Shown here piece by piece: positions 1-48,047 of a DNA stretch of 48,047 bases. The notes under the pieces are model-generated. The model saw only the letters and a program-made list of their open reading frames with translations, made no database searches and had not been told where the DNA came from. The translations under genes and the position numbers were made by a program. Source of the DNA: a virus; IMG/VR virus record IMGVR_UViG_3300001589_005307, positions 1 through 48,047 of that record; one strand, given 5' to 3'. Position 1 is the first letter of the stretch; the number at the start of each line of letters is the position of its first letter.

Positions 1-1
1 C

Positions 2-472
2 ACCACCGGCGGTTCAGCATATGAAACAAGAATTACTGAAGTTGACTACTATGACAATCGACCTATTGTCGATAGTTTATTTTCATCACAAGGACAAGTT
101 ACACTCACAAATGTATCATCGACTTCTCGTATCATAAAGTATAGACATCGTGTGTCTATCAAGAGAGGCACTTATACTATATCACAAGACTCTACGGACT
201 ATGAAGTGTGTGTCGATGATGGACAGGTAATATTCTATTACGAATCTCCAGCATTACAGATTGGTGTTCCACATGTGCAGGAGTGGACGTACTCAGTGGA
301 GATACAACCGTATGGTGACATCAATGGCGATGGATGTGTGAACGGTAGTGACTTGGGATTTTTCTTTGGTGACTGGGGAACAGACATAGAACAATCAGAC
401 TTCAACGGAGACGGAGAAGTTAATGGTATTGATTTAGGAATTCTCTTTGAGAATTGGAAAAATGAGTGTTAG
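2..472 (+). CDS. Dockerin-domain protein, 5' end cut off by window
   Basis: The frame is open from base 2 to the stop at 472 (156 residues seen), so the gene begins before the window; the GTG at 152 is only an internal candidate start. The first ~105 residues look like a beta-rich virion or adhesin segment that I do not recognise. The last ~50 residues form a dockerin-type pair of calcium loops: 'GDINGDGCVNGSDL' followed by 'SDFNGDGEVNGIDL', each with the D-x-N-x-D-G-x-V-x-x-x-D-L pattern and each followed by an aromatic-rich helix ending in W. The protein ends in a cysteine. In cellulosomes such modules bind cohesins; paired dockerins are also abundant in planctomycete surface proteins. Its 3' end overlaps the convergent small gene by 4 bp. 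Whole-protein function is unknown; the dockerin call is strong. Confidence 0.8.
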   Translation, partial: TTGGSAYETRITEVDYYDNRPIVDSLFSSQGQVTLTNVSSTSRIIKYRHRVSIKRGTYTISQDSTDYEVCVDDGQVIFYYESPALQIGVPHVQEWTYSVEIQPYGDINGDGCVNGSDLGFFFGDWGTDIEQSDFNGDGEVNGIDLGILFENWKNEC

Positions 473-699
473 ACTGCTTTGCGTCTTGCTCGGGACATGA
501 ACCGTGCCCGCAATGCTCGGTTGACTACTTGGTTGTAGCGGATAACATAATCAGCAATATCTTTATCATCAATGTCATTAATGTCGGGCAGTTTTGCTTC
601 TGCCTCCGCAATTTCCTCAACTTCCTCTTCGATTTTGGGTTGTATAACCTTCTTCGATGCTTCGTTGAGTGATTTGAAAAGATTTTTGTTTAGACGCAT
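469..699 (-). CDS. Small probable internal-head/prohead-core protein
   Basis: 76 residues on the reverse strand, ATG at 699, with a clear SD (GAGG) in the short upstream region. It is charged and probably alpha-helical: an acidic stretch near residues 22-35 and an Arg-rich C terminus. The N terminus has a short basic/hydrophobic leader ending in S-L-N-E followed by A-S-K-K. This matches the (L/I)-x-E|A consensus of T4 prohead protease gp21 and the form of T4 capsid-targeting sequences, which are N-terminal peptides of about 10 residues ending in I-A-E|A. That suggests an internal head or scaffold-core protein. I cannot assign it to gp67, gp68 or a named internal protein. It is convergent with the dockerin gene and divergent from the small membrane-protein gene. 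Confidence 0.65.
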   Translation of the reverse strand: MRLNKNLFKSLNEASKKVIQPKIEEEVEEIAEAEAKLPDINDIDDKDIADYVIRYNQVVNRALRARFMSRARRKAV

Positions 700-714
700 A
701 TGTTACCTCTGATA

Positions 715-722
715 TTATGTAT
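715..722 (-). promoter_or_regulatory. Candidate late-promoter motif ATACATAA
   Basis: On the reverse strand ATACATAA lies 15 nt before the ATG at 699, leaving room for the SD. It differs by one base from ATACATAT, seen at the same kind of position before three forward genes (starts 3499, 14001, 41732). It plays the part T4 TATAAATA plays. The 96-bp gap 700-795 also holds CTACATAT at 739-746, 49 nt before the forward gene at 796. Inference only. Confidence 0.4.
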
Positions 723-795
723 AAGAATTTTAAAACTACTACATATTGATAACGGTTTTATGTAAAAACACAAGATTCATCAAGGAGAATGCTGA

Positions 796-1071
796 ATGAC
801 TGATCAATCAAAAGATGCTCTACAAAAGAAGTTTGGTATAGCAGCGATATTGGTAGGATGGTTCGTAACCATTGCCGCATTTGTATATAATTTTGCGGCA
901 ACCAACGCGAACTATTCACATCGTATCGATACGATTGAACAAGAATTAATCAACCTCGACTCACGAATGGATGTGAGTGAGGCATTCAGAATCGAACTTG
1001 CTGCTGACTTAGCAGAAATCAAGACGGATCTCCTCTGGATCCGTCGAACAATGGAAGAACAAGGAAGATAA
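796..1071 (+). CDS. Small single-pass membrane protein with coiled coil
   Basis: 91 residues with a strong SD (AAGGAG, about 9 nt before the ATG). Residues ~14-35 are a hydrophobic segment ('IAAILVGWFVTIAAFVY') that would span the membrane once. After it comes a polar, heptad-like region (~40-88, leucine/isoleucine/valine at regular spacing, many E/D/R) likely to form a coiled coil. I do not recognise the family. Small membrane proteins with this layout occur among phage lysis accessory or inhibition proteins, but nothing here is diagnostic. It ends 3 nt before the large polyprotein gene, so the two are probably co-transcribed. Confidence 0.7.
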   Translation: MTDQSKDALQKKFGIAAILVGWFVTIAAFVYNFAATNANYSHRIDTIEQELINLDSRMDVSEAFRIELAADLAEIKTDLLWIRRTMEEQGR

Positions 1072-1074
1072 ACT

Positions 1075-3471
1075 ATGTGGTATCCACCCAGTAAACAACA
1101 AATCGAAAGTAACACCAACCCATTCCGTGCTTTGACTATAGAGCAGATGCGTCTCAAGCAGCAGCAAGAGATTGCCGAACAGGAGATGCGAAAGGCAGAA
1201 GAAGAGGGGAAAACTAATCTTGATGAAAAAGTCAAGGTTCCTTCTACACTCATCAAAAGTTTCCAGAAGGATATAAAGAATGAGCGTGATTATCAGTTTG
1301 CTGGAACAACTAGCAAAGAAGATAAAAAACAAATCATTGATGACGAAAAAGAACTTATTAAAGTTTTAAAGTTGTTACAAAAAGGACAAATCGAACAGGC
1401 ATATGATGCTTTCGACGCACTGGATACCGCGTTGCAAGATGTCGTCCCACAAAAACTACTCAAGTTCATGGATAAGAATCTTTCTGAAAGCACTATCGCA
1501 CTTCTTGATGAGTTCATGGATCCAAATCTTGCTGAAACCACTCTCGCACTTCTCGATGAGATTGTGAGAGCAAAAGACAAGTACCCTGAAATTGACAAGA
1601 TCAAAAAGGTCATGAAGCAAAAGGGCATCGGATTCTACACCGAAAAGGGTAAGATCATGGTCAACCCCAAAAATGAGATGGCAGCAAAAGAAGCACTCAG
1701 CAAGGCATTCGGTGGCGACTACGAGAAGAAAACTGGTATGCAGGTCAAGGGTGATAAAAAGACTTCACTCTCCGCAGAAACAGAACTCGAAGAGATGTCT
1801 GCCAAGGACCACTACAAGAAAGTCTTGAAGGGTGGTAGAGGTAAGGGTTATGTGGTTGGTGTTGCCATCGACCGTGATCGTTATCCTAACCGCGAAAAAG
1901 AAGGACTCGAAGGACCATACAAGAGTCGCAAGTCTGGTAAAATTTTCTACTATGACAAAAAAGAGGGCAAGTATTACGATCCCGATTCTGATATGTTCCT
2001 TGCCGTAAGTGATGTCATGGAGTCAACCGAACTTGGTGAGTGGTGGGAGAAGCAAGTAAACTCCAAGAGCAAGGGTTGGAAGACCGCTGCGGTTAAGATG
2101 GATTTCGGGACTTACAACAAAAAGGGTCAACGCAAGGAGTTCAAGAAGGGTGATAAACTTTTCTACCTCGGCATGAAACTTGACAAGTATAAACTGGTTA
2201 TTGCAGCAACAGACCCTAAAGATGAGGGTTCATATTTCTCAATTCATCCCGCCCGTCTCGGTCTCAAGGGATTCGACAGTGCAACAGGTACACTAAAGGA
2301 TCATGTTGAACTCGATGAGGCAACTCGCCACACCGTTCATGTTGAAACAGACAGAGCAGGTTATAGAAAACTTGAAAAATTGATTGCATCCCTCGATGGT
2401 TATCAGGAATCAGAGTTTGAAAAAGAAGGAAAAGCAACTTTCACATTCGACGCAAAGAAGCACGATGGTACTGAACGCAAGAAGGTAGCAGAGTTTATCA
2501 AGAGCGTCAAAGGTGTGGAGTTTAGTCATGCTATCAAGGAAGACACCGAACTCACTGAAGCATGGACCGCAGACAGCGTGAAGAAAAACGCCGACATTGG
2601 TTCCGATAGTGGTTACGGTATCAACATCAAGAAGCGTGGGTCGATCACCAAGACTCCATACAAGCACATGCTCATGCTACGAACCAGTGCCAAGAAGATC
2701 AAGGTCAGATTCGATCATGGTAAGGATGAGTTTGTTGGTTCTCCTGAGCAGGTTGCAGATCACCTCAACAGAATCCTTGGTATCAAAGAAAACCCGGAGT
2801 ACGACGAAGATATGTCAATCATGAACATTGGCGAAGCACTCAAGTTCCCGAAAGTAAAGGGTAAGTTTACTCCAAAGCAAATCGATACACTCCGCAAGGA
2901 GTATGCCAAGATTGGTACTGTCGATCCATCGCAACCAACATATAAAAAACTAACCGCCTTTCTTGACGGATTAGATGATGATCAAATTTCTCAACTTTCA
3001 CAGGCGAAGATCAAGTTCATCTCTGGACTTGCACTTAACCGTGCAGTGAAACGGGGACTCAAGGATTCATATGAGTTCGACTCGAAGACTGGTGAGTACA
3101 TTCGTGCAGACGGAGAAGATCCACTAGGAATTGATGGTTCATTAGACAGACAGGTTAAAGAGTCCGTTGAAATTTCGGAAGCAGTCGATGAAGTCGCTGC
3201 CCGTGAACTCACCCTTTACATCGAGAACGATTCTACTCTTTACCGACAAAGAGTTCAACCCATTATCAAGAACCTTGCACGCAAGATGAAGAAGGGATCT
3301 TTTGATGCAGAACTCGCAGTCAAGGGATTCATGTATGCAGTCGAACATGGTCTCAAGAATTACAAGAAAGACTTTGGTGACGGTTTCAAGATCGACAAAG
3401 ACACCAAAAAGAAGGTCGCCCAAGATCTTCTAGATGGATTCATGGATGAAATCGAAGATGCAGCAAAATGA
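1075..3471 (+). CDS. Large probable head polyprotein with repeated prohead-protease sites
   Basis: 798 residues, Lys-rich and very polar. Matches to the T4 gp21-type cleavage rule (L/I-x-E, then A or another small residue) recur at residues 413-415 (LDE|A), 493-495 (LTE|A), 585-587 (IGE|A) and 700-702 (ISE|A). Weaker ones are LEE|M at 238-240 and LGE|W at 320-322. Most are preceded by E or V-E, giving a 'V/T-E-L/I-x-E-A' signature. Cutting there would give several compact pieces of ~75-175 residues. Residues 131-146 and 147-162 are a tandem 16-residue repeat (FMDKNLSESTIALLDE type). The C-terminal piece, from ~706 ('EVAARELTLYIEND'), resembles a conserved domain of marine T4-like virion proteins. 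I infer an internal head polyprotein; the cleavage is not proven. SD GGAAG overlaps the preceding gene's end. Confidence 0.7.
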   Translation: MWYPPSKQQIESNTNPFRALTIEQMRLKQQQEIAEQEMRKAEEEGKTNLDEKVKVPSTLIKSFQKDIKNERDYQFAGTTSKEDKKQIIDDEKELIKVLKLLQKGQIEQAYDAFDALDTALQDVVPQKLLKFMDKNLSESTIALLDEFMDPNLAETTLALLDEIVRAKDKYPEIDKIKKVMKQKGIGFYTEKGKIMVNPKNEMAAKEALSKAFGGDYEKKTGMQVKGDKKTSLSAETELEEMSAKDHYKKVLKGGRGKGYVVGVAIDRDRYPNREKEGLEGPYKSRKSGKIFYYDKKEGKYYDPDSDMFLAVSDVMESTELGEWWEKQVNSKSKGWKTAAVKMDFGTYNKKGQRKEFKKGDKLFYLGMKLDKYKLVIAATDPKDEGSYFSIHPARLGLKGFDSATGTLKDHVELDEATRHTVHVETDRAGYRKLEKLIASLDGYQESEFEKEGKATFTFDAKKHDGTERKKVAEFIKSVKGVEFSHAIKEDTELTEAWTADSVKKNADIGSDSGYGINIKKRGSITKTPYKHMLMLRTSAKKIKVRFDHGKDEFVGSPEQVADHLNRILGIKENPEYDEDMSIMNIGEALKFPKVKGKFTPKQIDTLRKEYAKIGTVDPSQPTYKKLTAFLDGLDDDQISQLSQAKIKFISGLALNRAVKRGLKDSYEFDSKTGEYIRADGEDPLGIDGSLDRQVKESVEISEAVDEVAARELTLYIENDSTLYRQRVQPIIKNLARKMKKGSFDAELAVKGFMYAVEHGLKNYKKDFGDGFKIDKDTKKKVAQDLLDGFMDEIEDAAK

Positions 3472-3472
3472 T

Positions 3473-3480
3473 ATACATAT
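3473..3480 (+). promoter_or_regulatory. Candidate late-promoter motif ATACATAT
   Basis: ATACATAT ends 18 nt before the ATG at 3499, followed by the SD GGAGATAAC at 3488-3496. The same 8-mer stands at matching distance before the genes at 14001 and 41732. A T4-like late promoter (T4: TATAAATA) is inferred. Confidence 0.4.
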
Positions 3481-3498
3481 TAGAACAGGAGATAACAC

Positions 3499-3912
3499 AT
3501 GAGTGATCTAGGAGCAGGCGGAACGGTTGATTACAGTGCCCTTCCCAACTACACACCACGATACAAGGCAAACGCGGTTGACATCAGAAGAACTGTTGCA
3601 CCAACCCCAACACAAATTGGCACCAAACAGTTCGTAGCAGACGCTGCTGCAAATGTAGGTTTTTCTGGCGCAGGCGATGCATTTGGTAAAACTTTCACAC
3701 AAGTGAACTCTGGAGTTCTTTTTCGTGTAGTTGATAGTGTATCAACTTCGTTCTGTCATGTTGGAATCAGTGCGGCAGGACTGGCAGTGCAAGATTGTGT
3801 TCTACTAGAGGACGGAGATGAAATCTTCATCCCAACACAAGACCTAAACAATATCTCTATCTTCTCTAACCCCGGAACTGCTGGTATTACTCTTTCAATG
3901 CTAGGAGAGTGA
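3499..3912 (+). CDS. Small virion-type protein A (paralogue of next gene)
   Basis: 137 residues, ATG after SD GGAGATAAC. The first ~35 residues ('DLGAGGTVDYSALPNYTPR', then KANAVDIRRTV) match the N terminus of the next gene position by position, so the two form a tandem duplicated family. The C-terminal part has a G-D-E-I-F-I-P motif and ends in a beta-hairpin-like 'GITLSMLGE'. The same arrangement recurs in the protein ending at 7733 ('SPGEEVFLEI', end 'VNMSILGT'). This resembles small all-beta decoration or fibre-attachment proteins of phage particles. Function is not recognised; a structural role is inferred from the neighbours and from the late-type promoter motif. Confidence 0.7.
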   Translation: MSDLGAGGTVDYSALPNYTPRYKANAVDIRRTVAPTPTQIGTKQFVADAAANVGFSGAGDAFGKTFTQVNSGVLFRVVDSVSTSFCHVGISAAGLAVQDCVLLEDGDEIFIPTQDLNNISIFSNPGTAGITLSMLGE

Positions 3913-3913
3913 C

Positions 3914-4414
3914 ATGGGTGACTTAGACGCACAGGGTAATGTTGACAACAGCAATCTTCCCGCATACAAACCCAGACACAACGCCAACGCCACTGATATC
4001 AGAAGAAGCGTAGGTGTTGCTCCTAAAGTTTTTGACGTTGGTTCGCTAACAATAGGTAATTTTCAAACAATATCAGATCTTACTGGAGTTACTTCGTGTG
4101 TTGAGGGCGTAGAGGTAACCATTCATGGATCAACCAACGCTAGTGCCGATCTGAATGCCTTTAGAAGTGCAAACTATATGATCAAACTTGGGGGAGTAAC
4201 CGGAACATATAGTTTTGATAATGATTCTGAACTCTTCAATATTAATAGAAACCATGTCGGCGGAAACACCGATCCACTGGAAGCACCATCCGAAGGTATC
4301 TTTATTCCAACAACAGATCCAACTAAAATTTCTATTGGAGCAAAGACGAACAGCGGTTCCGGAGTTCATGTTGTCACCGTTTTTCAAACAAACGTAAGGG
4401 TGGCAATTAAATGA
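3914..4414 (+). CDS. Small virion-type protein B (paralogue of preceding gene)
   Basis: 166 residues; ATG one base after the previous stop, SD GGAGAG inside the previous gene. Its N terminus repeats the pattern of protein A: M-x-D-L-x-A-x-G-x-V-D-x-S-x-L-P-x-Y-x-P-R-x-x-A-N-A-x-D-I-R-R. The middle diverges and is longer; the C-terminal part again has an 'EGIFIPTTD' strand followed by a beta segment. This is probably a duplication in which an N-terminal docking segment is kept and the exposed part varies. It overlaps the next gene by 4 bp (ATGA), so the three small genes are translationally coupled. Structural role inferred. Confidence 0.7.
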   Translation: MGDLDAQGNVDNSNLPAYKPRHNANATDIRRSVGVAPKVFDVGSLTIGNFQTISDLTGVTSCVEGVEVTIHGSTNASADLNAFRSANYMIKLGGVTGTYSFDNDSELFNINRNHVGGNTDPLEAPSEGIFIPTTDPTKISIGAKTNSGSGVHVVTVFQTNVRVAIK

Positions 4415-4941
4415 GCATATATTCAGGATCATCTCCTTTCTCCAGAGGCAAACTTGGTGGTGCTAGAGGCATGGGTGCGAAAATGTCTCGGGGTGGTGCA
4501 AAGAAGAAATTTAAATTAACACTTTCTAGGCGTGACTCCAATGCGGTTACAAGAACCGGAACCTCTACCGCAGGAAAGGCAACCACTTTCGGGATGGGCA
4601 ACTCTGGCACTGGTCTTATCAGAAACGCCAACAGTCAGCAACTCACATCGAATAGTGGTCTCAGTCCCTTTGATGGTTTTGGCATCGTAGCGGCAGGCGG
4701 TGACCCAGTTGTGTATATACAACTCACTTGTGGGACAGATTTTGCCAGTTCGACAGCGGCGTTCGCAGGAAAGAAAAAAATTAAACCCACTCTCACTATA
4801 GATGGTGTTGATTATGTGGGTATATTAGATACGGATAGTTTTTCAGCAAGAACATATAAAGTAGTTTTCCCACAATTAACATCTTTATTTTCACTTAGTG
4901 CTGGAACCTCAACTGGATTTAAAATAGAATTTACAACTTAA
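4411..4941 (+). CDS. Virion-type protein with basic Gly/Arg/Lys-rich N terminus
   Basis: 176 residues; start overlaps the preceding stop (ATGA). Residues 1-45 are rich in G, R, K and S ('FSRGKLGGARGMGAKMSRGG') and probably disordered and strongly basic, as in proteins that touch DNA or an acidic surface. The remainder is beta-rich and small-residue-rich, with no catalytic pattern. I do not recognise the family. As third gene of a coupled run with proteins A and B it is probably a virion component. The run stops here: the next gene has its own sigma70-like promoter. Confidence 0.65.
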   Translation: MSIYSGSSPFSRGKLGGARGMGAKMSRGGAKKKFKLTLSRRDSNAVTRTGTSTAGKATTFGMGNSGTGLIRNANSQQLTSNSGLSPFDGFGIVAAGGDPVVYIQLTCGTDFASSTAAFAGKKKIKPTLTIDGVDYVGILDTDSFSARTYKVVFPQLTSLFSLSAGTSTGFKIEFTT

Positions 4942-4951
4942 TTTAATTAAC

Positions 4952-4980
4952 TTGACACAATACAGAATGGATGCTATAAT
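4952..4980 (+). promoter_or_regulatory. Consensus sigma70 promoter abutting exonuclease start
   Basis: TTGACA at 4952-4957, a 17-bp spacer, and TATAAT at 4975-4980: both boxes are exact consensus. The predicted transcript start (~4987) falls inside the first codons of the exonuclease gene, at an in-frame GTG (4987-4989). Messages from this promoter would therefore be leaderless or nearly so. Confidence 0.85.
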
Positions 4981-5646
4981 ATGCATGTGAACAACGATAA
5001 AACATTTACTCATGTACCCACTAAACATACTTTTGAAAATCTAAAGTGTGTTACGACCGAAGGCAGCAGACACTACGTCTGCCCAGATGGAAATAAGTAT
5101 TTTTCCGTCACCACAGTAACAGGACATAAGAAGAAGGCATTCTTTGCCGAGTGGCGAAGAAAGAACCCAGAGGAGTCCAAGCGGGTATGCTCGCGTGGAA
5201 ACAATCTGCACTCTCTTATTGAAGATTATATTAACAACAAGGATCTCAACCCAAAGGGTAACGAGACCATGCTGTTTAGACAATCTTTACCTATGCTCAA
5301 TAAGATTGATAATATTCACGCCCAAGAAGTACCACTTTATAGTAAATTACTTAAACTTGCTGGTCGCGTGGACTGCGTTGCTGAATTTGATGGTGTTCTA
5401 TCGATTATCGATTTCAAGGGTTCAACACGAGAAAAGCGTAGAAGTGATATTGGCAATTACTTTCAGCAAGCAACCGCATATGCAATTATGTGGAAAGAGA
5501 TGACTGGTCAGACTATTGAACAGATTGTCATTCTAATTGCAAGCGAAGATGGAAGCACACAAGAGATCGTGGATAACCCGATCAATCACGTTGCCTCTCT
5601 TCGTCAAACTATTGAAGATTTCCAGAACCTCAAAGTCCAGCGGTAA
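4981..5646 (+). CDS. PD-(D/E)XK exonuclease (phage exonuclease, MGME1/RecB-like fold)
   Basis: 221 residues. The PD-(D/E)XK core is visible: R-G-N-N-L-H-S-L-I-E at 72-81, G-R-V-D at 128-131, I-I-D-F-K at 142-146 (catalytic D144/K146), and the Q-x-x-x-Y helix at 163-167. The N terminus ('HYVCPDGNKYFSVTTV') matches phage exonucleases of this family, which act on DNA ends in recombination or host-DNA breakdown. The ATG at 4981 directly abuts the -10 box and no SD is visible. If the promoter is used, GTG at 4987 would be a leaderless start, losing two residues; alternatively read-through from upstream supplies the ATG. Its end overlaps the convergent cysteine-rich gene by 17 bp. Confidence 0.85.
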   Translation: MHVNNDKTFTHVPTKHTFENLKCVTTEGSRHYVCPDGNKYFSVTTVTGHKKKAFFAEWRRKNPEESKRVCSRGNNLHSLIEDYINNKDLNPKGNETMLFRQSLPMLNKIDNIHAQEVPLYSKLLKLAGRVDCVAEFDGVLSIIDFKGSTREKRRSDIGNYFQQATAYAIMWKEMTGQTIEQIVILIASEDGSTQEIVDNPINHVASLRQTIEDFQNLKVQR

Positions 5647-7729
5647 TCGCTCGTCGTCTTAAAACGGCAGGATTTAACCTTTGTGTTGTGGGTCGTAGAC
5701 CCTGATTCACATTGGTTTTTACTTTTGGTCTATGAGTGCCTTCTCGGTAAAACTTGAGAAGCATTGCTGGTTGCTCTGTAAGTGGTGCTGCCTTGAGACC
5801 GGTGCTTTCATCAAACCACTCTGATGCCTCGATCATAAAGTTCATTACACCGTCATTGTTCTTTGCTGCATCTCTTGCAAGACTTGTTAAATCAAATGCA
5901 ATTTTATCAAGTTGCTGTACATCTTCACCGATTGTGATGGATGACACCGCAGTTAAATTTCGGTCGGTTGCATTTCTTCCAGAATCCGATGTCCAGTCGT
6001 TTCCAGTAGAGTATAAATCACAACTCACTGTGCTGGTGTCAATTGTTTTGTTTGATTTGTAGACAGTTAGTTTAAGTGGTTTCACATATGGAGCAGCACC
6101 AGTAACTGGGATTCTTCCGTAGACATCAGCAATGGTGAGTTCGAGAAAACATGACATGATGGTATCTCTTGGTCCGACCGCAGATCCATTTGCTGATCCG
6201 GGAACAAGACCAACATTCAAATTATGATTAAAGTAGGCAATGGGAACGAGATCTTTTCCTCTATAATTTCCCTTTAGTGATGTAAGTTCACTTCCGGTGA
6301 TCACTAAACTGTTTACGTCTGGACATGGGGGACAGGGTTGACATGTGGTCTCTCCATCTTCACAACAACTGATGACTCCATCACAACCTTTCCCACCACA
6401 GACACCGTTACAGTCTGGGATTTGACAATCATCTGCATCACATTGATCTGGACATTTACCACAATCTGCCGGGTCACAATCTGATCCATCGCCACAACCA
6501 TTGCCACATTCACAATCAATTGGAGGATCTTCACCGCAACCACAACCGGGATCGGGAGTACACTCGTTGCCGGGAGGACATCCACCACCACATGGTTTTT
6601 GTGGATCACATACCACTGGTTCACCATCACATCCACATCCACCGGGTTGAGGGCAGTCACCGTTGGCATCACACCCACAAAGACATAGGTCACATGGATC
6701 GGGGCAATTTGTACAATTTGGTGTGCCACCAAGACATGGGTCGTCGTCGGGTCCGATGAGGGTCACACAGTCGCAACCGGCCGGACATGGAAAATTGTCA
6801 CATGGATTTGGAATCGGACAACAACCGAACGCATTCGAGGACGACGAACAAGTGGATGAACTAGAACATCCGCCACAGTTAGGATCGATAAATCTAAACC
6901 CGCAAAGTTGCGTCCCTTGTCCGCCTTGTTGGTTGCAACAACTTCTACAGTTGTTGGCACTGGTGGACTGTTGGGTGACGACATCATCGACACTTCCATC
7001 ACCCGTGTCATGATCCAACACACCATCATCCATAAAAGGACTATCACTTTGAAATTCTGGACGAATCTCTCCACTTTGTTCAAACTCTGATAAGCGTCTG
7101 GGATCGGTGGTAGGACTTGTATCTTCTAATATTGTTCGTTTAGTATTATCAAAAGAGAAGTCAATACCACCAGAGTTGTCTTTTGTCTGCTGACTAGTAA
7201 TGAAACCACTACTATCACCCATAGACATCGCAGGAGTTAGTCCTATGATTTTCTTCACGTCCTTATAGGTCACGTTTGGCATAGGATCATGAACTTTCAT
7301 TCCTTTTTTATATCTCGCATATGAAAGATTGTGGGAAATATTCATGACGGGGGCGTGATCGCCAGCGGCATCATTGTGTGATTTTCTATTTTCTGATTTA
7401 ATTTGTGTATGGGATGGAACAAGGAGATTGATCGCACCAAGACCAAAAAAATTATCAAAATCCACGCCACCATTAGTCTGGTGAGTATGGGCAGTGCCTC
7501 CTGCTAGAAGGACATCTTCTGCACTCTTTGTATTATCAATGTCACCATAACCTGTACCAATAAGAATATCATCGCAACAGTTATCAGGATCGTTGTTGTC
7601 GCAAGTTGGTCCTTCGTTACAATTACCACTTGGACATGGATTATCGTACACCCAAAAATCTTGCGTCAGTCGAACGAGGTTACCCGCTCCAAGGTGACGA
7701 CCTGCTGTTACGCGATGTCTTGCTGCCAT
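5630..7729 (-). CDS. Cysteine-rich virion-type protein with beta-rich C-terminal domain
   Basis: 699 residues, ATG at 7729 with AGGA upstream, 3 nt after the stop of the preceding reverse gene. Residues 1-260 are polar with a first small Cys cluster (~32-53). Residues 261-469 contain about 45 cysteines in 209 residues, in short C-x(1-6)-C spacings with many G, D, P and N ('CGCDGEPVVC', 'CGNGCGDGSDC'). Such a density implies a disulfide ladder or dense metal binding. The C-terminal ~220 residues look like a beta-sandwich with a W-containing loop and a D-L-T-S-L helix, somewhat like DNRLRE/CBM-type adhesive domains (weak resemblance). No enzyme motif. A surface-exposed fibre or head-decoration role is inferred. 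Its 3' end overlaps the exonuclease gene. Confidence 0.75.
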   Translation of the reverse strand: MAARHRVTAGRHLGAGNLVRLTQDFWVYDNPCPSGNCNEGPTCDNNDPDNCCDDILIGTGYGDIDNTKSAEDVLLAGGTAHTHQTNGGVDFDNFFGLGAINLLVPSHTQIKSENRKSHNDAAGDHAPVMNISHNLSYARYKKGMKVHDPMPNVTYKDVKKIIGLTPAMSMGDSSGFITSQQTKDNSGGIDFSFDNTKRTILEDTSPTTDPRRLSEFEQSGEIRPEFQSDSPFMDDGVLDHDTGDGSVDDVVTQQSTSANNCRSCCNQQGGQGTQLCGFRFIDPNCGGCSSSSTCSSSSNAFGCCPIPNPCDNFPCPAGCDCVTLIGPDDDPCLGGTPNCTNCPDPCDLCLCGCDANGDCPQPGGCGCDGEPVVCDPQKPCGGGCPPGNECTPDPGCGCGEDPPIDCECGNGCGDGSDCDPADCGKCPDQCDADDCQIPDCNGVCGGKGCDGVISCCEDGETTCQPCPPCPDVNSLVITGSELTSLKGNYRGKDLVPIAYFNHNLNVGLVPGSANGSAVGPRDTIMSCFLELTIADVYGRIPVTGAAPYVKPLKLTVYKSNKTIDTSTVSCDLYSTGNDWTSDSGRNATDRNLTAVSSITIGEDVQQLDKIAFDLTSLARDAAKNNDGVMNFMIEASEWFDESTGLKAAPLTEQPAMLLKFYREGTHRPKVKTNVNQGLRPTTQRLNPAVLRRRAITAGL

Positions 7730-7732
7730 AGG

Positions 7733-8569
7733 TTAAGTTCCTAAAATTGACATATTAACGAATGATGTTGCAGCATCAAAGTTCACAGAAGTTGCTAAAA
7801 GTTTATCGACATTTTTGATTTCAAGGAAGACTTCTTCTCCGGGGGATAGGAGATATCCGGTGGATGCACCAGCAGCGAGTGCGCCGGTAGCACCGACACA
7901 CAGAAGACCACCACCCGGACCTGCTTCACCCGGAGTTAATCCCTCAAGACCACTAAAGTAGTTTTTAATTTTCACACCAGAGGAGAGGGTATAACCGGCA
8001 AAGGTAAACAGGGCACTGTCATTGAATGATTTGGTATATGATGTCATTCCTGTCGGGAGAGCAACATTGGCAATGTCCACTGCTCCGGTAACCGAAACAG
8101 CACCGGCGGTTTCAGTGCGAACTGCGACTGCGGTCTGACCTGCCGTTCCTACGACAGAAAGGGTAATTCCTGCGGCAATGGTTCTTATATCAGCAGATAC
8201 ACCATGTTGAATTTGATCGATTGTTCCACCGACGATGGTAATATCATTTACTTCTAGTGTAGCACCAGAAAGACTAACCGGGACTGCCTGAGTACCCAAA
8301 GTGTTACCACGAACGGCAATAAATCCGTTGCTAAGGTATCCTGAATCTCCAATTGATGCGAGGTTCGTGAATATAGGGGAAGTTTTTGACATGAGAGCAT
8401 ATTCGCCCGCTCCACCTGTGCTTAGTTTAACTACTTGAAAGTGAGCAGGACCAACTGCTCCACTTCCATATCCCATATTAGTATCTGCTACAAAGTCGGT
8501 GGCAATTACTGCTCCACCCTCACCCAAATTTAATGTTACATGATCTTCTGCTGTTGCTGCATTTGCCAT
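7733..8569 (-). CDS. Beta-rich virion-type protein
   Basis: 278 residues. I choose ATG at 8569 (MANAATAEDH), six bases after an SD GGAGA at 8576-8580, over a TTG two codons upstream that lacks SD spacing. The sequence is rich in G, A, T, V and S with repeated short beta patterns and no catalytic motif. The C terminus ('SPGEEVFLEI' ... 'VNMSILGT') shares layout with the C termini of the two paralogues at 3499 and 3914. It probably forms an operon with the cysteine-rich gene downstream. The start codon overlaps the -35 box of the divergent gp33 promoter, so the two transcription units share regulatory DNA. Structural role inferred. Confidence 0.7.
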   Translation of the reverse strand: MANAATAEDHVTLNLGEGGAVIATDFVADTNMGYGSGAVGPAHFQVVKLSTGGAGEYALMSKTSPIFTNLASIGDSGYLSNGFIAVRGNTLGTQAVPVSLSGATLEVNDITIVGGTIDQIQHGVSADIRTIAAGITLSVVGTAGQTAVAVRTETAGAVSVTGAVDIANVALPTGMTSYTKSFNDSALFTFAGYTLSSGVKIKNYFSGLEGLTPGEAGPGGGLLCVGATGALAAGASTGYLLSPGEEVFLEIKNVDKLLATSVNFDAATSFVNMSILGT

Positions 8570-8597
8570 TGACAATCTCCATTTAATAGTGTATGCT
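8569..8597 (+). promoter_or_regulatory. Sigma70-like promoter of gp33
   Basis: TTGACA at 8569-8574 (exact), 17-bp spacer, TATGCT at 8592-8597. Expected transcript start is near 8604, giving a ~37-nt leader with SD CGGAG before the ATG at 8641. Confidence 0.7.
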
Positions 8598-8610
8598 ACA
8601 TACTATGTAG
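8596..8610. promoter_or_regulatory. 15-bp palindrome over gp33 -10/start site (possible operator)
   Basis: CTACATA-C-TATGTAG is a perfect 7-bp inverted repeat about a single central base. It overlaps the last bases of the -10 box and the predicted transcript start of the gp33 promoter, and lies upstream of the divergent reverse gene. An operator for a dimeric regulator is inferred from position and symmetry only. Confidence 0.4.
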
Positions 8611-8640
8611 TGAGTTTTTAGTCTTGAACACGGAGAAATA

Positions 8641-8865
8641 ATGTTTGATAAACTTGAAAAAGACTTTTCTAAATCTGTAGAAAAGCATGTAAAAGATAAT
8701 GACTGTGGGTATATCGATGCAGTCGTTGAAATTTGTAATGAATTAGAGATAGAACCCGCTTTAGGTGCAAAATACCTTAGCATACCAATAAAAGAAAAGA
8801 TTAGAGTCGAGGGCGAGGAAATAAATCTTTTGCCTAGAACCCCAAAACTTTGGGCAACCCCTTGA
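8641..8865 (+). CDS. gp33: Late-promoter transcription co-activator gp33
   Basis: 74 residues with a good SD (CGGAG). The core 'YIDAVVEICNELEIEP' (24-39), then a helix ending 'IPIKEKIRVEGEEINLLPR', matches the small gp33 proteins of marine T4-like phages in pattern and length; T4 gp33 is longer (112 aa). In T4, gp33 links the gp45 sliding clamp to the RNA-polymerase beta flap and, with sigma factor gp55, switches on late genes. Its position directly before gp32 fits, since T4 genes 33 and 32 are also neighbours. Its own sigma70-like promoter suits an early/middle gene among late genes. Alternative: an unrelated small helical protein. Confidence 0.75.
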   Translation: MFDKLEKDFSKSVEKHVKDNDCGYIDAVVEICNELEIEPALGAKYLSIPIKEKIRVEGEEINLLPRTPKLWATP

Positions 8866-8889
8866 CATACACCAAAACTGTGGTACAAT
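8862..8889 (+). promoter_or_regulatory. Sigma70-like promoter of gp32
   Basis: TTGACA at 8862-8867, 16-bp spacer, TACAAT at 8884-8889. It begins inside the last codons of gp33. Transcript start expected near 8896, leaving a ~48-nt leader. Confidence 0.7.
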
Positions 8890-8898
8890 TAACACATA

Positions 8899-8917
8899 CA
8901 ACTGACGAAAACAGTTG
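8899..8917 (+). promoter_or_regulatory. Hairpin in gp32 mRNA leader
   Basis: CAACTG and CAGTTG pair as a 6-bp stem around a 7-nt A-rich loop at the very start of the predicted leader, followed by A-rich unstructured sequence up to the SD and ATG. T4 gp32 represses its own translation by nucleating at a leader pseudoknot and spreading over such unstructured RNA; a similar role is inferred. No pseudoknot partner was identified. Confidence 0.4.
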
Positions 8918-8943
8918 AAAACAGACATAGGAGAACAAAACAC

Positions 8944-9843
8944 ATGTCATTTGAATCAATGAAAAAGAACAGTAGTAACTCAGACGCACTTATCAAGAAG
9001 TTGTCTGCAATGGATGATACCAAGAAGAATTCGTACAAGGATGATCGTTTCTGGCGACCGCAAGTTGATGATGCGGGAACTGGTACTGCGACCATTCGCT
9101 TCCTCCCAGAAGCACCGGGTGAAGACACCCCATTTGTACTTTACTATTCTCACGGATTTCAGGGACCGGGAGGTTGGTATATCGAAAACTCCCGTACCAC
9201 TCTCGGGGAGAAAGATCCTGTTTCAGAGATGAACACTCGTCTTTGGAACAGCGGGGAGCAGGCAAAGAAGGATCTCGTTTCCCAACGATACAAGCGAAAG
9301 AAGAGTTATGTCTCTAACATCCTTGTTATCGATGATCCTGCCAATCCCGAAAACAACGGTAAGGTTTTCCTTTACCGTTACGGCACCAAGATCTACCAGA
9401 AGATTCAGGACGCAATGAAACCTGAATTCTCAGACGAAGAGGCAATTGTCCCCTTCGACTTCTGGAAGGGTGCAAACTTTAGACTTCGTATTCGCAAGGT
9501 TGCTGGTTTCCTCAACTATGACAAGTCCGGATTTGATTCCATGTCCGAACTTTTCGACGGTGACGATGATCGCCTGAAGAAGTTGTGGGATGGCGAGTAC
9601 AAGTTGAATGAGTTCGTTGACTCCAGTAACTATAAGTCATATGACGAACTCAAGTCCCGTCTCGAAATGGTCCTCGGTAGTTCCGCCCCTAAGGAAACTG
9701 CTGAAAACACTTCGCTTGAGTCTTCTACTGAGTGGGGAAGTGATGATCCTCCCTCAACACCGGCAACGAACTCTGAGAGTTCTGCACCGACTGAAGAAGA
9801 CGACGCAATGTCTTACTTCGAGAAACTCGCAAGTGAGGATTGA
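8944..9843 (+). CDS. gp32: Single-stranded DNA-binding protein gp32
   Basis: 299 residues (T4: 301). The series of blocks matches T4 gp32: 'RFWRP', 'ATIRFLP', 'GGWYIENSRTTLGEKDP', basic K-R-K-K-S at 117-121 (LAST-type motif), 'NILVIDDPANPENNGKVF', 'PFDFWKGANFRLRI', and an acidic tail ('TEEDDAMSYFEKLASED') that in T4 contacts replication proteins. An N-terminal K-K-N-S-S could serve the cooperative-binding motif. The zinc cysteines of T4 gp32 are replaced (IEN-S instead of IEN-C, no C-x-x-C after), with only the His of 'SHG' kept; as I recall, marine cyanophage gp32 also lacks them. It coats ssDNA in replication and recombination. Codons are strongly AAG/CTC-biased, fitting high expression. 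Confidence 0.95.
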   Translation: MSFESMKKNSSNSDALIKKLSAMDDTKKNSYKDDRFWRPQVDDAGTGTATIRFLPEAPGEDTPFVLYYSHGFQGPGGWYIENSRTTLGEKDPVSEMNTRLWNSGEQAKKDLVSQRYKRKKSYVSNILVIDDPANPENNGKVFLYRYGTKIYQKIQDAMKPEFSDEEAIVPFDFWKGANFRLRIRKVAGFLNYDKSGFDSMSELFDGDDDRLKKLWDGEYKLNEFVDSSNYKSYDELKSRLEMVLGSSAPKETAENTSLESSTEWGSDDPPSTPATNSESSAPTEEDDAMSYFEKLASED

Positions 9844-9874
9844 TCGAGACAATACTTCTTGTTAGGGAGTAGAG

Positions 9875-9902
9875 AAAACCCCGGAGAAATCCGGGGTTTT
9901 TT
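9875..9902. terminator. Rho-independent bidirectional terminator
   Basis: AAAACCCCGGA (9875-9885), GAAA tetraloop, TCCGGGGTTTT plus more T's to 9902. The A-tract on one side and T-tract on the other let it work on both strands, between the convergent ends of gp32 and the tape-measure gene. Confidence 0.9.
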
Positions 9903-11503
9903 CATGCGCCGACATATCGTACTGCTGCTACGTCAGTCGCTGGTTCTTCCGATGTCTCGAATGATTGTGTATTCATCGCAGTGGTGTTAACTTGGTTAAC
10001 AGTTCCTCCTGCGGCAGAACCTTGTTGTGCTTGTAATCTTGCTGCGTCTGCTGATGCATTCGCTTGTTGGAATTTTGCATAATCTCTGGCAATTCTTCTC
10101 TCATCTGCCTCTGCTGCTTCCATTCCTTCGCCACCTTTTAGACCAAATGATACTTTATTGATTGCATAAGAGATACCATAGTCCATTTTATTCTTGAGAA
10201 CTTTAAACGAGAACATAAGTTCTTGGAAGAATCTCTTAATGGAATCAATTGGTCCTTGAACAAAAGCAGAGAGAACTCCAAATCCACTTGTAATAAATCC
10301 AAGAACACTGTTGAATGCGTTTGGAATTGTTACGGTAAAGAAGTTACCAATGGCATTAATTCCACTCATGAATAGGTTTGGCACTGTGACTGTGTAGAAA
10401 TCAAAAACCATAATAAAGAAATCTTTGACCCCATTTACCGCTGACATGAATATTTCGGGTATAGTTTCTGTAAAGAAAACAAACGCACCGTAGAAGAAAT
10501 CTCCCATCTTGATGATGAGGTTATCGAAGAATTCCATGACACTATCGAATGATATGAATCCGAAAGAAAGTCCTTCGATAATCTGTGCGAATATACCTTT
10601 AATACCGCCGATCAGTTTCTCAAAGAATGATCCCTCTGTTCCGAAGAAACCACGGAAAAATCCGACTACGCCTTCGATAACAGTGATGATCTGTCCGAGT
10701 ATGGGAACTGCTTTGAATACTTTTCCGAGGACTCCACCGAGTTTACCAACAAAACCAACAACAGGTTTTACAAAACCAAATATGGTTTTAAATACTCTAC
10801 CAATTGTAGCAAAAATTCCGCCTGCGGTTTTTCCTACTGTACCAACCACTCCAAATATTTTACTAAAGATACCCATCACTGGTTTAAATCTGCCGAATAT
10901 CTTCCCCAAGAAAGTGAATACTGGTTTTATCTTATTGAATACTTTACCAAAGAAACCAAACAATTTAGACTTACCCATACTTTTACCAAGGGCACCGAAG
11001 ACTGATTTAAATGATTTTATGATCGATCCGACAATTTTGCCAGATTTGATTCGAGCAAATAAACCACCGATTCCTTTGACTATATTCTTACCAACATTAA
11101 ACAGTGCGGGCAATCCTTTGAGTATTCCTTTTATGGTGCCAATTGCTCCAGTGAGGACAGCGGAATATTGATAAACCACTGCACCAGCAAGAAGGAGTGG
11201 GAGTTTCAGCGTATCAAATACGGTGAGTTCTCTCATGTTGAACCCCTTGTCAAATTTATCGCCAAGTTTTTCTAATCCACCCAAAATAGAACTGCTGAGT
11301 CCAGCGAATATTTGTCTCTGCTGAGATGCTGCTTCTTGTTGTGCTTCTTTACCACCAACCTCACCACCGCTACCGCCTTCGATTGCACTAACGATTCGAT
11401 CAGTGTTCTTTTCGTCAGTGGTACGTTGACCATCCAAAAGACCCTTAAGTCCTTCGTTTGGTTTCTGGAAACGTCCTTTATCGTCGCGGGGTGGTAGTGC
11501 CAT
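9902..11503 (-). CDS. Tail tape measure protein (gp29 position)
   Basis: 533 residues (T4 gp29: 590). A polar N terminus with a coiled-coil-like stretch is followed by a long hydrophobic, Gly/Phe/Lys-rich middle (~100-440) of repeated amphipathic helices with recurrent 'GKVF/GRVF' and 'KPV' units, then a Gln/Ala-rich helical tail. Three imperfect repeats 'T-x-P-x-x-F-x-S-x-x-N' lie at ~345-410. This is the usual look of a tape measure, which spans the tail tube and sets its length (~1.5 A per residue would give ~80 nm). Its ATG overlaps the stop of the gp26 frameshift extension (TAATG), as tape measures follow tail-assembly chaperones. Family assignment rests on composition, length and context. 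Confidence 0.85.
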   Translation of the reverse strand: MALPPRDDKGRFQKPNEGLKGLLDGQRTTDEKNTDRIVSAIEGGSGGEVGGKEAQQEAASQQRQIFAGLSSSILGGLEKLGDKFDKGFNMRELTVFDTLKLPLLLAGAVVYQYSAVLTGAIGTIKGILKGLPALFNVGKNIVKGIGGLFARIKSGKIVGSIIKSFKSVFGALGKSMGKSKLFGFFGKVFNKIKPVFTFLGKIFGRFKPVMGIFSKIFGVVGTVGKTAGGIFATIGRVFKTIFGFVKPVVGFVGKLGGVLGKVFKAVPILGQIITVIEGVVGFFRGFFGTEGSFFEKLIGGIKGIFAQIIEGLSFGFISFDSVMEFFDNLIIKMGDFFYGAFVFFTETIPEIFMSAVNGVKDFFIMVFDFYTVTVPNLFMSGINAIGNFFTVTIPNAFNSVLGFITSGFGVLSAFVQGPIDSIKRFFQELMFSFKVLKNKMDYGISYAINKVSFGLKGGEGMEAAEADERRIARDYAKFQQANASADAARLQAQQGSAAGGTVNQVNTTAMNTQSFETSEEPATDVAAVRYVGA

Positions 11504-11682
11504 TATTGTTTCTTATATGCCTCTTGTTGCTTTTCTAAATGTTCGTGGAGAAGTGCGGTATAAATCTGTCTTTCCCACGGGATCATATTCTCAAGTTCCG
11601 TTAAACTATATTTATGCTCCTGCATCATTAAAAAATTAACACGATAATGGTACTCTAATGTATCGTGAGCGAGGCATATCAG
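11503..11682 (-). CDS. -1 frameshift extension of gp26 (gp51 position)
   Basis: A 59-codon stretch in the -1 frame relative to gp26, running from the gp26 stop region to a TAA that overlaps the tape-measure ATG. It reads 'LICLAHDTLEYHYRVNFL' and then 41 residues from an internal ATG at 11628 ('MMQEHKYSLTELENMIPWER', then QIYTALLHEHLEKQQEAYKKQ). The second part is a charged, helical segment typical of tail-assembly-chaperone extensions. No SD precedes the internal ATG pair. Fusion by -1 slippage would make a 288-residue protein. In T4 this slot, between 26 and downstream hub/tail genes, holds gene 51. Alternative: a free-standing 41-residue protein. Confidence 0.7.
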   Translation of the reverse strand: MICLAHDTLEYHYRVNFLMMQEHKYSLTELENMIPWERQIYTALLHEHLEKQQEAYKKQ

Positions 11683-11688
11683 AAAAAA
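11640..11688 (-). promoter_or_regulatory. Programmed -1 frameshift signal: slippery T-TTT-TTC plus stem-loop
   Basis: Reading the reverse strand, gp26 ends GAT TTT TTC TGA. The heptamer T-TTT-TTC (11688-11682) is a canonical X-XXY-YYZ slip site in the correct phase. The -1 frame has a TGA just before the heptamer and gp26 has TGA just after it, so slippage can join the frames only here. Fourteen nt downstream, CACGATA (11667-11661) and TATCGTG (11646-11640) form a perfect 7-bp stem around a 14-nt loop. Confidence 0.7.
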
Positions 11689-12368
11689 TCAGAGATTCCC
11701 TCTAGTACCACCTTATTCTCATGACCACAAGAAGTACACTTATATGTAGTTTCATATCTTAGTTTAGGCATAGACTCAAAGAAACTTTGAATCTTTTCAA
11801 CTTCTTTCATACTAAGTGAGTCAACAAACTCCTTCACTTCGTTCTTGTCGTAATCACTGACCTTGTGTACAGTAGTAGAATCATAAATCGATTCTATACA
11901 ACTAATCAACACATCAACGGGATCGTTTGTGTCGGTCTTAGTCAGGGTTCCCATAGAAGGGTGTCTCAAAATAACACCAACATCAGATGTCAATGCTACT
12001 TTAGGATCGACTTTCTCGCCACGGACTAGTTTAATATCTTTTTCTAGATTAATTACGGTTGGGTGCGTTTCACCACACTCCTCGCATTTAAGAAGAATCT
12101 CAACTTCCTCTCCAATCGACTTAGATCTCAACATCAAAAAGATGTATTCAACATCATACGATGTTAAATCTTCTACAACGATATCATCTTCTACACATAC
12201 GCTGATCAACTTTTTAAGAGAATCAAACGCTTGCTGTGAACTGTTGCCTTCTTTTGCCATAAGCAAAAGTTTTTCTTCTTTTACCAAGAAGGGTCTGTAA
12301 CTAATAGTCTTTCCTGTCGAGGGAAGTTTTAGTTTATATGTGGGTGTCTCTAACTTTGGTAATGCCAT
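11679..12368 (-). CDS. gp26: gp26 baseplate hub subunit / tail assembly chaperone-like protein
   Basis: 229 residues (T4 gp26: 208). The N-terminal block L-P-K-L-x-T-P-x-Y, then 'LPSTGKTISYRPFLVKEEK' (16-34), is the signature of the T4 baseplate gp26 family. Two C-x-x-C pairs, C95/C98 ('CEECGETH') and C211/C214 ('CTSCGHEN'), should form one zinc site bringing the middle and C terminus together. In T4 gp26 works with gp51, 27, 28 and 29 in hub assembly. Here it directly precedes the tape measure, and its last two codons form a -1 slippery site, so it may act as the short form of a G/GT-like chaperone pair. SD AAGGA lies upstream of the ATG. Confidence 0.9.
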   Translation of the reverse strand: MALPKLETPTYKLKLPSTGKTISYRPFLVKEEKLLLMAKEGNSSQQAFDSLKKLISVCVEDDIVVEDLTSYDVEYIFLMLRSKSIGEEVEILLKCEECGETHPTVINLEKDIKLVRGEKVDPKVALTSDVGVILRHPSMGTLTKTDTNDPVDVLISCIESIYDSTTVHKVSDYDKNEVKEFVDSLSMKEVEKIQSFFESMPKLRYETTYKCTSCGHENKVVLEGISDFF

Positions 12369-12389
12369 AATATTTTATCCTTCTTTCAA

Positions 12390-12938
12390 TTATAGATTGC
12401 TTGTCCAGCGTCTGAAGGAAAAATCAATGTCTGTTTTGACGAGAGCATCTCCTCCTGCACCAGATAATTCAACTGCGTTCACTGTCTTTGGAAATAAATC
12501 AAAAACACGAACCTTATAAACTTCTTTATTTTTTAAATCTGTCATTGTTATATCTAGCGAGTTACAGATATATTCATCATAGTAACCACATTGAAAAGTT
12601 TCCTCATCAATGATCGCTCTTTGCCACGCCTCGAATGCTTTTCTGACATTGAAGGTAGAATCCTCCAAGAAAACCATTTTAAGGTCTCCTTCATACACTC
12701 TCCCATAAGGCATTTCCCTATCAATACCTTGCAGTTTAACAGGATTGGATCCAATTGCACTTCCGGGAAGTGATACAGATTCAAGTCTGGCATTTAGTTT
12801 TTCACTGGTTCCACGATCAAATAACTGCGTCCCTGTTCGGGTCGATGAAAATAATATCTCATAGCGATGTGGGTATGCGACACCCGACTTTCCTATTTCC
12901 GATACAAACTTATTGACGTTGAAACCAAACATGCTCAT
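12390..12938 (-). CDS. Tail-tube-fold protein (gp54-like initiator or gp19 paralogue)
   Basis: 182 residues. It shows the T4 tube-protein pattern: an N-terminal 'YEILFSS' strand, 'ARLESVSLPG' (the A-x-x-x-x-L-P-x block of gp19), a 'DREMPYGRVYEGDLKMVFLED' strand pair, 'VRKAFEAWQ', a 'VFDLFPKTVNAVELS' block and a final 'IDFSFRRW' strand. The true major tube gene (19) normally follows gp18, which lies at the other end of this window. This copy, among baseplate genes, is therefore more likely the gp54-type tube initiator, although T4 gp54 is longer (320 aa). Its ATG overlaps the upstream stop (ATGA). Confidence 0.75.
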   Translation of the reverse strand: MSMFGFNVNKFVSEIGKSGVAYPHRYEILFSSTRTGTQLFDRGTSEKLNARLESVSLPGSAIGSNPVKLQGIDREMPYGRVYEGDLKMVFLEDSTFNVRKAFEAWQRAIIDEETFQCGYYDEYICNSLDITMTDLKNKEVYKVRVFDLFPKTVNAVELSGAGGDALVKTDIDFSFRRWTSNL

Positions 12939-13540
12939 TGTTTTTTCCTTTTATCTCTTCCCTGTTCTATACTTCTTTTTCTGCTATCCGACCATACAGT
13001 TCTCGGTGATCCACCTCTGAAAAATGTTTCAAATTTTTTAGATATATCACCAAGATAAAACTCACGCCACAAGGAAGGTTTCATTTCAATAACAACAGAA
13101 CCCATACGATTATGTGTGTACTGTTTAATACAAGGGAATGCATGACGCATACTCCTTCTATATTTAGCAATAATTTTGTAGGTTATCTTGGATCTTGCAT
13201 CTTGATTTTCAATATCATCATCCAAACGACTTATTAGGTTTTCTACCAGATCTTTTCTTAGTTCTGGTGGCAGATAAAAAGGATTAATGCCTAGCATGGT
13301 ATTTGATCTTTGTTCTAAATTTATTGCCATAGGAAACATATGGTAATATGGAAGCGATTTTGTTCCTTTTCCTTCTGGATTTCGATACGAAAACATGTAA
13401 CACTTACCAACGAACCTTCTGGATCGCGGAATGCCTTTTGGTTTTCTGATATCAACATCCGTCGAACCCAATTCTGGAGCAATCTCTTGCAAGAAGGATG
13501 CTAACGGTGGAGCAACTTTTCTTAATTCTTCATACAGCAT
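12935..13540 (-). CDS. Conserved T4-like late protein of unknown role
   Basis: 201 residues, start overlapping the gp4 stop (TAATG) and end overlapping the tube-fold gene (ATGA), so tightly coupled in a gp4-led operon. Key visible block: a 'GKCYMFSYRNPEGKG' strand pair, 'LPYYHMFPMAINL', then 'GINPFYLPPELRKDLVENL', and later 'VVIEMKPSLWREFYL' and 'VWSDSRKR'. I recall this pattern from marine T4-like phages, without an established function. T4 gene order (3-2-4-53-5) would put gp2 (DNA end protector) or gp3 next to gp4, so those are candidates by position only. The C terminus is very basic (K/R-rich), compatible with DNA contact. Confidence 0.65.
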   Translation of the reverse strand: MLYEELRKVAPPLASFLQEIAPELGSTDVDIRKPKGIPRSRRFVGKCYMFSYRNPEGKGTKSLPYYHMFPMAINLEQRSNTMLGINPFYLPPELRKDLVENLISRLDDDIENQDARSKITYKIIAKYRRSMRHAFPCIKQYTHNRMGSVVIEMKPSLWREFYLGDISKKFETFFRGGSPRTVWSDSRKRSIEQGRDKRKKQ

Positions 13541-13977
13541 TAGAATATTTCCTTTTCTGTTAGAATTTTAAAACACCACCCGCGTTCATGACAAACCTGC
13601 TCTGCTGCCTCCCATTTTGCATTATTGACGGCGAAGGTTTTTACCTCGGTCATATATCGGCGAGTAATCCTGCCGCTAGTAGGTTTATTTGGTTCTTTTG
13701 TTTGCTTTAATGGTTTGACTTCGATCATTATGGTTTCAATTTCTCCGCTTTTATTACGAAGTTCCACTAAGAAGTCTGGGTAATACCTGTGCCTTTTCCC
13801 ATCAACAGGAGATACATAAGGTATACAGATCTCTTCTGATGCCCATGTTATGACATTGGGATTGTCATCAAAGAGTTTCATACATTTTCTCTCCCAGAGA
13901 CTACGATATGTGATCTTTGTAGGATCTCCTTGATATTTATCTGGGCGAGTTGGTTTGTATTTTCCTTTGTATGCCAT
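13540..13977 (-). CDS. gp4: Head completion protein gp4 (gp50/65), PD-(D/E)XK-like
   Basis: I place the start at ATG 13977 (MAYKGKYKPT), giving 145 residues close to T4 gp4 (~150); the longer open frame to 14181 overlaps the divergent gp48 gene and is not needed. An ATG two codons upstream (13983) is an alternative; neither has a clear SD. Family blocks: 'PDKYQGDPTKITYRSLWER' (12-30), 'ITWASEE' (43-49), 'HRYYPDF' (63-69) and 'IEVKP' (85-89). E30, D68, E86 and K88 form a PD-(D/E)XK nuclease-like set. In T4 the protein finishes filled heads so that tails can join. It leads the reverse-strand operon and is divergent from gp48 with only 23 bp between starts. Confidence 0.85.
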   Translation of the reverse strand: MAYKGKYKPTRPDKYQGDPTKITYRSLWERKCMKLFDDNPNVITWASEEICIPYVSPVDGKRHRYYPDFLVELRNKSGEIETIMIEVKPLKQTKEPNKPTSGRITRRYMTEVKTFAVNNAKWEAAEQVCHERGWCFKILTEKEIF

Positions 13978-13985
13978 ATACATAT
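13978..13985 (+). promoter_or_regulatory. Candidate late-promoter motif ATACATAT
   Basis: ATACATAT ends 15 nt before the gp48 ATG, inside the 23-bp gap between divergent gp4 and gp48. An SD AGGAG follows. Same 8-mer and similar spacing as at 3473 and 41703. The surrounding A/T run is nearly symmetrical, so the reverse strand (gp4) might use it too. Confidence 0.4.
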
Positions 13986-14000
13986 ATCTAGGAGCATCAC

Positions 14001-15089
14001 ATGGCAGAAGAAAACTCATCCTTTTCGGTCGGAGAAAATTTAGATCTTGCAAGCGACTCAGTAGATGGTATGTTTGCGAGCAGTAGAAGAAGCGGTTCAT
14101 TAAATTCCGTAACAAATGGAAAACCTTTATATTATCCATCAGACTTACTCGCAGCAGATAACCCAAACGCAGAAAATACAAATGGAATTGTTAGTTGGTT
14201 AGAATTTAGAATTTTCTTTAAACAAAACGGTAGTCTTAGTAGTGTTGTAAAGAAAACAAAATCAGGACTTGGTAATATCATTGCTGATGTGGCGAGTGGA
14301 TTTGATCAAACTGACGAAACAGAGGGTGAAACTGCACAAACAATCCTAGAGAACTTACAATTTAGTGATGATGAAATCCAGAAATCAATTGCAACAGAAA
14401 GCGTCACTAGCGACACCCGACTCGGTAAGGGTACAGAAGAAACAAATGATTCTGTGTTTTTATATGTTCCGGGTGGCATAGAGTATAACGATTCTATGCA
14501 ATACGAAGAGGTTGGTTTTGCTGGGATTAGAAATCTTTCAAGTGTTTCTGCCAGTGCAAGCACCGTTGCTCTTGGTGTACTTAAGAAATTAGCAGGAACA
14601 GTCGATAAAGCAGCAGGGGCGTTAGGACAAGAATCTTTAAACTCAGAACAAGCAATTACCGCAGAACTAGGTGTTGTCATGAACCCAAGAAAAGAACAAA
14701 TCTTTCAGGGAATTGATATGCGATCATTTGTCTACAACTTCACATTCATTCCAAGAAATAAAGAAGAAGCAAAAACAGTCGCCGACATCATCAAAGTTTT
14801 CCGATTTCATGCATATCCAGAACTTTCTGCAAATAGTGCATTCTTCAACTTCCCATCTGAGTTTGAAATTAAGCACAGAGTCTATGACTCAACCGAAGGT
14901 GGGGCAGTAAAAGATAATCCAGTAGTCCCTAAACTCAACAGATGTTTCCTCGAAAAAATTACAACCAACTATACCCCTGATGAGGTTTACTACGCATTCA
15001 AAAATGGAATGCCTCCTAAGATCACATTATCGCTTTCGTTCAAGGAAGCAGAATATATTACAAGACAACATGTCAACGAAGGATTCTGA
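14001..15089 (+). CDS. gp48: Baseplate tail-tube cap gp48
   Basis: 362 residues (T4: 364). Recognised by the C-terminal half: 'NPRKEQIFQGIDMRSFVYNF' then 'FIPRNKEEAKTVADIIKVF', 'FFNFPSEFEI', and the end block 'CFLEKITTNYTPDEVYYAF' with P-P-K-I-T-L-S-L-S-F-K-E. The N-terminal ~200 residues are variable. gp48 sits on the finished hub/wedge and, with gp54, starts tube polymerisation. SD AGGAG; first gene of the long forward operon; its TGA overlaps the gp53 ATG. Confidence 0.85.
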   Translation: MAEENSSFSVGENLDLASDSVDGMFASSRRSGSLNSVTNGKPLYYPSDLLAADNPNAENTNGIVSWLEFRIFFKQNGSLSSVVKKTKSGLGNIIADVASGFDQTDETEGETAQTILENLQFSDDEIQKSIATESVTSDTRLGKGTEETNDSVFLYVPGGIEYNDSMQYEEVGFAGIRNLSSVSASASTVALGVLKKLAGTVDKAAGALGQESLNSEQAITAELGVVMNPRKEQIFQGIDMRSFVYNFTFIPRNKEEAKTVADIIKVFRFHAYPELSANSAFFNFPSEFEIKHRVYDSTEGGAVKDNPVVPKLNRCFLEKITTNYTPDEVYYAFKNGMPPKITLSLSFKEAEYITRQHVNEGF

Positions 15090-15979
15090 TGTACTTTAAA
15101 AATTTCCCATCATTACAATATCCATCATCCGGTCAACTCGAAGAAGTTCAAGACATTTTACTTCGTGTCGGATTTTCATCCAAAGTAAAAGAAACAGCGG
15201 ATACCTTTGTTTTATATAATATTCAGGAAGGGATGACTCCAGAAAGAATCGCTCAAGAAGTATACGGTGACCAACAATACTTTTGGGTTGTTTTATTATT
15301 CAATGATTTGATGGATCCACAATATAGATTCCCTTTACGGTCCAGATCTCTTGATGATTTTATTGCTAAAAAGTACCCATCGAAAACTCTCTTCATAACT
15401 CCAGAGGGAATAACACAAGAATTCTACAAGCACCCAAACCCATCAGACACAAGTATTAAAAACTTTGCCGAGGGCGACACCATTACATTATATCTCGGTA
15501 AGAGAAATAGTTATAAAGACACAGGACAAGATAAAGTTTTAGGTATCATCAAGCGATATATCCCAGAACAATCTGCATTGCAATTATATCAATTAGAGGG
15601 GACCATTAAACCCGGAGATACAATAGTCCGTGGACATGACAAAGAACTCCGGGCACAGGTCCGTAAGGTGATCGACAGTCGCTATGCTGTACATCACTTC
15701 GAGAACAATAGTGTTAACATAAACCCACTAGGGACTCCACCCGATGACAGCGGCAACCAAGTCCCGATTGGTCAAACCGGAGATGGATTTTCTTCCTTGC
15801 CTGTAGGCGTTACACAATGTGTTTTAGAGAATTATATTAATGACGGAGACACAACTTACATTGTAACAAATGAAGAATATGAATTTATTAAAAACGAAAC
15901 AAACCGCAAGATTAGATTACTTAGTCCTGAACTACTAGAAAATGTGGTGAGAGAACTTCGAGAGGTTCTTAGTCAATAA
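15089..15979 (+). CDS. gp53: Baseplate wedge gp53 with long C-terminal extension
   Basis: 296 residues versus 196 in T4. The first ~110 residues carry the family pattern: 'MYFKNFPSLQYP', 'TFVLYNIQEGMTPERIAQEV' (a LysM-like 'x-Y-x-V/I-x-E-G-x-T-x-E-x-I-A' segment), 'YFWVVLLFNDLMDPQYRFPL', 'LDDFIAKKY'. The remaining ~185 residues are beta-rich with no match I recognise and end in a helix. In T4 gp53 clamps neighbouring wedges to close the hexagonal baseplate. Coupled on both sides by one-base start/stop overlaps. Confidence 0.8.
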   Translation: MYFKNFPSLQYPSSGQLEEVQDILLRVGFSSKVKETADTFVLYNIQEGMTPERIAQEVYGDQQYFWVVLLFNDLMDPQYRFPLRSRSLDDFIAKKYPSKTLFITPEGITQEFYKHPNPSDTSIKNFAEGDTITLYLGKRNSYKDTGQDKVLGIIKRYIPEQSALQLYQLEGTIKPGDTIVRGHDKELRAQVRKVIDSRYAVHHFENNSVNINPLGTPPDDSGNQVPIGQTGDGFSSLPVGVTQCVLENYINDGDTTYIVTNEEYEFIKNETNRKIRLLSPELLENVVRELREVLSQ

Positions 15980-17324
15980 TGTCAGACTTTAACATAAAAC
16001 CATCAGTTTCTCCGAGTGATAAGTACACGAAGTTAAATGACTTTGAATTGGTATCTCTTTTTATGGAGAGTGACTCTGGTGGTAAAGTTGATCTAAAAAA
16101 CATATATCAAAATTTATCTTTTGTCGAAGACATTGACAGTTCGGCAATCTCTGGTTCCGTTCTAATCAAAGATGGTAATGATCTACTAAACACCTTTCCT
16201 ATATCTGGACACGAATCGATAACTTTAGAATTTCGCACGCCGGGGATTGACTCAGATTTTATAAAACTAAAATTTAAAGTAGTAGAAGTTACGGACAGAG
16301 TTCGTTCTCCAAACGAAAGAGGAGAAGTGTATCGACTTCGATTTGTATCATCGACGGTTATGAAAAACAAGTCAACTAAAATATCGAAAGCATTCAAGGG
16401 AAAAATTAGCGATATAGTAAAAACTATTTACAGTGAATATATCGGTGGTAGTCTAGATGCTCAGGCAACTAAGAACGAACAAAAATTTGTTATTCCGAGA
16501 TGGTCCCCATTCAAAGCAATAGAATGGTTAGCACTTCGGTCAATTCCCGCAAAAAGAAGCGATGAAACAAATTACTTTTTCTTTGAAACCGTAGATGGTC
16601 ATCGTTTTGTGACACTAAGTCAGTTGTGTTCTGAAGAAAGTATTATTACATATTTTCAGGTTCCAGTTGGTCAGCGAGATGGCGATTCTGATAACATGTC
16701 TAGAAACTTTTCAAACGTAAAAGATGTCCGGATGATGAAAGTGAATCAAAAATTACAAGAACATATGGACGGGGCATTTTCTTCTGTACTTTACCAACAT
16801 GATGTTACCACAAAGCAGTGGGGTAGAAAAGTCTACAATTATAATAATGATACTAATGTAAGACATATTACAGATAATCGTGTGACAAAAAACGATAGCA
16901 TTTACACAACAACCCCAAACACAAATTTCAATCTAACCACAAAACAAACCGGACTAATGGGTGGAGATTATCCTAATGTACAAAATCACGAAGATTGGTT
17001 ACAGCGTTCGATGTCAGAAAAATCACTTCTAGATACCATCAAGATAAGAATAAAAGTTGCTGGTAATTCTCTTTTGCGTGTCGGTCGAGTCGTTGAATTT
17101 TTTGTTCCAAAGGCAGCAGCATTAAAATCATCAGATACCGAATGGTATGATTCAAGGTTGAGTGGTAAATATTTAGTGACAACTCTACGACACACTATAT
17201 CGCCAGACGGATATACGAACACTATGTTGTTGGCAAAGAATTCTTATGAAGTGGCAATTGCTGATAATTCAACATTCATGGGAACAAGTAACAATACACC
17301 AACAAATATAGTGGAGAAAAGATA

Positions 17325-17325
<1 letters not shown>
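15979..17325 (+). CDS. gp27: Baseplate central hub gp27
   Basis: 448 residues (T4: 391). Pattern of the marine T4-like hub: N-terminal strand block 'FELVSLFMESDSGGKVDLKN', 'FVEDIDSSAISGSVLI', 'RLRFVSSTVMKNKSTKISKA', 'FVIPRWSPFKAIEWLALRSI' and 'YFFFETVDGHRFVTLS', followed by a second tube-like domain ending with 'LRVGRVVEFFVP' and 'LSGKYLVTTLRHTI'. gp27 forms the trimeric cylinder that joins the six-fold tube to the three-fold gp5 spike encoded next. Overlaps at both ends support coupled synthesis with gp53 and gp5. Confidence 0.85.
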
Positions 17326-24096
<6,771 letters not shown>

Positions 24097-24099
24097 TAG

Positions 24100-25242
24100 A
24101 TGGCACTGACTAATTTTTTCCTATCACCAGATGGAGCAGGATCGAAAGACGGTTCGGATATCGATAACGCATTCCAAGCGATTACCAGTGGAGATTGGAC
24201 CTCTAGTCTCGATTCACAGACATTGCAAGATCGAAAGTGGATATGGTTAGGGGGAACGTACAACTGTACGACTCAACTTGTTACTTCGGCAACTGCTCCT
24301 ACTGCTGCCGCACCAATGCAATGGGTTGGTGCTGATTCGTCTGGTAATATTCTTCGTCCAAAGTTTGATGAAACTGGTATGAGTCTAGATCTTACCAACT
24401 ACCCAAAATTTATTTGCAGTGAAAATGTAGAAATGATTTTCACCCATGAACATACTTCGTATAAGTGTTTATCTTTTGAAAACACAAGTGCGTCTTTTAG
24501 TAAAAGTGGTATCATAGAAAATACCGCTGGTGATCTTGATGTTCAATTATGGACTGGTTGCTTTTTCAAAGTCGCAACATCAAACAGCACTGGTGTCGAG
24601 GTCTTAACAATGAGTAACTCAAATTTAAGCATGTGTGAAGTTGTGTTGGATTCCGGACCATTTTCTTCCTTGGCACGCTTACTTAGCGGTGGAATGTGTG
24701 AGAATTGTCGCTTCAGGGGACCGGGGACTTCGTCCGATAGTGGAAACGAGGGTGGTATGAGGATAAATAGTGGTAATATTAACATAACAAACACGGTAAT
24801 TTATAATGTTCCGGGATCAGGTATATTCCATGAAAGCACAAACGATAGACAGTCAATTCAAGTTCAGGGTTGCTCTATTATAAACTGTGGTGAAAATGGT
24901 ATCGATACCACCAGTATAGACGGTACAAACATTGCATCAAGAGGAGCGGCGATGGAGTGTTGTATTATTTTTAACTGTGCAAATGGAATCGTTGCCGCTG
25001 CTGAAGATGGCAGGCAACCCGGCGCACAATACGCTGCGATGGGATCTAACACTGCTAACTTTAGCAACATGGATTCATATGAAGACTTCGTTGATGTCGT
25101 TGCAATCACCACTGCTGATTTTGTTGATTATGCCAACAATGATTTCAGAATTAGAAGAGACTCTGTTTTATATAAGATTTTGGGAGGTAAGAATATGGGT
25201 GCGTTACAAAATGAAGATTACGAATTTGTGGGTGTATCATGA
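24100..25242 (+). CDS. Right-handed beta-helix tail spike/fibre-like protein
   Basis: 380 residues. Short repeating strands with N/S/G/C turns ('SGNINITNTVIYNVPGSGIF', 'IQVQGCSIINCGENGI', 'AAMECCIIFNCANGIV') are typical of a pectate-lyase-like parallel beta-helix. The end 'ADFVDYANNDFRIRRDSVLY' plus a 'GGKNMGALQ' tail is the common closing block of such helices. In phage spikes this fold often cuts or binds surface polysaccharide, but I see no certain catalytic residues. It starts three bases after the collagen-like fibre's stop and overlaps the PAAR gene (ATGA), so the three make one tail-tip module. Alternative: a non-enzymatic structural beta-helix. Confidence 0.8.
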   Translation: MALTNFFLSPDGAGSKDGSDIDNAFQAITSGDWTSSLDSQTLQDRKWIWLGGTYNCTTQLVTSATAPTAAAPMQWVGADSSGNILRPKFDETGMSLDLTNYPKFICSENVEMIFTHEHTSYKCLSFENTSASFSKSGIIENTAGDLDVQLWTGCFFKVATSNSTGVEVLTMSNSNLSMCEVVLDSGPFSSLARLLSGGMCENCRFRGPGTSSDSGNEGGMRINSGNINITNTVIYNVPGSGIFHESTNDRQSIQVQGCSIINCGENGIDTTSIDGTNIASRGAAMECCIIFNCANGIVAAAEDGRQPGAQYAAMGSNTANFSNMDSYEDFVDVVAITTADFVDYANNDFRIRRDSVLYKILGGKNMGALQNEDYEFVGVS

Positions 25243-25505
25243 AACCAGCAGCAAGAGTAGGTGATCAGTGTGCTGGTCAGATAGTCACAGGAGCAAATTC
25301 TGTTTTTATAGAAGGGATGCCTGCCGCACACCTTGGTAGCATGGTTTCACCTCATCCATATAAAGATCACATTCACACCGTGAGTATTGTCACAGGTTCA
25401 AACAGTGTTTTTGTGGAAGGAAAACCACTCGCCCGACTAGGAGACCAAGCGGGATGTGGAGTACATAAAATAACATCAGCAGCAAGTTCTGTTACAGGAG
25501 ATTAA
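25239..25505 (+). CDS. PAAR-domain spike tip protein (gp5.4-like)
   Basis: 88 residues, essentially only a PAAR domain: 'ARVGDQCAGQIVTGANSVFI' then 'EGMPAAHLGSMV', and a second half 'IVTGSNSVFVEGKPLARLGD' with C-G-V-H. The conserved His/Cys residues (H31, H42/H45, C78, H80 region) could bind the metal of the pointed tip. PAAR proteins sharpen the gp5 needle in T4 (gp5.4) and in type VI secretion. The position two genes after gp5 fits. It is coupled to the beta-helix gene by a 4-bp overlap. Confidence 0.9.
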   Translation: MKPAARVGDQCAGQIVTGANSVFIEGMPAAHLGSMVSPHPYKDHIHTVSIVTGSNSVFVEGKPLARLGDQAGCGVHKITSAASSVTGD

Positions 25506-25507
25506 AT

Positions 25508-26347
25508 ATGCCAGTTTTTACAAGACCACTATTAGACGTTACAGGATGCGACATTCCGTCGCTCGATTTATCGACCGCCGAGAAATCAATCATGGAATTG
25601 GTTGGTTCTGAAGATGGTGCATTTCAAAATCCAATCGAAGACGCGATGAGTAGCGTTCAAGGTTCTATTGGGAATGCTCTCGCAGGAATCAATACCGGTC
25701 TGGGTGTTACCTTCACTGATGGTAGCGGTAGTCCAGTAACCGACGCGAACGGGAACCCACTGACCACTTTTGGATTTTTATCACAGGAACTAGGAACACT
25801 CAACGGACAAGTTGATTCCTTCAGGATTCATAGCGACCGACTCAGTGGGGTGAGTATCGCAGATGCCTTTGGTTCTGACACATATGGACCCGGTGGTATC
25901 CAAGGCGAGTATCCCGGTCTAGGTGGTCTTCACTCCGTTGCATCACAATTCAATACACTAAAAGAAACATTAAGGGATCCTGCTCAGGCGGCAGAGGATC
26001 ACTACTCCCCCATCTTCAACAGTTTGTTTGGACCGGGAGATGACATGATGAGATCCATACAATCTCTGGTAGACGGAGACGTTGCAAACTTTATGACAAA
26101 TTTCCCAACCGGAGGAAATGATTCCCTCGCAGAACTTTCATCACTCGGAGCAAACATTGCAGATCTCCAAGCAAGTATTCCAGCGTTAATCAACGACGAT
26201 AATCTACAATTTGAGTTCGCATTGGACTTTATTGCAAAACAAACAACCGGACTTAGCGTTCTATCCATGTTGGATGAACCATGTTTCGGAACTCGCCTGT
26301 TAGGAAAAATAGGTAGTCCAGATTTTAAAGGTATTGCTGGTTTATAA
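25508..26347 (+). CDS. Conserved tail/baseplate-region protein, function unknown
   Basis: 279 residues, start two bases after the PAAR stop. The protein is helical and polar with a Gly/Asp-rich middle ('GVTFTDGSGSPVTDANGNPL') that may bind calcium. A block 'SFRIHSDRLSGVSIAD', a 'SQFNTLKETLRDP' helix and a C-terminal 'PCFGTRLLGKIGSP' look like a protein found at this place (between spike genes and gp25) in marine T4-like phages. No T4 equivalent is recognised. A virion-tail role is inferred from operon position. Confidence 0.6.
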   Translation: MPVFTRPLLDVTGCDIPSLDLSTAEKSIMELVGSEDGAFQNPIEDAMSSVQGSIGNALAGINTGLGVTFTDGSGSPVTDANGNPLTTFGFLSQELGTLNGQVDSFRIHSDRLSGVSIADAFGSDTYGPGGIQGEYPGLGGLHSVASQFNTLKETLRDPAQAAEDHYSPIFNSLFGPGDDMMRSIQSLVDGDVANFMTNFPTGGNDSLAELSSLGANIADLQASIPALINDDNLQFEFALDFIAKQTTGLSVLSMLDEPCFGTRLLGKIGSPDFKGIAGL

Positions 26348-26364
26348 AGCATAGATACTAAGAC

Positions 26365-26745
26365 ATGGCAAAATATAGCGACATAGATTTAAACTTTTTG
26401 AGGAACCCCGTCACGAACGATGTGTCTATCCTTCAGGATGCTGCGTCTATTAAGGCGGCGGTGAAAAATTTAATTCTGACAGATGCAGGTGAAAGACCAT
26501 TCAATCCGACACTGGGTTCTTCTATCCGAGGACTTTTATTTGAACCAGCATCGCCAATTATTGCGAGTGAAATTGAAGCAAGAATTAGAACTGTTCTAAG
26601 AAACTTTGAACCTAGAGTTAAGATACTTCAAGTTAATGTCGTAGCAATATTTGATAGAAATGAATTTGAAGTAACTATTGGATTTAGAATGACTGGCGAT
26701 ACGAGAACTACGGTAGTTCCAATAACACTTAAGAGGTTAAGGTAA
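26365..26745 (+). CDS. gp25: Baseplate wedge gp25
   Basis: 126 residues (T4: 132). The family pattern is clear: 'DIDLNFLRNPVTNDV', 'ASIKAAVKNLILTDAGERPF', 'LGSSIRGLLFEP', 'RTVLRNFEPRVKI' (the E-P-R motif). gp25 is a sheath-initiating wedge component, related to the TssE proteins of type VI secretion; it joins gp6 to the first sheath ring. Its stop overlaps the gp6 ATG (TAATG). Confidence 0.95.
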   Translation: MAKYSDIDLNFLRNPVTNDVSILQDAASIKAAVKNLILTDAGERPFNPTLGSSIRGLLFEPASPIIASEIEARIRTVLRNFEPRVKILQVNVVAIFDRNEFEVTIGFRMTGDTRTTVVPITLKRLR

Positions 26746-28664
26746 TGGCGACAAACAGAAAAAACTTATCAGTTAACTCTATAGAATTTGAAGATATTAA
26801 AACGAACCTAAAGAATTTTCTCAAAGGTCAAACCGAGTTTAAAGACTACGACTTTGAGGGATCTGGTATGGCAGTCCTCATTGATCTTCTTGCATATAAC
26901 ACATACTACCAAGGTTTTTACAACAATGTCGTCGCTAACGAAATGTTCTTGGACAGTGCTGTCAAAAGAGCATCAGTGGTATCACTTGCAAAGAGTCTTG
27001 GTTACACACCAAACTCAAAAACCGCACCAACAGCAATTGTAGATGTGACTCTCGCAGAAGATCCAGTATCCAATATTCTCCTTCCGGGCGCACAATTCAT
27101 TACAACCGTGAACGGCAAATCTTTTACTTTTGTAAACACAAAATCAGCAGAAATTAACTGGACAAGTGCAACCACTCCGGCGATCACAAATCTAAACATC
27201 AAAGAGGGATCTCTGTCTAGTGCAACTTATGTTGTTCCTGACACCGATAACAATAGAAAGTATAAAATCAATGATATCGACGCTGACATATCCACAGTAA
27301 GTGTAAGAGTCCAAAACTCCCAGACAGATACCACTGGTCTCACAGACACATGGTCGAGGGCAGGTGATCTCACTGAAATAACCAGTTCATCAAAAACATA
27401 CTGGATAGAGGAAAACACATCCGGAGAGTTTGAGATTTATTTTGGCGATAATGTTATTGGAGAAAAACTAGAAACGGGCAACCTAATAACAATCACATAT
27501 TTAATTACAAATTCCACTGCTGCTAATGGGGCGGGAAATGGAGATAGTGCAACTAGTAGAGCGTTTAGTTACCTTAATGCGGCAAACACCGTAGAAGTTA
27601 AATCAATTGCCTCTGGAGGAACTGATTTAGAAACAGTTGATGCTATCAGATTTAAAGCACCCAGAGCATTTACCTCACAGAATAGAGCAGTGACAAAAAA
27701 TGACTACTCATCTCTTGTAGAATCGAACTTTACTGGTTTTGATTCTGTCTTCGTGTATGGAGGAGAAGAAGCAGATCCGCCAACATTTGGAAGTGTGTTT
27801 ATAGCACTCAAACCCAGTATTGGTACAATTGTCAGTGACGCTGTTAAAAATGAAGTAAAAAATTTCTTAAAGACAAAAGCAGTTTTATCAATCACTCCTA
27901 CTATTGTTGATCCAGATTACACTTATCTTAGATTAACAGCGGATGTTCTTTATGATAGCACAAAAACAACATTATCGGTAGATTCGATCAGTGCTGCCGT
28001 TCGTAGTAATATAATCACTAATCTACAAAACAACTTAGGAAAATTTGATCAATCCTTCGCAATATCAAAACTTCTAACAGATATTGATTCTGCATCATCC
28101 GCGATTGATTCGTCCGCAATTGAAGTGTTGATGGAAAAAAGAATTCTTCCAACATCAATCAAAAATGTATCATATATTCTGTCTTTCGGAAATTCGATAG
28201 ATCACCCACACGATGGGCATAAAAATGTTGTTACCTCTAACACGTTTAGATACTTAGATCCAACGGACAGCGTAACCAAGGACGTTTTTGTAGGAGATGA
28301 TGGATTTGGAAATATATCTTTCTTTACCAAAGACGGTGTTACTAATGTATTAGTTTTACAGAATGCTGGAACAGTTGATTATGGAAATGGGATTGTTAGG
28401 ATAGATCAAGTTCAAATATCCTCTCCTGTAGATTCCCCAGAAATCAAAATATTTGCAGTAGCAAAAAATCAAAGATATGTTTCTGTCCGCGACAAAATTA
28501 TTTTTAATGATTACGCCATTGACACCTCTGCCATAACAATCAGAACAAACGGTATTGTTCAAACCACATCAACCAGAAGTTCAACTTCAAGCACTCTCGG
28601 ATCCTCACAGACGAATTCGTCTAGCACCTCAACGTCTAGCAGTTCAAGTGGTTCTGGGTATTAA
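26745..28664 (+). CDS. gp6: Baseplate wedge gp6 (baseplate J-like)
   Basis: 639 residues (T4: 660). N-terminal block 'IEFEDIKTNLKNFLKGQTEF', 'DYDFEGSGMAVLIDLLAYNT', 'NEMFLDSAVKRASVVSLAK', 'LGYTPNSKTAP', then the J-like core 'FTSQNRAVTKNDYSSLVE'. gp6 dimers form the continuous inner ring that controls the hexagon-to-star change. Oddity: the last ~33 residues are nearly pure Ser/Thr ('SSSTSTSSSSSGSGY' at the end), probably a disordered tail. Overlaps gp25 at its start; gp7 follows after 13 bp. Confidence 0.9.
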   Translation: MATNRKNLSVNSIEFEDIKTNLKNFLKGQTEFKDYDFEGSGMAVLIDLLAYNTYYQGFYNNVVANEMFLDSAVKRASVVSLAKSLGYTPNSKTAPTAIVDVTLAEDPVSNILLPGAQFITTVNGKSFTFVNTKSAEINWTSATTPAITNLNIKEGSLSSATYVVPDTDNNRKYKINDIDADISTVSVRVQNSQTDTTGLTDTWSRAGDLTEITSSSKTYWIEENTSGEFEIYFGDNVIGEKLETGNLITITYLITNSTAANGAGNGDSATSRAFSYLNAANTVEVKSIASGGTDLETVDAIRFKAPRAFTSQNRAVTKNDYSSLVESNFTGFDSVFVYGGEEADPPTFGSVFIALKPSIGTIVSDAVKNEVKNFLKTKAVLSITPTIVDPDYTYLRLTADVLYDSTKTTLSVDSISAAVRSNIITNLQNNLGKFDQSFAISKLLTDIDSASSAIDSSAIEVLMEKRILPTSIKNVSYILSFGNSIDHPHDGHKNVVTSNTFRYLDPTDSVTKDVFVGDDGFGNISFFTKDGVTNVLVLQNAGTVDYGNGIVRIDQVQISSPVDSPEIKIFAVAKNQRYVSVRDKIIFNDYAIDTSAITIRTNGIVQTTSTRSSTSSTLGSSQTNSSSTSTSSSSSGSGY

Positions 28665-28677
28665 TAGGAGATAACCC

Positions 28678-31167
28678 GTGCCTTTAAACATTTTTGGTGG
28701 GTCACTTCTCCTACCGTTAAGAATTGATGGATACACTTTTGATAAACTTCCGTATGATCCGGCAGTTGATGAACGCTTTTCTACACAACTAAAAGACCAA
28801 CTTCCAGATTTCGTTCTAGAAAACTACGAGACATTTGTTCAATTTGTAGAAGCGTATTATGAGTGGTCTGAGCAACATGGAAACCCAAGAGCAGAGGGTG
28901 TAAGATTAGGAACATACAGCGATATTGATGAAACACTTGATAGTTTCTTAGAATATTTCCGAAACACATATATCAAAGATTTCCCTTATCAGTTGGCAGA
29001 CGGCACCAACGAAAAAACTCTAATCAAAAATGTTGGACACATGTATAAAGCAAAGGGTTCCAAAGCATCCTTTGACTTATTATTTCGTGTTCTGTTTAAC
29101 ACAACAATTGAAGTTGACTACCCCAAAGATAGAATTTTAAAATTATCTGCAAGCACTTTTGATGACAGACAGTTCATAAGAATTGCTCCTATGTTTTCTG
29201 TAGAAGAAGCACTAACAATAAAAAATAGTTTACTTGTTCAGAAAAGTCCAATAAATAAAGAAATCTATGCGACTGCTTTAATTGATAATGTCAATTATGT
29301 ACATGAGGGATCGGTTGATTTCTTCTCTCTTGCTGTACAAGACATATCAGGAACTTTTACAACAGAAAACCCAGTAGAAGTTACCACATCAGGGTCAACC
29401 TCTGCGGCATATACCATTCCAGTTTTACCAACTCTCGATTCTTTAAGAATTAATACAGGCGGAACGGGGTATGAACTTGGTGATGATGTTACAGTCAGCG
29501 ACCAATACGGAAACGCACTACTGAGAGCAAGTATCAATAACGTCGGACCACGCGGAGATATTCGTGGGTTCGAGTACAAAGAAAACTTTGGAGTATATCG
29601 ATCAAACGAAAGTCTTGCATTTTCCTTTGAAACTTTCAGCGGAACAGGTGCAAGTTTATCTGGTCTAGGTGAAGTTGTTCTTACTGATGGACCTGACACA
29701 TACAAAGATGATACCGGAAAACTTAGTGGTCGTTCCTTCATACAGGATAGTTTCTTCTATCAAAACTATTCTTATATTATCAGAGTCAATAAGAGTTTAC
29801 AACAATTTGCCGACGCAGTTCGTCGCTTAGTTCACCCATCAGGAACTTTGATGTTTGCGGAATACATCAACGAGGTTTCTATGTCTGGTGATGCGGGAGT
29901 GACTTCAGATTCGTTCACAAGACACACTCCGATAATTGGTCACTACTTACCACACACATTCGGGACCACCATTGACCCAAGAGGATTTACATTCACAACC
30001 GGTGCAGGTTCAACTTTCTTTGATTTTTATCCCCTTGGATATAATGGACAAGATGGAAGCACGACAGAAGACTTTTTCCAACTCGCACTTTCAAGTGGAA
30101 CATATGGAACTCCTCACCTTTTTCCTGAAAATGAAATCATACACGCTCCAGACACAATTCGTGTTAGAAATCATAACGCATCGTTCGTTTCCCAAAGTGC
30201 CGAATGGGATAAGGCAGAAATCAATAGAATTCAGGCGGGCGGAGCATTTGGATGTACAGGATACATCGGAGCAACATCAGATTCAAACGGAGAACATGTC
30301 GGTTTGTTTGGATTTTTCCCCGTAGGAAGTTCAAGAACAAACACCATAAACACCAACAGCACCAGATTCGGAACATATGTCAAACACTATGGAGGTTATA
30401 CTTCCCCAAGTGAGACCAGTTTGTCTGGTGGATTCTCTGGTGGACAAGTTACTATGGTTGGTGGGACCGACTCCGCAACTGCTGATTACTGGATTGTACA
30501 CAGACACCCTGCTCACCTTGAGTTACCGACTTTGGGTCCGACCGGCGAAAGAAATATTGTTAGTATTCCAATGAAACCAGTGCTAGTTGGGAATGAAACC
30601 ATATCCACAATCACACCAACGACTGATGGATATTATTATAATATAGGAAGAGGACTTACTCTAAACGGAACACCATATCAAATTGGAGAAGTTGTAACAC
30701 AAACTAGAAACAATGAACCAATCGCAATAGGTAGAGTAATTAATTACACTGCATCAGCATCCCACCAAGGGAACGGCGAACAATATTTCAATATAGGAAT
30801 TGACACATTAAACATTGAAGTATTGAATGGTCGGTTTACAAAGGGTCTGTTAGCGGCAGACTTCAACCAAGATGGCAAAGTAGATGGAGCAGACCTTGTA
30901 GGTGTTCTCTCTGCATACGGAGATACTGGTGGAACCGCCGATCTTAACAAAGATGGATTGGTGGATGGTGGAGATCTCGCTCTTCAATTATCGGCATGGT
31001 ATCAGACACCAACACCAATAATTGGTGAGACTTCAGGTGGAGCAAGACTCGTCGATCCCTCATTCGATGGCACACTATATACTAGTATAACGCATGATAC
31101 AAGTTGGATGGATGTTCCTATCAGCATAATGGTAAACGATATCGAATACAGTAATACAACAAACTGA
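28678..31167 (+). CDS. gp7: Baseplate wedge gp7-like protein with inserted dockerin module
   Basis: 829 residues; GTG start after SD GGAGATAAC (28667-28675). The N-terminal third matches the C-terminal region of T4 gp7 and marine homologues: 'LPDFVLENYETFVQFVEAYY', 'DETLDSFLEYFRNTYI', 'MYKAKGSKASFDLLFRVLFN' (122-141), and later 'QQFADAVRRLVHPSGTLMFA'. The central ~300 residues are beta-rich and unknown. Residues ~726-774 are a dockerin-type pair: 'ADFNQDGKVDGADL' and 'ADLNKDGLVDGGDL', each with the calcium-loop pattern and a following helix, then ~55 further residues. T4 gp7 has no such module. It could bind calcium, stabilise the wedge periphery or contact a host or virion partner. Confidence 0.8.
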   Translation: MPLNIFGGSLLLPLRIDGYTFDKLPYDPAVDERFSTQLKDQLPDFVLENYETFVQFVEAYYEWSEQHGNPRAEGVRLGTYSDIDETLDSFLEYFRNTYIKDFPYQLADGTNEKTLIKNVGHMYKAKGSKASFDLLFRVLFNTTIEVDYPKDRILKLSASTFDDRQFIRIAPMFSVEEALTIKNSLLVQKSPINKEIYATALIDNVNYVHEGSVDFFSLAVQDISGTFTTENPVEVTTSGSTSAAYTIPVLPTLDSLRINTGGTGYELGDDVTVSDQYGNALLRASINNVGPRGDIRGFEYKENFGVYRSNESLAFSFETFSGTGASLSGLGEVVLTDGPDTYKDDTGKLSGRSFIQDSFFYQNYSYIIRVNKSLQQFADAVRRLVHPSGTLMFAEYINEVSMSGDAGVTSDSFTRHTPIIGHYLPHTFGTTIDPRGFTFTTGAGSTFFDFYPLGYNGQDGSTTEDFFQLALSSGTYGTPHLFPENEIIHAPDTIRVRNHNASFVSQSAEWDKAEINRIQAGGAFGCTGYIGATSDSNGEHVGLFGFFPVGSSRTNTINTNSTRFGTYVKHYGGYTSPSETSLSGGFSGGQVTMVGGTDSATADYWIVHRHPAHLELPTLGPTGERNIVSIPMKPVLVGNETISTITPTTDGYYYNIGRGLTLNGTPYQIGEVVTQTRNNEPIAIGRVINYTASASHQGNGEQYFNIGIDTLNIEVLNGRFTKGLLAADFNQDGKVDGADLVGVLSAYGDTGGTADLNKDGLVDGGDLALQLSAWYQTPTPIIGETSGGARLVDPSFDGTLYTSITHDTSWMDVPISIMVNDIEYSNTTN

Positions 31168-31174
31168 AAGTAAT

Positions 31175-33121
31175 ATGGCAGATCTATCAAGTAATCTTAA
31201 AGTTTTTCTCGCACGCGAACTCCAGAGACAATTTTCGTCTTTAGATAATAGCGTTGCTTTATTCATTTCTGGTGCCAGTAGCACTACCACTAAGGGTTCT
31301 CTTGCTAGTGGACTAGTGGATAATAGTATTGAAAAAGAACTAGACACCCGAAGACAACTACAAACTGCCAAAATATTAACCGACTCCTCAATCGCATTGA
31401 TGATCCCACGGGTCAATTGGACATCAGGCATAATCTATCAAACCTATTCACTTAGTGCGGATAATTCAACTAGAAACTTTTACGTTTATACAACAGATGG
31501 AAATATCTACGTTTGCATCTCCAATGGTGGAGGAAAACAATCATTAGAGGAACCAACCAGTACAGGAACTAGTTTAGAATATCTCGGAAACGGATATGTT
31601 TGGAAGTTTATGTGTAAGGTTCCATCTGATCTTATTGATTTTATAGACTCCGAATATATTCCAATTAAAGAATTACCCATATACGACAATAAACCGTTTG
31701 CATATGGTTCCGAAGACAAACAATTACAATATGCGGTACAGTACACTTCTAGTGGGAGTGTTGTTGACTCTATAGATGTATCTACACAAGGAAGTGAATA
31801 TGCCCAAACGATAAAATCATCGAATGGTCATATAGCAGTCCGCTCCGACATAAACACTGTTACCCTTGATAACCGAGCAAGCGGAAGCAACGACATATAC
31901 AATGAATACACGATTAGAATAGTAAATGGAACTGGTGTTGGTCAGTTTAGAAAAATTACAGCATATGATGGTTCACTGAAAATAGCAACCGTAGAATCAA
32001 ACTGGAGTGTTCTCCCAGATTCTACTAGTTTATATGAAATAATTCCCACAATCAATATAACAGGTGACGGCACCAATGCAACTGCCTTTGCAAAAATGCA
32101 TTCATACGCAGCAAACACAATAGACGCAGTAGTCGTTGCAAATGGAGGTTCTAATTATAGCACTGCCTCCGCCACGGTTTCTCCAACAGCAAGTCCTACT
32201 GCAACTGTTCTTTCTGTTTACGTCAATCCCATTGGGGGTGTTGGTCGTGATACTGTTTTTGATCTTCTGGCAAAAAGAATTTCTATTCTTATAAAAATCG
32301 ATGGAAGAGAAAATTTTCGTGCCGTTCTTGGAAATGACTATAGAGAGTATGGACTTTGGTTGTCTCCCAAAATTGGAGCGGGTTACACAAAAGCAGGAAA
32401 AATTGCTGGAACTGATGCATATATCAGAACCACTGTAGATCTAGAGTCAAGCACCGGACAAACATTTGATGATATATTCACATCGGGTGGAGAATTTTTA
32501 TTCGGAACCGAATCTTACAATACCGGCAAAGTTGCAAACGTAACGAATGCATTTACAAAATTTAGTCCCACTCTTGGAAAAGTTATACTAGATGGATTAA
32601 ATTCTAGACTAAAAAACGGAGAAACCATTCACACGTTTACAACAGACTCCTCTTCGGGTGGGTATACCTTTACTGGAAAAACGGCAAAAGTTAAGAACAC
32701 TTTATTAGAGGACTCTATTAGATCTTCCTTCACTGAAGTATACAGGTGTTCACATAAACTAGGAGTTAGTAGAACAGATGGATTCTCATTCGATCCCGGA
32801 ACACCCTACACATCCATACCTTTCGATGCAGCAGCAACTGGGGGTAGTGGTGGGAGAGGAATCGTCCTTGATTTCACCAACATAAATGGTGGCAGTGGGG
32901 ATGTTTTCTTAAGTAATGTTGTTTCCGGATCTTCATCTAATACAACCGGTTTTATTGCTGGAGAAACTTTAGCAGTAAATAATTTAGAACTAGATATTAC
33001 TAGTGTTTCTCCCCCAGAATTGAATTTGTTTTCTGGGAAAATGTTATACATAAATGATATAGAACAAGTAACAAGGAACGCAGAGCAACTTGATTTGTTT
33101 AAAATTAATTTTGACTTCTAA
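31175..33121 (+). CDS. gp8: Baseplate wedge gp8-like protein (enlarged)
   Basis: 648 residues versus 334 in T4. The N-terminal ~170 residues hold the gp8 signature: 'NFYVYTTDGNIYVCISNGGG', 'LEEPTSTGTS', 'GYVWKFMCKVPSDLIDFID', 'EYIPIKELP'. The rest has beta-rich inserts and a 'GGIGRDTVFDLLAKRISI'-like helix block usual in the enlarged marine forms. gp8 sits on the outside of the wedge and contacts gp7, gp6 and gp10. It follows gp7 after 7 bp and precedes the giant collar-domain protein, matching T4 order 7-8-(9)-10. Confidence 0.85.
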   Translation: MADLSSNLKVFLARELQRQFSSLDNSVALFISGASSTTTKGSLASGLVDNSIEKELDTRRQLQTAKILTDSSIALMIPRVNWTSGIIYQTYSLSADNSTRNFYVYTTDGNIYVCISNGGGKQSLEEPTSTGTSLEYLGNGYVWKFMCKVPSDLIDFIDSEYIPIKELPIYDNKPFAYGSEDKQLQYAVQYTSSGSVVDSIDVSTQGSEYAQTIKSSNGHIAVRSDINTVTLDNRASGSNDIYNEYTIRIVNGTGVGQFRKITAYDGSLKIATVESNWSVLPDSTSLYEIIPTINITGDGTNATAFAKMHSYAANTIDAVVVANGGSNYSTASATVSPTASPTATVLSVYVNPIGGVGRDTVFDLLAKRISILIKIDGRENFRAVLGNDYREYGLWLSPKIGAGYTKAGKIAGTDAYIRTTVDLESSTGQTFDDIFTSGGEFLFGTESYNTGKVANVTNAFTKFSPTLGKVILDGLNSRLKNGETIHTFTTDSSSGGYTFTGKTAKVKNTLLEDSIRSSFTEVYRCSHKLGVSRTDGFSFDPGTPYTSIPFDAAATGGSGGRGIVLDFTNINGGSGDVFLSNVVSGSSSNTTGFIAGETLAVNNLELDITSVSPPELNLFSGKMLYINDIEQVTRNAEQLDLFKINFDF

Positions 33122-33129
33122 GGAATAAA

Positions 33130-36100
33130 ATGGCAAAATCATATAGAAAAGACTTCCACGGCAAAAATCCATATTACGATGATTTTGATCCAAACAAAAA
33201 GTTTGTACGAATCATGTCTCGTCCCGGTTATCCTCTTCAAGCGAGAGAGGTTACTCAATTACAGACTATTCTCCAAAATCAAATTGAAAGAATCGGTGAT
33301 CACTTCTTTGAAGAAGGAGCGTCAGTTCGCGGTGGAGAAATCACAGAGTCGAGTGGTATTGCTCTACGACTAAACAGTACCTCTTTTGATACAGAAACAC
33401 TAAAAACTTTCCGTAACAAAACAATCAAAAACGTAACAACTGGTGTTGAGGCAAGAGTTATTTCTTACTCTGATGTAAGTCCTGACCTGACAGACGACAA
33501 TAGTCAAATTCTTTTTGTTAATATGTCAACATCTGGTTCATTTTCTGCTGGAGACAAGTTGGTGATTTTAGGGACTCTCCCTGAAGTTTCGGTTGAACTT
33601 GTCCCCTCAACGAACACCGCCCCGGCGGTCAGTGTTGCTACCAATATTATCGGCATCGGATCTGGTATATACTATGCTGATGGTTTCTTCATAGAAACAA
33701 ACAGCGAGACAATTGGTATCGCTGGTGTCACCGCGACATATAGAACTTTTGAAAACCCCTCAGCATCTGTTGGTTTTCAAATTAAAAGAGATCTTATCAG
33801 TTCTGAGGAAGATGATAGTCTCAAAGACCCCTCCTTTGGTTTTTATAACTTCAACTCACCGGGAGCAGATCGATATAAAGTAAGTCTTGAACTAAGCACG
33901 AAAGAAATCTCAGGTGAAGGTTCTACTTTTGAAAGTGAAGATTATTTTGAAATCATGCGAGTTATCAATGGCGAAACAACAAAACAAATTCGCTATACCG
34001 ACTATGCAGTATTTGAAGATACTCTTGCAAGAAGAACATTCGACGAGTCAGGAAACTATACGGTAAGACCTTTCCAACTTACCACAGCAACACACATAGA
34101 AGCATTTGGTGTGTCCAGTAACGGAACCAAGCACGCAATTAAACTTGGAGCAGGCAAAGCATATGTTGGTGGATATGAATTTGAAACGATTGCACCAAGA
34201 TATATCGCAGTTGATCGAGGACTTGATAAAAACATTGTCACTCAACAAATCCTCTCAACTCCACTGACCAATTATGTAAATGTTCTCAGAGACTCATCTT
34301 TTGATTGTCTTGTTTCTGGTGATAACCAAACAAGAGAAACATTCACAAAGAACAAAAAAGGTATCGTTCAAAAAGTCAATGATCTTGGTGGGTTACAAAT
34401 TACAACCAATATCGGAACCTGTAATATCAGGACAATTGAAGAGGACACGGCAGGAAACATAAAACTCTATCTCTTCAATATTAACATGACTGATGGGAAG
34501 TTTTCAGACTCAACACACATCGCCATAGATGATGGTAGCACAGATGATAACACACAGAGATATAGAATTGGCATTGAAGATACTGAAACTGCATTAGAAG
34601 ATATTGGTTCTTCGAGACAAATATTCAAAGCACCAATTGGTTCTGGTTTAATCAGAGCATCGGGTTCTGGTGGGTTAAACTCCTCGTTCCTAGTCAAGAA
34701 GGCATACCCCTTTGATATGAGTTCTGGTAGTGTAACGATTACCTCAACCAAACCATTCCTCCCACCAACAAGATCATCATATTCAATTTTCTATAGTACA
34801 AACTCATCCGGTGACGGTGCAACTCTAATGAACATCGGTACTGATATGGAATTATCAGTTTCAAACAACCAAGCAAACCCAGTTCTTACCATAACAAAGG
34901 GTTCAAATATTCCCGATAGCGGTAAAGGAACAGTTATTGCTTCACAACAATGGCAGTCCGATGCAAGTTCTGACGTAGAAAATAATATCAGAACAAAAAC
35001 ACTGGCGGATGGGGCGAGAAGTGGTGTTACCGGCGATCCCAAAACTGGAATTGTAAAACTCGCACACGCAGATGTTTACTCCATGACCACGATCAACGAT
35101 GGTCAACGTGATGTTACTAATAGTTTTGATCTAGAAGTAAACTCCGGAATTGATGCATACCGAAGAAGTAGAATTGTACTTAAAGCAGGTGCAACTTGTG
35201 CGGTGGATGCCGATGGTAATCTAAATATTAACTCCGCCACATATAGATATTTTTCACACTCTGGAGACGGACCATTTACGGTGGACTCTTATCCACTAGA
35301 GCAAATAAAATATGATGATATTCCAACATTCACCGATACTGAAACAGGAGAAACCTATAGTCTAGCAGATGCCTTTGACTTTAGACCTGTTACAACAGAT
35401 GAAGAAGATACGTCGTTTGATAACGGATCTGGTGGTTCACAGGTAGTTGCTTTCAATAACGGAATTATTCTTTCTACCGTCTCATATGAACATTATCTTA
35501 GTAGAGTGGACAGCGTTGTTCTAGATAGACAAACTAGAGAATTTAAAATTATACAGGGTGTGTCTGCTGTTTCACCCAAAGCACCTGAAGTAGATCCCCT
35601 CAATATGAACATTGGTGATCTCAATGTTCCACCATATACTAGGTTCTCATCGGACATAAAATATCGATATATTGATAATCAAAGAACAACAATGAGTGAA
35701 ATTAATGAGTTAGAATCCACCACACAATTCGACTCATATTTCACCTTCAAAAACGATCTAGAACAAGAAGCACTAAACCGTGCCCAAAACTTCCGATCAT
35801 CAAGAACAGCATTTTCAGATGGTATCTTTGTTGACACGTTCCTTGGACACAATAATTCTATAACGTCAAAAAGAGATCACAACTGTTCAATAGACACAGA
35901 ACAGGGAGAACTTCGCCCAGCATTTGAATCAACATTTATCCGAATGGGAATTACTGGTGCTAGTCTCGGTGCCAATGTAGAACGAACCAGTGATAATATT
36001 TACCTCCCCATCAGTTCACAGGTGCGATATACATCCAACCCATTAGCAAACGATGTGATTAGTGCAAACCAATTCTCTGTCGCAGACTATCTTGGAACAG

Positions 36101-38790
36101 TGACATTATCACCAAGTAGTGATAACTTTTTTGCTCAATCACTCAAACCAACAGTAATTGTAAATACTGTTGGTGAGGCGGATAACTGGGAGACATTTAT
36201 CAATGCGTACCAGAGAGGTAGATCAAGTGGTTTTGGTTCTCAATGGAAAGATTGGGAAAGTCTTTGGTTCGGTTCTCGTAAAAGAAACGATATTAATATC
36301 GAACACGAATCATCCGGGAACGAATACACAAATCCCAGAAGATCATCATATGTCTCTAGAGTTCTTTCTGATAAACTGATTAAAAAGATCGGTAATAAAA
36401 TTGTAGATTTAAGTGTCGTTCCATTCGCAAACAATAGAACTGTTGAATGTTTTATCGACAACCTGAAACCTTTAGCAACCCACTATGTCTACTTCGATGG
36501 TCAATTTAAAAGAACTCTTGTAACAGACGTAGCAGGATCTGCTACTGGTATAACCTTTAGTATTCCATCAAGAACACACCTCACTGGTAAAAAATTAGTC
36601 AGAATTAGTGATGTGAACGATGGTTCAGTTGCCCTTGCAACATCAAGTGCAGATGCAATATATTATGCTGAAGGATTATTAGAAACGAAAGAAGGAGACT
36701 CTTACTCTGTACGACCAGCGATTACTAGAAGAAAAGCAAGCAACGTGGATGATGTCTCTAGTGATTACTATGAAGCAAACTCCGCAGACAACCTATCAAG
36801 AAGTTTCAATTCACAAACACCATTCGCACAAGAAATTTTTGTGGATCCAACAAACTATCCAAATGGAATCACTCTAAAGGATGTTGAATTATTCTTTTCA
36901 TCGCTTCCCTCTGGATCATTGGATACAAGAGATCCTGTCAAGGTTCATGTGCGACCCATGTATAATGGTTCTCCACATCCATTTAAAGTTCTTCCTTTCT
37001 CTGAGGTAACTGAAACAAATATCATCAGAAATAGAGCAGAAGATACACAAGGGAGCGGAACAACCTTTACCTTCTCTACTCCTGTTTATCTCAAACCAAA
37101 CACAAGTTATGCGATATGCGTCAGTACAAACGCGGACTATAAACTATGGTACGGTGAAGTAAACGAACAAGCGGTAAATGGGGAAGCAGGATTATTTAGT
37201 GCAACACCTCAAACCATTAAACGTCCACAACTCATGGGTCCGATGCATATTCCTCTCAATAATGGTACTTCTACATCATACGATACAAGATACCTTAAAA
37301 TGACTGTCAACAGGTGTGGATTTCTGGATCTTTCGACTGATGTTTCAATAAACGCATTTTCAGAATTTACTTCCAATATTCTTAATGTTATTCCCTATCA
37401 TGCTGCCTTTATTCACAGCAACGAGCAAATATCTGATGAGGTAAAACCAGTATTCCAACTCGATAGTTTCAACTTCAATGGTGGAAACGAAACTAGACCT
37501 AAAGTTGACATCAACACAACCATTGATGATTTCGCAACCAAGAAAACTATTAGTTCCTCTCAACCTGTAAAAATTACAACTCGTTTCTTAACGGATGCAA
37601 AATCAGCAGTTGCTAGTATGGTTGATGGTGACAGATTAGGATTTCTTGCTGTAGAGTACATGGCAAACAATGATGATGCTGCTGCCATTACAGAAGAGTT
37701 GCAACCAACAGCAAGACTCGCAACGAACCGATCACGTTATGTTGGTAGAAAAGTAACTTTAACTAGAGCAGCAGATGATATTGTTGTGATAATCGATGGA
37801 TCCTTCGTAGGTAATTCGCAAATTAAAGTTTATGTTAAACTACAAGGACCAGATCAACCAAATGGTATCTTTGATGATAATAACTATGAAGAATTATTCC
37901 CAGAGGGACAAGAGGGATCAGAGGGTGTTTCTGCCAAGTTTGCAGAATTGAAACCACAGGGAAGTGTCGGTGGTGTCATGCGATTTACCACAAACAATCT
38001 TTCTCCCGGAACCTCCACGGAATTTAATGCTTACCAAATCAAGATCCTTCTAATGGGAGAAAATGTCAACAACGAAGGAAATGCTTCAGAGATTCCTGTG
38101 ATCAATACAGTATCTGCTGTTCCCCTTCGTAGAGTTTCACAAGATGAGATTCGTAGATACACACCACCGGGATCCGTTCTTGCTTGGTCCGGTGGAGGAG
38201 TCGCTCCATTCGGATTTGTCTACTGTAACGGAACCGCTTATAACGCTGTGGCAAATCCAGAGTATAAAGTATTGTTTGAAGCAATCAGAACTCGATATAA
38301 CCTTGCCACAGATCCTGTCAACAGTGATGGATCATTCTTCCGAGTCCCAGATCTCAGAGGCAGAACCATTATTGGTACGGGAACACCCAACCCCGCTCAG
38401 GGTTCTGATCTTCTCCGAACACTTGCAGAAAAGGGCGGCGAAGACGAAACCAACCTAACGCGAGATCAGTTACCCCCGCACACACATAACATTGGTGCGA
38501 GAGATCTATCAGACCCGACGGTCATTAACAACAGCGGAGGATATAATGCTATAGCACAGAATGATGTCAGCAATATTGCTGACACCATTCCAATGTGTTC
38601 GGGTGGTTCCGGACTGTTCCCAACGGATGACGATGCCCACGGTAAGGGTGGATTTGCAAGTGTCGCCTATACGCGACCACTCGCAGGTCCGGAACCAGAT
38701 ATCTTTGGTTTAATGTCAGATTCTATGGCAGGAAACAAGCACAACAACATGCCACCGTTCCTCGTACTCGACTATATAATTAAGATCTAA
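33130..38790 (+). CDS. Giant baseplate/short-fibre protein (DUF4815-type N terminus, tail-collar C terminus)
   Basis: 1886 residues. N terminus 'GKNPYYDDFDPNKKFVRIMS', then 'QAREVTQLQTILQNQIERIG' and 'FFEEGASV', is the pattern of the DUF4815-type proteins of marine T4-like phages. Long beta-rich middle. C-terminal phage tail-collar domain (~1679-1886): 'GSVLAWSGGG-x-P-x-GFVYCNG', 'FRVPDLRGRTIIG' (1737-1749), 'LPPHTHN' (1781-1787) and the end 'NMPPFLVLDYIIK'. H1784-x-H1786 equals the H-x-H zinc motif of the T4 short tail fibre gp12. Thus one chain seems to join a wedge-attached base (gp10 place) to a gp12-like receptor-contact tip. Confidence 0.85.
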   Translation: MAKSYRKDFHGKNPYYDDFDPNKKFVRIMSRPGYPLQAREVTQLQTILQNQIERIGDHFFEEGASVRGGEITESSGIALRLNSTSFDTETLKTFRNKTIKNVTTGVEARVISYSDVSPDLTDDNSQILFVNMSTSGSFSAGDKLVILGTLPEVSVELVPSTNTAPAVSVATNIIGIGSGIYYADGFFIETNSETIGIAGVTATYRTFENPSASVGFQIKRDLISSEEDDSLKDPSFGFYNFNSPGADRYKVSLELSTKEISGEGSTFESEDYFEIMRVINGETTKQIRYTDYAVFEDTLARRTFDESGNYTVRPFQLTTATHIEAFGVSSNGTKHAIKLGAGKAYVGGYEFETIAPRYIAVDRGLDKNIVTQQILSTPLTNYVNVLRDSSFDCLVSGDNQTRETFTKNKKGIVQKVNDLGGLQITTNIGTCNIRTIEEDTAGNIKLYLFNINMTDGKFSDSTHIAIDDGSTDDNTQRYRIGIEDTETALEDIGSSRQIFKAPIGSGLIRASGSGGLNSSFLVKKAYPFDMSSGSVTITSTKPFLPPTRSSYSIFYSTNSSGDGATLMNIGTDMELSVSNNQANPVLTITKGSNIPDSGKGTVIASQQWQSDASSDVENNIRTKTLADGARSGVTGDPKTGIVKLAHADVYSMTTINDGQRDVTNSFDLEVNSGIDAYRRSRIVLKAGATCAVDADGNLNINSATYRYFSHSGDGPFTVDSYPLEQIKYDDIPTFTDTETGETYSLADAFDFRPVTTDEEDTSFDNGSGGSQVVAFNNGIILSTVSYEHYLSRVDSVVLDRQTREFKIIQGVSAVSPKAPEVDPLNMNIGDLNVPPYTRFSSDIKYRYIDNQRTTMSEINELESTTQFDSYFTFKNDLEQEALNRAQNFRSSRTAFSDGIFVDTFLGHNNSITSKRDHNCSIDTEQGELRPAFESTFIRMGITGASLGANVERTSDNIYLPISSQVRYTSNPLANDVISANQFSVADYLGTVTLSPSSDNFFAQSLKPTVIVNTVGEADNWETFINAYQRGRSSGFGSQWKDWESLWFGSRKRNDINIEHESSGNEYTNPRRSSYVSRVLSDKLIKKIGNKIVDLSVVPFANNRTVECFIDNLKPLATHYVYFDGQFKRTLVTDVAGSATGITFSIPSRTHLTGKKLVRISDVNDGSVALATSSADAIYYAEGLLETKEGDSYSVRPAITRRKASNVDDVSSDYYEANSADNLSRSFNSQTPFAQEIFVDPTNYPNGITLKDVELFFSSLPSGSLDTRDPVKVHVRPMYNGSPHPFKVLPFSEVTETNIIRNRAEDTQGSGTTFTFSTPVYLKPNTSYAICVSTNADYKLWYGEVNEQAVNGEAGLFSATPQTIKRPQLMGPMHIPLNNGTSTSYDTRYLKMTVNRCGFLDLSTDVSINAFSEFTSNILNVIPYHAAFIHSNEQISDEVKPVFQLDSFNFNGGNETRPKVDINTTIDDFATKKTISSSQPVKITTRFLTDAKSAVASMVDGDRLGFLAVEYMANNDDAAAITEELQPTARLATNRSRYVGRKVTLTRAADDIVVIIDGSFVGNSQIKVYVKLQGPDQPNGIFDDNNYEELFPEGQEGSEGVSAKFAELKPQGSVGGVMRFTTNNLSPGTSTEFNAYQIKILLMGENVNNEGNASEIPVINTVSAVPLRRVSQDEIRRYTPPGSVLAWSGGGVAPFGFVYCNGTAYNAVANPEYKVLFEAIRTRYNLATDPVNSDGSFFRVPDLRGRTIIGTGTPNPAQGSDLLRTLAEKGGEDETNLTRDQLPPHTHNIGARDLSDPTVINNSGGYNAIAQNDVSNIADTIPMCSGGSGLFPTDDDAHGKGGFASVAYTRPLAGPEPDIFGLMSDSMAGNKHNNMPPFLVLDYIIKI

Positions 38791-38805
38791 TAAAGAAAGA
38801 CACTA

Positions 38806-40611
38806 ATGGCAGGACAAGCGTTTGATAACCTGAATAAGATTTTCCTCTCGGATACCTTCCGGGCGTGGTTTGATAAAACAAACCAAATTGTCAATACCAT
38901 GAATCCACTTGAGATTTACGGTGTCACTGCTGGGCGAGGTGAAGTTGCAGGGTTGACGATGGACTTTGGAGCGAATGGTATTGTTACCATTGGTCTTGAA
39001 CTTCCTAATGCACTGACCGGTGATTTTTCATTCAACAGTGGTGTGACTTTTGCTAATTTTGTAAGTGTCACTGGTCTGACTGTAGACTTTTCTGCGAACG
39101 GAGGACATGGTGCGACTTTAACTGGTCGAGTTGTTCGTACCATCAATGGAGCAACGGGAGATGTTGCTCTAGATTTTGTTGCTATCCCCGGAAACTCTGC
39201 GGACGGCGACATCTTGTATTACGAAAACACACCAGTCGGCGCAACATTCAGAACATATAATTTATTCTCTGATGGAACTGCTGATAATGGAATGTTACAC
39301 ATCGGTGGAAGTGGTGGCGTGTTCTTTGGTATTACCGCAGGTGGAGCATCATCCGCAAACGAATTTGTAAAACTTGGTAATATTCAACTTGTGGGTTCAA
39401 CCGCCTCTGGCATCTACATGGTTGACAACTCACAGGCAGCACTAAGCACCGCAAAAATTGCTGGTGCTGACATAAGATATGGGACAGACGCTGGATCTCA
39501 ACTCCTATCAATCGGTGGTAGAAACATATCCGGCGTTGGACACTCGACTAAAAATCTAATACTAGATTTTAACACACAAAGTATTGCCGTTGGTGGTGCA
39601 GCAACAGGAGATGCTTCACTAAACATCGGAGATGTCAGTAACTCAGGAAGACCGATTCTTTACACCGATGCTGGTGGGTCAACATTCGCAGTTCGTTACC
39701 TTCTTGCCAACGAAGCAGGGGGAAGAACTTCTGGTGGTTCTACTGGTATTGCCTCCTTTGGAGGAAATCCATCCACCAAAGGTCTTCAGGATGTGGATAA
39801 TAGAATTAGATTAGAAAATGTGGCGGGTTCCGTTGAAATTGAACTTGTTGGAACAGGACTAACCTCCGCGTTCGCAGTTTATGGAAAACACGCTCCATAC
39901 GGAGATCTTCTTACGCCTGCTCTAGTCGCAAGACGAGATGGAAATGTCGTAATCGGAGGAATTGCTCCCACAGACGGTGGTATCACAGGAACCACATACG
40001 GTGGACTCAATATCGCCAGTGGTAAACTATATGTCGGAGGATCTGCCGGTGCGGTTATCACATCTGGATACCAATTCCTACACTCATCAGGAACGGAAGC
40101 ATCTTGGAAAAAACTAGAGCAAACATCATTTTCATTCAATGGTGATATTGGATCGGTTGCATCTGGATCAATCTTGGAAAATACAACAACCGGCGTGTTT
40201 ATATCAATGAACGCTGCTTCATCACAATCCGTTGCTATAAAATTCAGAGACAGTATTGGCACAGAAATGACAGGTCCGTTTAGTGCTACTATAAGTTTTC
40301 CCGGAATAAAACCAAACGGATCAATTGGTTCAGGTAGCAAAGGTGTATTGGGAATAAGAATGACTTTAGATGGAGTGACTGAGGATAAATTCATCACATG
40401 GGATGATCTCATGTATAATTCAGTTGGACTAGCGGGAAACAATCCTGCTCTCAACAACATATACAATCCATCCTTTACCTTTACAGGTAACGCTAAAACT
40501 GGTGTGAGTTTTACTCCATTCATGACGAAAGGTTCTGCCTTTACAACAAACCAAACATTTACGTTCATACACAGAGGAACATACTTAGTGGAATTCCACA
40601 AGTTAGGATAA
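38806..40611 (+). CDS. Tail fibre protein
   Basis: 601 residues. The N terminus 'FDNLNKIFLSDTFRAWFDKT' with N-x-I-V-N-T-M-N-P is a docking motif I recognise from T4-like marine fibres. Residues ~45-150 contain repeats of 'G-L-T-x-D-F-x-A-N-G' (twice) and 'FSFNSGVTFANF', typical of trimeric fibre shafts. The middle is Gly/Ser/Ala-rich with short beta repeats. The C-terminal ~140 residues look like a compact beta-sandwich ending 'FTFIHRGTYLVEFHKLG', perhaps a TNF/C1q-like knob (low certainty). Likely a long tail fibre subunit and a receptor-binding candidate. Confidence 0.75.
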   Translation: MAGQAFDNLNKIFLSDTFRAWFDKTNQIVNTMNPLEIYGVTAGRGEVAGLTMDFGANGIVTIGLELPNALTGDFSFNSGVTFANFVSVTGLTVDFSANGGHGATLTGRVVRTINGATGDVALDFVAIPGNSADGDILYYENTPVGATFRTYNLFSDGTADNGMLHIGGSGGVFFGITAGGASSANEFVKLGNIQLVGSTASGIYMVDNSQAALSTAKIAGADIRYGTDAGSQLLSIGGRNISGVGHSTKNLILDFNTQSIAVGGAATGDASLNIGDVSNSGRPILYTDAGGSTFAVRYLLANEAGGRTSGGSTGIASFGGNPSTKGLQDVDNRIRLENVAGSVEIELVGTGLTSAFAVYGKHAPYGDLLTPALVARRDGNVVIGGIAPTDGGITGTTYGGLNIASGKLYVGGSAGAVITSGYQFLHSSGTEASWKKLEQTSFSFNGDIGSVASGSILENTTTGVFISMNAASSQSVAIKFRDSIGTEMTGPFSATISFPGIKPNGSIGSGSKGVLGIRMTLDGVTEDKFITWDDLMYNSVGLAGNNPALNNIYNPSFTFTGNAKTGVSFTPFMTKGSAFTTNQTFTFIHRGTYLVEFHKLG

Positions 40612-40618
40612 TATAAAA

Positions 40619-41689
40619 ATGGCATTATACAGCGGAAACATAAATGGAGAAAAAAGACTATATGTCTTTGATAGAACTACGGGGACTGGTGCCACGCAGG
40701 CAAATTTCCTCACCACAATACCAATTTCATATCCAAATCTTGCTGGGGCAACCACGGCATATGTGACAGCGGGTGGTAAAACACACGGAACCACAGCAGA
40801 ACTATATCAATATGTGGGGAATCGTGCATATGACAACTACCGAAGAACACAAATTAAATCGTTTACTACCAATGACCCATCAGAGGGAATTACAAATACA
40901 ATAATAAAGGTTACTCCTGACCCCAGAATTCAACTAGGAATCTATGCATCCGGGGGAAGTCAAAGTGGACTTACCGGAAACCACATGGACGAAATCCATG
41001 TTACTGCTAACAGTGGAATCACCTATCAAGCATTTCTTGGAAAAATAACATATAACGAGGACAATAGTGATATTGCCACTGATCGTGCTTTGGTTGATCT
41101 GATCGCGTATGGAGTAAGTGGTGCCGCTGATTTATCTACACTTTATACGATGGGCGTTGGTGAAACACTAGCGAATAAAACAAACGGGGGTTCCTCCGTT
41201 ATTAAAGTAGAGCAGACCAATTTATACGTTGATATTGATTCACACAAACAAGCGATTTTAGGTCAGGTCGGTGCAAGTTTAGATAGTCCAAACACATTTG
41301 GAACCACTATTGGAGATGCTGGAGCATCACAATCTATATTTACCGATGTGAATAATAAAGAGTTAATTAATTTTTGTTCCACTCTTCTTCCTGCTTTTGC
41401 TAATGGCGGATCAGGCATGAATGACAGGACAGGAAGACAAGAGACTGTATTTACACTACTAGCAGGAACAACTGGAAATCTTGATAATGTTGATTCTGCT
41501 CTATCTGGTGCAATATTTGGTGTAACATTTAACGCCGTTACAGGTGGCAGTGGTACTGTCTCTGCTTTTGAGGAATTTTGTCACACAGTGTTACACAAAC
41601 ATATGGAACTATTGAACAATAAGGGTAGTGTTAATAAACAAGTAATTGATGCCAAATCTATCCGAGACGTTGATGACATAGCATTTTGA
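40619..41689 (+). CDS. Virion-type protein, function unknown
   Basis: 356 residues, 7 nt after the fibre gene and last of the forward baseplate/fibre run. The N-terminal half is beta-rich ('NGEKRLYVFDRTTGTGATQA'); the C-terminal half has helices ('AFEEFCHTVLHKHMELLNNK') ending 'SIRDVDDIAF'. I do not recognise a family. Its place between fibre and neck genes suggests a tail or neck accessory structure such as a fibre-associated or whisker-like part. A 42-bp gap with a late-promoter-like motif follows. Confidence 0.6.
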   Translation: MALYSGNINGEKRLYVFDRTTGTGATQANFLTTIPISYPNLAGATTAYVTAGGKTHGTTAELYQYVGNRAYDNYRRTQIKSFTTNDPSEGITNTIIKVTPDPRIQLGIYASGGSQSGLTGNHMDEIHVTANSGITYQAFLGKITYNEDNSDIATDRALVDLIAYGVSGAADLSTLYTMGVGETLANKTNGGSSVIKVEQTNLYVDIDSHKQAILGQVGASLDSPNTFGTTIGDAGASQSIFTDVNNKELINFCSTLLPAFANGGSGMNDRTGRQETVFTLLAGTTGNLDNVDSALSGAIFGVTFNAVTGGSGTVSAFEEFCHTVLHKHMELLNNKGSVNKQVIDAKSIRDVDDIAF

Positions 41690-41702
41690 TTTTTGTTCCT
41701 CC

Positions 41703-41710
41703 ATACATAT
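41703..41710 (+). promoter_or_regulatory. Candidate late-promoter motif ATACATAT
   Basis: ATACATAT ends 21 nt before the gp13 ATG at 41732, within the 42-bp gap, followed by SD AAGGAG. Third exact forward copy of the motif, again at the beginning of a transcription unit. Confidence 0.4.
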
Positions 41711-41731
41711 ATTATGGCAAGGAGCATATAA

Positions 41732-42523
41732 ATGGCAAAACCCACATCTAGACAAGAACTCAAAGATTATGCACTCCGCAGACTTGGTTCACCTGTTGTT
41801 GAAATTAATGTAGATGACTCACAAGTAGAGGACCGTGTAGATGATGCTCTACAGATGTTTGCTGAGTATCACTTCGATGGTGTTCAACGAGCATTTTACA
41901 AGTATCAAGTAACCACCGATGACCTAAGCAAAGGTTACATTGACACCGATTCCTTAGTCAAAAATGACGGAGCGATTGGTCCTGAACTCGAAGCAGGCAA
42001 TCAAATTATTTCTGTTCTTCGTATTTTTGAGTTCTCGGAAGGCGGAACTAGCAATATCTTTAGTGTCCCTTATCAATTGGCACTAAATGATGTCTATGGT
42101 ATTCGCAATCCCGGTTCTATTATCGACTATACCATGACACAATCACATATTCAGATGATTCAAGATTATCTGGACCCAGAAAAAGCAATTCGGTTTAGCA
42201 GAGTAACTAATAGAATTTATGTTGATACCAAGTGGACGGAAAACATGACCGCAGGTAATTTCCTCACGATAGAATGCTACGTCGCACTAAGTCCAACAAC
42301 CTATCCAGAAATTTTTAACGATATTCTTCTTAAAAAGTATGTCACTGCTTCTATCAAACAGCAGTGGGGAGCAAACTTGTCAAAGTATACAAATGTTACT
42401 CTCCCCGGTGGTCTTTCATATAATGGTGCAGAAATTTATCAACAGGCAACTGACGAAATGAATCAGATCGAAGAGTCGCTTTCTGATAAGTATGAACTTC
42501 CACCAGATATGAGCGTAGGGTAA
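41732..42523 (+). CDS. gp13: Neck protein gp13
   Basis: 263 residues (T4: 309). The pattern of T4-like gp13: 'SRQELKDYALRRLGSPVVEI' with 'NVDDSQVEDRVDDALQMFAE', 'YHFDGVQRAFYKYQVT', 'IDYTMTQSHIQMIQDYLDPE', 'TIECYVALSPTTYPEIFND', and 'LKKYVTASIKQQWGANLSKY'. gp13 and gp14 form the ring on the portal that closes the filled head and accepts the tail. First gene of the neck-terminase-sheath operon, with SD AAGGAG. Confidence 0.9.
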   Translation: MAKPTSRQELKDYALRRLGSPVVEINVDDSQVEDRVDDALQMFAEYHFDGVQRAFYKYQVTTDDLSKGYIDTDSLVKNDGAIGPELEAGNQIISVLRIFEFSEGGTSNIFSVPYQLALNDVYGIRNPGSIIDYTMTQSHIQMIQDYLDPEKAIRFSRVTNRIYVDTKWTENMTAGNFLTIECYVALSPTTYPEIFNDILLKKYVTASIKQQWGANLSKYTNVTLPGGLSYNGAEIYQQATDEMNQIEESLSDKYELPPDMSVG

Positions 42524-42527
42524 ATCA

Positions 42528-42986
42528 ATGACATTTAATAAAGATATAGACACATCAAGTTTTGATGATTTTGATTTTGGGTTTGAACTAGTAGACAGTC
42601 CTACTCAGACTAACACCCCACAAGAGCAACAGTCAGTTTCTGTTGACACTAGTGAGATTGATGATCGACTAGAGTCGCTTGAAGGTAAAATTAATAATGT
42701 TCTTAACATTGTATCTCTTAATGATTCTGGTGATGATATCAAACAGGCAATCGAAGAACAAGGATCATGTATCAATAATGCACTGGACTCGATAGAAGAA
42801 GTCAAAGACAGTTTAGAAAAAGACTACGAAAAAAAACTAGAGGAAATTGAGAATCTCGTTCTCCCCCTTCTAGTAAATCTTACAAAAAATCCAGAGAGAG
42901 AATTTATAAAGTGGCCGAATCGAGCAGACTCTGTTCAAGGTCACATCAACAAAATCTTAGAGGTAACCAGAGGCAATGGCGACTAA
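42528..42986 (+). CDS. Small coiled-coil protein between gp13 and gp14
   Basis: 152 residues, very acidic. N-terminal ~50 residues probably disordered (D/S/T/Q-rich); residues ~55-120 coiled-coil-like ('DDRLESLEGKINNVLNIVSL', ... 'DSLEKDYEKKLEEIENLVLP'). The C terminus 'NPEREFIKWPNRADSVQGHI' ends in a motif N-P-x-x-x-F/Y-I-x-W-P-N-R that I recall from small proteins of marine T4-like phages at this place. Function not established; possibly an assembly factor for the neck. Overlaps gp14 by 11 bp. Confidence 0.7.
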   Translation: MTFNKDIDTSSFDDFDFGFELVDSPTQTNTPQEQQSVSVDTSEIDDRLESLEGKINNVLNIVSLNDSGDDIKQAIEEQGSCINNALDSIEEVKDSLEKDYEKKLEEIENLVLPLLVNLTKNPEREFIKWPNRADSVQGHINKILEVTRGNGD

Positions 42987-43836
42987 TCCATATTTCCGCA
43001 AAGCAGTTCCAGCAGAACAAGACCTAATTGATGATCTCTCCGTAGAGGTTATTAAGATAAATGGTTTTGATATGGTATACCTACCACGAACTCTTGTGCG
43101 GGAAGATGAACTTTTCGGTGAGGATCGATCTCCTTCCAGATTTAGTACAGGCAGAGAGATTGAAATGTTAGTCGAATCAGTTGATGGGTTCGAGGGCGAT
43201 GGAGAAGTATTTTCTCGGTTTGGTCTTGAGATTAAAGACAATGTTTCATTATTGGTGGCAAGAAAAAGATTTGAAAAAGAGTTTGCAGATCTTGGATTCC
43301 TATCACCAAGAGAAGGTGATCTTCTATACTTCCCAATCTCGGGAGGTATATTTGAGATTGATTATGTCGAGAGAGAAAATCCATTCTATCAACTCAACAA
43401 AATCAGCACATATAAGATAACTTGCTCATTGTTCCGATTCAGTGGGGAAGATTTTCAAACTGGGTGGAATGCTATCGACGGAGTTACATCAGACCACACA
43501 CAACAATACACAACTCTCGTACTTGGTGCTGGATCTGGAAATTACAACGAAGGCGAAACAGTCATACAAGGTGCCGGATCCACCATCTCGGGTCGGGTAC
43601 AAGAGTGGTTATCTGCAAGCACCACATTATATGTTACTGGCGTAACGGGAGAATTCCAAGCAGGTATTACCGTCGAAGGACAATCTTCTGGTGTAGAATA
43701 TCTCCTCGGAAGTTCTGGAGTCACCAATGAATTTGCTGTTAATGATAATAGTGAAGATAACTTAGAATTTGAAGCAGAAACAGAGAACCTCTTTGACTTT
43801 ACCGACACAGATCCGTTCTCGGAGGGTGATCTATAA
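42976..43836 (+). CDS. gp14: Neck protein gp14
   Basis: 286 residues (T4: 256). Family pattern: 'ATNPYFRKAVPAEQDLIDDL', 'EVIKINGFDMVYLPRTLV', 'DELFGEDRSPSRF', 'VESVDGFEGDGEVFSRFGLE', 'SPREGDLLYFPISGGIFEID' and 'ENPFYQLNKISTYKITCSLF'. Partners gp13 in the head-closing ring. The last ~110 residues are acidic and less conserved. The stop overlaps the gp15 start (TAATG). Confidence 0.9.
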   Translation: MATNPYFRKAVPAEQDLIDDLSVEVIKINGFDMVYLPRTLVREDELFGEDRSPSRFSTGREIEMLVESVDGFEGDGEVFSRFGLEIKDNVSLLVARKRFEKEFADLGFLSPREGDLLYFPISGGIFEIDYVERENPFYQLNKISTYKITCSLFRFSGEDFQTGWNAIDGVTSDHTQQYTTLVLGAGSGNYNEGETVIQGAGSTISGRVQEWLSASTTLYVTGVTGEFQAGITVEGQSSGVEYLLGSSGVTNEFAVNDNSEDNLEFEAETENLFDFTDTDPFSEGDL

Positions 43837-44687
43837 TGTTTGAAACTTTTTATAACGAAACTATAAGAAATACAGTGGTTGGGTTTGGTTCTCTTTTCAA
43901 TGAGATCTATGTTGTCCGTAAAGATAACAGCGGAAACGAAACAAGTCGATTCAAAGTCCCTATCACATACGCACCAAAAGAAAAATTCATCCGAATGCTC
44001 AACGAGTATTCTGGACTAAAGGGAACATCAAACGAACGAGACATATCCACAATCCTTCCACGAATCGGTTTCAATATCGAGGCGATCAACTACGATGCTG
44101 AAAGAAAAAGAAACACTTTATCAAAACGGTACAGTGCTAGTTCTACATCAAATCAAATAAAAACGGAGTATGCAGAAGTTCCATATGCGGTTGACTTCTT
44201 TCTTACCGTGGCAGCAAGGAGTATGGAAGATAGTCTTCAGATTATCGAACAAATCCTTGCCTACTTCACACCCGAATTTACAGTCACAATGAACTTCACA
44301 AATTCTAGAAATAGAATTGATGTGCCAATTGTTCTTTCCTCTGTCGCATCAGAAATCGATTTTGAGGGTGACTCCTCAACACAACGATCTATTATTTTTA
44401 ACCTTGCCTTTACTGCTCGAACATATGTGTATGGTCCTACCAAGGAAAGCAAGGTTATCACAAAAGTCGATACAACATTCTTCAATACCGACTTCGATAC
44501 CCAAGGAAACCTCACAGGAGCGACTGGCGCACTTGCAAGAGTTATTGCAGGTATCACTGGTCCCAATGGTGCAACCTCGGGTATAGATGAATATACTGGA
44601 ACGAATGTGTTTGGATCTACCACTGATAGAGCAAACTCGATCTTTGAATATCCGGATACACTTGATTCGTTAGGAGCAACAATATGA
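43836..44687 (+). CDS. gp15: Tail terminator / sheath stabiliser gp15
   Basis: 283 residues (T4: 272). Pattern: 'METFYNETIR'-like N terminus (MFETFYNETIRNTVVGF), 'LFNEIYVVRKD', 'KVPITYAPKEKFIRML', 'STILPRIGFNIEAINYDAER', 'YAEVPYAVDFFLTVAARSME' and 'IIEQILAYFTPEFTVTMNF'. gp15 caps the tail and links it to the neck ring. The start overlaps gp14 and the end overlaps gp16 by 4 bp. Confidence 0.9.
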   Translation: MFETFYNETIRNTVVGFGSLFNEIYVVRKDNSGNETSRFKVPITYAPKEKFIRMLNEYSGLKGTSNERDISTILPRIGFNIEAINYDAERKRNTLSKRYSASSTSNQIKTEYAEVPYAVDFFLTVAARSMEDSLQIIEQILAYFTPEFTVTMNFTNSRNRIDVPIVLSSVASEIDFEGDSSTQRSIIFNLAFTARTYVYGPTKESKVITKVDTTFFNTDFDTQGNLTGATGALARVIAGITGPNGATSGIDEYTGTNVFGSTTDRANSIFEYPDTLDSLGATI

Positions 44688-45142
44688 GTGATAATTTAGA
44701 AAATTCTTTAAACATAGAAAAGACAGAAACAAAAAACGAAGTCGTCAGGAAAGCACCAGTCGAGATCGTAGTTTCAGATGAGTTAAGAGCGAACAAAAAA
44801 CAAAACGATGCAAATAAAGACTATGCAGAAGTTCGTGATAATCTAAAGAATATAATTGGCACAGGGTTAAATGCCATCGACGGCATTCTTTCCGTTGCTA
44901 GTGAAGGAGAGTCTCCACGGGCGTATGAGGTCGTCTCACAGTTGATTAAGAGTGTCACAGATGCCAACAAAGATCTCATCGGTCTACACGAACAGATGAA
45001 GAAACTTGATGAGGACACCGGGGGCGGATCTTCAGGTTCAGTCACGAACAATTCGATTTTCGTGGGTTCAACTAAAGAACTACAGAAACTAGTGAAAAGT
45101 AACTTTAAACAATTGAAAGATGAATCGAATGGCGAAGAATGA
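44684..45142 (+). CDS. gp16: Small terminase subunit gp16
   Basis: 152 residues (T4: 164). Polar N terminus, then the helical core 'DYAEVRDNLKNIIGTGLNAI', 'GESPRAYEVVSQLIKSVTDA' and N-K-D-L-I-G-L-H-E-Q-M-K-K-L, the T4-like small terminase pattern; C-terminal Gly/Ser linker and basic helix. It recognises or regulates DNA for packaging and stimulates gp17. It overlaps gp17 by 23 bp, as in T4. Confidence 0.9.
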   Translation: MSDNLENSLNIEKTETKNEVVRKAPVEIVVSDELRANKKQNDANKDYAEVRDNLKNIIGTGLNAIDGILSVASEGESPRAYEVVSQLIKSVTDANKDLIGLHEQMKKLDEDTGGGSSGSVTNNSIFVGSTKELQKLVKSNFKQLKDESNGEE

Positions 45143-46772
45143 ATCAACATACCTCGGTAACATAAACCTAAAACCTACTGGAGTGAACGTAGAGTTCACC
45201 AAAGAACAAGTAGAAGAATATCTAAAGTGTCAGCAAGATCCTTTATATTTTATTAAAAATTATATCAAGATTATTTCTCTTGATCATGGTCTTGTCCCAT
45301 TTGAGACTTGGGCATATCAAGACAACATGATCAACACGATCCACCGAAATAGATTCACCATCGCTAAACTTCCTCGTCAGTCGGGGAAGTCTACTACTGT
45401 CATTGCATATCTTTTGCATTATGTTCTTTTTAACTCAGAAGTCAACGTCGCAATCCTTGCTAACAAGCAAGCAACTGCTCGGGAACTATTATATCGTCTG
45501 AAGTTGGCATATGAAAACTTACCTAAGTGGTTGCAGCAAGGTATCATTGAATGGAACAAAGGTAATATTTCTTTAGAAAATAACTCCAAGGTTCTTGCAT
45601 CGTCTACCTCATCCAGTGCGGTTCGTGGTGGTTCTTTTAATATGATTTTCCTAGACGAATTTGCATATGTCCCTGAAAATGTGGCAGATGAATTCTTCTC
45701 ATCTGTCTATCCGACAATCTCATCCGGTAAAGAAACCAAAGTCCTAATTATTAGCACCCCCAAAGGTTTGAATATGTATTACAAACTGTGGCGGGATGCA
45801 GAGGAAGGAAATAACTCTTATGTTCCTGTTGAAGTACATTGGTCGGAAGTTCCGGGTCGTGATGAAAAATGGAAAGAAGAAACCATTGCGAACACATCGA
45901 AATCCCAATTTCGTGCTGAGTTCGAGTGCGAGTTTATTGGGTCACAGAACACTCTGATAGATCCGTCTAAATTAAAATGTTTGGCATATCGAAAACCGTG
46001 TGCGGAACGTGATGATGGTTTCATACAATATTATCCACCAGAACCAGATCGTTCATATTTTATGTCGGTCGATGTGTCGCGTGGACGAGAACTTGACTAC
46101 CATGCTATCACGATTATTGATATTACAGAAATGCCTTACAAAATTTGTGCGATTTATAGAAATAATGAACTTGCCCCATTGCTCCTACCCAACGTCGTAA
46201 ATGCAATGGGTCACATATACAACAAAGCATGGTGTCTCGTCGAGATTAATGATATTGGTGGTCAGGTTGCAGATATTTTATACAATGATCTAGAATATGA
46301 AAATCTCATGATTACCAGTGTTCGTGGTCGCAAAGGTCAGACAATGGATGGTGGTTTCGGTAATTTTCAATCCCAACTTGGTGTGCGAACCAGTCCTGCG
46401 GTCAAGAAACTTGGATGTGCCTTACTTAAAGATATGATCGAAGGTGACAAAATGATCATCGAAGATTATAATATGATCCAAGAACTTACTGCTTTTGTTG
46501 CAAAAAAGAATTCTTACGAAGCAGAAACTGGTCACCACGATGACCTAGTAATGACATTAGTTTTGTTTGCATGGACAACTTCGCAAAACTATTTCAAAGA
46601 ACTAACAGACCTAGATATAAGGACGAAACTTTATCAAGATAAGATTCGTCAAATAGAAGAAGATCTTGCTCCATTTGGTTTTATTGACGACGGGTCGTCG
46701 GACGATACTTTCGTTGACAATCAAGGAACGCGGTGGAGTGTGGATAAAGATAATGATAATATGGATTGGTGA
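45120..46772 (+). CDS. gp17: Large terminase subunit gp17
   Basis: 550 residues (T4: 610). ATPase: Walker A 'LPRQSGKST' (84-92, K90), Walker B 'MIFLDEFA' (D179/E180), coupling motif 'IISTPKG'. Nuclease: 'MSVDVSRGRE' (D318), 'VEINDIGGQVADIL', and 'GHHDDLVMTLVLFAW' (D474/D475). Together these give a complete packaging motor and headful nuclease. Start may be ATG 45120 or the second ATG at 45129 (MAKNES), which is the commoner form; neither has a strong SD because the start lies in gp16. The C-terminal ~30 residues are acidic. Confidence 0.97.
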   Translation: MNRMAKNESTYLGNINLKPTGVNVEFTKEQVEEYLKCQQDPLYFIKNYIKIISLDHGLVPFETWAYQDNMINTIHRNRFTIAKLPRQSGKSTTVIAYLLHYVLFNSEVNVAILANKQATARELLYRLKLAYENLPKWLQQGIIEWNKGNISLENNSKVLASSTSSSAVRGGSFNMIFLDEFAYVPENVADEFFSSVYPTISSGKETKVLIISTPKGLNMYYKLWRDAEEGNNSYVPVEVHWSEVPGRDEKWKEETIANTSKSQFRAEFECEFIGSQNTLIDPSKLKCLAYRKPCAERDDGFIQYYPPEPDRSYFMSVDVSRGRELDYHAITIIDITEMPYKICAIYRNNELAPLLLPNVVNAMGHIYNKAWCLVEINDIGGQVADILYNDLEYENLMITSVRGRKGQTMDGGFGNFQSQLGVRTSPAVKKLGCALLKDMIEGDKMIIEDYNMIQELTAFVAKKNSYEAETGHHDDLVMTLVLFAWTTSQNYFKELTDLDIRTKLYQDKIRQIEEDLAPFGFIDDGSSDDTFVDNQGTRWSVDKDNDNMDW

Positions 46773-46818
46773 AAATGATTAATTTGATAGATAATACAGC
46801 GTTGATAAGGAGATAACA

Positions 46819-48047
46819 ATGGCATTTCAACTCAGTCCCGGTGTTGATGTAAAAGAAATTGATCTGACAGCAATCATCCCTGCGGTGTCCACAACCAAAG
46901 CAGGATTTGCAGGACTTTTTAATTGGGGTCCAGTAGAACAAAGAATTACAATCACCAGCGAACAAGATCTTGTAGAGAGATTCTCTACTCCCGATAATAC
47001 AAACTACCCACACTGGTTTACCGCAGCAAACTACCTTGGTTACTCTAACAACCTTCAAGTTGTTCGTGTCATCGATGACACAGGCGGTATCGAAGGATCC
47101 GTGAATAGCACTACGAGGTCTTCTTCTGGTGTTTTAGTAAAGAACAGTGATCACTTCGAGGAAACTGATGATACCCTTACGGCGGCAAATCATGAGTTCC
47201 TCGGAAAATATCCCGGAAAACTTGGAAACTCAATTTCAGTTTCCGTTTCAGACAACACCGAAAAGAAACTAACTCCTTTTGTCAACACAACATCAACGAG
47301 AGGAGTCTTGTCGGTATCAACAACCTCATCAGGAATTGTATTTGAACACGGAAACACAGATTCTGGCGTGTTTCTAAACAATGATCTCCTTAGACTTAAA
47401 AGGGGAGCAGCACAAACAATTACCGGTTACACTGCTGCTACGAACTTGACGGTTGGAGCAGGTTCTAACAATCGAACTATCGCTGTAGGACAGTCTGCTG
47501 GATTTTCCTTTGATGTAAGTCCCGGTGTGACTCTTGATGGGGCACAAAGTCGTTACGTCAGTATTGTTAAAAATGGTGTTCGTGGTTACGCTCCCGTTAC
47601 AGGAATTACTAATGTTAACAACAGCACTTCTATCGTTCACATTGGTGCATCTGGGTTTGGTTTCGCGGAAAGTCACGGAACCACCACTGTATCCACTGGT
47701 GATAGTATTATTCTTCTCGGTCAAGTCACAACCGGAAATACATTTAACAGCAGTGACGTTGGTTTAACCGCTGCAAATGTTCTCTGGAAGTATCACAACG
47801 AGTTTGATACTAAACTACCTTCCACTAGTTCCTCCGTTGAAGCACATGGTGCCTCTTTCGATCTACTCCACGCCATTGTGATCGATGAAGACGGGGATTG
47901 GTCAGGAACAAAGGGAACTGTTCTCGAACGATTTGAATCACTTTCTAAGGCAAAGAATGCCAAACGAGAAAATGGTTCTTCAATCTACTTCAAGGACTTC
48001 ATTAACGCAAACTCCAAGTATGTTTGGTCTGCGGCGGACCCCGGATA
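46819..48047 (+). CDS. gp18: Tail sheath protein gp18, 3' end beyond window
   Basis: Open from ATG 46819 (SD AAGGAGATAAC, 46-bp gap after gp17) through the last base; 409 codons seen of an expected ~650-750. N terminus 'FQLSPGVDVKEIDLTAIIPA' then 'TTKAGFAGLFNWGPVEQRI', 'ITSEQDLVERFSTPD' and 'WFTAANYLGYSNNLQVVRVI' is the typical T4-like sheath start. Later 'AKNAKRENGSSIYFKDFINA' with 'NSKYVW' also fits. The sheath contracts to drive the tube through the envelope. No stop occurs in this frame, so the gene continues. Confidence 0.95.
   Translation, partial: MAFQLSPGVDVKEIDLTAIIPAVSTTKAGFAGLFNWGPVEQRITITSEQDLVERFSTPDNTNYPHWFTAANYLGYSNNLQVVRVIDDTGGIEGSVNSTTRSSSGVLVKNSDHFEETDDTLTAANHEFLGKYPGKLGNSISVSVSDNTEKKLTPFVNTTSTRGVLSVSTTSSGIVFEHGNTDSGVFLNNDLLRLKRGAAQTITGYTAATNLTVGAGSNNRTIAVGQSAGFSFDVSPGVTLDGAQSRYVSIVKNGVRGYAPVTGITNVNNSTSIVHIGASGFGFAESHGTTTVSTGDSIILLGQVTTGNTFNSSDVGLTAANVLWKYHNEFDTKLPSTSSSVEAHGASFDLLHAIVIDEDGDWSGTKGTVLERFESLSKAKNAKRENGSSIYFKDFINANSKYVWSAADPG

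Follow-up and report, generated by a model that had tools for sequence, protein, structure and literature searches.

Phages that assemble in the cytoplasm would not be expected to depend on dozens of disulfides, and this locus raises the question of what a block of 45 cysteines does in a protein of a T4-like myovirus. We analyzed a window of 48,047 nucleotides, the whole stretch of viral DNA under study (IMG/VR record IMGVR_UViG_3300001589_005307). An earlier note made from the sequence had pointed to a 209-residue block with about 45 Cys in a reverse-strand protein, and this count proved exact (45 Cys at residues 261-469, window 6323-6949). The features needed here are:

4981..5646, plus strand: PD-(D/E)XK nuclease, convergent, with a 17-base overlap with the 3' end of the Cys-block gene
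5630..7729 including the stop codon, minus strand: Cys-block protein, 699 aa, ATG start, called from the open reading frame and its orthologues
5633..6322, minus strand: C-terminal domain, residues 470-699, DNRLRE/CBM-type jelly roll by prediction
6323..6949, minus strand: Cys-rich block, residues 261-469, 45 Cys
6950..7099, minus strand: variable linker, residues 211-260, defined by comparison with relatives
7100..7729, minus strand: N-terminal region, residues 1-210, conserved, five Cys
7733..8569, minus strand: 278-aa neighbor protein (MANAATAED...), ATG at 8569, start picked by GGAG spacing
8944..9843, plus strand: gp32-type ssDNA-binding protein, conserved neighbor

Cys made up 21.5% of the block (45/209), together with 35 Gly, 28 Pro and 32 Asp plus Glu residues. 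The block had a net charge of -27 and contained no His, Tyr, Trp or Met, and its Cys codons were 39 TGT and 6 TGC. Over the 31 other genes of the window, Cys accounted for 71 of 14,025 residues (0.5%; binomial log10 P for the block about -57). The protein holds 52 Cys in all; those outside the block, which the earlier note leaves out, lie at N-terminal positions 32, 37, 43, 51 and 52 and at C-terminal positions 527 and 570. The second most Cys-rich gene of the window (24100-25242, plus strand) encodes a 380-aa protein with a beta-helix look and 12 Cys (3.2%), for which no Pfam or PHROG match was found.

We searched IMG/VR with profiles and protein sequences and found orthologues at the matching locus in seven other viral contigs. 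L001, L006, L008 and L013/L014 were full-length, L007 was cut at the 3' end, and L003 and L004 held the N-terminal part only. L014 was identical to L013 across the gene, and the two were counted as one distinct sequence. Every relative long enough to show it, four distinct full-length sequences and one 3'-truncated sequence, carried a Cys block with 37-87 Cys. The six readable blocks, including that of the window, contained 45/209, 47/236, 53/233, 59/284, 87/351 and 37/164 Cys per residues. The five N-terminal Cys recurred in 6/6 sequences with a readable block, and Cys 37, 43 and 52 sit in columns invariant over eight sequences. The C-terminal pair also recurred, with one member absent in L013 and the end of L007 missing.

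These orthologues settled whether the block is a gene product. The frame was unbroken in six distinct sequences, recovered from independent metagenomes and bordered on either side by conserved flanks, and the other five frames across the block stretch held 0-5 Cys and 1-21 stops each. In the flanks, dN was about 0.3 versus a dS of 1.1-1.6; in the alignable block end, dN was 0.38 versus a dS of 1.25 (44 codons, a short stretch with dS near saturation). These values, with dN below dS, indicate translation of the frame and purifying selection on it. The window block had no internal DNA repeats; the L007 block had short degenerate ones. Nothing counted in favor of a frameshift, a mis-called frame or an assembly error, and the unbroken orthologous frames, the flanks and the dN values contradict it. 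We regard this artefact as ruled out, with negligible residual probability, as the earlier note had expected from the clean frame.

The plus-strand gene at 18232-24096 encodes a tail-fibre protein of 1954 aa in which collagen repeats form 12 stretches (Pfam Collagen, E 6.5e-72), and its antisense frames reached as many as 29 Cys per 100 residues. Cys density alone is thus no proof of a gene, which the orthologues supply for the block, and antisense collagen-repeat frames are a trap for composition scans.

We also searched outside IMG/VR. A tblastn search of 50,697 phage records found no relative, whether the query was the whole protein, the N-terminal part, the C-terminal domain or the Cys blocks (protein parts at E up to 10; the BLAST low-complexity filter may hide blocks). 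Profile searches of AG-345-L05, HTVC008M, Mosig, P-SSM5 and S-T4 likewise returned no relative. No open reading frame in four complete T4-like genomes and 25 kb of P-SSM5 exceeded 12 Cys per 100 residues. Plasmids yielded no relative, the N-terminal profile had no match in contigs of 84,980 bacterial genomes, and the Cys-block protein had none among solved structures searched by sequence. A Pfam scan of the eight family members gave no EGF, granulin or other Cys-rich extracellular module at E up to 1. The suggestion that such blocks are rare in phage was therefore upheld for the isolates searched and for four complete T4-like marine genomes. The open-access papers searched yielded no Cys-rich block of similar kind in a phage virion protein; this silence is a weak argument for novelty. 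The Cys block is a real, undescribed and variable element inside a probable phage adhesin.

We used the gene content of the window to assess whether the protein belongs to a virion. The 48 kb record is a fragment of a T4-like myovirus. It encodes a gp32 ssDNA-binding protein (PHROG 224 and Pfam gp32 matches) together with baseplate wedge, hub, tail tube cap, tail sheath stabilizer, head closure and terminase proteins, and the conserved neighbor gp32 identifies the virus as T4-like. This gp32 shared no more than 54% identity with its counterpart in any phage of the collection searched, and its nearest neighbors were marine Kyanoviridae (P-SSM2, P-SSM5, AG-345-L05 and Pelagibacter phages). Among other genes of the window, a 1886-aa protein (33130-38790, plus strand) has an N-terminal DUF4815 and, toward its C-terminus, a phage tail collar domain. 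In Pelagibacter phage HTVC008M, genes annotated as curli CsgF, CsgG and CsgB lie near gp32 (L022, 7562-9557), another unusual surface-protein set in a genomic neighborhood similar to that of the Cys-block gene.

The Cys-block gene lay at a tail/baseplate location, sharing strand and neighborhood with hub/tape-measure-like tail genes. The 278-aa gene ends 3 bases upstream of it and adjoins it in every relative contig reaching far enough downstream; its product was 68-79% identical among relatives, in which it sits beside gp32. A PD-(D/E)XK nuclease-like gene followed on the opposite strand in L001 and L013 also. We considered that the protein might be non-structural, either set free at lysis or active within the host, given that it has no homologue of known function, that the nuclease is convergent and that gp32 is close by. 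However, the tail-gene strand and neighborhood, the adhesin-like predicted C-terminal fold and the two-gene unit formed with a conserved 278-aa protein of structural look argue against this, and its high Cys content makes a cytoplasmic effector improbable. We judge a non-structural role very unlikely. The setting, with its tail and baseplate genes and the CBM-like predicted C-terminal fold, fits the structural-type protein proposed at first reading.

The T4 late-promoter core TATAAATA occurred 0 times on both strands of the window versus 1.9 expected, and ATAAATA was rarer than expected (5 versus 10), a pattern with which the virus may use a late motif other than that of T4. A near-palindrome, CTACATAGTATGTAGCATAC, lies at window 8590-8630, just upstream of the 278-aa gene (minus strand), and is possibly an operator or promoter element. 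On the contig of L001 (L068, 1039-1788), a 250-aa open reading frame carries 17 Cys in zinc-finger-like CxxC motifs (KTCPKCNKEFTTRFKKQKYCSCKCS) and is perhaps an HNH-type or mobile-element protein.

To compare block with flanks, we used local alignments in which Cys was down-weighted, scored against shuffled sequence. The flanks were conserved (N-terminal 210 residues, 45-68% identity; last 230 residues, 44-65%), whereas block length ranged from 164 to 351 residues and block sequence varied too. The linker of L013/L014 is about 180 residues long and Ser/Thr-rich (orthologue residues about 215-395). The window block aligned with that of L013 at 10 standard deviations above shuffles (49% identity), although L013 is the most distant relative in the N-terminal flank (48%) and its flanks are about 50% identical to those of the window. 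The L006 block also aligned (9.4 standard deviations); those of L008 and L007 did not (0.2). The L001 block scored 1.4 standard deviations above shuffles, although L001 shares 67% and 65% identity with the window in the flanks. Block kinship does not follow flank kinship. Neither this variability nor the position of the block between two conserved domains figured in the earlier note. The simplest reading that these alignments suggest is that block segments were exchanged between viruses; faster block evolution in some lineages may be an alternative. At the DNA level, the window and L013 blocks were 59% identical, so no recent block transfer is visible there. A variable block between conserved ends is a new site at which diversification of phage surface proteins might be sought, besides the well-known fibre tips.

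We then asked what the arrangement of the cysteines says about their chemistry. Cys spacing was more even than chance in five of six members (P of 0.0005 or less, 2000 placements), with L008 the exception (P = 0.19). In the window block the gap variance was 6.1 versus 16.9 for random placement, and gaps of 3-5 residues were over-represented in the blocks. CxC and CxxC motifs together numbered 13 in the window block versus 13.1 expected; they did not exceed chance in four members (the window, L001, L006 and L007) and were slightly above it in L008 and L013. CC occurred 3 times in the window block versus 9.1 expected and was depleted in most members. His was absent from the blocks except for one in L006, net charge ran from -22 to -49 and hydrophobic content was very low. 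Counting the five N-terminal Cys with the block, the Cys number was even in 6/6 sequences (50, 52, 58, 64, 92 and 42), as expected if those Cys pair; the two-sided chance of this is about 0.03, for six related sequences.

The earlier note had left the choice between a disulfide ladder and a metal-binding architecture. The spacing, the parity and the scarcity of His were disulfide-like, whereas the CxC/CxxC/CC clusters of a metallothionein were not seen. Even spacing, no CxC/CxxC enrichment, almost no His and even Cys counts thus moderately favor, at the level of pattern, small disulfide modules over metal binding of the metallothionein type. Along the lines of the Ferrojan/Trojan Horse idea, the block could instead bind Zn, Cu or Fe, as a metallothionein-like or multi-site element of a tail protein whose sites form in the reducing cytoplasm and are carried out on the virion. 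Its very high Cys content, the 13 CxC/CxxC motifs in the window block and a stable fold possible in a reducing cytoplasm without oxidation would suit this, as do the metal sites of phage tails (lambda gpL homologues, PMC10721106; HxH fibres, PMC11705849). Yet CxC plus CxxC stood at chance in four members, gaps were of 3-5 residues and evenly spaced, there was at most one His, no metal-site motif was conserved across relatives, and those precedents rely on a small number of strictly conserved ligands. We consider metal binding unlikely, and less likely than a disulfide stalk.

A further explanation is a mostly disordered, low-complexity spacer with thiols that cross-link it to other virion proteins, to a second copy or to surfaces, in which case the number of Cys would matter and their pattern would not. 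The free length and sequence (164-351 residues), the variable adjacent linker, the very low hydrophobic content and the low model confidence are compatible with such a spacer. The even Cys spacing and the match of Cys columns between the window and L013 (72% versus 42% in shuffles) imply partial structural constraint instead, and we find a spacer decidedly unlikely.

Structure prediction, which had been proposed as a check, gave a usable model for one part of the protein. The C-terminal domain was modelled as a beta sandwich (residues 470-699; pTM 0.65, mean pLDDT 62) with a jelly-roll fold, and it ends in a basic tail, RLNPAVLRRRAITAGL. The block yielded no confident model (pLDDT about 25-50), and the full-length AlphaFold model gave nothing usable for the block or the N-terminal region, for which we found no known family. 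The best solved match to the C-terminal model was the chondroitin-sulfate CBM 8wab (Z 12.1, 154 residues, 4.6 A rmsd), and the alginate CBM 7vbo also matched (Z 10.1, 144 residues, 3.6 A). TGF-beta/BMP prodomains matched about as well (Z 10-12), so the comparison establishes the fold class and not family membership. BFVD viral-model matches included phage proteins named CBM96. The NCBIfam model NF033679 DNRLRE_dom matched residues 552-637 at 16.7 bits, under its curated cut-off of 34, and matched 2/8 members at E up to 1. On the model, we describe the domain as DNRLRE/CBM-like in its working and do not file it as a member. The jelly roll is probably a ligand-binding domain, for a host glycan or other surface ligand.

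Taken together, these data are best accounted for by a virion-surface adhesin with a stalk stiffened by disulfides after lysis. This reading, close to one raised in the earlier note, has in our judgement a probability of about one half. The protein would be a late virion-surface component of a marine-type T4-like myovirus. Its conserved N-terminal region would serve as anchor, followed by the variable linker, and small disulfide-bonded modules in the Cys block would make up a rod or stalk. Inspection of the N-terminus, MAARHRVTAGRH, showed no hydrophobic stretch resembling a signal, which points to synthesis in the cytoplasm. There the chain would be in reduced form, and the modules would oxidize once lysis has occurred. 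Phage thiol enzymes (Erv1/Alr, glutaredoxin or thioredoxin) were not found over the cut-off in five incomplete contigs, so this oxidation must be spontaneous or host-driven. The oxidized stalk would be compact and protease-resistant, and would reach toward the glycan or surface that the jelly roll probably binds. Such modules need only cysteines and turns, which leaves the remaining sequence free to change or be exchanged. Retention of 37-87 block Cys while nearly all else in the block changes would point to oxidative maturation after lysis, or else to a heavy burden of thiols or metal on a virus shed in large numbers into water. We more tentatively propose an adhesin family in which a hypervariable, exchangeable disulfide cassette (37-87 Cys) forms the stalk; synthesized in reduced form and oxidized outside the host, it would make the fibre rigid only in oxygenated water.

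We compared the protein with known systems. The DNRLRE/CBM96 modules (8wab, 7vbo and a protein of Brevibacillus phage SecTim467) resemble residues 470-699 in the predicted jelly-roll fold, in its terminal position on a putative phage adhesin and in a weak sequence match; the difference is that the C-terminal domain scores under the curated cut-off. Eukaryotic extracellular modules (EGF, granulin and keratin-associated) have evenly spaced Cys with Gly, Pro, Asp and Asn turns. The block is like them in spacing and turns, but no Pfam model matched the block region at E 1. Homologues of lambda gpL, a tail protein, carry a Cys-coordinated [4Fe-4S] cluster (PMC10721106, citing Tam et al. 2013). They share with the Cys-block protein working cysteines in a phage tail protein, but gpL has four strictly conserved Cys where the Cys-block relatives have 37-87 and vary. 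T4 gp37 and the fibre of Alteromonas phage R22Y carry HxH iron sites (PMC11705849). The likeness lies in a putative tail-fibre region with a possible capacity for binding metals in seawater; their sites are His-based, whereas the Cys block has at most one His per relative. Phage-tail precedents for functional Cys/His metal sites thus exist, and they differ in kind from the Cys block.
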